A DNA stretch of 64,000 bases from Candidatus Proruminimicrobium quisquiliarum (GTDB lineage: Bacteria; Elusimicrobiota; Endomicrobiia; Endomicrobiales; Endomicrobiaceae): the NCBI GenBank assembly GCA_018433245.1, contig JAHDRN010000009.1, forward strand, positions 1 through 64,000. The letters run 5' to 3'. How positions within the stretch are numbered: position 1 is the stretch's first letter; each line of letters starts with the position of its first letter. A model generated the notes under the pieces. It was given only the letters and a program-made list of their open reading frames with translations. It searched no databases and had not been told where the DNA came from. This document shows, piece after piece, positions 1 through 64,000 of this stretch. The translations under genes were made by a program, and so were the position numbers.

Positions 1-186
1 ATCGTATGTTTCTAATTTTTTAACACCTTCAACGGCGCTTTTTTTCTCTAAAGAATAGGTGGCAAAGCCCATTCCGTAAGTTGCAACTTTACTGAAATCC
101 GAAGATTTTGTAAGTATTGAGCCGGCATTAATATTTGATGCAAAAAAAACAATACTTAAAACTAAACAAAGCGCTTTTTTGCCCAT
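1..186 (-). CDS. Secreted protein, N-terminal fragment (runs off window)
   Basis: The reading frame starts with ATG at 186 and stays open for 62 codons to the window edge. The first 21 residues form a clear signal peptide (MGKKALC, then a hydrophobic core ending ASNINA). The rest is too short to classify. It lies 14 bp after the stop of the secreted protein at 201-1475, so it is probably the third gene of a minus-strand operon of exported proteins. The function is unknown. Confidence 0.7.
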   Translation of the reverse strand, partial: MGKKALCLVLSIVFFASNINAGSILTKSSDFSKVATYGMGFATYSLEKKSAVEGVKKLETYD

Positions 187-200
187 TTAAGCCTCTGCTA

Positions 201-1475
201 TTATTTTTTATATTTATAATCAATAATTACGCCCACGCCTACAAAACTTTTAAACTCAAGTAAAACTTTCCCTCTTGCGCCAAAGTCAATAGCCCAAACC
301 TCGCCTAAAGTAACACCTATCATTCCGCCCGGATCAACTGCATATCCGCCTGAAGGAATAGGCGTTGAACTCAAACTTGTTCCTGCAGGAAGTTGCTGAA
401 TTGGAGCCGTAGCCGGATTTAAATGAAGTCCGGATCCTACATTAAGCACCATATAACCGGCGCTGTCATATTCTTCATTTTCAAAATCATATGTTGAATG
501 AAAAGAATCTAAATGCTGGAAATTTAATGTAATTGTTTTAATTTCTGCCGAATCTCCTCCGTCATCATTGAGTGATTCGTTAAACGGTACAACTTTAACG
601 GTACCGTCAGAACCTACAACAAGAGTATCTTCATCGGAATTTTGGTTTATTACTCCTGTTGCTATTTCAGAAGCGTCCGACAAACCGAACATCAAAGGAT
701 GTTTCATGCTGAAAAGTTTTAACTGTCCGTCTTCATTTTTCAAAACAAGTTCAGTCATACCTTTATCGGTAAAAGTCTGGCCTGTTTTTGTAGAAATTAC
801 CGAACGGTTATACTGAAAAGAAACGAAAACTTTACCGTCTGAAACCTGTGAGATATTGTTTATAAAATATTCTATCTTTATGTAGTCAAACAAAAGAAAA
901 TCTCTTCTTACGGCAGAATCAAGAATATCGGTGCCGGGAACAAAATTTTCACTGACAAGCGACATAAATGACGTAAGATTTTCTGTTTGATAAGCCCTGA
1001 AAAGTTTATCAAGTGTTTCTCTTACAAGAGCCGATACATCCTGACTTGAAAAAGTTATCTGCACATAAGTCTTTTCAATATCATTTGTTTTACCGGTAGT
1101 ATCTATAGCCTTTAAGTAAAAATCATAAGTTTTTGAAGTGTCAGCATAAAATTTATATTCAAAAGTTCCGTTGTCGTTAAGTTTTGCCTTATCCCATGTT
1201 TCTTTATTGTCAAGAGAAACCATAACGGCGCCGATTTTTGCTTTCTTTACCGATGCTTTCCCGTTTATCGTCATCTCATTGCTTTTAGGAAGCGAATCTT
1301 TAAAAAATACGGCTTTTCCGTTCATATCTTCATAAGAAGTTTTATTTATATGCATATAATTTAAAGTGACTTCATCGGACGATTTTCCGAATATCCACCA
1401 TTTTGCCTGAACCTGCCCTGCAGAAGCAAAAAGCGCCAATGTCATAAACAAAATTAAAAATGTAAATTTTTTCAT
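201..1475 (-). CDS. Secreted protein of unknown function, 424 aa
   Basis: A signal peptide covers about residues 1-24 (ending AGQVQA). Residues 40-140 look like a beta-sandwich (Ig-like) segment, with a stretch of the type 'NGKASVKKAKIGAVMVSLD'. Residues 145-270 are mixed alpha/beta, with a helix around LVRETLDKLFRAYQ, and resemble an NTF2/SnoaL-like fold; this is a weak inference. The C-terminus is rich in glycine and beta-strand-formers. A GGAGG ribosome-binding site lies 7 nt upstream of the ATG. It follows the barrel-like protein at 1496-3217 by 20 bp, so the two are probably co-transcribed and both act in the envelope. I do not recognise a named family. Confidence 0.75.
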   Translation of the reverse strand: MKKFTFLILFMTLALFASAGQVQAKWWIFGKSSDEVTLNYMHINKTSYEDMNGKAVFFKDSLPKSNEMTINGKASVKKAKIGAVMVSLDNKETWDKAKLNDNGTFEYKFYADTSKTYDFYLKAIDTTGKTNDIEKTYVQITFSSQDVSALVRETLDKLFRAYQTENLTSFMSLVSENFVPGTDILDSAVRRDFLLFDYIKIEYFINNISQVSDGKVFVSFQYNRSVISTKTGQTFTDKGMTELVLKNEDGQLKLFSMKHPLMFGLSDASEIATGVINQNSDEDTLVVGSDGTVKVVPFNESLNDDGGDSAEIKTITLNFQHLDSFHSTYDFENEEYDSAGYMVLNVGSGLHLNPATAPIQQLPAGTSLSSTPIPSGGYAVDPGGMIGVTLGEVWAIDFGARGKVLLEFKSFVGVGVIIDYKYKK

Positions 1476-1495
1476 ATTTTATCCTCCGTATTTTT

Positions 1496-3217
1496 TTATA
1501 TTTTAAAATCCAAAGGGAAACTGATTCCCATTGAAAAACTTTTTTCGTTAAAATTTCTGGTATCTGTCTGAAAAGCAAAATCGTTCATCATAGCTCTTGC
1601 AAAAAGAGTGCAGTCTTTTATTCCGAAAAATACGTCCGGTCTGTAATATATTCCGGCATTTAAGAAAAGGCTGTCTGCATCATCTCCTGCAGATGCTTTA
1701 AGTACATTTTGTCCGAATTTAAAATTTGAAGTAAGTTTTGAATCCGGCAGATCAACTCCGAGTCCGATTGAATATTCAAAAATTTTATCGGTAGTATTAT
1801 TTATGTGGTCGTCAATGTAATTGCTTGAAGCGTTAAGAGCAGGTTTTAAAATAACTTTTTCAAAACTTTTTCTTGTACTTACTGAAAGTCTGCCTGAATA
1901 ATCTAAAGTTTCTCTTGTATTTTTATCAACGTTATAAGAAGTAAACCCGGCTCCGGCGTCAACATCAAGTCCGATAAATCTGTCTCTGTATCCCAAATCG
2001 GTAAAATAATCGGAACTGTTATTTGCAGACGAATTCTTTTGGTCTAACTTAATATTGAAGTTTAAATTTGAATATTTTCTGTCAAAAATTCTTTTTATAT
2101 TTACTCCTATTTCAGGTTTATAGTTATTTGTGCTTTTTGACGTATCGTTCAAACTGTTTCTGTACCATGTAAATCTTGAATCAAAAGTTGTATTGGGAGT
2201 ATATTTATATCTCCATCTTGCAGATGCTCTTTCCCTGTCTTTTATTGATGAGCCCAGCAAACTTTCAAATTCAGGATTTACTCTTTCATAGCCTAAAACA
2301 ACTCTGCTCGGATCTTCGTCGCCTACTATTTCAAGCTTAAAAGCGTTCCCGTTATAAGATGTTTTTGTTGCGGTTGAATTTGCTTCAAGTTCCGTCTGAG
2401 ACATTGCAAATTCCCCGCTGATGGACAATCCGGGTATCGGTCTGTATTCTCCGTCTAAACTGTATAATGTATTGTTATACAAAGGATCTGTATCTGTAAT
2501 TCTTTGGCTGTCATCGGATTTTAAAGCAGTAATACCGAATTTAAGAGTATCTGTTACTTCCTGTTTTACGTTTGCGCCATACGCCGTGCGGTTTAAAGCT
2601 CTTGCTTTTTCATTTCTAAACCAGCTTTCCCATCTCGGATATGCGCTTCCGAAAACTGCGGAAATTTCAGGATATCTGCCTGAATTATTGTTGTATTTAT
2701 AAGATGCACCTTTTAGAGATGTGTTTAGAGAATACTGAGAGAACGATTCAAATATATCACCCGTGTTTAAAAAATGGTTTTTATATTCAAATCTTGCCTG
2801 TAATGATGTAAGCGCTACAAATATCGGGTCAACTCTTTCATCGTTAGTTGCTCTTCCTGAAACATTTAACTGATATTTTAAATCATTTTTACTTCCTCTT
2901 ACGTTAATTCCTAAATTTTCAAAATGTCTTACGCCTTGCGACAGCGAAGAACTTGCTTTTCCCGGTCCGGTAATATCATTATAACTTACCTGACCTCCGA
3001 AATTAATTCTTACATCTGTTGTTTTAGCCGACTGTTCCTGTGTTGGCGTTAAATCTGTTGCTAACGTTAACGGAACTGTTAAATTAATTAAATCATTGTT
3101 TGTTGAATTTGTTGTTGTGGTTGAATTTACTACTGAAGATGAATCCTGCGAGAAAACTGATACTGCGAATGAAAAAACAATCATTACTGCAAAAATAATT
3201 TTGCATTTTTGTTTCAT
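1496..3217 (-). CDS. Probable outer-membrane beta-barrel protein, 573 aa
   Basis: The signal peptide is MKQKCKIIFAVMIVFSFA... ending VFSQ, followed by a Ser/Thr/Asn-rich linker. The remainder is made of alternating polar/aromatic strands (for example LKYQLNVSGRAT, ARWRYKYTPN), typical of an outer-membrane barrel. I chose the ATG at 3217 rather than the in-frame GTG at 3223: the purine-rich ribosome-binding site GGAAAGGGG ends only a few bases upstream and overlaps the GTG. The last residue is Ile, not the usual terminal Phe. It is the first gene of the exported-protein operon. No specific family was recognised, and the barrel assignment is inferred from composition only. Confidence 0.7.
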   Translation of the reverse strand: MKQKCKIIFAVMIVFSFAVSVFSQDSSSVVNSTTTTNSTNNDLINLTVPLTLATDLTPTQEQSAKTTDVRINFGGQVSYNDITGPGKASSSLSQGVRHFENLGINVRGSKNDLKYQLNVSGRATNDERVDPIFVALTSLQARFEYKNHFLNTGDIFESFSQYSLNTSLKGASYKYNNNSGRYPEISAVFGSAYPRWESWFRNEKARALNRTAYGANVKQEVTDTLKFGITALKSDDSQRITDTDPLYNNTLYSLDGEYRPIPGLSISGEFAMSQTELEANSTATKTSYNGNAFKLEIVGDEDPSRVVLGYERVNPEFESLLGSSIKDRERASARWRYKYTPNTTFDSRFTWYRNSLNDTSKSTNNYKPEIGVNIKRIFDRKYSNLNFNIKLDQKNSSANNSSDYFTDLGYRDRFIGLDVDAGAGFTSYNVDKNTRETLDYSGRLSVSTRKSFEKVILKPALNASSNYIDDHINNTTDKIFEYSIGLGVDLPDSKLTSNFKFGQNVLKASAGDDADSLFLNAGIYYRPDVFFGIKDCTLFARAMMNDFAFQTDTRNFNEKSFSMGISFPLDFKI

Positions 3218-3301
3218 ATCCACCCCTTTCCGATTAAATGATCAGTCTATATAAGAACTTGGAAAATTATAGCATTTTTAAAACTATTTTGTAATAAAAA
3301 A

Positions 3302-4189
3302 TTAAAAAAAAGATAACTGTTGCGGTAAATGTTCTAATTCTTGATTAACAAAAATTTTTCTTTTATTTTTTAAAGGATACTTTATTCTCAGCTGTTTTGA
3401 CTTTTCTTTAAACTGCATTCTGAATTCTTTATCAACGAAATAATTTCTATAAAGAGCTGAAATTTTACCGTAAAGATGAGGCAGCTTATTTTTTATAAAT
3501 TCAAAAAATACTTTTCTCGTCTGTCCGCGCAAATTGAGAATATCGGTAATAACATAACATGCTCCGCATTTTTGAGCATTCATAAATAATCCGTCCAGGT
3601 TTTGATAAGTATCGGTTAAATACGGAATTACCGGCATCATGTGAACGCCTGTTGAAGCGTTCGTTTTTGAAAATTCTTTTAATACTTCAAATCTTTCAGA
3701 TGATAAAGAAGTGTTCGGCTCTATAAGTTCTCTGACTGTTTCGTTAATGGTTGTAATCGTACAGGCAATATTTACTGAAGCTACTTTTGATAATTCATCA
3801 ATCAAATCATAATCTCTTAATATTAATTTAGACTTTGTAGAAATTGTAACGGGTGTTTTATATTTTATAAGTACTTTCAAAATTTCCGGCATCAATTTAT
3901 ATTTTTCTTCGGCAGGCTGGTAACTGTCGGTTACTCCTCCGAGATTTATAACTTCTCTTTTCCAGTTTTTTGAACTCAGCTGTTTTTCCAAACTTTCTGC
4001 AATATTTGTTTTAACAAAAATTTCATCAAAAAAATTAACTGAATTCATATATTTGTGTGAATATAAAGCAAAACAATATTTGCAATGATGTCCGCATCCC
4101 CTGTAAATATTTAAATCCCATTCGTAAGGTAAAAACCCGTCGATTTTATGACACGCCGTTTTGCAGGTTATTTCATTATACTTTGTCAT
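3302..4189 (-). CDS. Radical SAM protein, spore-photoproduct-lyase-like family
   Basis: The [4Fe-4S]-binding CX3CX2C motif is visible as YRGCGHHCKYC near the N-terminus. It is followed by GGVTDSYQPAEEKY and STKSKLILRDYDLI, typical of the SplB-related Rv2578c-type radical SAM proteins. The substrate is unknown. The frame extends 12 codons further upstream (to 4225), but a promoter (TTGATA, 18 bp, TATAAT) lies inside that extension and its -10 box ends 6 nt before the ATG at 4189. The start is therefore placed at 4189, giving a probably leaderless mRNA of 295 codons. The gene stands alone, 77 bp or more from its neighbours. Confidence 0.85.
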   Translation of the reverse strand: MTKYNEITCKTACHKIDGFLPYEWDLNIYRGCGHHCKYCFALYSHKYMNSVNFFDEIFVKTNIAESLEKQLSSKNWKREVINLGGVTDSYQPAEEKYKLMPEILKVLIKYKTPVTISTKSKLILRDYDLIDELSKVASVNIACTITTINETVRELIEPNTSLSSERFEVLKEFSKTNASTGVHMMPVIPYLTDTYQNLDGLFMNAQKCGACYVITDILNLRGQTRKVFFEFIKNKLPHLYGKISALYRNYFVDKEFRMQFKEKSKQLRIKYPLKNKRKIFVNQELEHLPQQLSFF

Positions 4190-4195
4190 GTCTGC

Positions 4196-4225
4196 ATTAT
4201 ACCATACAGATGTATTAAATATCAA
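4196..4225 (-). promoter_or_regulatory. Promoter of the radical SAM gene
   Basis: On the minus strand there is TTGATA (4220-4225), an 18-bp spacer and TATAAT (4196-4201). The ATG follows after GCAGAC, so transcription should begin at or next to the start codon. Confidence 0.7.
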
Positions 4226-4278
4226 GCCTGTCGGCTTTTAAAAACCTTTTTATATTTTTCATTTTATAAAATGAAAAT

Positions 4279-4517
4279 GCGGGTGGTTGACCCGCAGCAA
4301 GTTACTTTTTGTCTCGAGTCTAAAAAGTAACCAAAAAGACCCGCCACAAATCGCACATTCGCTTGTATTTTTTACCGCACAACTCACAACTTGAAAAATC
4401 CTTACTACTTAATGAAACGGATTTTTCTTCGGACAAGTGAGTTTAAAAACATTTTATAAATTTTAATATTTTTACGGTAAAAAATACTTCACTCATAGAC
4501 GTGCTAAACGTGGCAAA
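4279..4517 (+). repeat. Family A structured repeat, copy A1
   Basis: This is a multi-hairpin intergenic element. Hairpin H1 is GCGGGT-GGTTG-ACCCGC (4279-4295). H2 pairs GTTACTTTTT with AAAAAGTAAC (4301-4331) around a CTCGAG-containing loop. P3 pairs GTATTTTTTACCG (4365-4377) with CGGTAAAAAATAC (4475-4487) and encloses P5, GAAAAATCC/GGATTTTTC (4393-4427), and other stems. It ends with a TCATAGACGTGCTAAACGTG tail. It lies between the divergent radical SAM gene and the end of trpA. Confidence 0.85.
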
Positions 4518-4594
4518 AACTTCTTGAAGCAGTTGTTTTTTGGTAGTTGTCGTTAGAGGATTTAAGATTTGAGCTGAAATGTGTCGTTGTCGTT

Positions 4595-4709
4595 AGGCTT
4601 CAAAGTTTGGAGCGAAACGAACAATTTTCAGACCGCGGTGTACGTAAGTGTAAACGGTACATAAGGTCTGAAAATTGAAAGTTGGAACCCAAAATTTGAA
4701 GTCGTTATA
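4595..4709. repeat. Family B hairpin repeat, copy B1
   Basis: The core stem is AATTTTCAGACC/GGTCTGAAAATT, a perfect 12-bp pairing. The conserved apical segment contains TGTAC and GTACA, with outer arms GGCTTCAAA and TTTGAAGTC. It ends next to the stop codon of trpA, so it forms the 3' end of the trp transcript and may act as a terminator or stabiliser. Confidence 0.8.
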
Positions 4710-4710
4710 A

Positions 4711-5481
4711 TCATGAAATGGATGATTTCATTGACTTAACATACTCGTATAAGTATGTGCCAGCCTCATCCCCATATTTCTCAATTATTTTGACAATCGC
4801 ACTCCCCACAATAACTCCGTCGGCAATTTTTGCCATTTCTTTAGCCTGTTCCGGCGTACTGATGCCAAAACCTATCGCTGTAGGAGTTGACGTTGCCGAT
4901 TTTATTGATTTTAAAATTGTATTTAAATCCGTAGTTATTTCACTGCGGACTCCGGTTACTCCCATGGACGATACGACGTATACAAAACCTTTTGCCTGTG
5001 AAGCAATTTCTTTTATGCGTTGGTCGGAAGTAGGGGCAATCATTGATATTATATCAACGCCGTATTTTTCGGCAACTGCGAAACATTCAGATTTTTCGTT
5101 ATAAGGCATATCGGGAATAATAATTCCGTCAACTCCCGTTTCTGAACATGTTTTAAAAAATCTGTCAAAGCCGTATTTAAAAACAGGATTAAGATATGTA
5201 AGAAAAACAATCGGAACATCTGTTTTTGTACGGACTGATTTTACAAGTTCAAAAACTTTATCCGTAGTAGTTCCTGCATTTAAAGCTCTGACATTTGCCG
5301 ATTGTATCACAGCTCCTTCGGCAATAGGGTCCGAAAAAGGAATTCCTATTTCAATTAAATCGGCTCCCGCTTTTACCATTTCCAATATAAATTCTTCAGT
5401 CTTTTCAATTGAAGGATCGCCCGCAGTTAAAAAAGCTATGAAGGCTTTCCCGTTTTTAAAAGCATTTTTAATTTTACTCAT
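4711..5481 (-). CDS. trpA: Tryptophan synthase alpha chain
   Basis: TrpA cleaves indole-3-glycerol phosphate to indole and glyceraldehyde 3-phosphate, and passes indole to TrpB. At 256 aa it has normal family length. The frame shows AFLTAGDPS, the catalytic-Glu motif [11 protein letters not shown], and the phosphate-binding GFGIS and GVIVGSAIV segments near the C-terminus. Its start lies inside the 3' end of trpB (8-nt overlap), so translation is probably coupled. It is the last gene of the operon and is followed directly by repeat B1. Confidence 0.97.
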
Positions 5482-6658
5482 TTATATTTCTCCCTCTGTA
5501 ATTTGCAATTGAAGCAACATCTTTGTCTCCGCGTCCTGAAAGACAGATTATTATTATTTCGTCTTTTTTCATTTTCGGCGCCTGTTTTTGAACATAAGAA
5601 ACTGCATGGGCGCTTTCAATAGCGCAAATAATACCTTCCGTTCTTGCAAGATATTCAAAAGCCTGTACCGCTTCTTCGTCCGTTATCGGAACATATTGTG
5701 CTCTTTTTGTTTCATAAAGATGAGCATGTTCAGGCCCTATCCCCGGATAATCAAGCCCTGCCGAAATTGAATAAACAGGAGCAATCTGTCCGTATTCATC
5801 CTGACAGAACAAAGATTTCATTCCGTGAAATATCCCAAGCGATCCCTTTGCAATTGAGGCCGCATGTTTATCCGTTTCAATACCGTGTCCCGCCGCTTCG
5901 CATCCGACAAGTTTTACTGATTTATCATTAATAAAATTATAAAACATACCCATAGCGTTACTGCCGCCTCCGACGCATGCCGTAACCAAATCGGGAAGTT
6001 TTCCTTCTATTTCCAATATTTGTTCTCTTGCTTCTTTACTGATTACACTCTGAAAATCTCTTACTATCATCGGAAAAGGATGCGGACCCATTACAGAACC
6101 GAGCACATAATGAGTATCAAAAACTCTTGTCGTCCATTCGCGGAAAGTTTCATTAACGGCGTCTTTTAAAGTCATCGTGCCGCTTGTTACTGAATGTACT
6201 TTTGCTCCAAGCAGTTCCATTCTGTAAACGTTAAGAGCCTGCCTTTTTACGTCTTCTTTGCCCATAAATATTTCACATTCAAGCCCGAGTAAAGCGGCAG
6301 CCGTCGCCGTTGCAACTCCGTGCTGGCCTGCTCCCGTTTCTGCAATGACTCTTGTTTTACCCATTTTTTTTGCAAGAAGAACCTGACCCAATACATTATT
6401 GATTTTATGCGAACCTGTATGATTTAAATCTTCTCTTTTTAAATATATTTTTGCACCGCCTAAATCTTTCGTCATTTTCTCTGCATAATAAAGAAGTGAC
6501 GGTCTTCCCGCATAATTTTTCAAAAGGTCATTTAACTCTTTTATAAATGCCGGATCTTTTTTATAAAATTCATAATTTTTTTCAAGATTAATAATTTCAT
6601 TCATTAAAGTTTCCGGAATATATTGTCCGCCGTAAATACCGTATCTTGTTTTAGACAT
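5474..6658 (-). CDS. trpB: Tryptophan synthase beta chain
   Basis: This PLP enzyme condenses indole with L-serine. At 394 aa it has the normal TrpB1 length. The PLP lysine sits in [10 protein letters not shown], the phosphate-binding loop is [10 protein letters not shown], and the EDLNHTG region contacts TrpA. The start overlaps the end of trpF by 8 nt and the end overlaps trpA by 8 nt, so the three genes form one tightly coupled block. Confidence 0.97.
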
Positions 6659-7250
6659 TTTTTACTCTCCTGACTATATTCAATATTTTTTGTTTATCTT
6701 TTACTCTGTCTGTTTCCACACCTGAACTTAAATCCACCGCATAAGGTTTAACTTTTTTTATTGCTTCATCTATGTTATCAATATTAAGTCCGCCGGCAAG
6801 AAAAAACGGTGTTTTTATTTCAGAAATTATTTGCCAGTCAAATGTTTTACCTTCACCACCCATTCCGCCGTCAAACAATAAATAATCTGCATTTATATTT
6901 CTTACTTTTTGAATATCTATACCGTTTGAAGCATTAACGGATTTAATAATTTCAGGCTTACATTGTTTGCGGAGTTCTGAAATATAATTATTATCTTCAC
7001 TGCCGTGTAACTGCACAACGGATATTATCCCGTCGTCACAAATTTTTCGGATTTCTTCAATACTGTTATTTACAAATACTCCGACTGAAATAATATTTTT
7101 ATTTAATTTTTTTCTAAGCAAATCCGCCTGTTTTACAGATACCTGCCTGTGGCTTTTTGCAAAAACAAAACCGGCGTAATCGGGCATAGCCTCGTTTACA
7201 TAATCAATATCGCAGTCTCTGAATAATCCGCAGATTTTTATCTTAGTCAT
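6651..7250 (-). CDS. trpF: Phosphoribosylanthranilate isomerase
   Basis: TrpF catalyses the Amadori rearrangement of phosphoribosylanthranilate to CdRP. The 199-aa protein begins KIKICGL, with the conserved catalytic Cys. It also shows [19 protein letters not shown] and the late [10 protein letters not shown] and VDLSSGVET phosphate-binding motifs. It is a separate gene rather than a trpCF fusion. It overlaps trpC by 4 nt and trpB by 8 nt. Confidence 0.96.
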
Positions 7251-8032
7251 AAAAGACTCCTTAAATAACGAAAACTTTCTTTTTTATCGGGGCTTGTCAT
7301 AAAAGTTTCGCCTATAAGAACGGCGTTTGTTTTTGCATCTTTTAAAAGTTTTATATCCTGAGGCGTTTTTATTCCGCTTTCGGAAACAAATATTATATTT
7401 TCGGGAATAAGATTTCTTAATTTCAAACTGTTTTTAATATCAACTTCAAAAGTTTTTAAATTTCTGTTGTTGACTCCGATAATTTTTGCGCCCGCTTCAA
7501 GAGCGGATTTAACTTCTTTTTCATCATGCGTTTCGGTTAAAACGGAAAGTCCGAGTTTTTCGGCGACAGACATAAAATATTTTAAAGTTTCGGCATCAAG
7601 AATCGAGCATATTAAAAGAATTGCCGAAGCTCCGATAAGCTTTGCCTCATATATCTGGTATTCGTCTATTATAAAATCTTTTCTTAAAACAGGAAGTTTT
7701 ACATTGCTTACTATCTCTTTTAAATATTTGTTGTCGCCCATAAAAAAATCAGGTTCCGTTAAAACAGAAATTGCGTCGGCGCCGGCCTGCTCGTATTCTT
7801 TTGCTATTTTTAAATAATCAAAATTTTCCGCTATTATCCCTTTTGAAGGAGACGCTTTTTTTACTTCGCATATAAAAGCCATATCTTTATTTTTTAAAGC
7901 TTTTTCAAACGGAAAATCTTCTCCGGCTACCGTCATAAGAGATACTTCTGCTCTCAGTTTGTCAAAGTTTTTTATTTCTTTTAATTTTAAAACCCTTTCT
8001 TTTGTTTTGTTGACTATATCATCAAGAATCAT
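7247..8032 (-). CDS. trpC: Indole-3-glycerol-phosphate synthase
   Basis: TrpC closes the indole ring by decarboxylation of CdRP. The 261-aa protein has the IGPS signatures [13 protein letters not shown], the catalytic-Lys loop [28 protein letters not shown] and VSESGI. It overlaps trpD upstream and trpF downstream by 4 nt each. Confidence 0.97.
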
Positions 8033-9045
8033 TGCGCCTCTCCGTTTGAAAGCCGGATATATTTTTCAAGCTGCTCAAGAGCCTTTCCGGATTTTATCGT
8101 TTCTTTTGCAATTTCTATCGCGTCTTTTATTGAAATCTCCGGTTTTGCAACGTGTATAGCGGCAGCTGAATTTAAAAGAACGGCTTCTGTTTTTTCACCT
8201 TTTTTTCCTGAAAGAATTTCACGCGTAATATTTGCGTTTTCTTCGGGAGTTCCGCCGACAAGATCTGTTTTTCTGCATTTTTTAAAACCAAAATCTTCAG
8301 GTTCTATCGTATATGATTTTAAAGTTCCGTTTTGAACTTCGCATACGCTTGTCGGAGCGCTCATTGAAATTTCGTCAAGTCCGTCCTGACCGTACACTAC
8401 CATTGCGCTTCTTACTCCGAGATTAGCCAAAACTTTGGCCATCGGCTCAACAAGAGAGTTATCGTAAACGCCCAAAAGCTCCATATTGGCGCCGGCCGGA
8501 TTTGCAAGAGGCCCCAAAATATTAAATATTGTGCGAATTCCCAGCTCTCTTCTTACAGGAGCCACATATTTCATTGCAATATGATAATTCTGAGCAAATA
8601 AAAAACAAAAATTTATTTCATGTAAAAGCTGTTTGCTGTGTTGGGGCGTTATAGTAATTTTTGCGCCCAGTTTTTCAAGAACATCTGCCGCGCCGCATTT
8701 GCTTGACGCCGCTCTGTTTCCGTGCTTTGCAACAGGAATTCCGGCTGAGGAAACGACAAGCGCCGATGTAGTTGAGATATTGAAAGAATTTGATTTATCG
8801 CCGCCTGTTCCGACTATTTCCAAAACATCCATATCGTGTAAAAGGCGGATGCAGTGTTTTCTCATACCGTGCGCGGAGGCCGTTATTTCATCTATTGTTT
8901 CGCCTTTCAACGACATAGCCGTAAGAAAAGCCGACATCTGTATTTCAGACGCTTTACCCGTCATTATTTCATCCATTACAGATTCAGCTTCTTCGTAACT
9001 CAAATTAGTTTTTGTTACGGCTTTTATAATAGCTTCTTTAATCAT
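8029..9045 (-). CDS. trpD: Anthranilate phosphoribosyltransferase
   Basis: TrpD transfers phosphoribose from PRPP to anthranilate. The 338-aa protein contains the PRPP-binding [14 protein letters not shown] motif, [18 protein letters not shown] and the [10 protein letters not shown] segment. The N-terminal helical domain is intact. It starts 3 nt after the trpG stop and ends with a 4-nt overlap with trpC. It is not fused to trpG. Confidence 0.97.
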
Positions 9046-9048
9046 AAT

Positions 9049-9615
9049 TTAACTCCTTAAAAAATTTTCCATCATAATTTTTCCGTTCAGAGTTAAAATT
9101 GACTCGGGATGAAACTGAACTCCGTACGTTTTGTATTTTTTATGGCTTACCGCCATAATTTCGCCGTCTTCCGCTTTTGCGACAATCTTCAAGTCTTCCG
9201 GAAATCCCTTTTCCATAACCGAAAGAGAATGATATCTTCCTACAGTTATTTTATCGGCAAGTCCTTTAAACAACGGGTTTGAATTAACAAGCGTAATCTT
9301 TGACTGCTTGCCGTGCATTAAAGTTTTTGCGTAAGAAATCGTTCCTCCGTAAGCTTCGCATATCGCCTGATGCCCGAGACAAACTCCCAAGATAGGAACT
9401 TTGCCTTCAAAATATTTAACGGCTTTTATGCATATTCCCGCATCAGCCGGTTTTCCGGGTCCCGGCGATATGACTATTTTTTCCGGTTTTAAAGCATCAA
9501 TTTCTTCAACCGTCAATTCATCGTTTCTTATTACTTTTATATCGGAATTTATCGTCCCGATTAATTGGTATAAGTTATAAGCAAAACTGTCGTAATTATC
9601 TATAAGTAAAATCAT
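9049..9615 (-). CDS. trpG: Anthranilate synthase glutamine amidotransferase component
   Basis: TrpG supplies ammonia from glutamine to TrpE. This 188-aa class I amidotransferase has the nucleophile Cys in GVCLGHQAI and the His/Glu of the triad in GVQFHPESI. YDSFAYNL at the N-terminus is typical of TrpG/PabA. As the only trpG/pabA copy in the window it might also serve folate synthesis. It overlaps trpE by 4 nt. Confidence 0.96.
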   Translation of the reverse strand: MILLIDNYDSFAYNLYQLIGTINSDIKVIRNDELTVEEIDALKPEKIVISPGPGKPADAGICIKAVKYFEGKVPILGVCLGHQAICEAYGGTISYAKTLMHGKQSKITLVNSNPLFKGLADKITVGRYHSLSVMEKGFPEDLKIVAKAEDGEIMAVSHKKYKTYGVQFHPESILTLNGKIMMENFLRS

Positions 9616-11072
9616 TTATTTATTCCTCCCTCTGCAGATTTTAAAGCGTTGATTACGGCTTTAGCTTTATTTATACATTCCTGATATTCACTTTCAGGAA
9701 CACTGTCTGCCACAATGCCCGCTCCTGAACGGATAAAAACTTTTCCGTTTTTCTTAAAAGCGATACGGATTGCGATACACGTATCCATATTGCCCGCAAA
9801 ATCAATATAACCTATTGCTCCTCCGTAAATTCCTCGTTTATTATTTTCAAGTTCGTTGATAATTTCACACGCTCTTATTTTCGGTGCTCCCGACAATGTG
9901 CCGGCAGGAAGAACTGCTTCTATCGCGTCAAGCGCCGATTTATCTTTACGGATTTTTGAAGATACGGTTGAACCTATGTGCATAACATGCGAAAATGCTT
10001 CAATTGTTTTATATTTTTCAACGAGAACGCTTCCGAACTCACTGATTTTTCCGAGATCGTTTCTTCCCAAATCAACAAGCATATTATGTTCGGCAAGTTC
10101 TTTCGGGTCAGATAAAAGTTCACGTTTTAATTTTGTGTCTTCTTCTTCTGTTTTTCCGCGCGGTCTTGTTCCTGCAAGAGGAAAAGTATATAAAGTATCG
10201 TTATTTAACTTAACAAGCGTTTCAGGGGAAGCGCCCGCAATTTCAATATCGTCGCTTGAAAAATAAAACATATAAGGAGAAGGATTTGTCATTCTTAATA
10301 CTCTGTAAGTGTCAAAAAGAGTTCCTTCCACGTCTGCTTCGGCTCTGTTTGACAGAACAACCTGAAAAATGTCGCCTTCAAAAATATATTTTTTTGCTTT
10401 ATCAACCATATTGCAAAATTCTTCTTTGCTGAACAGGTAACGAAAATCCGATTTTATTTTTAACGGCTTAGGATTAACGGCTTCTCCGTTTTTTATTAAA
10501 TCGGCCATTTTATCAAGTTCTTTGATTGCTAAATTATAATTTTCTTCAAAATTATCCGTTTTAACATTTGAAATCAAAACTATTTCTTGTTTAAGATTAT
10601 CAAAAGCGATAACCTTATCAAATAACATTAAGTCTATATCTTTGAATTTTTCTTCATCTTTTGCATCCAAACTTAATGTCGGTTCGCCGTACTTTATATA
10701 GTCGTACGAAAAATAACCGACCAACCCGCCCGTAAACGGAGGCAGATAAGAAAATTTCGGACTTTTATATTCGTCAAGAATTTGTCTGATATATTGATTG
10801 GGATTATTAGTATTAATTGATTTACCGTTTAAAGTAACAATACCGTTTGTGCATGTAAATTCAAGCTTCGGATCATATCCGAGAAACGTGTATCTGCCCC
10901 AGTTGGTTGAATCTTCCAGACTTTCCAACATATAGCAGTGTCTGCTGATTGATTTTAAAATTTTCAATACTTCAATCGGAGTGCGCACATCGGAATAAAT
11001 TGTCCTGCTTACGGGAATTATCCTGTAATCTTTCAGTAAATGAGAAACATCTTTCAAACTTGGCTGATACAT
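9612..11072 (-). CDS. trpE: Anthranilate synthase component I
   Basis: TrpE converts chorismate and ammonia to anthranilate. The 486-aa protein has an N-terminal tryptophan-binding motif (MLESLEDSTNWGRYTFLGYD, an LLES-type feedback site). The C-terminal chorismate-binding domain shows GDIFQVVLSNR, AGTRPRGKT, LAEHNMLVDLGRND and AGAGIVADSVPESEY. A GAGGTG ribosome-binding site precedes the ATG. It is the first gene of the operon and lies directly behind the T-box leader, so it is probably controlled by both transcript attenuation and feedback inhibition. Confidence 0.97.
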   Translation of the reverse strand: MYQPSLKDVSHLLKDYRIIPVSRTIYSDVRTPIEVLKILKSISRHCYMLESLEDSTNWGRYTFLGYDPKLEFTCTNGIVTLNGKSINTNNPNQYIRQILDEYKSPKFSYLPPFTGGLVGYFSYDYIKYGEPTLSLDAKDEEKFKDIDLMLFDKVIAFDNLKQEIVLISNVKTDNFEENYNLAIKELDKMADLIKNGEAVNPKPLKIKSDFRYLFSKEEFCNMVDKAKKYIFEGDIFQVVLSNRAEADVEGTLFDTYRVLRMTNPSPYMFYFSSDDIEIAGASPETLVKLNNDTLYTFPLAGTRPRGKTEEEDTKLKRELLSDPKELAEHNMLVDLGRNDLGKISEFGSVLVEKYKTIEAFSHVMHIGSTVSSKIRKDKSALDAIEAVLPAGTLSGAPKIRACEIINELENNKRGIYGGAIGYIDFAGNMDTCIAIRIAFKKNGKVFIRSGAGIVADSVPESEYQECINKAKAVINALKSAEGGINK

Positions 11073-11086
11073 TTTGCACCTCTTTT

Positions 11087-11129
11087 AAAAAAAATAACCG
11101 CCCATGACAAAAACAACTGTCAAGGACGG
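11087..11129 (-). terminator. T-box terminator hairpin before trpE
   Basis: CCGTCCTTGACA pairs with TGTCATGGGCGG (one bulge and one G-U pair) and is followed by TTATTTTTTTT. It ends 15 nt before the trpE start and is mutually exclusive with the antiterminator that uses the T-box sequence. Confidence 0.85.
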
Positions 11130-11374
11130 ATCTATAAAAGATTCCGCGGTACCACCTTGTTTTGAGATAATACGACATCTCACTCTTATCGGAATACAAA
11201 CATATTCCCGGCAACTGACGTATGCCTTACGTTGCAGAATACTCAGTCCTTTCGGACTTTTGACTGCACCCTCTGCGGTCCATTTGTACAGGCTGCTTGC
11301 TGCCGGATTCTCAGCACCCCGGCTCTCTGTAAGCGCATTTCCCGTTTTTATCTCCGCATCAATGGTTTGACCAC
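11087..11374 (-). promoter_or_regulatory. T-box leader of the trp operon (tRNA-Trp specific)
   Basis: The minus strand carries the T-box sequence AAGGTGGTACCGCGGAA (11142-11158), which pairs with the uncharged tRNA acceptor end. It is preceded by a Stem I region with AGAGA and GGTG motifs. The specifier region reads ACAAATGGACCGC, so the specifier codon is UGG (11280-11282), matching tryptophan. An intrinsic terminator follows before trpE. Uncharged tRNA-Trp is expected to stabilise the antiterminator and switch on trpEGDCFBA. Confidence 0.95.
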
Positions 11375-11380
11375 AACCGC

Positions 11381-11409
11381 ATTATAGTATTGATTTTTTT
11401 GTTTGTCAA
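11381..11409 (-). promoter_or_regulatory. Promoter of the trp operon
   Basis: A perfect consensus is present on the minus strand: TTGACA (11404-11409), a 17-bp spacer and TATAAT (11381-11386). The predicted start near 11374 lies directly before the T-box Stem I. Confidence 0.9.
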
Positions 11410-11464
11410 TACCCGGCCTGTTTTGAAAACAGCGTCGGCAAAAAAATTTCAATTCCGTTTTTAC

Positions 11465-11493
11465 TTGACTATGACCCCATTTTATTATAAAAT
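11465..11493 (+). promoter_or_regulatory. Promoter of tRNA-Leu
   Basis: TTGACT (11465-11470), a 17-bp spacer and TAAAAT (11488-11493). This places the start a few bases before the tRNA at 11505. Confidence 0.6.
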
Positions 11494-11504
11494 TCTTTTC
11501 CATT

Positions 11505-11590
11505 GCCGAGGTGGTGGAACTGGCAGACACGTGAGACTCAAAATCTCAAGTTGCTCAGGCGACGTGCGGGTTCAAGTCCCGCCCTCGGCA
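11505..11590 (+). tRNA. tRNA-Leu(CAA)
   Basis: The acceptor stem pairs GCCGAGG with CCTCGGC, with discriminator A at 11590. The anticodon stem-loop is TGAGA-CTCAAAA-TCTCA, giving anticodon CAA (reads UUG). The long variable arm (GTTGCTCAGGCGAC) is typical of a class II leucine tRNA, and the T arm has GTTCAAGTC. CCA is not encoded; a T-run follows immediately. Confidence 0.95.
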
Positions 11591-11724
11591 TTTTTTTATT
11601 CCCGCTATAAATTTTCCGTCTTAAATCAATCACTTTTTTCTAATACTCTTTTTTTGATTTTTTATATTAAAAAATGCTATTATTTTTCAAATACTTTTAA
11701 TTTTTATAAAAAGGATGTTTTAAA

Positions 11725-13206
11725 ATGGAAGAAACACAGCAAACAGCATCGCAGGCAACAACAATAGAAACTATTTTGGCACAAAGAAAAGAAAAAGCCG
11801 ACAAGATGAGAAGCATCGGCGTAGATCCTTATCCCGCTAGAGTTAAAATAGACAACAAAATAGCTCAGGTAAGAACTAAATTTGAATATCTTCAGAAAGA
11901 AGAAGCGGCATCAGACCAGATAACAATCGCCGGAAGAATGATGTCAAGAAGAGATATGGGTAAAGCTTCTTTTATAGATATAGAAGACGGAACCGGCAGA
12001 ATACAGGTTTATGTAAGATCAGACCAGGTCGGCGCAGATTCTTTTAAAATATTTAAGGAAATGTCGGACTTATCCGATTTTGTATGCGTCACCGGCTCGC
12101 TTTTCAGAACAAGAACTGGCGAACTCAGCGTGAAAGCCGATAAATTTGCAATAATATGCAAAGCGTTCAGACCTCTGCCTGAAAAGTGGCACGGACTTAA
12201 AGACACCGAAACAAGATACAGACAGAGATATCTTGACCTTATAGCAAATATTGACGTAAAAGAAGTTTTCAAAAAAAGAAGCATGATAATTTCAGCCATA
12301 AGAAGCAAGCTGGAAGAACTCGGATTTATAGAAGTTGAAACTCCGATACTGCAGTCTCTGGCAGGCGGAGCAAACGCAAGGCCTTTTACCACGCACCATA
12401 ACGCGCTGGGAATAGATTTATTTATGAGAATAGCTCCTGAACTTTTTCTTAAAAGACTTGTTGTCGGCGGAATGGAAAGAGTTTTTGAAATAGGAAGAAA
12501 TTTCAGAAATGAAGGTATAGACAGAAACCATAATCCCGAATTTACGATGATGGAGCTGTATCAGGCTTATGCAGATTATAACGACATGATGGATTTAACG
12601 GAACTTTTGATAAAAACGGCTGCCGAAAAAATAGGCTCGCCGGTTAATCTTAATTTCAGAAGAGCAAAACTTTTTGACCTTATAAAAGAATATACCGGAC
12701 TTGAACTTTTGCCTTATCTTGAAACGGGCAAACTTTTCGACCGGGTAAAACATTTGAACCTTGATCTTCCCAAAGACGCAAGCGACCAAAAAATACTTGA
12801 TCAGGTTTTCGACGAAAAAGTTGTTTCGCATCTGCAGGAACCGACTTTTGTTATGGATTATCCTGCAATTTATTCGCCTCTTACAAAAATTAAATTTGAC
12901 CAGCCTGAAATAGCCGAAAGATTTGAGCTTTACATAAACGGAATGGAAATATGCAACGCTTATTCCGAGTTAAATGATCCTCACATGCAAAAAATAAGAT
13001 TTCAGCAGCAGGTTGAAGCAAAGAAAAAAGGAGACGATGAAGCACAGCCTTACGATGAAGATTTTATAAACGCTTTGGAACAGGGACTTCCTCCTACAGG
13101 CGGACTCGGCATCGGAATAGACAGACTTGTAATGATACTTACTCAGGTCGAATCAATAAGAGAAGTTATATTTTTCCCTGCAATGAAACCTATTGCAGAG
13201 GAATAA
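11725..13206 (+). CDS. lysS: Lysyl-tRNA synthetase, class II
   Basis: LysS charges tRNA-Lys. The 493-aa protein has an N-terminal OB-fold anticodon-binding domain (about 55-150; [23 protein letters not shown]). The class II catalytic core shows motif 2 ([20 protein letters not shown]) and motif 3 ([17 protein letters not shown]). An AAGGAT ribosome-binding site precedes the ATG. The Gln/Thr-rich first 15 residues are a short extension. A hairpin terminator follows the stop. Confidence 0.98.
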
Positions 13207-13237
13207 AAAAACCGTACGTTTTTTCCGGTTTTTATAA
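13206..13237 (+). terminator. Hairpin terminator after lysS
   Basis: AAAAACCG and CGGTTTTT pair around a T-rich loop, followed by TTTTTAT. It starts at the last base of the lysS stop codon and lies 20 bp upstream of the lolC/E gene. Confidence 0.6.
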
Positions 13238-13255
13238 ACCAAACAGAGTATAAAA

Positions 13256-14479
13256 ATGTTTAACTCACCCGAATTATTTATAGCGTACAGATATATAAAA
13301 GCGCGAAAAAAAGGTTTTTTTGCTTTTCTTACAACTCTTATCGCAATAGGTGGAACGACTCTGGGCGTATGCGCGCTTGTCATAACTCTTGCCGTAATGA
13401 CCGGCTTTCAAAAAGACATAAGAACAAAAATTCTCGGCATACAGCCTCACATTTTTATAACTAAAATAGACGGTTCGCCGTTTAACGATTACAAAGAAAT
13501 AATGCAGCAGGCCGGCAATGTTGATTATGTTAAATCAACCGCTCCTTTCATATACGGGCAAACCGTTATAAAAAAACAGGGATATGCTTCCGGAACAGGA
13601 GCTATAATAAAAGGTATTGATTTTGCCGCCGAAGATTCCATGATAAAACTTTCAGATAAAATTTTAAAAGGAAATTTTCTGCATAACAATACGATAAGCT
13701 CCGACGGCATTATTTTGGGAAACGAACTCGCAAAAACCATAAATGTAGTTCCGGGAGATAACGTTATAGTAATGCTGCCAAGCCAAATGACGTCTGTTCC
13801 GAAAATGAAAAAACTTACCGTTGAAGCAATTTTTCACTCCGGAATGTACGAATATGATATGTCGCTTTCTTACGTTGATATAAAATCCGCAGACAGCATG
13901 TTTTCTTTTGACGGCGGAGTAAGCGGCGTTGCCGTCGTAACTTCTGATATTGATAAAGCGGATTTTTTCGCTAAAGATTTACAGACAAAATTAAGATATC
14001 CTTATAAAACAAAATCATGGATAGATATGAATAAAAATCTTTTTTCAGCGCTTAAACTTGAAAAGATAATGATGTTTATAATTTTGGCGCTTATTATTCT
14101 TGTTGCTTCTTTCAACATAGTTTCAAACATACTGCTTTTGAGCGTTGAAAAAGCAAAAGAAATAGGAATTTTATCGGCCATGGGATTTTCAAAACTATCA
14201 ATCTCAAAAATATTTTTTTATCAGGGGCTTATAGTCGGCACGATCGGAACTTTTTTAGGGCTTATTCTGGGAATATTTATAAGTTACGGGCTGAAAAATT
14301 TTGAAATTTTCAAACTTCCTCAGGGAGTTTATTACGTAGACAGACTGCCGGTAATAATAATGCCGCATGACATTTTGTACGTATGTTTATGCGCTTTTAT
14401 AATAACGGTTTTATCGGGTTTATATCCGGCATATCAGGTTTCAAAACTTGAACCGCTGGAAGCCATAAGAGTTGGATAG
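13256..14479 (+). CDS. LolC/LolE-type lipoprotein-releasing permease
   Basis: This is an inner-membrane subunit of the lipoprotein-releasing ABC transporter, which extracts outer-membrane lipoproteins for LolA. The 407-aa protein has the family layout: an N-terminal segment (FIAYRYIKARKKGFFAFLTT), one TM helix at about residues 20-45, a large periplasmic domain (about 46-270), and three TM helices (FtsX domain) to a C-terminus ending YPAYQVSKLEPLEAIRVG. Only one LolC/E-type gene is present, so it may form a homodimer. The ATPase lolD lies downstream but is separated by 640 bp of repeats. Confidence 0.9.
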   Translation: MFNSPELFIAYRYIKARKKGFFAFLTTLIAIGGTTLGVCALVITLAVMTGFQKDIRTKILGIQPHIFITKIDGSPFNDYKEIMQQAGNVDYVKSTAPFIYGQTVIKKQGYASGTGAIIKGIDFAAEDSMIKLSDKILKGNFLHNNTISSDGIILGNELAKTINVVPGDNVIVMLPSQMTSVPKMKKLTVEAIFHSGMYEYDMSLSYVDIKSADSMFSFDGGVSGVAVVTSDIDKADFFAKDLQTKLRYPYKTKSWIDMNKNLFSALKLEKIMMFIILALIILVASFNIVSNILLLSVEKAKEIGILSAMGFSKLSISKIFFYQGLIVGTIGTFLGLILGIFISYGLKNFEIFKLPQGVYYVDRLPVIIMPHDILYVCLCAFIITVLSGLYPAYQVSKLEPLEAIRVG

Positions 14480-14516
14480 TGTGATCTTTATTATTAAAGT
14501 TTTTAAAAAACAATTA

Positions 14517-14775
14517 CTTTTTATCTCAAGATAAAAAGCGTAGGTGGTTGACCTACGGCAACATACTTTTTTCTTTAGCAAAAAAAGTATGCAAAAATGC
14601 CATCGCTAAGCACATTCTCTCGTATTTTTGAATGCCGTTTCTGAACTTATCATTTTTGGACTGCATATTGAACCAAAAATGATTTCAAACATTCAGAAAC
14701 TAAAAGATTTAAAAGTTTATAATCTTTTACATTTAAAAATACTTCGCTCATAAACGTGCTTCAATGCGAAAAGAA
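14517..14775 (+). repeat. Family A structured repeat, copy A2
   Basis: It has the same architecture as A1 with different stem sequences. An extra 5' hairpin is CTTTTTATC-tcaa-GATAAAAAG (14517-14538). H1 is GTAGGT-GGTTG-ACCTAC (14540-14556). H2 pairs CATACTTTTTT with AAAAAAGTATG, P4 pairs GTTTCTGAA with TTCAGAAAC, P5 pairs ATCATTTTTGG with CCAAAAATGAT, and P6 pairs AAAAGATT with AATCTTTT. The paired changes keep the fold. Confidence 0.85.
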
Positions 14776-14814
14776 CCAAGCTGCCAAGCCTCTAATCTTC
14801 TCAGCTTCCGTTGT

Positions 14815-15060
14815 TTATGGACGTGCTAAACGTGGCAAAACAAAGGCAGTAAAAAATATTACAGTCATAGACATGCTCTAATGCGGTATAACAACTAAAA
14901 GACACAACAAAATGTGCTTCAATGCGAAAAGAACTAAAAGAAAACAACTGGGCATGCTAAATGTGGCAAGAGTAAAGGCAATAAAAAATATTACAGTCAT
15001 AGACATGCTCTAATGCGGTAACAAAATAGAAAGAAGAAAGATTCGTGCTTTAAGGCGAAA
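14815..15060 (+). repeat. Tandem tail units of family A
   Basis: Two units containing AAAAAATATTACAGTCATAG followed by ACATGCTCTAATGCGGTA recur 131 bp apart (about 14843 and 14974). They are interspersed with related GTGCTTCAATGCGAAAAGAA and GTGCTAAACGTGGCA units. Nothing coding is visible. This fills the space between lolC/E and lolD. Confidence 0.75.
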
Positions 15061-15122
15061 AGAACTAAAGACAAAAACAGATTTGGATGAAACAATAAGG
15101 CAAAAAAACGGTCTAATAAAAA

Positions 15123-15782
15123 ATGAAAATAACAGCTAAAAATTTAATTAAAAACTATACTAAAAAAAATGCACCGGAAGTTAATGTTCTTAAAGGCATT
15201 AATCTTGAAATTCCGTCGGGAACGAAAGCTTCGCTTACCGGTCCTTCCGGAGCCGGAAAAAGCACGCTGATACATATTCTCGGACTTATGGATAAGCCTA
15301 CGTCCGGAGAAATTTTTATAGACGGAGAAAAAATAAACAATTACGGAAATCTCAGACTTTCAAAAATGAGAAAAGATTATATAGGATTTGTTTTTCAGTT
15401 TCACTATCTGCTTTCTGATTTTAACGTGCTTGAAAATATTTTAATGCCGGTATGGGATAAAAAAAGCGAAAAGATAAAAAGAGCGGACGAACTGCTTGAA
15501 ATGACAGGACTTTCCAACAGGAAGCACCATCTTCCTTCGGAACTGTCGGGCGGCGAACAGCAGCGAGTGGCTCTGGCGAGAGCACTCATTAATAACCCAA
15601 AAATACTGTTTGCTGATGAACCTACTGGGAATTTAGACAGAAAAACTGGTACAATGATTGAGAATTTAATGTTTGGTTTGTGTACCGAACTAAAAACTAC
15701 ATTGCTTGTCGTAACGCATAACCAGGATGTGGCAAATTTGGCAGACAGACAGTTGAAAATGGTTGACGGGCAGATATTGTAG
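15123..15782 (+). CDS. lolD: Lipoprotein-releasing ABC transporter ATPase
   Basis: LolD powers extraction of lipoproteins from the inner membrane with LolC/E. The 219-aa ATPase has Walker A GPSGAGKST, the Q-loop FVFQFHYLLSDFNVLEN, signature LSGGEQQRVALARAL, Walker B ILFADEPTGNLD and the H-loop VVTHN. FQFHYLL with EPTGNLD is typical of the LolD/MacB class. The normally adjacent lolC/E gene is pushed away by family A repeats. Confidence 0.93.
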   Translation: MKITAKNLIKNYTKKNAPEVNVLKGINLEIPSGTKASLTGPSGAGKSTLIHILGLMDKPTSGEIFIDGEKINNYGNLRLSKMRKDYIGFVFQFHYLLSDFNVLENILMPVWDKKSEKIKRADELLEMTGLSNRKHHLPSELSGGEQQRVALARALINNPKILFADEPTGNLDRKTGTMIENLMFGLCTELKTTLLVVTHNQDVANLADRQLKMVDGQIL

Positions 15783-15853
15783 AATTTTGATATCAAAATG
15801 TTCTTTTAAAAGCACAAAATTGAATGTTACTTTTTATCACAAGACGAAAATGT

Positions 15854-16092
15854 GTGAGTGGTTGACTCACGGCAAGTTCCAAGTTACTTTTTATCTCGAG
15901 TCTAAAAAGTAACCAAAAAGACCCACCGCAGAGCATATGACTTTATATTTTTTACTGCCAGCTCTGAACTTGTAAATTTCTTAATGCATAATGTAACGAA
16001 ATTGACTTCGGACAAACAGAGCTTAAAAATTTATCTATTTTAAATTTTTACAATAAAAAATATTACAGTCATAAACATGCTCTAATGCGGTA
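15854..16092 (+). repeat. Family A structured repeat, copy A3
   Basis: H1 is GTGAGT-GGTTG-ACTCAC (15854-15870). H2 pairs GTTACTTTTT with AAAAAGTAAC, P4 pairs AGCTCTG with CAGAGCT, and P6 pairs AAAAATTTA with TAAATTTTT. It ends with CATGCTCTAATGCGGTA. It lies between lolD and ilvE. Confidence 0.85.
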
Positions 16093-16215
16093 TAAAAACT
16101 AAGCGTTCTAACGTGGCAAAAAGGCAGAACAGTGCTTTAAGACAAAACAGACGAAAAAGACTTGGAATTTGAAATATAAAAAATAACGAAAGTAAATTAT
16201 AGAAGGAGCAGAGAA

Positions 16216-17091
16216 ATGAAAATTTATTTGAACGGAAAATTTGTTAACAAGGAAGATGCGGTAGTATCGGTTTTTGACCACGGATTGCTTTACGGAGACG
16301 GAGTATTTGAAGGTATCAGAGCGTATAACGGAAGAGTTTTCAGACTGGCAGAACATATTGACAGACTGTGGGACTCGGCAAAAGCCATTGCATTGTGTAT
16401 CCCTATGACTAAATCCGAAATGGAAAAAATCGTTTTGGAAACTTTAAAAATAAACAAGCTTGACGACGCATACATAAGACTCGTTATTTCAAGAGGTACG
16501 GGCGACCTGGGTCTTGATCCGGCAAAATGTCCGAAACCTACGATATTTGTTATAACGGATAAAATATCTTTATATCCTGATGAACTTTATACGAACGGTC
16601 TTGAAGTTATAACGGTATCAACAAGAAGAACGACTCCCGATACTCTGAGTCCGAATATAAAATCTCTTAATTACCTTAACAACATTATGGCAAAACTTGA
16701 AGCAAAAAGAGCCGGCGTTCTTGAAGCGATAATGCTTAATGAAAGCGGTTATGTTGCAGAATGCAGCGGCGATAATATATTTGTAGTCAAAAACGGAGTA
16801 GTAACAACTCCGCCTGCTCATGCGGGCGCGCTTAAAGGCGTAACCAGAAACGCGGCTATAGAACTTATACGAAACAAATTAAAAATTGAAGTAAAGGAAG
16901 ATTTGCTTACCACATACGATTTATACTGCGCCGACGAATGTTATCTGACGGGAACGGCAGCCGAAATTATCCCGGTCGTAAAAATAGACGGAAGAATAAT
17001 TGGAGACGGCAAACCGGGAAAGATAACGGCAAAACTTTTAAAAGAATTTCGGAATCTTACGAGAACGACCGGCGTACCTATAAATAAATAG
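16216..17091 (+). CDS. ilvE: Branched-chain amino acid aminotransferase-like (class IV PLP)
   Basis: This transaminase makes or degrades Leu, Ile and Val with 2-oxoglutarate. The 291-aa fold-type IV protein has [19 protein letters not shown], the PLP Lys in the stretch [29 protein letters not shown], and [22 protein letters not shown]-amino-acid aminotransferase or aminodeoxychorismate lyase is a possible alternative; the length and the EGIRAYNG and LNYLNN motifs favour IlvE. A strong AGAAGGAGC ribosome-binding site precedes the ATG. tamB follows 8 bp later. Confidence 0.88.
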
Positions 17092-17099
17092 TAATTTTA

Positions 17100-20000
17100 A
17101 TGTGGAAAAAGATAAGATATCTATCGTATTTTTTAGTTTTTTTATCGCTTGTTGTATTCATTTATAACGGCAGAGATTTTTATCTTGTCCCTTTAATTCA
17201 GTCTCAATTAAACAGTTTAACGGGCAACAAACTGCAATTCAGAAGTTTTGCGGTTTCGTTGCCTTTTAAATTGCACGTATACGACTTAAATTATGACAAT
17301 AAAGTTTTAATTGATTCGGCCGAGTTCGGGCTTAATCCGCTGAAAATCATAAACAAACCGCTGTATATAATAAATTCTGTAAATATTGAAAAAACAAGAA
17401 TCACGATAAAACTTAATGCTGACGATAAAAACAATGTCGCCGAAAAACTCAACATCCAAAAGATAAACAGCTTTATAAAAAAATTAAATTCAAAAATATT
17501 TATAAAAGAAACGAATATTGTTTATCACGGCAGCCTGACGTCATTAAAAAATACCGAACTTATTTTGGATAAAAATATTAAAATCAAGTCTGACATTGAA
17601 TATAAATATCATTCCGCCAATCTTGAAGGAAATATTGATATTTTAAACAACGAAGTAAAACCCGATTTTAACGTTAAAATAAACGGACAGATAAAATGCG
17701 ATTTTGAGTTAAAAGGCTTTTACGACCTTTCATCAAATTATTTTAATTTTACCGCCGATGCCGGCAGTTTATCCGTAAACAGATTTGTGTTTGGAAAATC
17801 CCGCGTTTTATTAACAAAAAACAGCGGCGGATTTGAAATTTATTCCGAAGGCGATTTCGGCAGTTTAAATTTTAAATCTTCGGATTTAAAGTTTGACGTT
17901 TTTTCTTCAAGCGGCAGCATCAAAATAAAAGACAAAGAAAATATTGTTGATACAAATCTTAATTATGTATCAACGATGAACGGCGGAGCCTTAAATCTTT
18001 CGGTTGTAACAAACGATATTATGCTGTTCGGAAAAAACTGCGGCAATTTGAAAGTTGAAGCAGACAATCAAAACGGACAGCTTAATTTAAACTGCAGCCA
18101 TAATGCGGGCAGCAATATAAAAGCCGTAATAAAAAAAGACGGCCAATATCTGGTTGATCTCTACGATAAAAAAACAATCGGATATTTTTCCGGCAATTAT
18201 AATTACGGCACTTTTTCGATAAATATAAAGAAACTTCCTCTTTCGCGACTGTCTCTAATGAGAGCTTACGACAAAAACATAAAAGGCTATCTTTCTCTCT
18301 ACGGCGATATAGATAAGGAAAAGGGATCCGTAAAAATAAATATTGACAATATCAACTCGCAGAGAATTAAAAATCTAAGCGGAGCCGGACAGATATCAAA
18401 ACAAAATTATCAGTGGATGTTTGATTTTATAACCAAAGATAAAAAATTATCTTTCAACGGTTTTTACAAAAACAGGCAGAATTACAAAATTGACGCAAAC
18501 TACGATAATGTTGACATCACGACGATATTGAAATTATTTAACGGCAAAATTCCGATTACCGGATATATGTCGGGATATGTAAAATATAATTCCAATTTTG
18601 ATTTCCCGACGCAAATCAATGTACGCGCAAAAAACGGAACTTTATACGGCAATAAATATAATACATGCGAACTTGCCGGAGAAATATCGTCTAAAACAAT
18701 CCAGATATCAACTTTCACATTGAGCGGAGCGGACGCAAATGTCTCATTGAAATCCATGATTGATTTTAACGACAATAATTCCGCGTCTTATTTATACTGC
18801 GACATTAAAGATTTCAAAGCCGGATCGGTTAACGTCAATTCAAAATTGTATTTTGAGGGTAAAATAAGCAAATCAAACGAAATTTCAGGCCAGTTAATGA
18901 TACCTAAAGCCTTTTTGAACGATATTGATTTCAGCGGACTTAACGCCGATATACTTTTATCAAGAAAAAAGATTGAAATTACCAATATTAACAATAAAAA
19001 CGGTCTGTCCGGAAACTTTGCCTATGATTTTACCGCGCGGCGTTATGATTCTTCATTAAAAATTTCAAAAGCTGACATATCAAAGCATATTGCCGGAATC
19101 CAGGGAAATCTGTATTCCGATTTTGAATTGAATGGCTTTTCAGCAAATCCGGATTTGAAAATTTCATTTAATTTAAAACAGGGGATTTTTTCAGGAGTTG
19201 ATTTCAATTCTTCCGGAGATTTTGAATATAAAAACAAAAACGGCAAATTAAATAAATTTTCCGTGATTTCCGGCAAAACGAATATTTCGGGAAACGGCGT
19301 AATAAAATCAAATAATAATATTGATATATCTTTTAAAATAAATAATATTACTGAAAAAATAATTAATAATTACGTAAATTTCAGAACTCCCGTCGCGGGA
19401 ATTTTTAACGGCACGGGTAAAATTTACGGAATGTTAAATAGTCCTAAATGTTTGTTAAATCTCTATTCAAAAAACGTCTATTTTAAAAAGTTAAAACTAA
19501 ACGATTTCAATGCCGAGGTTCTTCTTGCCGATAAGAAAATAACGCTGCGCAAATCAAGCGTAAAACTGTACGACAGCCAGTTAAACCTGAACGGAACATT
19601 CAACACGCATTCAAAGCTTTACTCATTCATGTTTAATTTCGTAAACGCCCATATAGGACCGTTTGACATTTTCGGCAATTTGAATTTAAACGGCAAAATG
19701 AACATATTAAAAGGCGCCGCGGTTTACAAAGGGGACATAGAACTTAACAATTTATGGATCAACCGCGAAAAAGTTGATTTTTTAAAATTCAATTATACAA
19801 TCAACGGCAAAAAAATCAATTTAAAAACCCCGAAAAACTCGCCTCTGGAAATTTCAGGCGCCGTTGACTTCTCAAAATACCCGCAACTGAAATTTGAAAA
19901 AATACTGTTCTGCCATGACACGCAAAGCTGTTATTTTGACGGCGATTCCTCAACGAATAATCTTAATGTTTCAACTACATGGAAATCTCTTGACGGGCTT

Positions 20001-21725
20001 TTTCTCTCACATTTATTCAATCTGCCTTTTGAACTTGACGGAAAACTTGACGTTAAACTTAAAGCCGCCGGCACAATATCAAATCCGAATATTTCGTGCG
20101 TCTTAAATTCAAAATCGGGAAATATAGAAAACATCTATTACGACACTCTTGATATAGACGTAAAAGTAAAAAATAATATGTTAAGCATCAATACCGTGCA
20201 AATTCAAAAAAGCGGCGATTATACCGCAAATATCAGAGGTTCTTTTCCTTTTTGGATTGATCCGGCCGTTAAAAAAGATATGTTAAACAAAAAAATCAAT
20301 ATTGAATACGATCTAAAAGACAACAAACTTAAAGTTTTATCGAGCTTTACAAAAGATAAAATCAAAATAAAAAAAGGAAACCTTCAGCTTACCGGGTCAA
20401 TTACCGGAACAAGAAAAAATATCGTTCATAAGGCGGATTTACAGATGGCGGCTTCAAATGTAAATACAGATTCGTATATTGAGAAAATTAAAAACCTTGA
20501 AATCTCAGCCGTTTTGAAAAATAATATTATTTCCATACAAAAATTCACTGCAAACGCCGGCTCAGGAAAATTAAACGTTGACGGGGACATACATTTCGTC
20601 GGAACTACGCCGTCTTTTTATAATCTGTCCGTATATACGTCCAAGAAAGGAATTCCTATTGTCATAAAAGATCTCCCCATACCTACGTCAGGCGTTTTAA
20701 AAATGGAAAAGAACGAAACTTTTGCCAATTATTCAAAAGGAACTCCTAAATTCAGTTTTAAAATTTACGGACCGGCTACGGATTTCAATTTAACCGGTTG
20801 GGCTGAACTTGAAAACACAAGATTTTGTTATCCGCCTCCTAAAAATTTTACTGCGGATTCTCCGGCCGATTTGGGGTTGCTTGAAAACTGCCATATTAAC
20901 ATAGATTTAAAAGCCGCTCTTAACACAAGATATGAAAATTCTTTTGCAAATCTGTTTTTAAAAGGACAGATAAATTTAAAAGGCAAAATTGACGGAATTA
21001 ACACAAACGGCGTAGTTGAATCCGATAACGGTAAAATATTTTATATGGGAAACGACTTGAACGTCGTTTATTCAAAAGTTGAAATAATAAACAATGAAAT
21101 TTTTATATCCGGAGAAGCCGATACCGAAGTGTACAACACGGGTGACAGTATGCCCGACACTGTAAAAATATATATTGACCGTTCAACCGTTGATAATCTT
21201 AAAACAAGATTTGTTTCAAAAAACGATCCTACGCTTGATTCTAATAAAGTTCTTGCAAGAGTCACAAAAACCGACCCGACGCAGAGGCAGATTTTGGATA
21301 CAAACACGGATTATCTGGTTAAACAGCAGGTCGTAAGAATGTTCAGTTCAAACATAGCAACGCCTTTGGCAAATACCGTTTTGAAAAAAACAGGGATTAT
21401 AGATAACGTAAGACTGGGATATGTAAATACCGATAATTTACAGGTTGCCTCCGGAAACGAACCGACTATAGCAGAAATTCTCTACGGTATGAAATATTCC
21501 GTTGAAAAAAATATCAACAGAAACCTCCAGTTGGGATACTCCGTGACTTTTGACCAGCTTAACAGAGAGCTTGACTTAAAACATGCTCTTGAAATGTCGG
21601 TAAGATTAAATCCGTTTTTATTTTTAAAAGGCTCTTACGGATTAAGATCGGAAGATCCTCAATATAAACCCGAAAATGTTATTATGCTTGAACAGAGATT
21701 CAGATTTGGCGGTTCTTCTAAATAG
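17100..21725 (+). CDS. TamB-like translocation and assembly / AsmA-family protein, 1541 aa
   Basis: The N-terminal TM anchor (about residues 7-24) is followed by about 1300 residues of repetitive beta-strand sequence, as in the lipid-transport or barrel-assembly groove of TamB/AsmA-like proteins. The C-terminal DUF490/TamB domain is recognisable (GNEPTIAEILYGMKYSVEKN, QLGYSVTFDQLN, LDLKHALEMSVRL) and ends MLEQRFRFGGSSK. It is expected to span the periplasm and to help outer-membrane protein or phospholipid traffic. No tamA is in the window. It follows ilvE by 8 bp, so it may be co-transcribed. Confidence 0.9.
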   Translation: MWKKIRYLSYFLVFLSLVVFIYNGRDFYLVPLIQSQLNSLTGNKLQFRSFAVSLPFKLHVYDLNYDNKVLIDSAEFGLNPLKIINKPLYIINSVNIEKTRITIKLNADDKNNVAEKLNIQKINSFIKKLNSKIFIKETNIVYHGSLTSLKNTELILDKNIKIKSDIEYKYHSANLEGNIDILNNEVKPDFNVKINGQIKCDFELKGFYDLSSNYFNFTADAGSLSVNRFVFGKSRVLLTKNSGGFEIYSEGDFGSLNFKSSDLKFDVFSSSGSIKIKDKENIVDTNLNYVSTMNGGALNLSVVTNDIMLFGKNCGNLKVEADNQNGQLNLNCSHNAGSNIKAVIKKDGQYLVDLYDKKTIGYFSGNYNYGTFSINIKKLPLSRLSLMRAYDKNIKGYLSLYGDIDKEKGSVKINIDNINSQRIKNLSGAGQISKQNYQWMFDFITKDKKLSFNGFYKNRQNYKIDANYDNVDITTILKLFNGKIPITGYMSGYVKYNSNFDFPTQINVRAKNGTLYGNKYNTCELAGEISSKTIQISTFTLSGADANVSLKSMIDFNDNNSASYLYCDIKDFKAGSVNVNSKLYFEGKISKSNEISGQLMIPKAFLNDIDFSGLNADILLSRKKIEITNINNKNGLSGNFAYDFTARRYDSSLKISKADISKHIAGIQGNLYSDFELNGFSANPDLKISFNLKQGIFSGVDFNSSGDFEYKNKNGKLNKFSVISGKTNISGNGVIKSNNNIDISFKINNITEKIINNYVNFRTPVAGIFNGTGKIYGMLNSPKCLLNLYSKNVYFKKLKLNDFNAEVLLADKKITLRKSSVKLYDSQLNLNGTFNTHSKLYSFMFNFVNAHIGPFDIFGNLNLNGKMNILKGAAVYKGDIELNNLWINREKVDFLKFNYTINGKKINLKTPKNSPLEISGAVDFSKYPQLKFEKILFCHDTQSCYFDGDSSTNNLNVSTTWKSLDGLFLSHLFNLPFELDGKLDVKLKAAGTISNPNISCVLNSKSGNIENIYYDTLDIDVKVKNNMLSINTVQIQKSGDYTANIRGSFPFWIDPAVKKDMLNKKINIEYDLKDNKLKVLSSFTKDKIKIKKGNLQLTGSITGTRKNIVHKADLQMAASNVNTDSYIEKIKNLEISAVLKNNIISIQKFTANAGSGKLNVDGDIHFVGTTPSFYNLSVYTSKKGIPIVIKDLPIPTSGVLKMEKNETFANYSKGTPKFSFKIYGPATDFNLTGWAELENTRFCYPPPKNFTADSPADLGLLENCHINIDLKAALNTRYENSFANLFLKGQINLKGKIDGINTNGVVESDNGKIFYMGNDLNVVYSKVEIINNEIFISGEADTEVYNTGDSMPDTVKIYIDRSTVDNLKTRFVSKNDPTLDSNKVLARVTKTDPTQRQILDTNTDYLVKQQVVRMFSSNIATPLANTVLKKTGIIDNVRLGYVNTDNLQVASGNEPTIAEILYGMKYSVEKNINRNLQLGYSVTFDQLNRELDLKHALEMSVRLNPFLFLKGSYGLRSEDPQYKPENVIMLEQRFRFGGSSK

Positions 21726-21788
21726 CTGCGCTATTTAATTTAGCTTTTATAAAATCATTTAAAAAAATTTTGTTTAAAAACAAAAAGC

Positions 21789-22073
21789 GTAGGTGGTTGA
21801 CCTACTGCAACATACTTTTTTCTTTAGCAAAAAAAGTATGCAAAAATGCCATCGCTAAGCATATTCACTCTTATTTTTCAACGTCATCACTGAACTCGTC
21901 ATTTCCTTAAAACATAATGAAACGGAAATGACTTCAAACATCAGCGATTAAAAAACTTATTATTTATAGTTTTTTACGCTAAAAAATATTTCGTTCATAA
22001 ACATGCTTTAGGCGATAACAACAAATCTATACTACAACAAATTTCACTCATAGACGTGCTAAACGTGGCAAAA
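21789..22073 (+). repeat. Family A structured repeat, copy A4, with tail units
   Basis: H1 is GTAGGT-GGTTG-ACCTAC (21789-21805). H2 pairs CATACTTTTTT with AAAAAAGTATG, P5 pairs GTCATTTCC with GGAAATGAC, and P6 pairs AAAAAACT with AGTTTTTT. Tail motifs CATGCTTTAGGCGATAAC and GTGCTAAACGTGGCAAAA follow. It belongs to the A2 sub-type. Confidence 0.85.
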
Positions 22074-22117
22074 AGGCATGAAATGCTTTAAGGCGAAAGA
22101 ACTAAAGACAAAAAGGC

Positions 22118-22205
22118 TAAGCTTCTGACTTTTGGGTCTTTAAAGCTGTTGCATTTTCTAAGCTACCAAGCCTCCAAGCTGCCAAACTTCCCAGCTTCTG
22201 TTGTT
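22118..22205. repeat. Family C short repeat (AAGCTNCCAAGC-rich)
   Basis: This stretch repeats variants of AAGCTACCAAGCCTCCAAGC and CCCAGCTTCTGTTGTT. Related stretches occur near 14780-14815, 37905-37990, 39770-39890 and 58835-59005. No coding potential was seen. Confidence 0.6.
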
Positions 22206-22280
22206 AAACTTATTGCTAAAATTATGATAGAATATAGAAAATCTGTTACCCATGCTTCCGGGTTGCATTAAGGAGGTGCA

Positions 22281-23354
22281 ATGACAGGCTTATATGTACA
22301 TATTCCGTTTTGTAAAAGAAAATGTTTCTATTGTGACTTTATTTCTTTTAACTATGACGAACGTAAAGCCGACGATTACATAAAAGCCCTTTTCAAAGAA
22401 TCACGCAAATACAAAAAAGAAAAAATTTCAACGGTTTACATAGGCGGAGGAACTCCGTCAATGCTTTCGGCAGATCAATTGCAGCATCTTATTGACGGCA
22501 TTAAAAAACACTTTGACATAACCGAAATTGAAGAATTTACAGTTGAACTCAATCCCGAATCGGCCTCGGCAGAAAAATTAAAAATCCTTTACAATAATAA
22601 AATTTCAAGAATAAGTTTCGGACTGCAGTCTTCAAACGACGAAGAACTTAAAATTTTGGGCAGACTTCATACTTACAATGAATTTCTGAATGCCTATGCT
22701 GCCGCAAGAAACACAGGTTTTGACAATATCAGCATAGACCTAATGTACGGCATAGAAACACAGTCGGCTGAAAGCTGGCAGAAAACGCTTGATACCGTTT
22801 TAAAATTAAATCCTGATCATATTTCGCTTTATCCTCTTACGATAGAAAAATACACTCCTTTTTACAACCAAAATAAAAAAGTTGATTATGATTTGCAGTC
22901 AATTATGTATAACGCTGCATGCGAAAAATTAAAAGACTCAGTGTTTACACATTATGAAATTTCAAACTGGGCAAAAGACGGAAAATTTTCAAAACATAAT
23001 ATTCTTTACTGGAAAAATAAAGAATACATAGGATTAGGCGCAAGCGCTTCATCGTATTACAAAAGACAGCGTTATAAAAATATTTTAAACGCCGATATTT
23101 ATATAAAAAATCTGCAATGCGGCCAAAGCTGCGTGATTGAAAGCGAAAATATAGACGACTCTTTATATAAAACCGAAACTATAATGCTGGGATTACGCCT
23201 TTCAGAAGGCGTTGATTTAAGTTTATTCAACCATAAACAGCAAACTTTGTACAAATATTTAAAACAGGATCTTTTGGTTATAAGAGAAGGAAAGGTTTGT
23301 TTGACGGAGAAGGGGTTTTGGGTATCCAACAGCATCATTTCCGACTTTATGTGA
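22281..23354 (+). CDS. hemW: HemW-like radical SAM heme chaperone
   Basis: HemW is the CPO-like radical SAM protein that handles heme rather than performing the HemN reaction. The 357-aa protein begins LYVHIPFCKRKCFYCDF, with the CX3CXFC cluster motif typical of HemW. YIGGGTPSML, LNPESA, SFGLQSSNDEELKILGR and the C-terminal HemN-C helical domain are present. A strong AAGGAGGTG ribosome-binding site lies before the ATG. No other heme genes are nearby. Confidence 0.9.
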   Translation: MTGLYVHIPFCKRKCFYCDFISFNYDERKADDYIKALFKESRKYKKEKISTVYIGGGTPSMLSADQLQHLIDGIKKHFDITEIEEFTVELNPESASAEKLKILYNNKISRISFGLQSSNDEELKILGRLHTYNEFLNAYAAARNTGFDNISIDLMYGIETQSAESWQKTLDTVLKLNPDHISLYPLTIEKYTPFYNQNKKVDYDLQSIMYNAACEKLKDSVFTHYEISNWAKDGKFSKHNILYWKNKEYIGLGASASSYYKRQRYKNILNADIYIKNLQCGQSCVIESENIDDSLYKTETIMLGLRLSEGVDLSLFNHKQQTLYKYLKQDLLVIREGKVCLTEKGFWVSNSIISDFM

Positions 23355-23355
23355 C

Positions 23356-23486
23356 ACCTTTATAACGGTTTTATATTTTGGGCTACAATTTCATAATTTC
23401 AAGTCTTATGTACCATCCGCTCCGCTTTACTTACGTACACCGCAACTTGAAATTATTTTATTTCGCACCAAATTATAAAGCCTAAC
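23356..23486. repeat. Family B hairpin repeat, copy B2 (inverted orientation)
   Basis: AATTTCAAGT pairs with ACTTGAAATT around an apical segment that contains TTATGTAC and GTACACCGC. It starts directly after the hemW stop codon. It is almost identical to copy B3 after the NlpC/P60 gene. Confidence 0.8.
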
Positions 23487-23499
23487 AGCAACGACTATT

Positions 23500-23740
23500 C
23501 AGCTAAAATCTTAAATCCTCTAACTGCCAAAATAAAAGCAAAAAAGTTCACTTAGCTCCAAACTCTAAAGCCTAAAGGCAACTACAGAAACTTCACTTTG
23601 AAAATACTTCATCTCATTACGAAAACTTAAAGCCTTAAACGACAAAGACAAAAACAAATTACTCTACAGCTAAAATCTTAAATCCTCTAACTGCAAGACA
23701 AAAGCAAAAAAGTTCACTTAACTCCAAACTCTAAAGTCTA
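23500..23740. repeat. Direct repeat pair of about 75 bp
   Basis: A unit starting CAGCTAAAATCTTAAATCC and ending ACTCTAAAGCCTA occurs at 23500-23574 and again at 23667-23740 (167 bp apart). Between them lies part of a family B arm (CTTCACTTTGAAAATACTTC). No gene is visible in 23355-23795. Confidence 0.7.
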
Positions 23741-23799
23741 ACAGCAAAGACTATGTAAGAGATTTTAACATACATTAGTATTATTAAAAATTTAAAATT

Positions 23800-23870
23800 A
23801 TTTCTATTTTTGCTAGAAAATAGAAATAGCACTGTTTCTTATTTCTATTTTTTACAAAAAATAGAAATAA
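23800..23870. promoter_or_regulatory. Two palindromic operator-like sites upstream of fic
   Basis: Site 1 (23800-23827) pairs ATTTCTATTTT with AAAATAGAAAT. Site 2 (23839-23870) is a perfect 15-bp inverted repeat, TTATTTCTATTTTTT and AAAAAATAGAAATAA, with a 2-nt spacer. The half-site AAAATAGAAAT occurs again over the -10 box at 23898-23910. This suggests cooperative binding by one regulator, possibly the winged-helix domain of the Fic protein itself. Confidence 0.65.
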
Positions 23871-23874
23871 CACA

Positions 23875-23903
23875 TTGACTTATTTTTAAAAAACGACTAA
23901 AAT
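23875..23903 (+). promoter_or_regulatory. Promoter of the fic gene
   Basis: TTGACT (23875-23880), a 17-bp spacer and TAAAAT (23898-23903). The -10 box is part of a third copy of the AAAATAGAAAT half-site, so a bound regulator would block RNA polymerase. Confidence 0.75.
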
Positions 23904-23964
23904 AGAAATAAGAAATACTATTATTACTATTTTATTTAAAAAATAGAATTAAGGATTTTTACTT

Positions 23965-25089
23965 ATGAATAATTTTAAAGCAGGAATTTATAAACAACAA
24001 CTCGAATACAAAAGTTTTCTACCGTCACAAATTAACCGTCAGTTTGAAATAACTGATAAAGAAATTTTATTGTTGCTTGAACAGGCAAGTTCATATTTAG
24101 GAAGACTTGAAGCTTATTCCCAACTTGTTCCTGATATTGATTTATTCATTAAAATGCATATCTACAAAGAAGCCACTTTATCAAGTAAAATTGAAGGTAC
24201 ACAGACTACCATGGATGAAGCTGTTATACCTGAAGAACTTGTAATCCCTGAAAATAAAGATGACTGGTCAGAAATACAAAATTACACTAAAGCTATAAAT
24301 TTTGCCAAGGAACAATTAGAACATTTACCTGTATCTGCACGACTGATAACAAATATTCATGCTATTTTACTTCAGGGTGTACGAGGTGAACATAAAAATC
24401 CCGGAGAAATCAGAAGAAGCCAAAACTGGATAGGAGGTTCAAGCCTTAAAGATGCGTTTTTTATACCTCCTCATTTTGAAGATCTTCCTGATTTGTTATC
24501 GGATTTGGAAGCATTTTGGCATAATAAAAATATTCAAATACCAATATTGGTAAAGATAGCAATTTTTCATTACCAGTTTGAAACTTTACATCCTTTTTGC
24601 GACGGTAATGGCAGAATAGGAAGACTCTTAATTCCGTTAATGTTAATTTCTGAAAATATTTTGTCTTTGCCATCATTGTATATTTCCAGTTTTTTTGAAA
24701 AACATAAAGGAAGTTATTATGATTCTTTAACTGTTGTAAGAGCTTCAAATAATATAGACCAATGGATTAAATTTTTTCTATCCGGTGTTATAGATACCGC
24801 CAAAAACGGAACAACAACATTAAAAAATGTTGTTGAATTTAAAAAGAACTTAGACCATAAAATCATATCTTTGGGTGGAAGAGCCAAACTTGCAGAAGAA
24901 TTAATTAAAGTAATGTTTGGAACACCTATTATCAATACGCATTTCGCAAATGAATCTTTAAATGTTAGTTACGGTAAAACCAGCCGTTTAATAAAAGAGA
25001 TGATATCTTTAGGAATCCTTAAAGACAAAAAAGGACTTGGCAGAGTCCAGTATTTTGAACTTGACGGATATTTAAATTTATTCAAGTAA
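23965..25089 (+). CDS. Fic-family protein (probable AMP-transferase) with C-terminal winged helix
   Basis: Fic proteins usually transfer AMP from ATP to target hydroxyls. The 374-aa protein has an N-terminal Fic_N domain and an inhibitory helix motif SSKIEG at about residues 73-78 ([ST]xxxE[GN]). The catalytic motif HPFCDGNGRIGR (about 209-220) is intact, with catalytic His and the full GNGR core. The C-terminal 70 residues look like a winged helix (VSYGKTSRLIKEMISLGILKDKKG). The intact inhibitory motif in the same chain suggests self-inhibition. An AAGGAT ribosome-binding site precedes the ATG. It is monocistronic and probably autoregulated through the palindromes upstream. Confidence 0.92.
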   Translation: MNNFKAGIYKQQLEYKSFLPSQINRQFEITDKEILLLLEQASSYLGRLEAYSQLVPDIDLFIKMHIYKEATLSSKIEGTQTTMDEAVIPEELVIPENKDDWSEIQNYTKAINFAKEQLEHLPVSARLITNIHAILLQGVRGEHKNPGEIRRSQNWIGGSSLKDAFFIPPHFEDLPDLLSDLEAFWHNKNIQIPILVKIAIFHYQFETLHPFCDGNGRIGRLLIPLMLISENILSLPSLYISSFFEKHKGSYYDSLTVVRASNNIDQWIKFFLSGVIDTAKNGTTTLKNVVEFKKNLDHKIISLGGRAKLAEELIKVMFGTPIINTHFANESLNVSYGKTSRLIKEMISLGILKDKKGLGRVQYFELDGYLNLFK

Positions 25090-25133
25090 TTTATATTTAA
25101 GGTTCAACTCCTCTCTGGGGCGTTTTTATTTAG

Positions 25134-25139
25134 TATAAT
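25134..25139 (+). promoter_or_regulatory. -10 box 6 nt before the NlpC/P60 start
   Basis: TATAAT is followed by TGAGTT and the ATG. No clear -35 box and no ribosome-binding site are visible. This suggests a leaderless transcript. Confidence 0.6.
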
Positions 25140-25145
25140 TGAGTT

Positions 25146-26579
25146 ATGAAATACTTTGTTATTATAGTTTCACTGTTTATTTATACAAACCTCTTTGCCC
25201 AAAAGATAGAAAATACCGGCATTTGCCTTGACTGCGTCAGAATATCTTCAAAAACAGTTTTTATTAAAAATCCCGTTGAACTTAATTACGGCAATCCGCA
25301 GGAACGCATTGTTTTTGCCGATACAACCGCAAAAAATATGAAAACAGCGGGTTTTTGGATATCAAAACTTGAAAATCCCGATGCGGTTATAATGTCAAAA
25401 AAAGAAATAAAAGCGTTTAATGAAAAAACGGCAGGCTTAAAAGTAAACATAACCGATTTAAAAACTTATCCCGATAAAATAAATACGCTGGATTTTATAA
25501 AAACTTTAGAAGCCAGATTGATTTTAATGACTTCAAAACCGTATTTCAGCGAAAAATCGGAAGAAATTCCGTCAGAATATTTTCAATCGCTTCAAAATAA
25601 TATTGATATAGATAAAAACATGACTGATTTGCAAATTAAATTTGCAATGACTGTAAAATACGGCGATATACGAATAATGCCGTGCGCGGATAAAATTTAT
25701 TCCGGCATAACAAGTTTTGATATAGACAGATTTCAGGAAGAAAGTTTAGATTTAGGAGTTCCGTTAGCGGTTATCTGCCAGACTAAAGATAAAAAATGGA
25801 GTTATGTTATAGCTCCTCTTGAAGAAGGCTGGACAAAAACGGAAAATATCGCATGGACAGATAAAAAAACAATAACAAAATGGATTGACGCTAAAAAAAT
25901 TGCGGTAATAACAAGCGTAAAAGCCGATATTTTTTTAGACGAAATAATGAAAGATTATTTTGAATACGCAAGAATGGGCAGCAAATTCCCACTTTTAAGT
26001 AAAAATAAAACGCATATATGCGTACAAATACCTTCATCAGACAATAACGGAAATCTCATTTTTAAAAAAGCGTATATTCCTAAAGAAGACGCAAACGCCG
26101 GATTTTTAAAATATACGCAAAGAAATATTTTAACACAGGCTTTTAAGCATTTAAATTCTCCTTACGGATGGGGCGGAACAAACGGCGAACAAGATTGCTC
26201 TTCATATCTCGGTCAGATTTTTAACTGTTTCGGAATAATCCTGCCTGAAACGTCATTTCAAAAAATCAAATGCGGAACTCTGCTGAAAGAATTTGCATCA
26301 GCCGACCAGCCAAACCAAAAAGAAGAATTTATAATAAATAATGCGACAGAAGGTTTGTCTTTTATCTATCTACCGGGACACATTATGCTTTATATCGGCA
26401 ACAACGAAAATAAGCCTTATGCTGTGCATGCCATCTGGAGCGTAAGCGCTTATAATAAAGAGAATAGAAAAACTTTGAAGTATATTAACAGGGTTATTGT
26501 TTCGGATCTTGATATTGGCAGCGAGGTTAGCGGAAATTCTCTGATTGAGAGAGTTTCTAAAATTAATCTCCTCCGATAA
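25146..26579 (+). CDS. Secreted NlpC/P60-type peptidase with SH3-like region
   Basis: The 477-aa protein has a signal peptide (MKYFVIIVSLFIYTNLFA). A middle region probably contains SH3b-type domains (GVPLAVICQTKDKKWSYVIAP, EEGWTKTENIAW). The C-terminal NlpC/P60 domain has the catalytic Cys in SPYGWGGTNGEQDCSSYLGQ (about residue 351) and His in YLPGHIMLYIG (about 411). It is expected to cut peptidoglycan stem peptides (gamma-D-Glu to diamino acid) in the periplasm. The start has no ribosome-binding site, but a TATAAT box sits 6 nt upstream. Confidence 0.88.
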   Translation: MKYFVIIVSLFIYTNLFAQKIENTGICLDCVRISSKTVFIKNPVELNYGNPQERIVFADTTAKNMKTAGFWISKLENPDAVIMSKKEIKAFNEKTAGLKVNITDLKTYPDKINTLDFIKTLEARLILMTSKPYFSEKSEEIPSEYFQSLQNNIDIDKNMTDLQIKFAMTVKYGDIRIMPCADKIYSGITSFDIDRFQEESLDLGVPLAVICQTKDKKWSYVIAPLEEGWTKTENIAWTDKKTITKWIDAKKIAVITSVKADIFLDEIMKDYFEYARMGSKFPLLSKNKTHICVQIPSSDNNGNLIFKKAYIPKEDANAGFLKYTQRNILTQAFKHLNSPYGWGGTNGEQDCSSYLGQIFNCFGIILPETSFQKIKCGTLLKEFASADQPNQKEEFIINNATEGLSFIYLPGHIMLYIGNNENKPYAVHAIWSVSAYNKENRKTLKYINRVIVSDLDIGSEVSGNSLIERVSKINLLR

Positions 26580-26581
26580 CT

Positions 26582-26705
26582 CTTTATAACGGCTTTATAT
26601 TTTGGACTACAATTTCATAATTTCAAGTCTTATGTACCGCCCGCTCCGCTTTACTTACGTACACCACAACTTGAAATTACTTCACTTCGCTCCAAACTCT
26701 AAAGC
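26582..26705. repeat. Family B hairpin repeat, copy B3 (inverted orientation)
   Basis: AATTTCAAGT pairs with ACTTGAAATT around TTATGTAC and GTACACCAC. It starts right after the stop of the NlpC/P60 gene and is nearly identical to B2. The rest of the gap to 26835 holds only a TATAAT box at 26755-26760, a possible promoter for the restriction enzyme gene, with no convincing -35. Confidence 0.8.
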
Positions 26706-26835
26706 CTAACGACAACGACCAAAACAAAAATGAAAATTGTGTATTTTTATTTTGTATAATGGAAAGACTAAATTTTACTGATATTCCTATTACATTTGTG
26801 GTTTTAGTTTTGAAAAATATTTTTAAGAGACCTTC

Positions 26836-29800
26836 ATGAAAAATGATATACAAAACCTACAATTAAAATTTGAAGAAAATCAAGAAGCTTATAAATCAAA
26901 AGAAATCGGAAGTGGAATTCACAGTTTTGTAAAAGATATCATAAAATCAGAAAATTTTTTTAATCTAAAAGAAACTGCAAAAAAAACAGATAAAGACGGG
27001 ACTTTTGTTCATGATACTGAAGCAGACAAAAACGGAAGACCTGACTTTATATTATTTATTAATGATGACATAACAATTCCATGTGAAGCAAAATGTTTTA
27101 CAAGAATTGATGAGGGAAAAGAACAAATCCTTAAATACCAATTAGATTGGGGTAAACAATACGGTATTTTAACAGATGGACACACTTGGAGATTTTATAA
27201 TAACACCTCTTATAAAGAATTACATCTTAGTGATTTTTTAAATAATCCTTCTTTGTTTTCAATATTTTGGACTGAATACATAAAACCTGAAAATTATTAT
27301 TTGTCATTTTTTGAAAAGAAAGGACAGATGTCTTTGTTTAAAGATGAAGATATTATTAAAGTTCAAGATAACAGATCATTATTTTTTGATGATATAACAA
27401 AGTTAATAAAAAATTTTAAAAATAAATTAGACATTGAAGGTTATTTTAAAGATTTTGATAAAAAAGAAGCAGGAAAAAAGGCGACTGAAATATCATATGC
27501 TTATATAATACAATTTATTTTATATAAAACATTAGTAGATAATTTATATGCTAATTTCAATGAAGAATTTTCAATAAGAATAGAAACAATATATCAAAGT
27601 TTAAAGTCAAAAAATTATAACGGTATATTAAATCACATTTCAACCATATCCAAATTTATATCCGAAAAAATATATAAACCTTTCAATCATGAACAAGAAT
27701 ACATACATACAAAATTATCTGAAATACTAGATAAACCTAAGAATGACATTAATGATATAGCTTTGTGGCTTGATATTATTGTGTTTATTAAAAAATATAA
27801 CTTCGCAAATATCAAAAATGACATATTTGGCTATATCTATGAAAATTATTTGAAAGAATTATATGAAGATAAAAACAAAGGACAATATTTTACAGATCCG
27901 GCAATAGTTAACTTTATGTTAGATGAAATAGGTTTTACAAAAGAAGAAATATTAAAAAGATATAAAAACAGTCATGAAGATAAAAGTTTATCTCTTATAG
28001 ACCCTTCTTGTGGAAGTGGAACATTTTTATATAGTGCAATTGATAGAATAATTAACTCTATTTATGATGAAACAGAAAATAAATCAAAAATAATAGAAGA
28101 TTTAATAAACAATCATATATTTGGATTAGATATTGCAGAATTCCCTCTCTATCTTGCCGAAATGGGCATTTTGATGAGGATGTTGCCTCTTATAATAAAT
28201 GAAAAATATAATAATCCCATAGACAAAAAGATCAAACTATTCAAAACTAATGATAGTATTGCTGAATTTTCAGATACAAAACTAAATTCTCAGGATAATG
28301 ATTTGCCTTTGTTTAGAGATATAATTAAATTAGGTTATACAAGTTATATAAGAGATGAAGATGATTTAAAAGAAATGAAAGAAAGTTTAGTTGCTGCTTA
28401 TAGAACAAGATTTGATTATGTAATAGGCAATCCTCCATACATAGGATATAATGAATGTTGTAAACAAAATATTTTATTTACAAAACTGATAAAAGAAAAG
28501 AAAATGTCTATGGGTAATATTTATGGTGTTAATCTTAATACTGTACCTGACAGAATAAAACCATATTCGCCAAAACCGAATTTATATTCATTTTTTTGTG
28601 CATTAGGATTAGGCTTATTAAAAGAAAACGGAAAAATTTGTTATATAATACCACAAACTATTTTAACTGCAAATGATCTTGATGTGTTAAGATTTTTCTT
28701 TGCTAAATATACAACAATTGAAAAAATCATAACTTTTGCAGGCAAAATGTTTATAGGAAGAGGGCTTAAACAAAAAAAACCAGTTGCCACTAGTTCACTT
28801 ATATTTGTTTTAAAGAGAAGAGAGCCGAAAAGTAATCATAAAATTACAATTATTAATTATAAAGATAATGGGGAAATGGAATTTGAAAAATTTTTAAATT
28901 CAAGAAAAAAAGAAAGCACATTGATTGAACAAAAAGAATTATTAGAGAAAGTTGAAAATTGGAATTTTATAAAACAAGATGGAAAACATTTAAAATTTCT
29001 AGAAAGTTATAATCGCTCATTAACAATAGATGAATATAGAAAAACACTTGAAGATTATGACAGCATAATGTTCGATAAAGGATTAGTGTTTGATAAATCT
29101 AAAATAAGTGAAAGTAAAGATGATTGGCTTTTAATAAAAAAAGAAAAACATAAATACCAGATTTCTTATTCGGGTAAATATGTTAACAATAAAAATATAA
29201 GGTTTCCTGCTGGTTCTCAAGGAATAAAAATTTTTAATAATCAATATAAAATTATATGGGGATATATGAACTTTGATAAGTTCTATTTTTCCGATAAAAA
29301 AATAATGATAGATTTTAACTGGGTTATTATTTCATCTAATGATAGGCTTGAAATGTTATATTTATTATCAATATTGAATGCAAAAATAAGTGCTTTGATT
29401 TTTAAATTACTATTGGAAACAGAAAATGAACAAGCTATTTTAATAGGTATAAAATCCATTAAACAATTTATTCATATGCCCAAAATAACGGATGTAAATA
29501 TATATATAAAGAATGAAATCATTAAACAAACAGAAAACATGTTAAATTCAGAAACTATATTATTAAAAGATGTTGCAGATTTTTCAAATATAGGCAAACA
29601 AAAATTTGATAGCATTAAAGTTGAGAATAATTATATTATTTTAAATGATGGCGAATATAAAATATCAATTCCTAGAGATAAAATATCCATTGTTTCGGCA
29701 ATCATTCAAAATACATATTATAAAGGAATGTTGATTTTAAAAGAGATACCATTATCAGAATTAAAAACATTACATATCATAGACATAGAAACTCAAACAA

Positions 29801-29940
29801 AAATAAAAGATTATATTGATGATCTTGTTTTTGCATTATACTTTAATATTCATATTCCACAAATTGGCATTAAAAATTCTCAAGAGATAAAAAATCTTTG
29901 TTCAAAAAATGAGTTTTATAAAGTTGTCAATAATTTATAG
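26836..29940 (+). CDS. One-polypeptide restriction-modification enzyme (type IIG/Eco57I-like)
   Basis: The 1034-aa protein joins an N-terminal PD-(D/E)xK nuclease (GRPD at 67-70, then E84 and K86 in the CEAK motif) to an N6-adenine methyltransferase. Methyltransferase motif I is DPSCGSGTFL (about 388-397) and motif IV is GNPPYIGY (about 530). The C-terminal 400 residues probably form the target-recognition domain. Helical linker segments lie between about 120 and 350. It should both methylate and cut the same site without separate subunits. The gene is more AT-rich than the housekeeping genes, which suggests acquisition. Two small genes follow on the same strand. Confidence 0.9.
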   Translation: MKNDIQNLQLKFEENQEAYKSKEIGSGIHSFVKDIIKSENFFNLKETAKKTDKDGTFVHDTEADKNGRPDFILFINDDITIPCEAKCFTRIDEGKEQILKYQLDWGKQYGILTDGHTWRFYNNTSYKELHLSDFLNNPSLFSIFWTEYIKPENYYLSFFEKKGQMSLFKDEDIIKVQDNRSLFFDDITKLIKNFKNKLDIEGYFKDFDKKEAGKKATEISYAYIIQFILYKTLVDNLYANFNEEFSIRIETIYQSLKSKNYNGILNHISTISKFISEKIYKPFNHEQEYIHTKLSEILDKPKNDINDIALWLDIIVFIKKYNFANIKNDIFGYIYENYLKELYEDKNKGQYFTDPAIVNFMLDEIGFTKEEILKRYKNSHEDKSLSLIDPSCGSGTFLYSAIDRIINSIYDETENKSKIIEDLINNHIFGLDIAEFPLYLAEMGILMRMLPLIINEKYNNPIDKKIKLFKTNDSIAEFSDTKLNSQDNDLPLFRDIIKLGYTSYIRDEDDLKEMKESLVAAYRTRFDYVIGNPPYIGYNECCKQNILFTKLIKEKKMSMGNIYGVNLNTVPDRIKPYSPKPNLYSFFCALGLGLLKENGKICYIIPQTILTANDLDVLRFFFAKYTTIEKIITFAGKMFIGRGLKQKKPVATSSLIFVLKRREPKSNHKITIINYKDNGEMEFEKFLNSRKKESTLIEQKELLEKVENWNFIKQDGKHLKFLESYNRSLTIDEYRKTLEDYDSIMFDKGLVFDKSKISESKDDWLLIKKEKHKYQISYSGKYVNNKNIRFPAGSQGIKIFNNQYKIIWGYMNFDKFYFSDKKIMIDFNWVIISSNDRLEMLYLLSILNAKISALIFKLLLETENEQAILIGIKSIKQFIHMPKITDVNIYIKNEIIKQTENMLNSETILLKDVADFSNIGKQKFDSIKVENNYIILNDGEYKISIPRDKISIVSAIIQNTYYKGMLILKEIPLSELKTLHIIDIETQTKIKDYIDDLVFALYFNIHIPQIGIKNSQEIKNLCSKNEFYKVVNNL

Positions 29941-30018
29941 CGAAAACTAAACTATCAAATTGAGGTTACAGAATTTATGAAACTTTATAGATTAGAATAA
30001 ATTCAAGGAGAAATGCTT

Positions 30019-30555
30019 ATGTCTTTTATAATATATAATCATTCTATTAATCCTATATACAATCATTCTATTAATCCAACATACAATCATTCTATTAATC
30101 CTATATATAATCATTCTATTAATCCCATATACAATCATTCTATTAATCCAACATACAATCATTCTATTAATCCTATATACAATCATTCTATTAATCCAAC
30201 ATACAATCATTCTATTAATCCTATATATAATCATTCTATTAATCCTATATACAATCATTCTATTAATCCTATATATAATCATTCTATTAATCCGACCTAT
30301 AACAAAAATGCCAATGTTTTTTTTATTTTCAATAAAAATAATATTTCGTCTTCTTTTGCAATAAAAACAAATTTGCCAAATTATTTATTAATTTTTGACG
30401 ACCAACTACAAATGATCAAATATGCAATATATAATAATAATCTTACTGGATATAATATATTTGACAAAAATAACAATTGGATAGAATATTCAGTAGAAGC
30501 TAACAAATGCAATTTAATTTTCACTTCCAATTCTATATGGATTAGTTATTTTTAA
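30019..30555 (+). CDS. Octapeptide-repeat protein, possibly beta-flower-like C-terminus
   Basis: The 178-aa protein begins MSFII and then carries 11 copies of YNHSINP(I/T). The C-terminal 80 residues alternate short strands, with YNIFDKNNNWIEYS and CNLIFTSNSIWISYF. From memory this pattern resembles the small 4-fold beta-flower proteins that follow SINP-type repeats, but this is uncertain. The ATG at 30019 is chosen over the ATG at 30013 because AAGGAG (30005-30010) then has an 8-nt spacing. It lies 78 bp after the restriction enzyme and 13 bp before the TPR protein. Confidence 0.7.
   Translation: MSFIIYNHSINPIYNHSINPTYNHSINPIYNHSINPIYNHSINPTYNHSINPIYNHSINPTYNHSINPIYNHSINPIYNHSINPIYNHSINPTYNKNANVFFIFNKNNISSSFAIKTNLPNYLLIFDDQLQMIKYAIYNNNLTGYNIFDKNNNWIEYSVEANKCNLIFTSNSIWISYF
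30034..30297 (+). repeat. 24-bp tandem repeat, 11 units, in frame
   Basis: Eleven uninterrupted 24-bp units encode YNHSINP(I/T). The units differ mainly at the last codon (ATA or ACA/ACC, Ile or Thr) and at silent positions. The repeat length is a multiple of three, so copy-number changes would keep the frame. Confidence 0.95.
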
Positions 30556-30568
30556 AAAGGAGACTCTC

Positions 30569-31789
30569 ATGAAACAATTAATATTTTTAATTTTAACACT
30601 ATTGCTTTTTTTTGCAAATCTCAGTTTTGCTGTAGAAAAACAACAAAAAACAAATCAGATTGTAGAACAAAAAAATAAAATATCTAGTATTAAATCCAAT
30701 TCAAAAGATAAAAAATTTGAAGACTTTGAAATTCAGTTGAAAAATATGGAAAATAATTTTAAATATAGCATTGAAATAAATGATAAGAGAATTGAAGATT
30801 TAAAAGATTCTATAGATAAAATAGTGTCTAATATCAATCTTTTTTTAATTTTATTAGGAATAATATGTGGATTAGGAGCATTTAAAGAATATCATGATTT
30901 TAAAAAAGCAAAAGAAACCTTACAAGAAGTTCAAGAGAATCTTGAAAAATCCACTTTTGAATTAGAACAAGCAAAAATAGATTATAATAAATCAAAAAAT
31001 AGATATAAAAAAACAATAGAACATATATTAAATAAATCAAATACAATTTTAAAAGGAACTAAAGAAAGCATACAATTTATTATTGATGATGCTGCAAAAA
31101 AATCAAAGGAATTAATAAAAGAGGAAGCTGAAAAGGAAAGAGAAAAATTAAAATCATTTAATGATGTTACAAAATTAATAGATTCTGAACAACATCAAAG
31201 TTCTATTACAATTTTAAATAAAATTATAAATGAAGATTCCAAAGACCCATATGCTTATTTTTTAAAAAGTTTGGTTATGTTTCGTACCAAAAATTTAGAT
31301 GAAGCATTAAAAAATATTGATAAAAGCATAGAACTTAATCCTAAGAACCCTGAAGCTTATAATCTTAAAGCTGGAATTTATACTAGAAAAGGTAATTGCG
31401 ATTTAGCATTAATTGAATATCAAAAAGCTCAGGAATTAGACCAAACTAATATAAAATATAAATTTAATGAAATAGAATGTTTATTACTTTGCTCAAAACT
31501 TGAAAAAACTAAAGAAGAATTATCTAAAATATCTATTGGCATAAGTGCAAATACTACTGATACTTTAAATTTTAATATTTTATATATGTTGTTAACTATA
31601 TTAAAAAATGATGATTTTAAACAGATTTTTACAAACATAAAAGAAATTGTAAAGAATGGGATAAAAACTTCTTGGGATTTTGAAGAAATAAGAAATTTTT
31701 TAACAAATCCAAATTTAAATAATGAACAAAAACAAAATATTAAAGACTTAATAGAATATATTGAAAACAATGCAAAAGCACGTAGATAA
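30569..31789 (+). CDS. Membrane-anchored coiled-coil/TPR protein
   Basis: The 406-aa protein has a signal peptide or N-terminal anchor (MKQLIFLILTLLLFF...SFA) and a Lys/Glu-rich helix (30-85). A TM helix lies at about 88-106 (INLFLILLGIICGLGAF), followed by a long coiled coil (110-200). TPR-like repeats follow (about 205-310; YAYFLKSLVMFRTKNLDEAL, AYNLKAGIYTRKGNCDLAL). No enzyme motif is seen. An AAGGAG ribosome-binding site lies 6 nt before the ATG. It lies 13 bp after the octapeptide-repeat gene, so it is probably co-expressed with it and perhaps with the restriction enzyme. Confidence 0.8.
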   Translation: MKQLIFLILTLLLFFANLSFAVEKQQKTNQIVEQKNKISSIKSNSKDKKFEDFEIQLKNMENNFKYSIEINDKRIEDLKDSIDKIVSNINLFLILLGIICGLGAFKEYHDFKKAKETLQEVQENLEKSTFELEQAKIDYNKSKNRYKKTIEHILNKSNTILKGTKESIQFIIDDAAKKSKELIKEEAEKEREKLKSFNDVTKLIDSEQHQSSITILNKIINEDSKDPYAYFLKSLVMFRTKNLDEALKNIDKSIELNPKNPEAYNLKAGIYTRKGNCDLALIEYQKAQELDQTNIKYKFNEIECLLLCSKLEKTKEELSKISIGISANTTDTLNFNILYMLLTILKNDDFKQIFTNIKEIVKNGIKTSWDFEEIRNFLTNPNLNNEQKQNIKDLIEYIENNAKARR

Positions 31790-31826
31790 AATTAATTTAT
31801 AAAATTTGGTTTCTATAATTATTAAA

Positions 31827-31933
31827 GGCTTTAAGTTTTCGTAATGAAATGAAGTTTTTTCAAAGTGAAGTTTACGTAAGTGAAACGGTAAATGAGCTTT
31901 GAAAATACAAAATTGAATAGAAAAATTAAAGCC
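31827..31933. repeat. Family B hairpin repeat, copy B4
   Basis: Outer arms are GGCTTTAA and TTAAAGCC. The inner stem TTTTCAAAG/CTTTGAAAA surrounds an apical part with TTTAC and GTAAA. In B1 the same apical pair reads TGTAC/GTACA, a paired change. Confidence 0.85.
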
Positions 31934-32026
31934 GTTATAAAAATGTAATTGAGTGGAAGCAAAAGTTACATAAGCTTTTTAAATACAAAATTGCAGCCGA
32001 AATATTAAAGCCGCTATAGAGAGAAT

Positions 32027-32521
32027 ATGATTAATTTTGCAAAAATAACATCAGATTCAAACATCCAAAAACTCTCTGTCTTAGCCTCCGCCATCTGGCA
32101 CGAAGCATTCGCCGACATTTTAACTCCTGAACAAATAGACTACATGATTGAAAAATTCCAGTCTTTTGGAGCAATAAAAACTGCCATTGATAAAGACAAT
32201 TATGAGTACTTTTTTATATCAGACGAAACAGGGATTGCAGGATATACAGGCATTCAGCAAAAAGACGATAAACTGTTTTTAAGCAAACTTTATATTGCAA
32301 AAGAAAAAAGAGGGCAGAAACTGGCAAGCAAAGCTTTTGACTTTATTGAAACTCTTGCCCGAAAAAGAAATTTAAAGAGTATTTGGCTTACCGTAAACCG
32401 CAACAACACTCACGCCATAGAAGTTTACAAATCAAAAGGCTTTTCTATTATCCGCACGCAAGTTACAGACATCGGCAACGGTTTTGTAATGGACGACTTT
32501 GTCTTTGAGAAAAATTTATAG
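32027..32521 (+). CDS. GNAT-family N-acetyltransferase
   Basis: This 164-aa single-domain protein has the GNAT fold: LFLSKLYIAKEKRGQKLASKAF holds the acetyl-CoA pyrophosphate-binding loop (R-G-x-x-L/A). WLTVNRNNTHAIEVYKSKGF is the typical motif B and C-terminal helix. The substrate is unknown; small molecules or ribosomal protein N-termini are possible. It stands alone between a family B and a family A repeat. The ribosome-binding site AGAGAG is weak. Confidence 0.88.
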   Translation: MINFAKITSDSNIQKLSVLASAIWHEAFADILTPEQIDYMIEKFQSFGAIKTAIDKDNYEYFFISDETGIAGYTGIQQKDDKLFLSKLYIAKEKRGQKLASKAFDFIETLARKRNLKSIWLTVNRNNTHAIEVYKSKGFSIIRTQVTDIGNGFVMDDFVFEKNL

Positions 32522-32557
32522 CAAAAAATTTTAAACTTCTTTTAAAAAAGAAAAAAC

Positions 32558-33060
32558 GTGGGTGGTTGACCCACAGCAAGTTACTTTTTATTACGAGTCT
32601 AAAAAGTTCAGGACAAGCTAACAGATATAAAGCAATTGTGTTAGCTGTCAAAACAGATGATATGCAAGGCAGATTGACGAAGTAATAGCGAGTCTATTAC
32701 GAGGAAGTCTAACGAGGCAGAGCGCTGTTTGGGCGCTAACCCTTCGGGCTGCGTTACTTTTTGATAAATTTGTACATTTTGTTTGTAAAGTAGTGGAAAC
32801 TACTCTCCTGCACAAAATATACAAATTGATTTTCAAAAATTTTAGCAGCACAAATATTTTATATTTGTTAGATTGTCCTCAAAAAAGACCCACCGCAGAG
32901 TATATTCCTTTATATTTTTTACTGCCATCGCTGAACTTGAATTTTCCTTACGGCATAATGAAACGGAAAATTCTTCAAACAAACAGCGATTAAAAATTTA
33001 TCTATTTTAAATTTTTACAGTAAAAAATATTGCAGTCATGACATACTCTAATGCGGTAAC
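32558..33060 (+). repeat. Family A structured repeat, copy A5, interrupted by an insertion
   Basis: H1 is GTGGGT-GGTTG-ACCCAC. P3 pairs ATATTTTTTACTG with CAGTAAAAAATAT (13 bp, perfect), P4 pairs ATCGCTG with CAGCGAT, P5 pairs GAATTTTCC with GGAAAATTC, and P6 pairs AAAAATTTA with TAAATTTTT. The H2 hairpin is broken by the 274-bp element at 32608-32881, so that element arrived after the repeat. Confidence 0.85.
32608..32881. mobile_element. MITE-like element nested in a family A repeat
   Basis: The ends form imperfect terminal inverted repeats. The left end reads TCAGGACAAGCTAACAGATA and the right end, reverse-complemented, TGAGGACAATCTAACAAATA; similarity continues for about 10 more bases. 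It interrupts the H2 hairpin of copy A5 and replaces about four bases there, with no clear target duplication. Inside are hairpins GTAATAG/CTATTAC and AGTAGT/ACTACT and the stretch GCTAACCCTTCGGGCTGCG. It has no transposase gene. Confidence 0.75.
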
Positions 33061-33282
33061 TAAAAAAACAAACTAATACAAAATCAGTTATCCGAAAATT
33101 CCGGATAACTGCAAGTAACAGCAAACTACATAAAAGCAATGTACAAAAAACGCACACTGCATAAGAATAGATAAGTTTTGAAAATATGAGATTAAATAGA
33201 AAAATTTATAACCAACTATTCGGAAATTCCGAACAGTTAATTGAAATCAAATATTTGAATTCATTTCCGCTATAAAAAAATA

Positions 33283-33288
33283 TATAAT
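33283..33288 (+). promoter_or_regulatory. -10 box 6 nt before the zeta-like kinase
   Basis: TATAAT, then AATTTT, then ATG. There is no ribosome-binding site, so the transcript is probably leaderless. Confidence 0.6.
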
Positions 33289-33294
33289 AATTTT

Positions 33295-33876
33295 ATGAAA
33301 ATTTTAGAAGAAGGAAAAACTTTCTTAGTATTTGCAGGAGCAAATGGCAGCGGGAAAAGCACAATAGCTGAAGAATTCTTAAAAACTGAACGATTTGATT
33401 ATATTAATGCTGATGATATTGCAAAAAAGATGAACCCTACAGACATATCAAAAGTTCGTATATCCGCAGGAAAAGAATTTAACCACAGAATAAATAATAA
33501 TTTCGAATCGGGTATATCTTTCGCGATTGAAACTACTTTGTCCGGTAATACATATATTTCTACTTTTAAAAAAGCTAAATATTTAGGTTATAAAATTATC
33601 TTAGTCTATACTTTCGTTGATAATCCTCAAGTTTGTATTGAAAGAATAAAAACAAGAGTACAAAACGGTGGACATTTTATTCCGGACGAAGATGTAATAC
33701 GAAGATATTCAAGAAGTAAAATTAATTTTTGGACACGATATAAAAATTTATCAGATACTTGGCTAATGTATTATAACGGTTCGTCAAATTACATACTGGT
33801 TGCTCAAAAAGAAAATGAAAATGACATTGAAATTCTAGATGAAAATTTATATACTCTTTTTAGAGAAAATTTATGA
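33295..33876 (+). CDS. Zeta-toxin-like P-loop kinase
   Basis: The 193-aa protein has Walker A GANGSGKST (residues 15-23) and YINADDIAKKMNP, like the substrate Asp of zeta toxins (UDP-GlcNAc kinases). FAIETTLSG and RIKTRVQNGGHFIPDEDVIRR follow, the latter being the lid with Arg residues. The family is often called AAA or zeta toxin family protein. Whether it is a toxin is unproven. It overlaps the 56-aa gene downstream by ATGA, so the pair is translationally coupled. Confidence 0.85.
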   Translation: MKILEEGKTFLVFAGANGSGKSTIAEEFLKTERFDYINADDIAKKMNPTDISKVRISAGKEFNHRINNNFESGISFAIETTLSGNTYISTFKKAKYLGYKIILVYTFVDNPQVCIERIKTRVQNGGHFIPDEDVIRRYSRSKINFWTRYKNLSDTWLMYYNGSSNYILVAQKENENDIEILDENLYTLFRENL

Positions 33877-34043
33877 ATAATTTAGCAGTCTATATTACAA
33901 AAATAGGTTCCCGTGCTGTTCGAAAGGCACAAGATGAAAATACCAAAAAAGGTATTCCGAACGTATATTCTATTAACGGAAAAATAGTTTACCAAATGCC
34001 TGACGGAAGAATTACCGAAAAATCACCTTTTAAAAAAATTTAA
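33873..34043 (+). CDS. 56-aa partner of the zeta-like kinase
   Basis: The frame starts at the ATG overlapping the kinase stop (ATGA, 33873-33876) and ends TAA at 34043. The product starts MNNLAVYITKIGSRAVRKAQ, is basic, and contains GIPNVYSINGKIVYQMPDGR. It could be an antitoxin or a modulator of the kinase. From memory, similar small proteins follow zeta-like kinases in other bacteria. No known domain can be named. Confidence 0.75.
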   Translation: MNNLAVYITKIGSRAVRKAQDENTKKGIPNVYSINGKIVYQMPDGRITEKSPFKKI

Positions 34044-34235
34044 AATTTATTTCTTGTTTATCTTATAACCTTATCTGTTTTGGTAAAGTTATTTTTTTAT
34101 TGTAAGTAATAAAAACAAAATACCAGTTTTCCCTAAATTTCCATATTATTTTCAGATTTTCAACTTTTCTTTATCTGTTGTTGTCGTTTTAGGATTCAAG
34201 ATTTGAGCTGAAATATCGTATTGGTCGTTTTTAAA

Positions 34236-34342
34236 GGCTTTAAGTTTTCGTAATGAAATGAAGTATTTTCAAAGTGAAGTTTACATAAGTGAAGCGGTAA
34301 ATGAGCTTTGAAAATACAAAATTGAATAGAAAAATTAAAGCC
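34236..34342. repeat. Family B hairpin repeat, copy B5
   Basis: GGCTTTAAG at the left and TTAAAGCC at the right form the outer arms. The inner stem is TTTTCAAAG/CTTTGAAAA and the apex contains TTTACATAAGTG. It lies just beyond the 3' end of the small-RNA-like gene at 34356-34449. 34044-34235 holds nothing else recognisable. Confidence 0.85.
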
Positions 34343-34355
34343 GCTATAGGTATCC

Positions 34356-34449
34356 AAAAAAAATGCTTCCCTCAGCCCGGAACTTCATTTTTTTTGTTAT
34401 CCCTGTGCCCCCATCTTTTTCAAGATGTTCCCGAGACTTACTAGAAACA
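34356..34449 (-). ncRNA. Small-RNA-like gene, copy 2 of a pair
   Basis: The transcript predicted from the promoter at 34455-34482 begins AAATGTTTCTAGTAAGTC and ends GGGAAGCATTTTTTTT. Its ends pair (ATGTTTCT with GGGAAGCAT). GGAAC pairs with GTTCC, and a central hairpin CATCTTGAAAAAGATG is shared with copy 1 (37754-37856). The helix plus T-run acts as an intrinsic terminator. No open reading frame of note was seen. The family is not recognised. Confidence 0.65.
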
Positions 34450-34454
34450 TTTAT

Positions 34455-34482
34455 AGTCTAGTACATGATTAAAAAATGTCAA
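34455..34482 (-). promoter_or_regulatory. Promoter of small-RNA copy 2
   Basis: TTGACA (34477-34482), a 16-bp spacer and TAGACT (34455-34460). The stretch GTACTAGACTATAAATG matches copy 1 except at one base. Confidence 0.65.
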
Positions 34483-34487
34483 TAGTT

Positions 34488-35045
34488 TTATTTAGAACAG
34501 ATTTTATAAACCCATTCGGAATAAGAATCTATGAAATTTTTTAAAAATTTTGACATCGGCTCGTTGACGAGATTCCCGTGAGCGTCAAACCAGCTTGCCG
34601 CGTTGCCGATATAAGCTTCCGGTTGCTGCATGATCGGAATATTAAGGAACACAAATATTTGTCTCAAATGATGGTTGGCGCCAAATCCCCCCATTGCCCC
34701 CTGCGAAACGCTTATTACAGCTCCGGGTTTGCCGTTCCAAACGCTGTGTCCGTAAGGACGCGAACCTATATCTATTGCGTTTTTTATCACAGCCGTAAAC
34801 GAGCGGTTATATTCCGGAGTAACAAAAATAACGCCGTCAAAAGTTTTCAATTTATCTCTGAATTCCCTCCATGCTTCGGGCGGTTTTGAATCAAGGTCCT
34901 CATTGTAAAGGGAAAGATTTGATATTTCAAGAATTTCAAGAGAAAGCGAAGCAGGCGCAAGTTTTATAAGCGCGTTTGCCGTTTTTCTGTTAAAAGATTC
35001 TTTGCGGAGACTTCCTACGAGAACTGCAATTTTTTTTGCTGACAT
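34488..35045 (-). CDS. NADPH-dependent FMN reductase (YieF/ChrR-like)
   Basis: The 185-aa flavodoxin-like protein has VGSLRKESFNRKTANAL (the FMN phosphate loop), FVTPEYNRSF and SRPYGHSVWNGKPGAVISVS, typical of NAD(P)H:quinone or chromate reductases. It probably reduces quinones or other oxidants in the cytoplasm. It follows the cupin gene by 17 bp on the same strand, so the two form an operon. The ribosome-binding site GGGG lies 6-9 nt before the ATG. Confidence 0.9.
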   Translation of the reverse strand: MSAKKIAVLVGSLRKESFNRKTANALIKLAPASLSLEILEISNLSLYNEDLDSKPPEAWREFRDKLKTFDGVIFVTPEYNRSFTAVIKNAIDIGSRPYGHSVWNGKPGAVISVSQGAMGGFGANHHLRQIFVFLNIPIMQQPEAYIGNAASWFDAHGNLVNEPMSKFLKNFIDSYSEWVYKICSK

Positions 35046-35062
35046 ATTTTCCCCCTTTACTT

Positions 35063-35389
35063 TTAGGCTTTTATCATTATTAAAAGCATTTTAAACTTTT
35101 TAATTGCTTTAAGCGCATGCGGTTTGCCTGCCGGCATTATTATAAATTCGCCTTCCTTTACAATATTGGGTTTGCCGTCTATTTTAATTTCAGCTTCGCC
35201 GTCTATAATTTCAACCATTGCGTCAAAAGGAGCGGTATGCTCGCTTAAACCCTGCCCTTGGTCAAAAGAAAAAATAGTAACCGTGCCGGTAGGACGTTCT
35301 ATTATCGTACGGCTTACTACTGCTCCGGTGTTATATTCAACAAGCTCTTTTGTTTTTATTGCTTTTGCTTTAAGATCCGCGTTTTCCAT
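35063..35389 (-). CDS. Small cupin-domain protein
   Basis: This 108-aa single cupin has SFDQGQGLSEHTAPFDAMVEI (motif 1, with metal-ligand His and Glu/Asp positions) and IIMPAGKPHALKA (motif 2). It is likely a metal-binding sensor or small oxidoreductase partner; the substrate is unknown. A GGGAGG ribosome-binding site precedes the ATG. It is the first gene of a two-gene operon with the FMN reductase. Confidence 0.88.
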   Translation of the reverse strand: MENADLKAKAIKTKELVEYNTGAVVSRTIIERPTGTVTIFSFDQGQGLSEHTAPFDAMVEIIDGEAEIKIDGKPNIVKEGEFIIMPAGKPHALKAIKKFKMLLIMIKA

Positions 35390-35508
35390 TGCATCCTCCC
35401 GATTACAACACTTATATTTTTATTATTATATAAATGTTTATGAATAGAATCCACCTTAACTATTTAAATTGTCAGAAACTTGCAGTAACTATTTTATAAA
35501 GATAAAAA

Positions 35509-35742
35509 TTATGGGGGATTGCCCCTTTGCAAGTTACTTTTTGTCTCGAGTCCAAAAAGTAACCAAAAAGACCCACCGCAGAATACATTCCTTTATATTT
35601 TTTATTGCCATCACTGAACTTGAATTTTCCTTACAGAATAATGAAACGGAAAATTCTTCAGACAAACAGCGATTAAAAATTTATCTATTTTAAATTTTTA
35701 CAATAAAAAATATTGCAGTCATAGACATATTCTAATGCGGTA
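35509..35742 (+). repeat. Family A structured repeat, copy A6
   Basis: H1 is degenerate (GGGG/CCCC). H2 pairs TTACTTTTT with AAAAAGTAA with a CTCGAG-containing loop, P5 pairs GAATTTTCC with GGAAAATTC, and P6 pairs AAAAATTTA with TAAATTTTT. It is nearly identical to A7 and in the same orientation; together they flank the gene at 35764-36270. Confidence 0.85.
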
Positions 35743-35763
35743 CATTCATAAATTTGAACTGGT

Positions 35764-36270
35764 TCAAATACTCGCTTTATTTGTTTTCGTTTGAAACTTC
35801 ACTCTTTTTTCAGATAATTTTTTTGCATACTTCTCATATCTTTTGAGCTGTGTAAGAATTGTGTAGGTATATGTTTTATTATCGCTTCCCGTATAGCAGA
35901 TTGATATATGATTTTTGTTCGGATTTAATTTAGGCGGTATTTTGCCGTTTGTTTCAATGAAAAAACCATGCTCTTTGGCTTTTGCCATTTTGTTGATATC
36001 CCAGAAAGTATCGGGAATAACTGCAATAATACATTTTTGATTTGTTATAACGCCGGCTTCCGTTTTTTTTGTCTGCAAACAGAATAAAGAAGTTTTTAAC
36101 TTCTTATCTTCGCTTTCCAATACTTCGAACCCTGTAAAATTGTCCGAAGCAGAATTGCCCGAATAACGGGTTTCAAACATTGTTTTTTCCCATTCACCGG
36201 CCTTCATAACAAAAAACGGTTCGCCTATATAATACTTTGATGATTTGCTTTCAACTACGGTTATCAGCAT
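35764..36270 (-). CDS. Hypothetical protein, 168 aa
   Basis: The sequence starts MLITVVESKSSKYYIGEPFF and is predicted mixed alpha/beta, with a Lys-rich C-terminal helix (QLKRYEKYAKKLSEKRVKF). No signal peptide, TM helix or known motif is seen. The ribosome-binding site AAAAGGAG lies before the ATG. It is bracketed by two near-identical family A repeats (A6 and A7) in direct orientation, so it could be duplicated or lost as a cassette. The function is unknown. Confidence 0.7.
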   Translation of the reverse strand: MLITVVESKSSKYYIGEPFFVMKAGEWEKTMFETRYSGNSASDNFTGFEVLESEDKKLKTSLFCLQTKKTEAGVITNQKCIIAVIPDTFWDINKMAKAKEHGFFIETNGKIPPKLNPNKNHISICYTGSDNKTYTYTILTQLKRYEKYAKKLSEKRVKFQTKTNKASI

Positions 36271-36305
36271 TTTAACTCCTTTTGATTATTATACCATAAT
36301 ATAAT

Positions 36306-36517
36306 AAGTTACTTTTTGTCTCGAGTCCAAAAAGTAACCAAAAAGACCCACCGCAGAATATATTCCTTTATATTTTTTATTGCCATCACTGAACTTGAAT
36401 TTTCCTTACAAAATAGTGAAACGGAAAATTCTTCAGACAAACAGCGATTAAAAATTTATCTATTTTAAATTTTTACAATAAAAAATATTGCAGTCATAGA
36501 CATATTCTAATGCGGTA
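36306..36517 (+). repeat. Family A structured repeat, copy A7
   Basis: It starts at H2 (TTACTTTTTGTCTCGAGTCC) and lacks H1. Otherwise it matches A6 apart from a few substitutions (for example, CAGAATAATG in A6 is CAAAATAGTG in A7). The conserved TGAAACGG of the P5 loop is kept. Confidence 0.85.
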
Positions 36518-36680
36518 AAAAACTAAAAGATAAAACAGCAGAACAAATAGGCGTGCTAAACGTGGTAAAACAACAGAAGGGCTTTACAATAAAAATTTAA
36601 TCATAAACATTAAAACTAAGAGAAAATCAGTTGTCCGAAAATTACGGATAACTCAAATAACTATAACCGATATAACACTA

Positions 36681-36709
36681 TTGCTTTTACCAATATTATT
36701 TGTTATACT
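36681..36709 (+). promoter_or_regulatory. Promoter of the wHTH/nucleotidyltransferase operon
   Basis: TTGCTT (36681-36686), a 17-bp spacer and TATACT (36704-36709). Confidence 0.7.
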
Positions 36710-36724
36710 ACCAATAGGATTGGT
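36710..36724. promoter_or_regulatory. Operator-like inverted repeat over the start of transcription
   Basis: ACCAAT-AGG-ATTGGT is a perfect 6-bp inverted repeat with a 3-bp spacer. It lies directly after the -10 box and 4 bp before the start codon. Another ACCAATA occurs in the promoter spacer (36689-36695). This is the expected site of autoregulation by the first gene's product. Confidence 0.7.
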
Positions 36725-36728
36725 ATAT

Positions 36729-37058
36729 ATGATAGAAAATTTATTAGGAAATCAAACTCTGGAAAAAATTTTATTATCCGTTGAAAGATACGGAAATTGT
36801 TATGCCTGTAATATATCAAAAACTTTTGATTTGTCTTTATATGCGGTACAAACTCAGCTTAAAAAAATGGAACTAACAGGCGTACTTGTAAGCAAATTAT
36901 ACGGCAAAGTAAGAATATACGAATTTAATCCCAGGTATGCTTTACTTAAAGAATTAAGAGCTTTATTATCAAAAACATTAGAAATTTTACCTGAAAAAGA
37001 AATAAAAAAATATTATATGAACAGAACCAGACCCAGATTACAAAACAAACCATTATGA
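36729..37058 (+). CDS. Winged-helix regulator / putative antitoxin
   Basis: This 109-aa protein starts at ATG 36729 (MIENLLGNQTLEK), just after the operator, rather than at an upstream ATC/TTG-type extension that would include the promoter. The N-terminal 70 residues form a winged helix (ACNISKTFDLSLYAVQTQLKKME, then LTGVLVSKLYGKVRIYEFN). The basic C-terminus follows. It overlaps the nucleotidyltransferase by ATGA. The context fits an AbiEi/MNT-like antitoxin and autorepressor. Confidence 0.8.
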   Translation: MIENLLGNQTLEKILLSVERYGNCYACNISKTFDLSLYAVQTQLKKMELTGVLVSKLYGKVRIYEFNPRYALLKELRALLSKTLEILPEKEIKKYYMNRTRPRLQNKPL

Positions 37059-37591
37059 AAATAGATTTCAGTAAACTTAATATAAAAGATTTGGCAAATG
37101 TTATCTGTGATATATTATTAAAAAACAACATAGATGTTGTTTTAGTAGGCGGGGCATGTGTATCAATTTACAGTAAAAATAAATATATGTCTTATGATTT
37201 AGATTTTGTTACCGATAAAACTTTAAAAGAACTTGAATCTGTTTTAAATACCATAGGATTTAAAAGAACCGGCAGATTATTTAAAAATGACAAATGTGAT
37301 TATTTGATTGATTTCGTATCACACCCGGTAATGATCGGCAAAGAATATACCAAAGATTTTGAAGAAATGAAGACAAAGTACGGTCTGTTGAAATTGTTAA
37401 AACCTGCAGATTGTTTAAAAGACAGACTCGCAGGATATTTTTATTGGAATGATCCGCAATCTCTGGAACAAGCAATTATGATATACAATAAGCAGAAAAA
37501 CAAAATAAACTTAAAAGAAATTGAGAACTGGTCAAAAAAAGAAAACAACATAGAAAAATATAACATTTTCATTAAAAAAATCATATTGTAA
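37055..37591 (+). CDS. Nucleotidyltransferase-fold protein (putative toxin)
   Basis: The 178-aa protein has the nucleotidyltransferase signature GGACVSIYS followed by SYDLDFVTDK, the GG-(S/A)...DxD pattern, with the two Asp in DLDF. YLIDFVSHP supplies the later acidic residue. The length and pairing fit AbiEii or MenA-like toxins, which modify tRNA or other targets. It could instead be a housekeeping NTase. It overlaps the wHTH gene by 4 nt (ATGA). Confidence 0.78.
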   Translation: MKIDFSKLNIKDLANVICDILLKNNIDVVLVGGACVSIYSKNKYMSYDLDFVTDKTLKELESVLNTIGFKRTGRLFKNDKCDYLIDFVSHPVMIGKEYTKDFEEMKTKYGLLKLLKPADCLKDRLAGYFYWNDPQSLEQAIMIYNKQKNKINLKEIENWSKKENNIEKYNIFIKKIIL

Positions 37592-37629
37592 GCCAAATCT
37601 CATAGATAGTCTTATCTTACGACTTTAAA

Positions 37630-37746
37630 GACTTTAAGTTTTCGCAATGAAATGAAGTTTTTTCAAAGTGCGGTGTACGGTAAGTAAAGCGGAGCGAACG
37701 GTACATAAGCTTTGAAAATACAAAATTGAATAGAAAACTTAAAGCC
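37630..37746. repeat. Family B hairpin repeat, copy B6
   Basis: Arms are GACTTTAAG and CTTAAAGCC. The inner stem TTTTCAAAG/CTTTGAAAA surrounds an apex with GTGTACGGTAAG and GGTACATAAG. It lies immediately beyond the 3' end of the small-RNA-like gene at 37754-37856, as B5 does for the other copy. Confidence 0.85.
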
Positions 37747-37753
37747 GCCACAC

Positions 37754-37856
37754 AAAAAAACAGCTTCCATTAGCCTGTTGGAAGTTTGAGGTACTTTTTT
37801 CACTGGTCCTCTTCACTTTTCATCTTTTTCAAGATGACCCAACACCTACTGGAAGC
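37754..37856 (-). ncRNA. Small-RNA-like gene, copy 1 of a pair
   Basis: The predicted transcript begins AATGCTTCCAGTAGGTG and ends CTAATGGAAGCTGTTTTTTT. GCTTCCA pairs with TGGAAGC and TGTTGG pairs with CCAACA, with a central hairpin CATCTTGAAAAAGATG. The T-run makes the closing helix a terminator. The stem sequences differ from copy 2 but keep pairing. It is not 4.5S/SRP RNA, because the GGTCAGG and GGAAGCAGC motifs are absent. Confidence 0.7.
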
Positions 37857-37862
37857 ATTTAT

Positions 37863-37891
37863 AGTATAGTACCTGAATGTAAAACTGTCAA
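37863..37891 (-). promoter_or_regulatory. Promoter of small-RNA copy 1
   Basis: TTGACA (37886-37891), a 17-bp spacer and TATACT (37863-37868). This is close to consensus, strong, and conserved with the second copy. Confidence 0.8.
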
Positions 37892-37904
37892 GGGTTTTTT
37901 ACAA

Positions 37905-37990
37905 CAGAAGTTGGGCTGTTGGGTGGATTTGCAAAGCAAACCGAAGTAGCTTGGAGGCTTGGAAGCTGAGTAACGACTTTAACGAAGCTT
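37905..37990. repeat. Family C repeat
   Basis: It contains GGATTTGCAAAGCAAACCGA (with the hairpin TTTGC-aaa-GCAAA) followed by AGCTTGGAGGCTTGGAAGCT. The same module occurs at 39775-39820 and, inverted, at 58850-58880. Confidence 0.65.
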
Positions 37991-38007
37991 GTTTTTTTGC
38001 AGTTAAA

Positions 38008-38114
38008 GGCTTTAAGTTTTCGTTATGAAATGAAGTATTTTCAAAGTAAAGTTTACATAAGTGAAACGGTAAATGAGCTTTGAAAATACAAAATTGAATA
38101 GAAAACTTAAAGCC
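38008..38114. repeat. Family B hairpin repeat, copy B7
   Basis: GGCTTTAAGTTTTCG and GAAAACTTAAAGCC form the outer arms, and TTTTCAAAG/CTTTGAAAA the inner stem. It lies 13 bp from the stop codon of the methyltransferase gene at 38128. Confidence 0.85.
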
Positions 38115-38127
38115 GTTATATCTCTTT

Positions 38128-38889
38128 TTATTTTTCGGCAATTATAAGCATTTCAAAATCTTCTGTCGTTAATTTATCGCTGCGGGAAAAAGCACCGAGT
38201 TTTGCTCCGTAAATATCTATTTTTTTAAACCCGAGCGATTTTAACAGCCATGTTATTTCGCTGGGAACGTAATATCTTTCGTTACATTTAAGTTCTTTTT
38301 TATTCCCCGAATCGTCTTCAAAAACTGCCGTGTTATGATCACGGAAAGTCATCAGGTCAAAGGAACATTCTTTACACTGCGACTGGCCTTCTTTCTGCGC
38401 AGACTCATAGAATTTACTGACGGAATGAAACAGCGGGAATAATCCGTTTAATGTTGTGAAAATCAATTTCCCGTTACTTTTTAAAGTCTTTGCAATATTT
38501 TTAAGTATTTCAAAATTCATCTCGTCAGTTTCCATAAGAGAAAATCCGCCTTCGCATAACATAATCGCCAGATCAAATTCGCCGTCAAACGGAAGATTAC
38601 GCGCATCTTGTTTTTGAAAGTTAATTTTAAGCCCCGCATCCTGCGCTTTTTGCCTTGCCCGTTTGAGTTGATTTTCGGAAAGATCAACGCCGGTCACGTT
38701 ATATCCTCTTTTTGCAAGTTCAATTGAATGACGGCCGGTGCCGCATCCGACATCAATAATCTTTAAAGATTTATTTCGTCCGATTTCCCGTTCAATAAAA
38801 TCGCATTCTCCTGCGGTCCCTTGCGTAAAACATTCCTTGTCGTATTTTTGTGCATAATTTTCAAATAATGATTCATACCATTGTTTCAT
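38128..38889 (-). CDS. Class I SAM-dependent methyltransferase
   Basis: The 253-aa protein has motif I (IIDVGCGTGRHSIELAKRGY), motif II (VTGVDLSENQLKRAR) and a later FDLAIMLCEGGFSLME acceptor loop. It resembles small-molecule methyltransferases of the Methyltransf_25 type. The substrate is unknown. An AGAGG ribosome-binding site lies before the ATG. It is preceded 13 bp upstream by a 26-aa membrane peptide gene. Confidence 0.88.
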   Translation of the reverse strand: MKQWYESLFENYAQKYDKECFTQGTAGECDFIEREIGRNKSLKIIDVGCGTGRHSIELAKRGYNVTGVDLSENQLKRARQKAQDAGLKINFQKQDARNLPFDGEFDLAIMLCEGGFSLMETDEMNFEILKNIAKTLKSNGKLIFTTLNGLFPLFHSVSKFYESAQKEGQSQCKECSFDLMTFRDHNTAVFEDDSGNKKELKCNERYYVPSEITWLLKSLGFKKIDIYGAKLGAFSRSDKLTTEDFEMLIIAEK

Positions 38890-38902
38890 TTTAAACCTCT
38901 GA

Positions 38903-38983
38903 TTAAAGACATGCTCTAAAAAACATAACGAAAAAGATTACAATCATTATAAGAACAAACCATAAAACTAGCGGTCTTTCCAT
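38903..38983 (-). CDS. 26-aa membrane peptide
   Basis: An ATG at 38983 with a good TAGGAG ribosome-binding site (8-nt spacing) opens a frame that ends TAA at 38903. The peptide starts MERPLVLWFVLIMIVIFF and is essentially one TM helix with a short tail (RACL). It lies 13 bp before the methyltransferase start, so the two are probably co-transcribed. It may tether or regulate a membrane partner. Small genes like this are usually missed. Confidence 0.65.
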   Translation of the reverse strand: MERPLVLWFVLIMIVIFFVMFFRACL

Positions 38984-39082
38984 TTTGTTTTCTCCTAAAT
39001 TTCAAATCTTTATTTATGCATTTTAAATCTGTTACCGTTATATTATACAAATTTAAAAAGAGAAGTTTTGCTATTTATTTTG

Positions 39083-39088
39083 TATAAT
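39083..39088 (+). promoter_or_regulatory. -10 box 6 nt before the first HD gene
   Basis: TATAAT, then CTGTCA, then the ATG at 39095. The upstream in-frame ATG at 39068 lies inside the promoter region. Confidence 0.6.
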
Positions 39089-39094
39089 CTGTCA

Positions 39095-39766
39095 ATGATA
39101 AAAACAATTGACGATATCTTAAATAACAGAGAAGTAATTACATATTTAGGTTATGCCGACCATATTTTTGAAATGGTCGGTTATAAAGAACACGGCATCA
39201 GGCATGCCAAACACGCTTCCGACAGAGCCGGTTATGTTTTAAAAGAACTCGGTTATACAGTAAAACAGCAGAATCTTGCAAGAATCGCCGGTTATCTTCA
39301 CGACGTAGGCAATATGATTTCAAGAACAGGCCATGCCCAAAGCGGCGCGGTTATGGCTCTTGATCTTTTAAGAGCAGAAGGCAAAAATATAAAATATACG
39401 AGCGATATATTTGAAGTATTCGGAGCGATAGGAAGCCATGAAGATAAATCAATGCAGCCTCCGACAGATATTGCAGCAGCCGTTATTTTAGGCGATAAAA
39501 CGGATGTTCATTTTGAAAGATTAAGAACGGAAAACCAGTATTTGAAAGATGCACATTCAAAAGTTGTGGGAGCATGTGAAAATTCCGAAATACAAATATC
39601 AAGAGAAGATAAAGAAATAACTTTACAGCTGGCTATTAACACAAAGATATGTTCCATCATGGAATATTTTGAAATTTTTACGCCGAGAATGAATTATTGT
39701 ACAAAAGCATGCAATAAACTTGGATGCAATTTTAACTTTTATATTAACGGGGATAAGTTCATATAA
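39095..39766 (+). CDS. HD-domain phosphohydrolase (paralogue 1)
   Basis: The 223-aa protein has HD-superfamily metal ligands in GIRHAKHASDRAG, GYLHDVGNMISRTGHAQSG and the IGSHED and ILGDKTDVHFERLR motifs, which suggest a metal-dependent phosphohydrolase. The start at 39095 (MIKTIDDIL) is chosen because the TATAAT box ends 6 nt upstream; the frame extends nine codons further but through the promoter. A paralogue with the same motifs lies at 41444-42130. The substrate is unknown. Confidence 0.85.
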   Translation: MIKTIDDILNNREVITYLGYADHIFEMVGYKEHGIRHAKHASDRAGYVLKELGYTVKQQNLARIAGYLHDVGNMISRTGHAQSGAVMALDLLRAEGKNIKYTSDIFEVFGAIGSHEDKSMQPPTDIAAAVILGDKTDVHFERLRTENQYLKDAHSKVVGACENSEIQISREDKEITLQLAINTKICSIMEYFEIFTPRMNYCTKACNKLGCNFNFYINGDKFI

Positions 39767-39769
39767 CGA

Positions 39770-41415
<1,646 letters not shown>

Positions 41416-41443
41416 TTTTTATTTTTCCGCAAAACGGTATAAA

Positions 41444-42130
41444 ATGAATACAAAAGAACTTGAATTTTCAAAAATATCGTTTGAAGATATTAAAAACAAC
41501 CAGACAATAGACAGCTTCATAAGAGCCTCAAACGATTATCTCGGAGCGATAGGTTATACCGAACACGGATTCAGGCATGTAAGTTTGGTTGCGTCCGTTT
41601 CAAAAAACATACTGGCAACGCTCGGTTATCCGAAAAGGCTGCAGGAACTTGCCGAAATCGCCGGTTATCTCCACGATATAGGAAACGTAATAAACAGGCA
41701 GGACCACGGCCAGTCGGCCAGTTTAATAGCTTTTGATATTTTAAAACAGCTCGGCGCAACTCCCGATGAAATAGCACTTATAGCCTCAGCCATAGGCAAC
41801 CATGAGGAAGAAATAGGCGAACCGGTAAATCCCGTTGCAGCGGCGCTTATTCTGGCAGATAAATCAGACGTGCATAAAACAAGAGTAAGAAATCCGAGTA
41901 TGATTGCCGTAGATATACACGACAGAGTAAATTATGCCGTTGACAGATCTTTTTTAACTATCAATAAAGAAGAAAAACTTATATCTTTAAATTTGAATGT
42001 TGACACAAAAATATCACAAGTTATAGAATACTTTGAAATATTTATGTCAAGAATGAATATGTGCAGAAGAGCTGCGAAATTTTTAGACTGTAAATTTGAA
42101 TTAATAATAAACGAAAGGAAATTACTCTAA
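41444..42130 (+). CDS. HD-domain phosphohydrolase (paralogue 2)
   Basis: The 228-aa protein shares with the 39095 gene the pattern EHGFRHVSLVAS, AGYLHDIGNVINRQDHGQSA, GNHEEEIGEP and LILADKSDVHKTRVR. It is therefore a metal-dependent HD protein. It lies inside the yajC-secD-secF run; its stop overlaps the secD ATG by one base (TAATG), so it is co-translated with SecDF. There is no visible ribosome-binding site before its ATG. The substrate is unknown. Confidence 0.85.
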   Translation: MNTKELEFSKISFEDIKNNQTIDSFIRASNDYLGAIGYTEHGFRHVSLVASVSKNILATLGYPKRLQELAEIAGYLHDIGNVINRQDHGQSASLIAFDILKQLGATPDEIALIASAIGNHEEEIGEPVNPVAAALILADKSDVHKTRVRNPSMIAVDIHDRVNYAVDRSFLTINKEEKLISLNLNVDTKISQVIEYFEIFMSRMNMCRRAAKFLDCKFELIINERKLL

Positions 42131-43548
42131 TGAACAAACTCGGTTTTAGAACGGCAGTAACGGCATTATTGATCATTCTTGCGGGATATTTTTTATTTCC
42201 CACGTTTGAATGGTCAAAAATGTCGGATGAAGAAAAAGCTATGGCTGAAAAATCAAAAGACCCGATTTTGGGCAAAGCTCTTAAATTAGGACTGGACTTA
42301 AAAGGCGGAACGCATCTTTTGCTTGAAGTAGACGCGTCAAAACTTGATGAAAAAACAACGATAAAAGACGCTGTTGACAGAGCCGTTGAAGTTATGAGAA
42401 ACCGTATAGACCAGTTCGGAGTATCGGAACCTCTTATAACAAAACAGGGTGACAAATGGATAGTAATTCAATTGCCCGGCATAAAAGATCCGGCAAGAGC
42501 CAAAGAATTAATCGGAAAAACCGCTCTTCTTGAATTCTGTCTTGTAAACACCGATCCCGCGCTTGCGGACATAACCACAAAAATGAGAGAACGCAATTTA
42601 ACTCCGCAGGAAGCAATGGCAGACCCTGAAATATCAAAAATGATACCGGAAGACAGTTTTATAGCCGAAAGCAAAGACGAAAACAGATATTATGTTTTAA
42701 AGAAAGCAAGTTTAACCGGCGCATATCTTGTAAACGCAAAAGTTGAACTGGCGACGGGCGGATTCGGTTATCCGCATGTTTCTCTTGAATTCAACAAAGA
42801 AGGCGGACAGTTATTTGCCGATATTACAGGCGCAAATATTGACAAAAATCTTGCGATAGTGCTTGACGGAATAGTACAGTCGGCACCTGTAATACGTTCA
42901 AGAATACCTGACGGAAGAGCGATAATTGAAGGCAATTTTAACGCAGACGACGCAAAACTTCTTGCAACCGTTTTGAGAGCCGGCGCGCTGCCTGCTCCGG
43001 TTAACATAATAGAAGAAAGAACAGTAGGACCGAGTCTGGGAGACGATTCTATTAAAAAAGGATTTACGGCGGCGGTTATCGGCGTTTTGTTTGTAGTAGT
43101 ATTTATGCTGATATATTACAGATTTTCAGGATTGATCGCGGATGTCGCGCTTCTTTTGAATTTCTTTATACTTGCCGGCATTATGTGTTATTTCCAATTT
43201 ACTTTAACATTGCCCGGTATTGCCGGTATAGCACTTACTCTTGCAATGGCTGTTGATGCAAACGTTCTTATTCTTGAAAGAATAAGAGAAGAACTTGCCA
43301 TCGGAAAAACAGCAAGAGTTGCTGTTGACGCAGGATATCAGAAAGCATTTTCGGCAATTTTTGATTCAAACTTAACAACGCTTATTGCAGCCGTATTTTT
43401 ATTTCAGTTCGGAAGCGGACCGGTTAAAGGGTTTGCCGTAACTTTAACTCTTGGTCTGATTATAAGCATGTTTACGGCGATAGTAGTTACAAAATTGATT
43501 TATGATTTTCTGTTTAAAGAAAATTTTCTTAGTAAAATTAAAATATAA
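42130..43548 (+). CDS. secD: Protein translocase subunit SecD
   Basis: SecD uses the proton-motive force to complete export through SecYEG. The 472-aa protein has an N-terminal TM helix and the typical GLDLKGGTHLLLEVD motif. The P1 periplasmic domain contains MRNRIDQFGVSEPLI and the AIVLDGIVQSAP segment. Five C-terminal TM helices carry AMAVDANVLILERIREEL. RBS GAAAGGAAAT lies upstream. secF follows 17 bp later. Confidence 0.97.
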   Translation: MNKLGFRTAVTALLIILAGYFLFPTFEWSKMSDEEKAMAEKSKDPILGKALKLGLDLKGGTHLLLEVDASKLDEKTTIKDAVDRAVEVMRNRIDQFGVSEPLITKQGDKWIVIQLPGIKDPARAKELIGKTALLEFCLVNTDPALADITTKMRERNLTPQEAMADPEISKMIPEDSFIAESKDENRYYVLKKASLTGAYLVNAKVELATGGFGYPHVSLEFNKEGGQLFADITGANIDKNLAIVLDGIVQSAPVIRSRIPDGRAIIEGNFNADDAKLLATVLRAGALPAPVNIIEERTVGPSLGDDSIKKGFTAAVIGVLFVVVFMLIYYRFSGLIADVALLLNFFILAGIMCYFQFTLTLPGIAGIALTLAMAVDANVLILERIREELAIGKTARVAVDAGYQKAFSAIFDSNLTTLIAAVFLFQFGSGPVKGFAVTLTLGLIISMFTAIVVTKLIYDFLFKENFLSKIKI

Positions 43549-43565
43549 TACAACAGGGGGACACC

Positions 43566-44480
43566 GTGAAGTTTTTTAAAACGCCAAATATAGATTTTAT
43601 CGGCAAAAGATATTTATCTTTTGCGTTATCAATAATATTGCTGGTTTCAAGTTTTATCGCAATTGCAGTTAAAGGACCTGATTACGGCATAGATTTTACA
43701 GGCGGAACTTTAGTACAGGTTTCTTTTGATAAAGAAATACAATTGGAAGAAGTAAGATCCGCTCTGAGCGGTTCAGAAGATTTATCTTTTGAATTACAGT
43801 CAATAGGAAAAGAAAGCATTATAATCAGAGTTAAAAAAACTGATAAAACTCAGGACGAAATATCGCAAAACGTTTTGTCATTACTGCAGGCCAAATTTAC
43901 GGGCAGCAATATAATTGTTGACAGAACCGAATATGTAGGTCCTTCGGTAGGCAAACATTTAGCCAAGCAGACAATGTATGCGTTTATGTTCACTTTTTTA
44001 GGCATTATTATCTATGTCGCATTCAGATTTAAATCCGGTTTATGGGGAGTAGTCGGAGTTTTGGCGCTTTTACATGACGTTTTCGGAACATTCGGATTGA
44101 TAGTAATGATGGGCAAAGAAGTGAATTTAACGATGATAGCGGCTTTTTTGACGATCGCGGGTTTTTCTATTAATGACACCATTGTTTTATATGACAGAAT
44201 CAGAGAAAACTTGAGACTTCTTGCAAAAGAAAGTTTCGGAGCAATAATCAATAAAAGTATCAATGAAGTTTTATCAAGATCAATTATTACGTCTTTAACC
44301 GTTTTTGTAGTTTCAATGATATTGTTTTTTATGGGCGGAGAGGTTATACATGATTTTGCATTAACGATGGTTATCGGAACGACTCTCGGAGTATATTCAA
44401 CAATATTTTTATGCGCGCCTTTAACTTTTGAATGGGAAAAAAGAAAAAGAGACCGTTTTAAAAAAGCGTTTAAAAAGTAA
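43566..44480 (+). CDS. secF: Protein translocase subunit SecF
   Basis: This is the partner of SecD. The 304-aa protein shows GIDFTGGTLVQVSF, GPSVGKHLAKQTMYAF and FSINDTIVLYDRIRENLR (TM4 charge relay), with six TM segments. It starts with GTG at 43566, with a strong AGGGGGAC ribosome-binding site. It ends the operon at a perfect hairpin terminator. Confidence 0.97.
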   Translation: MKFFKTPNIDFIGKRYLSFALSIILLVSSFIAIAVKGPDYGIDFTGGTLVQVSFDKEIQLEEVRSALSGSEDLSFELQSIGKESIIIRVKKTDKTQDEISQNVLSLLQAKFTGSNIIVDRTEYVGPSVGKHLAKQTMYAFMFTFLGIIIYVAFRFKSGLWGVVGVLALLHDVFGTFGLIVMMGKEVNLTMIAAFLTIAGFSINDTIVLYDRIRENLRLLAKESFGAIINKSINEVLSRSIITSLTVFVVSMILFFMGGEVIHDFALTMVIGTTLGVYSTIFLCAPLTFEWEKRKRDRFKKAFKK

Positions 44481-44491
44481 TTCTGTTTCGG

Positions 44492-44543
44492 CAAATCCAA
44501 ATCTCAGCGTATATTTTAAACTGCGATTTGGATTTGTTTTTTT
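44492..44543 (+). terminator. Terminator after secF
   Basis: CAAATCCAAATC (44492-44503) pairs perfectly with GATTTGGATTTG (44525-44536), followed by TTTTTTTG. Confidence 0.9.
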
Positions 44544-44570
44544 GATTCGCGGTTCGGTTTAAACATTGAC

Positions 44571-44599
44571 TTGATTTTTGCTGAAAAAATCGGTAAAAT
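44571..44599 (+). promoter_or_regulatory. Promoter of tRNA-Asn
   Basis: TTGATT (44571-44576), a 17-bp spacer and TAAAAT (44594-44599). Confidence 0.6.
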
Positions 44600-44626
44600 A
44601 TCAAAACTATCTTAAAAAGTACTAAT

Positions 44627-44698
44627 TCCGACATAGCTCAATGGTCGAGCATCCCGCTGTTAACGGGAGGGTTGTAGGTTCGAGTCCTACTGTCGGAG
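44627..44698 (+). tRNA. tRNA-Asn(GTT)
   Basis: The acceptor stem pairs TCCGACA with TGTCGGA, discriminator G. The anticodon loop CTGTTAA gives GTT, with anticodon stem CCCG/CGGG. The T arm is GTAGG-TTCGAGT-CCTAC and the D arm is GCTCAATGGTCGAGC. CCA is not encoded; a T-run follows. Confidence 0.95.
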
Positions 44699-44699
44699 T

Positions 44700-44970
44700 T
44701 TTTTTTTACGGCGTTTTTTTCGTTTATACTGCGTCATTCGGATGTTCGGGTACCTCCGGCTTCGCCTGTTCACAGTACACGCTTACATCCTCATTCCTTG
44801 TCTAAACGAAAAACGCTTGTAAAAAATGAATTATACAGATTTTGTTACCTCGTCTAAAATCAAAATAATGCATAAATAGATGTCATCGAAATTTTTAATT
44901 ACCGCTCGGCTGTGCTGAGTATACCTCGTCTAAAATAAAAATACTGCATAAAATTATTCTTGTAGAATTT
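44700..44970. repeat. Inverted and direct repeats downstream of tRNA-Asn
   Basis: GCGTTTTTTTCGTTTA (about 44711) and TAAACGAAAAACGC (about 44803) are inverted, flanked by TTTTTTAC and GTAAAAAA, and enclose about 75 bp. Two direct copies of TACCTCGTCTAAAAT(C)AAAA, each followed by a variant of TAATGCATAAA, lie at about 44846 and 44929. No gene is visible. Confidence 0.65.
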
Positions 44971-44982
44971 TAATTTTTACTT

Positions 44983-45400
44983 TTAAACTTTTTTGGCAGA
45001 GATGATTTTTTGAAGAGCGAGCATGTCTTCATTGTTGGCAAGGACCAACAATATGTCGGCTTGTTCTATTACGGTTGAACCTGACGGTAAATCAAAATTA
45101 TTTTTTAAACTGTACTGAGTTAGTTTTTCTATATTTTCAGCCACATTTGCCGCAATTAATGTGTTCCCAAAATCTGTGCAATGCCCAAAAGTTCCGCGAA
45201 ACATGTCTTTAAATATCGCTTCTGTTTTACATTTTTTTAATCATCTATAGGCAATGTCGGATATTGCATTGCCAATATTTTTGCGTTGGAATTATATTTT
45301 TGCAATTTTGCGATGTTATTTTTTTATATCGGGCGACACGGGATAATGATCTTTAATATTATTATTTGTTTTATCATTTAAATCAACACAACTTATCTTA
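44983..45400 (-). pseudogene. Chimeric remnant: SGNH/TPR protein tail joined to a TrkA-C-like antiporter tail
   Basis: Translated on the minus strand, 45205-45310 gives YNSNAKILAMQYPTLPID, and 45090-45205 gives FRGTFGHCTDFGNTLIAANV. Both match the C-terminal part of the SGNH protein at 45436 (KKKIICMQYPVRSVESL, FAGDFGHCMHFGNKLIAEN). Stop codons and frame changes break it. The last 40 residues (FDLPSGSTVIEQADILLVLA) instead resemble the RCK/TrkA-C end of a cation/proton antiporter. It looks like the junction of a deletion that joined two genes. Confidence 0.7.
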
Positions 45401-45435
45401 TACTTTGCCCTTTTTTTTAGTATAATCTCCATATA

Positions 45436-46788
45436 ATGAATATTAAACTAATATTTAAAAAAATATTATTAATGTTTCTTGGCTTAATTTTAAGTTTGGT
45501 GTTTTTAGAAATATTTTTACAATCTGCTTCGTTTACCGTTTACCATATTAAAAACTACAAAACGTATTATAAATATAAAACCTTAAAAACAAAGGATTCT
45601 GTTAAAATATTATGCATAGGCGAATCCACAACCGGAGAACAATATCCAATCCAACTACAAAAAATATTAGATAATATCAGTCCCGGCAGATTTTCTGTAA
45701 TTGACCGCGGATATCCGGGACTTACTCTTAAAAAAATATCGGAAACCATTGAAGCCAATATAAAAAAATATAATCCAGATATAATAATTTATATGATGGG
45801 AATAAACGACGGATTTTATTCTCCCGTTAAAACTTCATTTAATGGAGATGACGCTTTTAATAAAACAAAAATTAAAACTTACAAATTTTTTTTACTATTA
45901 AAAATGCATATTTTATCCAAAATAAATCGGGCTTATACTACAGCAAATTCACATTCTAAAGATTCGATAAAAGATAATAATGATATTATTTTCAAACAAA
46001 ATAAACTTATGGCAAAGTCTAATGACACTATAGCAATAAATTTAACTGAGGAAGGAAAAAAGGAATATACCTATTTAAAATTGACACAATCATATTATGA
46101 TTCAGAAAATAATGCTTATAAAGGTTATGAAATGGCCGTTAAAGGACTTAATATGAATTTTATAAAAGATAAAAAAATCCTTTATGCCATTATTCTTCAA
46201 TATAATATAAAACACGGAAATACTAAAGCACTAAAATTTTATGCTGACATGGCAATTAAAGAATCTGTTGATCTTTTTAAAAATTATTATGCATATTTTA
46301 TATATGGGTTTATAAAAGATATGATTTCCGATGAACAAAAAAAGCAAGTATTGTCAGTTATGCCAAGGAAAGACCAATCTTATGGTCTTTTGGCGATAGA
46401 AAGTTTAAAAGAGGGCAATTTTGAACAATCCGACAAATATTTTATGTTGGCGGAAGAATTAAGGTTAAATTTCCCTGATAACACAACTTATGATCTTTAC
46501 AAATCAATTATTAAAAAAACAATTATTTATAAGAAAAAGATAATTTGTATGCAATATCCCGTAAGAAGCGTAGAATCTTTAAAAAATATGTTAAAAAATG
46601 AAGATTATTATGATAAAATCACATTTGTAAGCAATGAGGAAACTTTTAAAGAAGCATTAAAGAAATATGATTATAAGGATATTTTTGAAGACCAATTCGC
46701 AGGTGATTTTGGCCATTGTATGCATTTCGGTAATAAGCTAATTGCAGAAAATGCCGCAAAAGTTATTATTGAAATTACAAAAAAATGA
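45436..46788 (+). CDS. Membrane-anchored SGNH/GDSL-hydrolase-like protein with TPR-like helices
   Basis: The 450-aa protein has an N-terminal TM anchor (about 8-30). The SGNH block I variant is ILCIGESTTGEQY (Ser in GES), block III is YMMGINDGFY (Asn in GIND), and the late Asp/His pair is in GDFGHCMHFG. A helical insertion (about 200-340), partly TPR-like, separates the blocks. These enzymes often act on O-acetyl groups of envelope glycans; the substrate here is unknown. A TATAAT box lies 9 nt before the ATG and there is no ribosome-binding site. A paralogue-like protein is at 55696-57159. Confidence 0.82.
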   Translation: MNIKLIFKKILLMFLGLILSLVFLEIFLQSASFTVYHIKNYKTYYKYKTLKTKDSVKILCIGESTTGEQYPIQLQKILDNISPGRFSVIDRGYPGLTLKKISETIEANIKKYNPDIIIYMMGINDGFYSPVKTSFNGDDAFNKTKIKTYKFFLLLKMHILSKINRAYTTANSHSKDSIKDNNDIIFKQNKLMAKSNDTIAINLTEEGKKEYTYLKLTQSYYDSENNAYKGYEMAVKGLNMNFIKDKKILYAIILQYNIKHGNTKALKFYADMAIKESVDLFKNYYAYFIYGFIKDMISDEQKKQVLSVMPRKDQSYGLLAIESLKEGNFEQSDKYFMLAEELRLNFPDNTTYDLYKSIIKKTIIYKKKIICMQYPVRSVESLKNMLKNEDYYDKITFVSNEETFKEALKKYDYKDIFEDQFAGDFGHCMHFGNKLIAENAAKVIIEITKK

Positions 46789-46832
46789 AAAAGTGCGGAT
46801 GTATTTATCCCGATACATTCCGCACTTTTTTT
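46788..46832. terminator. Bidirectional terminator between SGNH gene and thioredoxin
   Basis: AAAAAGTGCGGATGTAT pairs with ATACATTCCGCACTTTTT with one bulge. A-runs and T-runs on both sides suit both convergent genes. It overlaps the SGNH stop codon. Confidence 0.85.
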
Positions 46833-46839
46833 GCATTGT

Positions 46840-47301
46840 TTACCAATGTTTTGAAACAGCCGCTTCCAATTCTTCCTTAGAGTGATATCCCAACATTGTT
46901 TCAACCACTTTTCCGCCCTTAAAAATCATAAGTGTCGGAACACTTCTTATTTTATATTCTCTTGCTTTTGTTTCTGACGCATCAACATCCAACTTTGCAA
47001 CTTTTACTTTTCCGGCAAATTCTTCAGCAAATTGCTCAAGCACAGGATGCTGCATTTTGCACGGCCCGCACCATGTAGCAAAAAAATCAACTATTACCGG
47101 ACTTGTCGCAGTTAAAACTTCTTGATCAAAATCTTCATCTCTTAATTCAATTACTTTTGACATTGTATTGCCTCCTTTTTCCGCTTTTATTTCTTTTTTT
47201 TCCGCAGACTGTGATATTCCATATTTACCGAAAGGATATCCCAAAACACTAATCCATGCTACGTAAACAATTATCAGACCTGTGAATATAGATTTTATCA
47301 T
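46840..47301 (-). CDS. trxA: Thioredoxin with two possible starts (membrane-anchored and soluble)
   Basis: The thioredoxin fold with active site ATWCGPCK and the cis-Pro loop RSVPTLMIF is intact. The long form (153 aa) starts at 47301 with AAGGAG 9 nt upstream and carries a TM helix (TGLIIVYVAWISVLGY) and a charged linker. A second ATG at 47163 (MSKVIELRDEDF) has a strong AAAGGAGG 7 nt upstream and gives a normal 107-aa thioredoxin. Both sites look functional, so one gene may give a membrane-tethered and a cytosolic form. Role: disulfide reduction, including peroxiredoxin recycling. Confidence 0.92.
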   Translation of the reverse strand: MIKSIFTGLIIVYVAWISVLGYPFGKYGISQSAEKKEIKAEKGGNTMSKVIELRDEDFDQEVLTATSPVIVDFFATWCGPCKMQHPVLEQFAEEFAGKVKVAKLDVDASETKAREYKIRSVPTLMIFKGGKVVETMLGYHSKEELEAAVSKHW

Positions 47302-47367
47302 TTTCTATTTCTCCTTGCTATTTTATATTTATCAATATATGTATATATTACAATATTTGCATATATT

Positions 47368-47396
47368 AATATACAACAATATAAATAAAATGTCAA
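47368..47396 (-). promoter_or_regulatory. Promoter of the thioredoxin gene
   Basis: TTGACA (47391-47396), a 17-bp spacer and TATATT (47368-47373). Downstream, AATATATG and CATATATT form an inverted repeat in the leader that may bind a regulator. Confidence 0.8.
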
Positions 47397-47457
47397 TACA
47401 TTATATTTCCGACGGATACTACGCTTTATTATAAAAAACAAAATGCAATATTAAATT

Positions 47458-49509
47458 TTATTTTTGAGATTTAACAAAAACATCGCCGAAAGACATAAGA
47501 GCCTTATAATACCTGCCGATCGCTTTATGTTTTGCCGTTTCAGGCGCCGGGGCAAGTTTTTTTGTGACGGGATCAAAAGCAAAAGATTCTATTTTCCCGT
47601 CTGAAACATTGTATTTGACGGCGTCGGTCCCCTCTATTGCCAGTCCGTCTATATTAAAGCAGATATTGGCGCTGCCGCTAAATAAATCGTTGCCCAAAGC
47701 CTGATAATCCGCATCATAAAGAGACAGATTATAAAGCGTCGGCATTATATCCATATGGGAACCGTTAACAGCCGTATTTATATTTTTCGGTTTAAACTGC
47801 TGCGGTATATAAAGATAAAACGGAACTGCATATCTTAAAAACATATCTTCTTTCGAGTAATTGGACAGTTCTCTGAGGTTATGATCGCCCGTTACTGCTA
47901 TAATAGTATTTTCGCCAAATTCGGAGTTTTTAACGTATGAAATAAATTTTGCAAGCTCGCGGTTTGCAAACTGGTAGAGTTCAAAAATGCCTCTGTCGTT
48001 TAAATCTTTTGAAGACATCATTTTCTTTATATTGTCCGGTATTTCAAGGCTCAGAGGAACATATTTTGCCGGTTTTTTATAAGGAGGATGAGTCCCGGTC
48101 GACATTGCGAAAATAAATTTCGGCCTGCCGTCTGTTTTATCTGAAAGATATCTTCTTATAAGTTCAAAGAATTTATCGTCGTTTATTCCCCATTCGTGCC
48201 TGTCTTCCGGCTTTGCGTCTATATTGCCTTCCCCTATAACATCTTCAAAACCCTGCACTTTAAAAAAAGATTCAAGATCTCTCCACATCATGCTGCCGCC
48301 GTATAACGCGATAGTATCATAACCTGCTTTTTTATAAGGCTGTGCCGCTGAAGATGCAAAACATTTAAAGGCATCGGGCGTCTGCGTAATCTGGTTTGAA
48401 AGAGGCCTCTGCGGCATATTTAAAACTATTGATTCTATGCCGTGTATGGTTATAAAACCGGCAGGAAGAAAATTATAGAATACGGTATCCTGTTCAAAAT
48501 GCCGTTTCAATTCGCCCATAACGTCAAAACGCGGACTGTTGTTTAAAACCGGCATTTCTCCGAACCCTTCCATAACGATAAGAATAACGTTCGGCTTAGT
48601 CGTTTCAAGAAATTTATTGTCGGAACGCGTTTTTTTGATATACAGCTGTTCAAATGAGGACGCAGACTCGTTTGAAGGAAGAATTTTCAAATCATTTAAA
48701 AGAGCCTCATCGTCTTTATATCCGAAAAATTCTTTAAGATTCATTTCGTTTTTTGAGTTTTTAATTTTAAAATAAACAGTATCCGCCAAAGAATGCACAG
48801 GGTTTACGCAAAGCTTATTTATAAAATAATTAGGCGAAATCTGAGAATAAAACAAACCTAGAGGAAACATTGAAAATGAGCCTCTTGCCGCCATAAAATT
48901 AGCCGCTATTATAAAAATGACGGCAGTTATTCTTGCAGGTTTTTTCCAATAAACGGCGTTTATTATTCTTTCTTTCATTTTCAGAGACTGGCAGGTCAAA
49001 AATGTGAATTTAAATATAAATGCGCAAATTAAACCGAAAAGAACCAGCGCTATATAAACTCTGTAATCGGCAAGTATTGTTTTTATAAGAGCGATAGTAT
49101 CATCTTCAAAAAATCCGAAAATTAAAAAATTATAGTGGTCTTTAAAGTACGAGAAAAAACCGAAATCAAAAAATATTATAAAAAATAAAAGAGAAAATAT
49201 TATGTTGTAATAATATTTGAAAAAAGAAACCGACCATTTAAAACATCTGTTGCTTTTCAAAAAAAGACATGCGATAAGAATAAGCGTAACCGGAAAATTT
49301 ATATAGGCAAGAACCGATAAATCAAATCTGAATCCCATCCAAAAAGCTTTTAAAACATATATTTTAAGATGCGCTATTTCGGTAAAATCGGCAAAATACA
49401 GAAAAAAAACAAATCTGTAAAGCGTTATCATAAACATAATAAAAATGTTAACGGGCAAAAGTATTATGAAACTGTTTATTATAACGTTAAAATCTGTTTT
49501 TCTTTCCAT
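47458..49509 (-). CDS. Sulfatase-fold membrane protein (LtaS/MdoB-like phosphoglycerol/phosphoethanolamine transferase family)
   Basis: The 683-aa protein has about five TM helices in the first 220 residues. An extracytoplasmic alkaline-phosphatase-superfamily domain follows: NVILIVMEGFGE (metal site), FITIHGIES (region of the catalytic Thr), GSMMWRDLESFF, GINDDKFFE, FAMSTGTHPPY and TGDHNLRE. This is the layout of LtaS- or OpgB-type enzymes, which transfer head groups to envelope glycans. The donor and acceptor are unknown. There is no clear ribosome-binding site. Confidence 0.85.
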   Translation of the reverse strand: MERKTDFNVIINSFIILLPVNIFIMFMITLYRFVFFLYFADFTEIAHLKIYVLKAFWMGFRFDLSVLAYINFPVTLILIACLFLKSNRCFKWSVSFFKYYYNIIFSLLFFIIFFDFGFFSYFKDHYNFLIFGFFEDDTIALIKTILADYRVYIALVLFGLICAFIFKFTFLTCQSLKMKERIINAVYWKKPARITAVIFIIAANFMAARGSFSMFPLGLFYSQISPNYFINKLCVNPVHSLADTVYFKIKNSKNEMNLKEFFGYKDDEALLNDLKILPSNESASSFEQLYIKKTRSDNKFLETTKPNVILIVMEGFGEMPVLNNSPRFDVMGELKRHFEQDTVFYNFLPAGFITIHGIESIVLNMPQRPLSNQITQTPDAFKCFASSAAQPYKKAGYDTIALYGGSMMWRDLESFFKVQGFEDVIGEGNIDAKPEDRHEWGINDDKFFELIRRYLSDKTDGRPKFIFAMSTGTHPPYKKPAKYVPLSLEIPDNIKKMMSSKDLNDRGIFELYQFANRELAKFISYVKNSEFGENTIIAVTGDHNLRELSNYSKEDMFLRYAVPFYLYIPQQFKPKNINTAVNGSHMDIMPTLYNLSLYDADYQALGNDLFSGSANICFNIDGLAIEGTDAVKYNVSDGKIESFAFDPVTKKLAPAPETAKHKAIGRYYKALMSFGDVFVKSQK

Positions 49510-49588
49510 ATGGTTCTTTTATTTTTTTTAATTACTCCGCCTATTTTAATATAAAAAAAAACATAAAACAATTCCGTATATAAAAATA

Positions 49589-49622
49589 AAATTCCGCCGG
49601 AGATATTATTTCACGGCGGAAT
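49589..49622 (-). terminator. Terminator after the ferritin gene
   Basis: ATTCCGCCG (49591-49599) pairs perfectly with CGGCGGAAT (49614-49622). A T-rich run follows on the minus strand. Confidence 0.85.
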
Positions 49623-49637
49623 AATCTGCAATTTATT

Positions 49638-50162
49638 TTAATTTGCGGCTGTTTTGGCCGGAAACGGATTTACGAACACTCTTGCCGCAAGCTCTTTATC
49701 AAGAGCGTACAGCAAAGCAGTATTTGTTCCTATCTGCTTAACCTGCTGCAGAATCTGCTCGGCGTTTGCTTCTTCTTCAACCTGCTCGTTTACATACCAC
49801 TGAATAAATATATAGGCGGCATGGTCGTTTTCTTTAAGAGCAAGCGACGCTATATCGTTTATTCTGCCGGTAACAATCTGCTCATGGGCAAGCGTTTTTT
49901 CAAACACTTCAGTAATATTTTCAAAATCATAAGGCGATTTTTTTACATCTTCAAAAACAGGATATGCTCCGCGTTCAAGAATATATTCATACATATGCAT
50001 CGCATGGGCAAGTTCTTCCTGAGCCTGCACATTAAGCCAGTTCGCAAAACCTTTTAATCCGTTTCTGTCGCAGTATGCCGACATCTCAAGATAAATATAA
50101 GCGGAATAAAGTTCAAAATTAAACTGTTTGCTTAAAGCGTTTGTTAAATTTTCTTTTAACAT
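49638..50162 (-). CDS. ftn: Ferritin (Ftn-type)
   Basis: Ferritin stores iron and consumes peroxide at its ferroxidase centre. The 174-aa protein has QFNFELYSAYIYLEMSAYC, AQEELAHAMHMYEYILERGA and WYVNEQVEEEANAEQIL, which supply the Glu/His ferroxidase ligands. It resembles bacterial non-heme FtnA. An AAAGGAG ribosome-binding site precedes the ATG. It lies 11 bp after the peroxiredoxin gene and ends at a hairpin, completing a fur-prx-ftn operon. Confidence 0.95.
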   Translation of the reverse strand: MLKENLTNALSKQFNFELYSAYIYLEMSAYCDRNGLKGFANWLNVQAQEELAHAMHMYEYILERGAYPVFEDVKKSPYDFENITEVFEKTLAHEQIVTGRINDIASLALKENDHAAYIFIQWYVNEQVEEEANAEQILQQVKQIGTNTALLYALDKELAARVFVNPFPAKTAAN

Positions 50163-50173
50163 AATAGACTCCT

Positions 50174-50852
50174 TTATTTTTTTTCTCTTTTAAAACACAT
50201 AAACCAGTCAAGACAGTATTTGTCGGCGGTCTTGGTTTCCATTCTTTCTTTTGCAGTGCCGCACGAACCCGGCGTGGGAATAATCACATCATCGCCAGGT
50301 CTCCAGTCTGCCGGAGTCGCAACCGAATCGGCATCGGCTTTCTGAAGAGCAAGAACTACTCTTTTTATTTCGTCAAAATTTCTGCCGGTTGAAAGAGGAT
50401 AATAAAGTACCAGTCTGATTTTCCCTTTCGGATCAATAATAAAAACTGCTCTGACAGCCTGCGTAGTTGACTGACCCGGCTGAATCATTCCGTATTTTTT
50501 AGAAATATCCATCTTTATATCCTCTATAAGAGGAAATTTAACTTCCACGTGTTTCATTCCTTTCCATTCCAGCTCCTGAATTTTTCTAAGCCATGCAATA
50601 TGCGCGTAAATAGAATCTACCGAAAGCCCGACAAGTTCGGTATTAAGAGATTTAAAGTCGTCCGCCATGCTCGCAAAAGTCATAAATTCCGTGGTACATA
50701 CAGGCGTAAAATCGGCAGGATGAGAGAATAAAATTACCCATTTTCCTTTGTAGTCCGTAGGGAAAATTAATATCTCCCTGCGTTGTTTTTGCCTTAAAAT
50801 CGGGAGCATCGTCTCCTATAAGCGGCATTCTTGTTAAATTGTTTTCTTCCAT
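50174..50852 (-). pseudogene. Peroxiredoxin, interrupted by a one-base frameshift
   Basis: The start MEENNLTRMPLIGDDAPDFK (ATG 50852, with AGAGGAGG upstream) is in one frame up to GDINFP. The rest, TDYKGKWVILFSHPADF, PVCTTEF with the peroxidatic Cys, and the C-terminal DKYCLDWFMC, is in the +1 frame. The join lies at TTTTCCCTA (50759-50765), where one extra base shifts the frame. The whole would be a normal AhpC/Prx6-like peroxiredoxin of about 225 aa. It could be a true mutation, an assembly error, or +1 frameshifting at CCC-T. It follows the Fur-family gene with nearly no gap. Confidence 0.85.
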
Positions 50853-50853
50853 T

Positions 50854-51258
50854 TTAATTCCTCCTCTGTTTATTTTTATTTCTGCATTCTCCGCATATTC
50901 CTTTAAAAACCAAATCATGCGTTTCAATGTCAAAACCTTTTGTATCTTTTATAAATTCTGAAATTTTATCGAAATAAGGCATGTCTACGTCATAAACTTT
51001 TGAACAGACCGTGCATTTCATATGATAATGATTATCAGTAAAATGGTCGAACCTGTCGGCTGAATCAGGCATTTCAATATGTTTCAGACGTCCCTGGCCG
51101 GCAAGTATTTTAAGATTTCTGTATACGGTTGCCTTGCTTAAAGAAGGATATTTTTTTTGTATTTCCGTAAATAACTGATCGGCTGTAGGATGATTTTTCA
51201 TATCAGCCAAAGTTGCCAGCACCAAATTTTTTTGTATTGTTTTTCTTGTTTTTTTCAT
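50854..51258 (-). CDS. Fur-family regulator, probably PerR-like
   Basis: The 134-aa protein has an N-terminal winged helix (TADQLFTEIQKKYPSLSKATVYRNLKIL), a metal site in DNHYHMKCTVC, and a C-terminal CGEC pair. Together the two CxxC motifs form a structural zinc site. The gene is followed by peroxiredoxin and ferritin, which favours a peroxide sensor (PerR) over an iron sensor (Fur), but the sequence alone does not decide. Two 15-bp direct repeats lie at its own promoter, so it is probably autoregulated. Confidence 0.9.
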   Translation of the reverse strand: MKKTRKTIQKNLVLATLADMKNHPTADQLFTEIQKKYPSLSKATVYRNLKILAGQGRLKHIEMPDSADRFDHFTDNHYHMKCTVCSKVYDVDMPYFDKISEFIKDTKGFDIETHDLVFKGICGECRNKNKQRRN

Positions 51259-51289
51259 TATTAATATTTATTCCTTATTAATATTTATT
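51258..51289. promoter_or_regulatory. Tandem operator-like repeats of the fur-prx-ftn operon
   Basis: Two perfect copies of AATAAATATTAATAA (minus strand; 51275-51289 and 51258-51272) are separated by GG, giving a 17-bp period. They span from the predicted transcription start to the start codon of the Fur-family gene. TATTAT-TG-ATAATA just upstream is also palindromic. They are a probable binding site for the gene's own product. Confidence 0.7.
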
Positions 51290-51293
51290 ATCA

Positions 51294-51322
51294 ATAATAT
51301 AAAATTTATATTTATTTGTCAA
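51294..51322 (-). promoter_or_regulatory. Promoter of the fur-prx-ftn operon
   Basis: TTGACA (51317-51322), a 17-bp spacer and TATTAT (51294-51299). Confidence 0.8.
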
Positions 51323-51428
51323 CTTATCCGTATTTTTTATATTTTAAAACTTTTTTGCGAATAATTGATATTTACGGTTAAAAAGTATAAAATTTAAAAA
51401 CACTTTCAAATATTTTAAGGAAAACAAA

Positions 51429-52013
51429 TTGAACAGAAAAGATTTTTTTAACAAATGCGCATGCTCTTGGGATAACGACAAAAACAAACTTGATTTGCAC
51501 AAAATAAAGACAGCCGTAATTCCTTTACTGGATTTAAAAGATGACGATACTATTTTAGATGTCGCCTGCGGAACCGGTATTTTTATTGAAACATTAAAAG
51601 AAAAATATAAAGATATAAAAGTTACAGGAATTGATTTTGCTCAAAATATGATAGATAAAGCGATGAGAAAATTCCCCGATACGAATTTTATAGTTACCGA
51701 CGTTATTTCTTTGCCGTTTGAAAATAACGCTTTTAATAAAGTTATGTGTTTGAATGCATTTCCTCACTTTGAAGATAAAAATAAAGCCGTTAAAGAAATA
51801 TACAGAGTGCTTAAAAAAGACGGATTATTTATACTGGCGCATACAAATTCAAAATTAAATACAGATACTCATCACAGAAATGTAGGCGGATTAATAGGCA
51901 AAGACATTTTACCATGTAACGAAAAAATATATGAAATGCTTAAAAATAACGGGTTGAAGAACATCGAAATTACGGACAACGACAATGTCTTTATTATAAA
52001 AGCATGTAAATAA
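51429..52013 (+). CDS. Class I SAM-dependent methyltransferase (UbiE/Methyltransf_11-like)
   Basis: The 194-aa protein has motif I ILDVACGTGIFIETLKEKY, then VTGIDFAQNMIDKA and SLPFENNAFNKVMCLNAFPHF, typical of UbiE-type methyltransferases. The start is TTG at 51429, with AAGGAAAA 6-8 nt upstream. The substrate is unknown. It ends 3 bp from the convergent membrane-protein gene. Confidence 0.85.
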   Translation: MNRKDFFNKCACSWDNDKNKLDLHKIKTAVIPLLDLKDDDTILDVACGTGIFIETLKEKYKDIKVTGIDFAQNMIDKAMRKFPDTNFIVTDVISLPFENNAFNKVMCLNAFPHFEDKNKAVKEIYRVLKKDGLFILAHTNSKLNTDTHHRNVGGLIGKDILPCNEKIYEMLKNNGLKNIEITDNDNVFIIKACK

Positions 52014-52016
52014 AAT

Positions 52017-53642
52017 CTATTTTTTAAACTTAGCTTGTTTTTTGCACATTAAATAAAACAAGATATATCCAAATAGCAAGTATGCTGTTATATATCCCTG
52101 AAAAAAGAATCTGAAATTTTGATCTGGAACTATTAAAATTTGGATTATTAAAAAAAATACAAGAAAACAAACGAGAATAATTATTCGTTTCAGTTTTAAT
52201 AATACTGCCATCGTAAATATTGAAAAATATATAAACGTATACCAAATTGGCAGATAATTTTTAAATGAATTTGAAATATTGGAATTATATTTTTTAAATA
52301 ATTCAATAGTATCCGAATATATTTGTTGATTCAGATAAACGATTTTCTTTTTTATTAAATGATAATGTTGAATTGCATATTTTATACGATATTTTATATC
52401 ATTAAGATCCCGGGTCAAATATGCCGGTCTTAATCGATCATAAAAAACACTAAACTTAAATTTAACAAATTCCCAAAAATACGTTTTCATAAGCTTTCTT
52501 GATATTACTTTAAATTGTTGTTTGTCAAATTTTGAAAGATTGGCATAAAAACCGACATTGTGTATACGCGATTTCAGTATTTGCTGAATTCGAAGATTAT
52601 CAGATTTATTAAAATCAGCAAGAATATCTTTATTTTTGTCTTCAACTGCTTTTTCCAGCAGTTTTTGAAAACTCTTGTTTAAAATATAAACATTCTTATA
52701 AGCGTTTCCATCTCTATCAATCATAACAGTCTTTACATAATGAGGGATGAAAATAAATGAAAAAAGAATAGTGAAAAATAAAAAAACAAGCATGTTATGC
52801 AGTTTCAAAATTTTATAATTTAAAAGGTAAAACATTAAAGGGGTTGCAACAAGCAATAAAATTCCTTCAGAACGAAAAGAGGCCGCAACCGAAGATATAA
52901 GTGCGAGATTAATAATATTTATATCCACTAAAATTGTTTGAGATTTTAGCCGAACAAATATAAGCCTGGCAAATAAAAGCATAAAAAAATATGAGTATAA
53001 AATATCTTTTTCCATATGCAAATTATATTGCAACACAAGCGGAGTTAAAAATGGTATATAAAAAAAATATACTGCTTTATCAAGTTTAAAGTATTCTTTC
53101 AACATCGTCATTATATACCCTAATACTAAAGATATTATCAAAAGTTGCATTATAATAATGCCTGCCAAGTTTGGAATAAGCATCAGCGCATATATTCTGA
53201 AATATTTGATAACAATACCTTGAAAATTCGGTGCCTCAAAACAATAAACCGAATCTGCAAAATAAATATAATACATTTGATCGCCCATTATAAACGGCCA
53301 TACCAAAAAATGAACCGTTAAAATTATCAGAAAATATATTCCTGAAAATTTTATTAAATCTTGTATTGTTTTAGATTTTGAATAATTTTTGATAAGAATT
53401 CCGGCAAACTGCCACAGAAGGACAATAACAACTAAAAATAATCTTTTTATTAATATAATTTTTTTAAAATCGGTGCCTGTATATTCGAAAATTAACGGAT
53501 CTGTATAAAAAGTGGCAACAAAATGGATAACTGCTATTATAAAATACGTAAAGTTAAAATGTTTTTGTATACATTTATATAAACCGATAAATATATATTC
53601 AATATCTTGAAAAAAAAGGTAAATTTCATTTTTAATTGTCAT
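52017..53642 (-). CDS. Polytopic membrane protein, glycosyltransferase-like, 541 aa
   Basis: The sequence has about 11-12 hydrophobic helices and a conserved extracytoplasmic loop after helix 3 (WPFIMGDQMYYIYFADSVY). A soluble insert lies between the last helices (about 320-445). This layout suggests a GT-C-like or polymer-handling envelope enzyme, but no catalytic motif is certain. A frameshifted paralogue lies at 53972-55577. The pair sits among SGNH proteins, which fits surface glycan work. The promoter is at 53653-53682. Confidence 0.75.
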   Translation of the reverse strand: MTIKNEIYLFFQDIEYIFIGLYKCIQKHFNFTYFIIAVIHFVATFYTDPLIFEYTGTDFKKIILIKRLFLVVIVLLWQFAGILIKNYSKSKTIQDLIKFSGIYFLIILTVHFLVWPFIMGDQMYYIYFADSVYCFEAPNFQGIVIKYFRIYALMLIPNLAGIIIMQLLIISLVLGYIMTMLKEYFKLDKAVYFFYIPFLTPLVLQYNLHMEKDILYSYFFMLLFARLIFVRLKSQTILVDINIINLALISSVAASFRSEGILLLVATPLMFYLLNYKILKLHNMLVFLFFTILFSFIFIPHYVKTVMIDRDGNAYKNVYILNKSFQKLLEKAVEDKNKDILADFNKSDNLRIQQILKSRIHNVGFYANLSKFDKQQFKVISRKLMKTYFWEFVKFKFSVFYDRLRPAYLTRDLNDIKYRIKYAIQHYHLIKKKIVYLNQQIYSDTIELFKKYNSNISNSFKNYLPIWYTFIYFSIFTMAVLLKLKRIIILVCFLVFFLIIQILIVPDQNFRFFFQGYITAYLLFGYILFYLMCKKQAKFKK

Positions 53643-53652
53643 TGTTTTTGAT

Positions 53653-53682
53653 ATTCTACACAGCTTTTAAATAAGTTGTCAA
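53653..53682 (-). promoter_or_regulatory. Promoter of the 541-aa membrane protein gene
   Basis: TTGACA (53677-53682), an 18-bp spacer and TAGAAT (53653-53658). The ATG is only 10 nt after the -10 box, so the leader is very short. Confidence 0.7.
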
Positions 53683-53794
53683 TACAAATAATAACAAAAA
53701 AACAAATAAATTTATTTACAGGTACATAATAATTGCCAAAAAAAATTTTATCAAAGTTTTGGAATTGAGAATAATCATTTGCTATAATCAAAAT

Positions 53795-54085
53795 ATGATC
53801 TTGATCATTATTCTGCTGTTGCTGTTGATTAATGCCATTTTCCTATTAAATACGTATATATGCTTTATGCTGACACCAGTATTGCCGATACGTTTGTAAA
53901 AGCACATTTTGATATGCATTCAAGATTTCCCCTTTGTAAAAAAAGACGGCAACCAAAGCATTATCGGATATTTAAATTTTAAAGATATTTTTATTGCCGA
54001 TAAAATAAAAAATCAAATATATAATAAGAAAATGCCCGACTATAAAGCACGGAAAATAAAATCTAAACCCGGGATAGGGAACTAT
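53795..54085 (+). pseudogene. Remnant of a DUF21/CBS (HlyC/CorC-type) membrane protein
   Basis: A TATAAT box (53783-53788) 6 nt before an ATG opens MILIIILLLLLINAIFLLNT, which resembles the N-terminus of the CorC/hemolysin-like DUF21 proteins. After frame changes the DNA encodes DTSIADTFVKAHFDMHSRFP and KKDGNQSIIGYLNFKDIF, which resemble a CBS domain of the same family (the SRFPV...IIGxxxxKDxF pattern). The middle of the gene is missing. It overlaps the end of the frameshifted membrane gene on the other strand. Confidence 0.6.
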
Positions 54086-55577
54086 TAAAGTTATATATAC
54101 GATATGAAAAATCATATAACACGCAATTATAAAAATTTTTCTTACGCCTAATAAAATTGAAATCACAAATATTACCAAATAAATAAAAATAAAACTTTTT
54201 AAAATATAATGATTTATAGACATATTCTCGTTATACGCCTTAAAAAAATTAATAACTCTTGAATATATCGCAGGCCTGATTTGAATTATTCTTTTTTTTA
54301 TTTTCTCATAAGATTCATAGGCATAATTATCATATCTGACAATATCGTGCGGATTTGGATTCAAATCTATGATGATTGATCCATTAAACAGTCTCGCAAA
54401 TTTATATTGAACATACTCTTCAAAATATTCTGAAACAAGTTTATGCGTAATAATTTTAAATTTATTTTTATCTTTTCGAGTAAGATTTGTAAAAAATCGG
54501 TCGCTTAATTGCGTTTTTTTTTGACAACAATTTTTTTATTTTTAAATTCGTATCCGATTCAAATTCCTCCAAAATATCTTCATTTTGATCATCAACCGCC
54601 TTGTTTAATAAAATTTTAAACGTATCATTTAATATATATACATTCCCGTATGATGATCCGTTTCTGTTCAAAAGAACTGTGCTGACAACATTCGGAACAA
54701 AAATTAAGGACATTAAAATACTAAATATAAAATACATCAACATTTTATTAAAATTAAGCGATTTATAATACAATAAATAAAGCAGAGCCGGCGTTGCAAT
54801 AAAAAATATGATTCCGCCTGGTCTTATGGCAGTAACAAGCGCAGAAGATAAAGCAATAAAAAAAATATTTAAATTTAATTTTCTTGAATTTATTTCAAAT
54901 TTTAGAAAAAGCAAATTAGAAATTAAAAATAAAATAAAATATGAATATATTATATCTTTTTCAATATGCAGATTATATTGAAGCACCAGCGGAAATAAAA
55001 ACGGAATATAGAAAAAATATACCGATTTGCCGATATTAAAATATTTTTTCATCTGATGCATTACATATCCGATGATTAATGAAATGAAAAAAATTTGAAC
55101 AATTGTAATGCCGGCTATATTTGGGACTAACATCAGAGAATATATTCTAAAATATCTTACGAATATTCCCTGAAAAACGGCATAATCAGTTAAATAAACA
55201 GTATCGGCAAAATAACCGTAATACATTTGATTGCCGACTATAAAAGGCCATAATGCAAGCTGAAAAAGCAGCATTACTCCAAAATATGCTCCGGAAAATT
55301 TTATAAAAACCTTTATATTATCAGACTTTGAATAATTTCTGATAATAAAGCCGATAAATTGCCATAAAAAAATAAGTATGATTAAAAATATTGTTTTTAT
55401 TCTGATAAGTGTCAATAAATTAGTATCTTGATATTGAAATATTAAATTATCTGTATAAAAAGTTAATAAAAAATGAATAAATGCCATTATCAAATATTTT
55501 ATACTGAATCTCTGTATAAAATATTTATTCAGTTCTTTGGAAATATCGCATAAATCTTTCAATAATACATTATTCAT
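53972..55577 (-). pseudogene. Frameshifted paralogue of the 541-aa membrane protein
   Basis: The N-terminal 369 codons (55577-54468) match the 541-aa protein (WPFIVGNQMYYGYFADTVYL; VLQYNLHIEKDIIYSYF). They end at a stop just after a run of six T (54491-54496, A-run on the plus strand). Removing one T restores the frame TNLTRKDKNKFKIITHKLV and continues into the C-terminal part, which contains YSRVINFFKAYNENMSINHY and ends GNKNIFKI. One extra base therefore splits an otherwise complete gene of about 535 codons. Confidence 0.8.
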
Positions 55578-55695
55578 TCTATTAAATAATTATAATATAA
55601 AATTAATACAATATGAAATTACAAACTTACAATGAGACGAGCCAGAATAAAGCATATATCTGAATATTATTTAAATTTTAATATCTTTGGAACGT

Positions 55696-57159
55696 TTATA
55701 TTGCCTTTTCTTTATAAAACTTATCTAAATATTTCAAATCAAAATTATTTTTTGGATTTATTTTTTTAGCATTATCAAAACATTCTTCACTTAATTTTCT
55801 ATTGCCTAATTTGTAATATACCAAAGCTTTTAATACATATCCTTTATAACTGTCTGGGTTTTTGCTTAAAAAAAGGTTCAAATATTTTAATGCCTGCTTT
55901 TCTTTTCTGTTTGAAATCAATAAATGAATGGCAGTACATATCCACAGTTTATTATTGCTATAAAAAGATTTATCAATAAAATAGTTAAATTTTTCAGGAT
56001 CGCTCTTATAAAGCTTTTCAGATACATAATAAGCCTTCAAATAATTCCCGCGCGCATACCAATTTTCATCTTCAATATAATTATTTATAAAATATTCTTG
56101 CATTTCAAAATCATTCTCTTTCATAAGATTAAGAATATAGTCCGCATCAATTTTTAATGTTTTCTTTAAAACTTGTTCTGAAATTAATCTTGATACTAGC
56201 CTATACATATTTGAATGATAATGCTCGTTATCAACAAAAATATTATAACCCAAATCTCCATGGACTATTTCGTTTAATATAGCATCATAGTCTGCGATAG
56301 CAACCCATGGATATTTTTGCGGCAAATTTCTTAAAAACTGTCTTCTATTTTTATATTTTTCATCATTGCTTAAAGAATGATTTATTTCAGGAAAATTTTC
56401 TTCAAACGGAATATTAAAGTAAAATGAACTGCGAGGCAGAGTAACAAATATAAGTTTTGATTTATTTTTAGCTGATTTCACAATAGACAGTACATTTTTT
56501 TGAAAAAATGACATGCATTCTTCATCATTCAAATATGGTCTTTTTACAAACCAGTTTGATAATCTGTTTAAAACATATGATGTTCTGAAAATTTTATATT
56601 TATACGGAAAGTAATTAATTTCAAGTGGTTCAAATATCCCGTCATTATTGCCAACCATTATTACAATATAATCCGGCTGATGCTTTAATATTTCTTTAAC
56701 AACTCTTTTTATTCTGTAACTTTCGTAACTGCCCGTACCTGCATTTATTATTTCAAAATTTTTATCCGGCATATCTTGTTGAAGAGTGTGTTTCAATATT
56801 TCTACGGCATAAAATTCGGCAACAGATTCTCCAGCTATAAAAATTCTAGTAGTATCTGTTTTTTTTATTTTGGTAAAAGTTTGATTTCTTTTTAAATCAG
56901 GGAAAAACGGACCAATTCTTTTTATTCTATATAAGTTCCCTGCCAATTTAAAATAATCGTCATAAATATCAACATATAAATACCGGAAAAAATCCATGCT
57001 ATCCGTACTGCTTTCAAAAATACTCGTATCATAATTACAATGTTTGGCTTTATCAAATAACATAGGCGGTTTTATTATCTGCATAAGAATTTCTGCAATA
57101 ATAAAAGCTCCTATAATCCCCAAAAAAACCAAAAATAAATATTTAATAAATTTTTTCAA
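55696..57159 (-). CDS. Membrane-anchored SGNH/GDSL-like protein with C-terminal TPRs
   Basis: The 487-aa protein has an N-terminal TM anchor (about 7-27). The SGNH blocks are IFIAGESVAEFY (Ser), AGTGSYESYRI (Gly), IVIMVGNNDGIF (Asn) and VDNEHYHSNMYR (Asp/His). C-terminal TPR-like helices (about 340-480) follow. It starts with TTG at 57159 inside the end of an upstream frame and has no good ribosome-binding site, which suggests translational coupling. It is related in layout to the protein at 45436. A role in glycan O-acyl modification is inferred. Confidence 0.8.
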   Translation of the reverse strand: MKKFIKYLFLVFLGIIGAFIIAEILMQIIKPPMLFDKAKHCNYDTSIFESSTDSMDFFRYLYVDIYDDYFKLAGNLYRIKRIGPFFPDLKRNQTFTKIKKTDTTRIFIAGESVAEFYAVEILKHTLQQDMPDKNFEIINAGTGSYESYRIKRVVKEILKHQPDYIVIMVGNNDGIFEPLEINYFPYKYKIFRTSYVLNRLSNWFVKRPYLNDEECMSFFQKNVLSIVKSAKNKSKLIFVTLPRSSFYFNIPFEENFPEINHSLSNDEKYKNRRQFLRNLPQKYPWVAIADYDAILNEIVHGDLGYNIFVDNEHYHSNMYRLVSRLISEQVLKKTLKIDADYILNLMKENDFEMQEYFINNYIEDENWYARGNYLKAYYVSEKLYKSDPEKFNYFIDKSFYSNNKLWICTAIHLLISNRKEKQALKYLNLFLSKNPDSYKGYVLKALVYYKLGNRKLSEECFDNAKKINPKNNFDLKYLDKFYKEKAI

Positions 57160-57285
57160 TTAGAACATCCACAATATAAAGACTTATGGCAACGGGATAA
57201 ATTAATTTTAACAATTTATGATTGTTTTTGTCTAATAAGCTTAATAATATAATGAGCCCTAAGCAGTATTGAAAGGCCTTAAGAT
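57143..57285 (-). pseudogene. C-terminal remnant of a membrane protein cut by a family B repeat
   Basis: The frame ends with CLGLIILLSLLDKNNHKLLK and IYPVAISLYIVDVLIEKIY, plausibly the last two TM helices of a larger membrane protein. Upstream of about 57290 the same frame reads through family B repeat DNA, so the original 5' part is gone. The stop overlaps the TTG start of the SGNH gene, the arrangement of a former operon. Confidence 0.5.
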
Positions 57286-57540
57286 TTCCGCTGAAATGAA
57301 GAAACACAAGAGCGAAAGAAATGTCTGCAACCGTAAAGATTTTGCGTGAAACAAAATATCGCAAGAGCGTGGTGAAATTGAAAGGATTTAAGATTTGATG
57401 ACGAAATAAAAAATTCAAAGGGTATTTTCAGGCTTTAAGATTTCCGCTGAAATGAAGAAACACAAGAGCGAAGTGTACGTTCCTTTACGGTGTACATAAG
57501 CTCTTGTGTTTCAAAATTGTAAGCGAAAGATTAAAGCCTG
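57275..57540. repeat. Family B hairpin repeat, complete copy B8 and partial copy B9
   Basis: B8 (57431-57540) has outer arms GGCTTTAA and TTAAAGCC and a perfect 12-bp inner stem AAACACAAGAGC/GCTCTTGTGTTT, with TGTAC and GTACA in the apex. The B9 part (57275-57420) repeats its left arm (AAGATTTCCGCTGAAATGAA) without the full partner. B8 ends next to the etfA stop codon. Confidence 0.85.
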
Positions 57541-57541
57541 C

Positions 57542-58771
57542 CTATGCTCTGGCTTTTTTAATTTCCGATATTATGGCAGGAATAATCTCATACAAATCGC
57601 CTTCCAGCGAATATGTTGCAACCTGCATCATAGGACAATCTTTATCTTTATTTATTGCAATAATTGTTTCTGCAGAACCCATACCGATCATATGCTGAAT
57701 TTGGCCTGAGATACCGCATGCTATATAAACTTTCGGTGAAACCGTTGTACCTGTTTGCCCGACCTGATGAGAATAAGGAATCCAACCTGAATCAACGGCA
57801 GCTCTTGACGAACCTACCGCACCGCCGAGCAAATCCGCAAGTTCTTCAATTAATTTGAAGCCTTCAGGTTTACCTAATCCTCTTCCGCCGGATACTATTA
57901 TATCTGCATCGTGAAGATTAACATGGGCGCTGTCGTCTTTAAAAAACTGCAAGAATTTTGTTCTGTTTATTATTTTTGAAGCATCAACTTTATTAACTAT
58001 AACTTCCCCTTTTCTGCCTGACTGAGGTTTAGCTTCTTTGAAAACTTTATGTCTGACTGTTGCCATCTGCGGTCTGTGTCTCGGCGTTAAAATAGTAGCC
58101 ATGATATTACCGCCGAAAGCAGGTCTTGTCTGTTGCAAATTTCTTGTTGTTAAATCTACATCAAGTCCCGTACAATCTGCAGTTAAGCCTGTATAAATTT
58201 TTGCCGCAACTCTTGATGCAAACGACCTTCCGATATTTGTTGCGCCCATAAGTATTATTTCAGGTTTTTCTTTCTTTAATAATTCGGTAAGAATTGCCGT
58301 ATAAGAATCATCCTGGAATTCCGCAAAAATAGGGTCGTCGTAAACATAAACTTTATCTGCGCCTCTGTCTATCAAATCCTGTGCTTTTGAGGTTATATTT
58401 GAACCGATTAAAACTGCGCTCAGAGGAACCTGCAGTTTATCTGCAAGAATTCTTCCCTGATTTAAAAGTTCATAAACAACAGTTGATACAACACCGTGTC
58501 TTTGTTCAGCATAGACCCAAACGCCTCTGTATTGTGATAAATCAACTGCGGGTTTCACTTCATCTTTTTTCATTTCAATTGCTTTGAAAACTTTACATGC
58601 TTGTACGCATGCTCCGCAAAATGTACATTTATTTACGTCTATAACTGCCAGCTTAAATTTCTTAGGATGATCAGGTCTGTCAGTCATTGTGATAGCGCCG
58701 AACGGGCATGCGCTGACACAAAGAGAACAACCGATACATTTATCTGCCAGTATATTTATTTGATTTGCCAT
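57542..58771 (-). CDS. etfA: Electron-transfer flavoprotein alpha subunit with N-terminal ferredoxin domain
   Basis: The first 65 residues carry two [4Fe-4S] motifs (CIGCSLCVSACPFG and CTFCGACVQACKVF). The rest is EtfA: WVYAEQRHG at the start and the FAD-binding GRGLGKPEGFKL, GSSRAAVDSGWIPYSHQVGQTG and KVYIACGISGQIQHMIGM motifs. The ferredoxin extension resembles CarE of the bifurcating caffeyl-CoA reductase. It pairs with etfB upstream and probably with the acyl-CoA dehydrogenase. A GGGAG ribosome-binding site precedes the ATG. Confidence 0.93.
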   Translation of the reverse strand: MANQINILADKCIGCSLCVSACPFGAITMTDRPDHPKKFKLAVIDVNKCTFCGACVQACKVFKAIEMKKDEVKPAVDLSQYRGVWVYAEQRHGVVSTVVYELLNQGRILADKLQVPLSAVLIGSNITSKAQDLIDRGADKVYVYDDPIFAEFQDDSYTAILTELLKKEKPEIILMGATNIGRSFASRVAAKIYTGLTADCTGLDVDLTTRNLQQTRPAFGGNIMATILTPRHRPQMATVRHKVFKEAKPQSGRKGEVIVNKVDASKIINRTKFLQFFKDDSAHVNLHDADIIVSGGRGLGKPEGFKLIEELADLLGGAVGSSRAAVDSGWIPYSHQVGQTGTTVSPKVYIACGISGQIQHMIGMGSAETIIAINKDKDCPMMQVATYSLEGDLYEIIPAIISEIKKARA

Positions 58772-58834
58772 TTTTGCTTCTCCCTTATAATTCGTTTGTC
58801 GTTTTTCAAATTTTCGTATTTGTCTTTAAAGTCG

Positions 58835-59003
58835 TTGCTAAACTGCTAAACCTCTTCGGTTTGCTTTGCAAATCCGCCCAACATCCGTTGTTTCATGTCG
58901 TTGTTGCTGTTACTAAGCTGCCCAACTTCCAAACTTCCCAGCTTCCGTCGTTATCGTCGTCAAAGTCGTTGCCCAGCTTCCAAGCTTCCAAACTTCCCAG
59001 CTT
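58835..59003. repeat. Family C repeat between etfB and etfA
   Basis: It contains GGTTTGCTTTGCAAATCC and several variants of CCAAGCTTCCAAACTTCCCA. It separates two genes that are normally adjacent. No coding function is visible. Confidence 0.65.
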
Positions 59004-59789
59004 CTATATAATGCTTGCTTCTTTTAATTTTTTAACTAATGCCTGTGCCTGAACGTTTGCTTCTCCCGTAAATTTATCTCCGCCTTTTCTTTGAGGAGGC
59101 GTAAATATTTTCATAACCTGAGTTGGAGAACCTTTGAGTCCGCATTTTTCAGTATCAGCATTAATACATTGAACATTAAGCTGTTTTATAACTGCTTTTT
59201 TTGCATTCATTTTACCTTTAAGGGACGCGACTCTTGGCGTATTGATTTCCTTAACAACAGTAATCAAACAAGGAACCGGCGTTTCAATTAAATCGTACCC
59301 GTCTTCCATCATTCTTTCAACTTTCATAAATTTATCATTTATTTCTTCAACTTTTTTAACGTAAGCTACATGCGGAATATCAAGCATTTCGGCAACGGAA
59401 GGCCCTACCTGAGCTGTGTCTCCGTCTGTTGCCTGTTTACCGCAGATAATTACGCTGTAATCAGGTATAGTTTTAATTGCCGACGATAATGCATAAGAAG
59501 TTGCCCATGTATCGGCACCTGCAAATGCTCTGTCGCTGACGAGTATTGCTTCATCTGCACCTTTTGAAATTGCTTCTCTGAGAGCAGAATCCGCCTGCGG
59601 AGGTCCCATTGTTATAACAGTTACTTTTCCGCCTGTTCTTTCTTTTAGTCTGACACCTTCTTCTAAAGCATATTCGTCAAAGGGATTGATAACTGCTTCA
59701 ACGCCTTCTCTTTTTAATGTTCCTTTTTCAGGATCAATTTGAACGTTTGTCGTTCCGGGAACCTGTTTTATACAAACTATTATGTGCAT
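59004..59789 (-). CDS. etfB: Electron-transfer flavoprotein beta subunit
   Basis: The 261-aa protein shows IVCIKQVPGT, NPFDEYALEEGVRLKE, VITMGPPQADSALREAISKG, ICGKQATDGDTAQVGPSVAEML and ETPVPCLITVVKE. This is the full EtfB fold and includes the site that in bifurcating ETFs binds the second FAD (beta-FAD). An AGGAGG ribosome-binding site precedes the ATG. It lies between the acyl-CoA dehydrogenase and etfA on the same strand. Confidence 0.95.
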   Translation of the reverse strand: MHIIVCIKQVPGTTNVQIDPEKGTLKREGVEAVINPFDEYALEEGVRLKERTGGKVTVITMGPPQADSALREAISKGADEAILVSDRAFAGADTWATSYALSSAIKTIPDYSVIICGKQATDGDTAQVGPSVAEMLDIPHVAYVKKVEEINDKFMKVERMMEDGYDLIETPVPCLITVVKEINTPRVASLKGKMNAKKAVIKQLNVQCINADTEKCGLKGSPTQVMKIFTPPQRKGGDKFTGEANVQAQALVKKLKEASII

Positions 59790-59849
59790 CTTTATTTTTT
59801 CCTCCTGTTTCTTACCTGCAAAATATAAACATCTTTACTTCTATATCAA

Positions 59850-59957
59850 TAACTAGAAAGATTTTGAGCGAACCGAAGTATTTTCAAGTCGCGGTGTACG
59901 AAAGCGTAAGCGGTACATAAAACTTGAAAATACAAAGGTGCAGCCGAAATATTTCGG
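59850..59957. repeat. Family B hairpin repeat, copy B10
   Basis: GTATTTTCAAGT pairs with ACTTGAAAATAC (12 bp, perfect) around an apex with TGTACGAAAGCG and GGTACATAA. It abuts the stop of the acyl-CoA dehydrogenase gene and separates it from etfB. Confidence 0.85.
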
Positions 59958-61136
59958 TTATTTACTCGCTGCTGATTCTTTAATAAGATTCAAAGCAATC
60001 TCATTTTTCTGAATCTGACTTGTACCTTCATAAAGAGTTGTAATCTTTGCATCTCTCATCATCTTTTCTACAGGATATTCTTTACAATAGCCGTATCCGC
60101 CGAAAATCTGAACTGCGTCAGTTGTAACCTGCATTGCGGTTTCTGATGCAAAAAGTTTTGCCATTGCAGATTCTTTACTTGTTCTTACTCTTTCATTTTC
60201 AGGTTTTTTGTTATTGTCATCTATCATTCTTGAAACCTGATATACCAAACATCTTGCCGCTTCAACTTTTGTTGCCATATCAGCCAACATATGCTGAATA
60301 CCCTGGAATGATGCTATCGGCTGACCGAATTGAACTCTTGTTCTTGCATATTTAACCGCTTCGTCCAACGCACCTGCCGCTATACCTAAAGCCTGAGAAG
60401 CAACGCCCGGTCTTGAACCGTCAAGTGTTGCCTGGGCGATTAACAAACCGTGTCCTTCTTTTCCTAATAAATTATCTTTATGAACTCTGCAATTATTGAA
60501 TATCAATTCTCTTGTTACTGAAGATCTGATACCCATTTTATTTTCTTTTTTACCGAACGTAAAACCTTCCATTCCTTTCTCAAGAATAAAGCACGAAATG
60601 CCTCTTGCTCCTCTTGAAGGATTTGTTTTTGCAAATACCGTATAAGTTTCGGCTTCTCCGGCATTTGTTATAAAACATTTTGTTCCGTTAAGTATATAAT
60701 AATCTCCGTCTTTGACGGCAGTAGTTTTCATTGCCGTAGCATCTGAACCTGCTGCAGGTTCTGTTAAACCGAATGCCGCAAGTTTTTTACCTGAAGCTAT
60801 ATCAGGCAAATATTTGCTTTTTTGCGCTTCATTCCCGCCGACTAAAATAGGAAGCGCTCCGAGCGCAGTAGCTGCAAGCGCAAGCGCGATGCTTCCGTCA
60901 ACTTTGCATAGTTCTTCTGTTACAAGAACCAAACCCATAATACCTTGTCCTACTCCGCCGTATTGTTCAGGTATATAAACACCGCACAAATCTGCCTGCG
61001 CCAGTTCTTTTACTATATCCCAGGGAAATATTCCCTCTTCGTCATATTTTTCTCTTACCGGCTTAATTTTCTTTTCCGCTATTTCTCTTGCCACGTCAAC
61101 CAGCATCTGTTCTTCTTCGCTTAAAAAATACTGCAT
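59958..61136 (-). CDS. Acyl-CoA dehydrogenase (butyryl-CoA dehydrogenase-like)
   Basis: The 392-aa protein shows AFGLTEPAAGSDATAMKTTA (FAD/substrate loop), FITNAGEAETYTVFAKT, QFGQPIASFQGIQHMLADMA and QIFGGYGYCKEYPVEKMMRD, ending with the catalytic Glu in LYEGTSQIQ. It is typical of short-chain (Bcd-like) enzymes. With the ferredoxin-domain EtfA/EtfB it probably forms an electron-bifurcating complex that reduces an enoyl-CoA and ferredoxin with NADH. The exact acyl substrate is unknown. Confidence 0.92.
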   Translation of the reverse strand: MQYFLSEEEQMLVDVAREIAEKKIKPVREKYDEEGIFPWDIVKELAQADLCGVYIPEQYGGVGQGIMGLVLVTEELCKVDGSIALALAATALGALPILVGGNEAQKSKYLPDIASGKKLAAFGLTEPAAGSDATAMKTTAVKDGDYYILNGTKCFITNAGEAETYTVFAKTNPSRGARGISCFILEKGMEGFTFGKKENKMGIRSSVTRELIFNNCRVHKDNLLGKEGHGLLIAQATLDGSRPGVASQALGIAAGALDEAVKYARTRVQFGQPIASFQGIQHMLADMATKVEAARCLVYQVSRMIDDNNKKPENERVRTSKESAMAKLFASETAMQVTTDAVQIFGGYGYCKEYPVEKMMRDAKITTLYEGTSQIQKNEIALNLIKESAASK

Positions 61137-61191
61137 ATTATCCTCCGGTTTTTTTGAAAATTTTTACTGCGGATTTAAAAAAAACGGCGCA

Positions 61192-61971
61192 TTATTTTGA
61201 CTCGTTCTCAAATGCCTGTTTGGCCGCCGTTTGTTCGGCTTGTTTTTTTGAATTGCCTGCGCCGACACCTAACTGTTTAGCATTCACAAAAACAGCTACT
61301 TTAAATTTTTTGTTATGATCCGGCCCTGATTCTTCAATTACTTTATATTGCGGCAAAGTCCGGTACTGCGACTGAATTTTCTCTTGTAGTTTGGTTTTAT
61401 AATCGGTTATATCAAAATTAATGTTTCGGTTTAAAAATTTCCCGATAAATTTTGACGCCTGTTCAAAACCGCCGTCTAAATAAACGGCTCCCGTCACGGC
61501 TTCAAATGAATCGCAAAGCAGCGATTCTCTGAGCCTTGCTCCGTTAAGTTCTTCATTTTTGCTTATTAAAACAAATTCATTCAATTGTATTTCTTTAGCC
61601 CATCTGCTCAAACTTTTAGCAGACACTATCTGGGCTTTAAGTTGAGAAAGATCGCCTTCCTGTTTATCGGAATACTTATTATACAGGTATTCTGAAACAA
61701 GAGCGGATAGAATACCGTCTCCCAGAAATTCCATCCGCTCGTTACAATCCGTTAAACCATATTCGCTGGAATATGATTTGTGTATTAATGCCAATTCCAA
61801 AGTTTTTTGATTTTGAAAAACATAACCAATAATACTTTGAAGTTTTGCTATAGTTTCAACTCCGACATTTAAAGAACTGTCTTTTGTTTTTACAACATTT
61901 ATTTTTTCTTGTTCCCGACAACAATTACAACAAGGAACTTTTTTTAATATTTTCTTTATTTTATCCAACAT
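61192..61971 (-). CDS. rnc: Ribonuclease III
   Basis: RNase III cuts double-stranded RNA, including rRNA precursors. The 259-aa protein has the signature ERMEFLGDGILSALVSEYL (usual form ERLEFLGDAVL) and the second metal site DSFEAVTGAVYLDGG. A C-terminal dsRBD (YKVIEESGPDHNKKFKVAVF, ending AEQTAAKQAFE) is present. The N-terminal 34 residues form an unusual basic extension with PCCNCCREQ. It overlaps fabF by 11 nt. Confidence 0.95.
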   Translation of the reverse strand: MLDKIKKILKKVPCCNCCREQEKINVVKTKDSSLNVGVETIAKLQSIIGYVFQNQKTLELALIHKSYSSEYGLTDCNERMEFLGDGILSALVSEYLYNKYSDKQEGDLSQLKAQIVSAKSLSRWAKEIQLNEFVLISKNEELNGARLRESLLCDSFEAVTGAVYLDGGFEQASKFIGKFLNRNINFDITDYKTKLQEKIQSQYRTLPQYKVIEESGPDHNKKFKVAVFVNAKQLGVGAGNSKKQAEQTAAKQAFENESK

Positions 61972-63205
61972 ACTTTTTTATAACTATTGTAGCATTGTGC
62001 CCGCCAAATCCCAAAGAATTTGACATTGCGCAATTAATCTGCCGGTTTCTTGCAACATTAGGAACATAATCCAAGTCGCAGTTCGGATCCTGCGTCTCAT
62101 AATTTATTGTAGGATGAATAAAACCATTTTCCATACATAAAATTGTTGCAATAGCCTCAACTCCTGCGGCGGCTCCGAGCAAATGTCCGGTCATTGATTT
62201 TGTTGATGAAACCGGTATTTTATAAGCTCTTTCGCCGAAAACTGTTTTTATAGCAAGCGTTTCCGTCTTGTCATTTAATTCCGTTGAGGTTCCGTGAGCG
62301 TTTATATAGTCTATTTCATCTTTTGAAATACCGGCGTCTTTTATCGCCAATTCTAAAGCCTGAATAACGCTTTTTGCTTCCGGATCGGGAGCCGTCATAT
62401 GATATGCATCGTCTGATGCTCCGTAACCTGCAAGTTCCGCATATATTTTTGCGCCTCTTGCCTGCGCATGTTCTAATGTTTCAAGAACTACAATACCTGC
62501 GCCTTCGCCTATAACAAAACCGTCTCTGTTTAAGTCAAAAGGCCTTGACGCTTTAGCAATATCGTCGTTTCTTGTTGACAGGGCCTTTATATTATTAAAA
62601 CCCGAAACTGCCAAATCAGTTATTGTGGCTTCCGCTCCGCCGGTAATAATAATATCGGCGTCTCCGTATCTGAGAAGTCTTAAAGCATTGCCGATAGCAT
62701 GATTTGCCGACGCGCATGCGCTTGAAACGGCATAATTAGGTCCGGTAAAACCGTACTCAATCGCTATTTCTCCCGGCAGCATATTTGTTATTATCATAGG
62801 AATTAAAAAAGGAGAAACACGTCTCGGTCCTTTTTCTACAACCACGGAATGTTCCTGTTCTGTTATCTCAAGACCACCCATTCCTGTTCCGGTAATAACT
62901 CCTATTCTTGACAAATCTTCTTTAGACAAATCCAGTTTGGAATCTTCGATCGCCATTTTTGCGGCAATAAAACCCATCTGGGTAAATCTGGCCATTCTTC
63001 TTGCTTTCTTTTTGTCAATAAAATTTTCGGGCACAAAATTTTTGACGTTGGCGCAAAATTTAGTGGCAAAATTGGAAGCGTCAAACGCCGTAATGGGGTT
63101 TGCTCCGGATTTACCTTCTCTTAAAGAGTCGGTAAATTCCTGCTTGCCAATACCTATAGGAGAAAGAACCCCCAGTCCTGTAATGACAACTTTTTTCTTA
63201 TTCAT
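61961..63205 (-). CDS. fabF: 3-oxoacyl-ACP synthase II
   Basis: FabF condenses malonyl-ACP with acyl-ACP in chain elongation. The 414-aa protein shows VSSACASANHAIG (catalytic Cys), NAHGTSTELND (His), KSMTGHLLGAAAGVEA (Lys/His) and the C-terminal NSLGFGGHNA. acpP lies 20 bp upstream on the same strand and rnc overlaps its end, so fabG-acpP-fabF-rnc form the common bacterial cluster. Confidence 0.97.
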   Translation of the reverse strand: MNKKKVVITGLGVLSPIGIGKQEFTDSLREGKSGANPITAFDASNFATKFCANVKNFVPENFIDKKKARRMARFTQMGFIAAKMAIEDSKLDLSKEDLSRIGVITGTGMGGLEITEQEHSVVVEKGPRRVSPFLIPMIITNMLPGEIAIEYGFTGPNYAVSSACASANHAIGNALRLLRYGDADIIITGGAEATITDLAVSGFNNIKALSTRNDDIAKASRPFDLNRDGFVIGEGAGIVVLETLEHAQARGAKIYAELAGYGASDDAYHMTAPDPEAKSVIQALELAIKDAGISKDEIDYINAHGTSTELNDKTETLAIKTVFGERAYKIPVSSTKSMTGHLLGAAAGVEAIATILCMENGFIHPTINYETQDPNCDLDYVPNVARNRQINCAMSNSLGFGGHNATIVIKKYVG

Positions 63206-63225
63206 AAGCTTTTAATTCTCTGAAC

Positions 63226-63465
63226 TTATTTAGCTTGATGAGAAGAAATATATTCAATAGCCTGCCCGACAGATTGAATTTTTTCAGCTTCTTCATCAGG
63301 AATCTCAATACCAAATTCTTCTTCAAATGCCATAACGAGTTCAACGGTATCCAAAGAATCTGCGCCCAAATCATTTATAAATGATGCTTCCGGTTTAACT
63401 TCTGCCGGATCAACTCCCAATTGTTCAACAATAATTTCTTTTACTCTTGTTTCTATGTCTGCCAT
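63226..63465 (-). CDS. acpP: Acyl carrier protein
   Basis: This 79-aa acidic four-helix protein has the phosphopantetheine Ser in [20 protein letters not shown]. It carries acyl chains for FabF and FabG. A GGGGG-rich ribosome-binding site (CAGGGGGACAG) lies upstream. It lies between fabG and fabF. Confidence 0.98.
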
Positions 63466-63544
63466 TTTACTGTCCCCCTGTTTTTGTTGAGTTGTGATAC
63501 AACCCTTTTTATTTTTAACTGCACTTTAACTATACTGCCCTTAC

Positions 63545-64000
63545 TTACATATACATTCCGCCGTTTACCGACAAAATCTGTCCTGTAATATAAGAGGACT
63601 CTTCACTTGCAAAAAATAATGCGGCTTTTGCTATGTCGCTTGCTTCTCCGAGCCTCTTTAACGGAATCTGTTCAGAAAGTTTTGCTTTCACATCATCAGT
63701 TAAAGCATCGGTCATCGCCGTTCTGATAAATCCCGGCGCTATCGCGTTAACCAAAACGTTTCTTGAAGAAAATTCCCGCGCGCATGTTTTAGTTAAAGCT
63801 ATCACTCCGCCTTTTGAAGCCGAATAATTCGCCTGACCTGCATTACCCATAAGACCTACAACAGACGTTATATTTATAATTCTGCCTGATCTCTGTTTAA
63901 ACATCTGTTTCGTAACCGCCTTGGTGCAGTTAAAAACGCCTTTGAGATTAACCGATATTACCGCATCCCATTCCGTTTCGCTCATTCTGAGCACCAAGTT
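63545..64000 (-). CDS. fabG: 3-oxoacyl-ACP reductase, 5' end beyond the window
   Basis: The visible 151 codons hold the C-terminal two thirds of an SDR enzyme. [21 protein letters not shown] contains the catalytic Ser and the YxxxK pair. [16 protein letters not shown] and [16 protein letters not shown] complete the FabG signature. The N-terminal NADP-binding TGxxxGIG motif lies outside the window. It is followed by acpP and fabF. Confidence 0.96.

What the first reader, a model, noticed from the sequence alone, without database searches (positions are those of the whole stretch)
32608..32881. MITE-like element nested inside a family A repeat
The element has about 30-bp imperfect terminal inverted repeats (TCAGGACAAGCTAACAGATA at one end, TGAGGACAATCTAACAAATA at the other). 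It splits the H2 hairpin of copy A5, whose other parts remain intact on both sides. This gives a clear order of events: repeat first, insertion later. It has internal hairpins and the stretch GCTAACCCTTCGGGCTGCG. I recall similar stretches from unrelated bacterial genomes; this was not checked.
Basis: seen in the sequence. Interest (0 to 1): 0.6.

Follow-up and report, generated by a model that had tools for sequence, protein, structure and literature searches.

The report
Hopping palindrome with conserved RNA core
A 274-base hopping piece of DNA without its own transposase sits inside another repeat; it belongs to a family, spread through one bacterial phylum and apparently not described before, whose middle keeps one folded RNA shape while its ends change, and one branch of which has broken a tRNA gene up to three times over, each time bringing a spare copy of that gene.

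Summary
The insert at 32608-32881 has about 30-bp inverted ends and interrupts a family A repeat. Near-identical copies (91-98%) occupy the same point of diverged family A repeats in the host (an Endomicrobiaceae genome, Elusimicrobiota), its congener and a third genus. A covariance model of the interior finds relatives in 33 of 341 genomes of the phylum, many multi-copy. They are ~274 bp with ~30-bp inverted ends usually bounded by TA: the format of IS630/Tc1-type MITEs. Two things are unexpected. (1) The interior, not the ends, is conserved: 33 of 34 base pairs show double changes, with an excess of G-U pairs on one strand, pointing to a functional RNA. The ends differ completely between lineages. 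(2) A branch in three genera lies inside the tRNA-Gly(CCC) gene beside the CCA-enzyme gene and carries an intact tRNA-Gly gene of its own, nested three deep in this genome; sister species have the plain tRNA there. No transposase with matching ends was found in the Endomicrobia carriers, so the mobiliser is unknown. In family A the insert replaces AACC rather than showing a clean duplication. Best reading: a TA-type non-autonomous element encoding a structured RNA; a new variant of a known kind.

The parts
32608..32881 (+). the 274-bp mobile element (sense = strand of the structured core)
32608..32637 (+). left terminal inverted repeat
32852..32881 (-). right terminal inverted repeat
32639..32767 (+). 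conserved structured core found through the phylum: long helix (GTTAGC.../...GCTAAC) enclosing an inner helix and the CAATAG/CTATTG-type hairpin, then a CCC/GGG hairpin
   Evidence: covariance model R1
32758..32839 (+). AT-rich imperfect palindrome (apical hairpin); the tRNA-Gly gene of the tRNA-type relatives lies just after its 3' arm
   Evidence: self match (L005 is the second copy matching itself in reverse)
32580..32607 (+). remaining part of family A hairpin H2 (GTTACTTTTT...AAAAAGT) left of the insertion
32882..33058 (+). right part of the interrupted family A repeat, 94% identical to the intact copy at 35531
32553..32577 (+). family A hairpin H1 (GTGGGTGGTTGACCCAC), left of the insertion

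Best explanation
The feature is a non-autonomous DNA transposon (MITE) of the TA-inserting type, as in IS630/Tc1-mariner relatives. It belongs to a family spread through Elusimicrobiota whose interior encodes a conserved, probably transcribed, structured RNA of about 130 nt. Shown: inverted ends, dispersed copies at non-homologous places, TA at both ends in most clear copies, empty sites in relatives, strong covariation of the interior. Inferred: a transposase supplied in trans cuts at the inverted ends and joins at TA; the interior is kept because its RNA does something, either for the element or tolerated by the host. One branch picked up a tRNA-Gly gene and inserts into tRNA-Gly genes at a TA, replacing the gene it breaks; a copy can then insert into the spare gene, giving nested series. 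The copy in this window is of the tRNA-free branch, which in three genera occupies one fixed point of the family A H2 hairpin.
For: Copies: 2 close ones in this genome, 3 in the congener, 1 full and 2 partial in a further genus. All complete tRNA-free ones are in family A at the same junction, in surroundings only 65-89% alike while the elements are 91-98% alike. CM search: 33 of 341 genomes in the phylum, up to 10 matches per genome, which is the scoring cap. Ends: median length 274 bp; TA at both ends in 37 of 58 clear copies, against 2-9 for other self-complementary dinucleotides. Structure: 92.5% of cells paired against 68.4% shuffled; 33 of 34 pairs with double changes; structure-blind alignment 32 of 34 pairs, G-U 144 against A-C 74, sense strand folds better in 39 of 48. 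tRNA-Gly locus: nested elements in G000 (three levels), G001, G019, G318, G322; plain tRNA-Gly at the same place beside the CCA-enzyme gene in most other family members. Short derivatives made of just the two ends (54-56 bp, 83-188 bp) also occur dispersed. An IS630 element with ~30-bp CTAGT... ends exists in one carrier, G152, whose family members also begin CTAGT.
Against: No IS630-type transposase passes the cut-off in any Endomicrobia carrier, and no long pair of matching ends was found in G000, G001, G011, G320, G321, G021 or G128. In family A and in the old tRNA insertions the TA is mostly degraded, and in family A four target bases (AACC) are replaced, which plain TA insertion does not explain. 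Expression of the RNA is not shown; no promoter stood out in the window. Arms of palindromes can be homogenised by template switching, which mimics covariation.
Confidence: 0.68

Rival explanations
1. Passive MITE: the interior has no function. The apparent covariation comes from quasi-palindrome correction (template switching between arms) and shared descent.
For: The whole element is a giant imperfect palindrome. Deletion forms without the core are also dispersed, so the core is not needed for every mobilisation.
Against: G-U exceeds A-C about two-fold in a structure-blind alignment, which symmetric correction does not predict. Inner helices separated by conserved internal loops covary as well as the outer palindrome. 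The core outlives complete turnover of the ends.
Confidence: 0.25
2. The copies in family A did not arrive by transposition. One insertion was spread by recombination or gene conversion among family A repeats, which are themselves the mobile part.
For: The junction is identical in all copies, including the non-TA bases and the missing AACC, as if junction and element travelled together.
Against: Hairpin loop and right flank differ up to the A-tracts in each copy, so each crossover would have had to fall within 6-8 bases on both sides in at least six cases. The same family transposes elsewhere in the phylum.
Confidence: 0.3
3. The element is a site-specific element directed to hairpins by its own RNA (comparable in idea to IS110-type bridge RNA or to IStrons), and the RNA core takes part in choosing the target.
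For: Conserved RNA core with changing ends. Fixed targets at hairpin bases: family A H2, tRNA-Gly anticodon arm.
Against: No recombinase partner was found. Target-complementary loops were not demonstrated. Elsewhere in the phylum insertions are at varied TA sites. Rfam finds no match to known intron or OMEGA-type RNAs.
Confidence: 0.06
4. An ordinary fixed RNA gene or regulatory hairpin, not mobile.
For: Conserved structure.
Against: Many copies per genome at non-homologous places, sharp TA-bounded ends, insertion within other repeats and within tRNA genes with empty sites in sister species.
Confidence: 0.02

Closest known systems
IS630/Tc1-mariner-type MITEs (RUP of Streptococcus pneumoniae, Correia/NEMIS of Neisseria)
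   Same: Short, non-coding, inverted ends, TA at the termini, many dispersed copies (features as reviewed in PMC2229807)
   Different: Longer (~274 bp against <200 bp), no partner IS with the same ends found, phylum-wide interior with covarying structure, ends replaced between lineages, a branch with tRNA cargo
ERIC/IRU elements of enterobacteria
   Same: Long imperfect palindrome with 5'-TA termini and a stable RNA fold, spread over related genera (PMC2229807)
   Different: No sequence or Rfam relation seen; about twice the length; tRNA-carrying branch
Rickettsia palindromic elements (RPE)
   Same: Palindromic elements that insert into genes, including RNA genes (PMC2229807 cites tmRNA and M1 RNA)
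   Different: RPE inserts are tolerated within the RNA; here the tRNA is broken and a spare complete tRNA is brought along
Dada DNA transposons (eukaryotes, PMC3706591)
   Same: Target specific sites inside tRNA and snRNA genes; replacement of a target motif on integration by an unknown mechanism has been noted there too
   Different: Autonomous eukaryotic DDE elements with 6-7 bp duplications that rely on multicopy targets and carry no spare gene
IStrons (group I intron plus insertion sequence, PMC4227781)
   Same: Association of a structured RNA with a DNA transposon
   Different: No group I intron match, no transposase, host gene not restored by splicing

Membership tests
TA-inserting bacterial MITE (IS630/Tc1-mariner type) | short element without its own transposase gene | tested here: met
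   about 274 bp, no ORF of 100 aa over 32608-32881
TA-inserting bacterial MITE (IS630/Tc1-mariner type) | terminal inverted repeats | tested here: met
   28-36 bp in nearly all clear copies
TA-inserting bacterial MITE (IS630/Tc1-mariner type) | TA at both ends / TA duplication | tested here: inconclusive
   37 of 58 copies in the phylum, but degraded in the copy of this window; no exact occupied/empty strain pair
TA-inserting bacterial MITE (IS630/Tc1-mariner type) | multiple dispersed copies | tested here: met
TA-inserting bacterial MITE (IS630/Tc1-mariner type) | partner IS630 transposase with the same inverted ends in the genome | tested here: not met
   none in Endomicrobia carriers; G152 has IS630 copies whose ends share only the outer 5-8 bases
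IS110/IS1111 with bridge RNA | DEDD recombinase and an RNA with donor- and target-binding loops | not tested
   recombinase not searched for; no long end-to-end partner was seen
IStron / group I intron | group I intron core | tested here: not met
   no Rfam match at permissive E-value
Known Rfam RNA family | match to a curated model | tested here: not met
   only the tRNA itself and chance miRNA matches far below gathering score

The most novel reading that the evidence does not exclude
The conserved RNA is the true mobile unit. It is a functional part of the mobilisation or targeting machinery that can be re-equipped with different ends, directs insertion to hairpins and tRNA genes, and in one branch has become a 'harmless' parasite that carries a spare copy of the tRNA gene it destroys.
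Probability: 0.12. Interest if true: 0.92.

Novelty: new variant of a known kind. Interest (0 to 1): 0.7.

Why it matters
MITEs are usually recognised by conserved ends around a decaying middle. Here the middle is conserved over a phylum and the ends turn over, so the RNA itself seems to be selected, and what it does can be tested. The tRNA branch is a clean natural case of a mobile element that supplies a replacement for the essential gene it breaks, with the order of events written in nested layers and empty sites in sister species.

Tried and rejected
No match to the element in phages or plasmids, nor to two diverged relatives in plasmids. Four pattern scans of viral contigs for the core: nothing. 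Rfam: nothing relevant. IS630 transposase searches (DDE_3, NF033545): absent above cut-off in Endomicrobia carriers. Matching ends at transposon-sized spacing: none in G000/G001/G011, G320/G321/G021, G128. An unoccupied site AAAAAGTT(T/C)AAAAAAG that would explain the family A junction by simple TA insertion: not found in the fetched loci. One tRNA search used wrong coordinates and was repeated. Literature: no paper found on such repeats in Elusimicrobiota; the 2024 Endomicrobia genome paper mentions only transposons in general.

Full report
What was checked. The window lies in a 1.94-Mb genome (G000). Close copies in its congener belong to a MAG named Endomicrobiaceae bacterium STB_19, so the host is an endomicrobium of the phylum Elusimicrobiota. 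The element at 32608-32881 is present as described. Both strands fold much better than shuffled sequence (z -7.4 and -8.6), and its ends form an imperfect inverted repeat of about 34 bp.

Copies and insertion point. The own genome holds a second 96% copy (C23:115779-116052) and two diverged relatives. The congener G001 has three close copies; G011, of another genus, has one full and two partial ones. Every complete close copy sits in a family A repeat at the same point. Intact family A reads AAAAAGT-AACC-AAAAAGACCC; occupied copies read AAAAAGT-T(C/T)AGGAC...GTCCT(C/A)A-AAAAAG. The surrounding family A sequences are only 65-89% alike over 150 bp to the right, and the hairpin loops to the left differ too, while the elements are 91-98% alike. 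The replaced AACC and the mostly non-TA junction are not explained by simple TA insertion; I leave this open.

A phylum-wide family. The diverged relatives (L003/L004 and L008) share a core of ~130 nt with compensating changes. A covariance model of this core (R1) found relatives in 33 of 341 Elusimicrobiota genomes, with 7-10 matches each in nine of them (at most ten candidates were scored per genome). The elements have a median length of 274 bp. Their ~30-bp inverted ends differ from lineage to lineage, for example TAGAGTGTGTTCACAC, TACTGAGCTTCGC, TAGTGTAGCG and GGTTAAGCAAAGCC. 37 of 58 clear copies have TA at both ends, against 2-9 for other self-complementary dinucleotides. This is the format of IS630/Tc1-mariner-type MITEs. 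Short forms that consist of little more than the two ends (54-56 bp, also 83-188 bp) are dispersed as well.

The conserved part is the interior. On 103 aligned cores 92.5% of base-pair cells form standard pairs (68.4% after shuffling; 34-53% when slid). 33 of 34 pairs show changes on both sides, with 740 such cells. In an alignment made without regard to structure, 48 non-redundant cores still give 32 of 34 pairs with double changes. G-U pairs outnumber A-C combinations 144 to 74, and the sense strand is the more stable in 39 of 48. The wobble asymmetry argues for an RNA read from this strand rather than for a DNA palindrome kept by template switching. Related sequences inflate the P-values, and the helix set came from sense-strand folding, so this is strong but not final. 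Rfam has no corresponding family.

The tRNA branch. In G000 (C23:66850-68000, minus strand) the order is: tRNA-Gly 5' part, element left part, again 5' part, element, again 5' part, element, one complete tRNA-Gly(CCC), then element right part and tRNA 3' part three times over. This is a three-level nest of an element that carries a complete tRNA-Gly and has inserted into tRNA-Gly. The target in the anticodon arm, CCC-TA-GCTTCCC, contains the expected TA. G001 has the same locus with at least two levels. G019 has one level at another TA of the same gene; G318 and G322 keep right-hand remnants. In most of the other 60 family genomes searched the tRNA-Gly(CCC) is single and intact, and where the flank could be read it follows the gene for the CCA-adding enzyme (examples). 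The cargo sits at the same place of the element in G000, G019 and G322 (after the apical hairpin, before TTTCAAAAA..TAGCAGCGC), so it was probably captured once. A step such as fusion of two element copies flanking the gene is a guess.

Who moves it. No IS630-type transposase passes the cut-off in the Endomicrobia carriers, and no pair of matching ends at transposon distance was found in G000, G001, G011, the G320 group or G128. In family f16, G152 has an IS630 element with 30-bp ends beginning CTAGT and family members beginning CTAGTGTAGCG. That is the same terminal style, not the same ends. The mobiliser in Endomicrobia is therefore lost, not recognised, or of another type.

Comparison. Bacterial MITEs with TA termini (Correia/NEMIS, RUP, ERIC; reviewed in PMC2229807) are the closest kind, and RPE elements are known to sit in RNA genes. 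What I did not find described is a MITE family whose RNA core outlives its ends, or one that carries a replacement for the tRNA gene it interrupts. The Endomicrobia genome survey PMC11257099 mentions only transposons in general. Eukaryotic Dada transposons target tRNA genes and in one case also replaced target bases (PMC3706591).

Limits. All genomes are drafts and some copies lie at contig ends. Match counts are lower bounds. Phyla other than Elusimicrobiota were not searchable with the model here. Expression and transposition are not shown.

Noticed in passing
window 4261, 14519, 15856, 21768, 32553, 35506, 36281 and elsewhere in G000/G001/G011/G020: Family A repeats themselves (hairpin GTTACTTTTT..CGAG..AAAAAGTAACCAAAAAGACCC) are multi-copy and shared between genera; a related hairpin is in G019. 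Their nature is unknown.
   Followed up: partly
G000:C23:66850-68000 (L213): Three-level nest of tRNA-Gly(CCC) fragments and elements around one intact tRNA, next to the CCA-adding enzyme gene.
   Followed up: yes
window 29982-30365: Tandem array of a 24-bp unit inside or at the start of an ORF (30013-30555).
   Followed up: no
window 31802-31939, 34211-34348, 37983-38120: Another dispersed repeat family (D5/D13) of 138 nt, 86-91% identical, with inverted copies near 23588.
   Followed up: no
window 33295-33876 and G011:C12 (L104): Zeta-toxin-like AAA protein (PF06414/PF13671) beside the element in this genome and, on the other side, beside an element remnant in G011; neighbouring genes are shared in different order with G001:C108, suggesting a mosaic gene island.
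   Followed up: partly
G152:C1:50134-50985 (L321): IS630-like element with ~30-bp inverted ends CTAGTATRCGCGGCGATAAATTCTGAGCGGG; the transposase frame contains one stop.
   Followed up: partly
G320:C43:49997-50052, G321:C10:32483-32538: 54-56 bp palindromes made only of the two element ends, dispersed and TA-bounded.
   Followed up: partly
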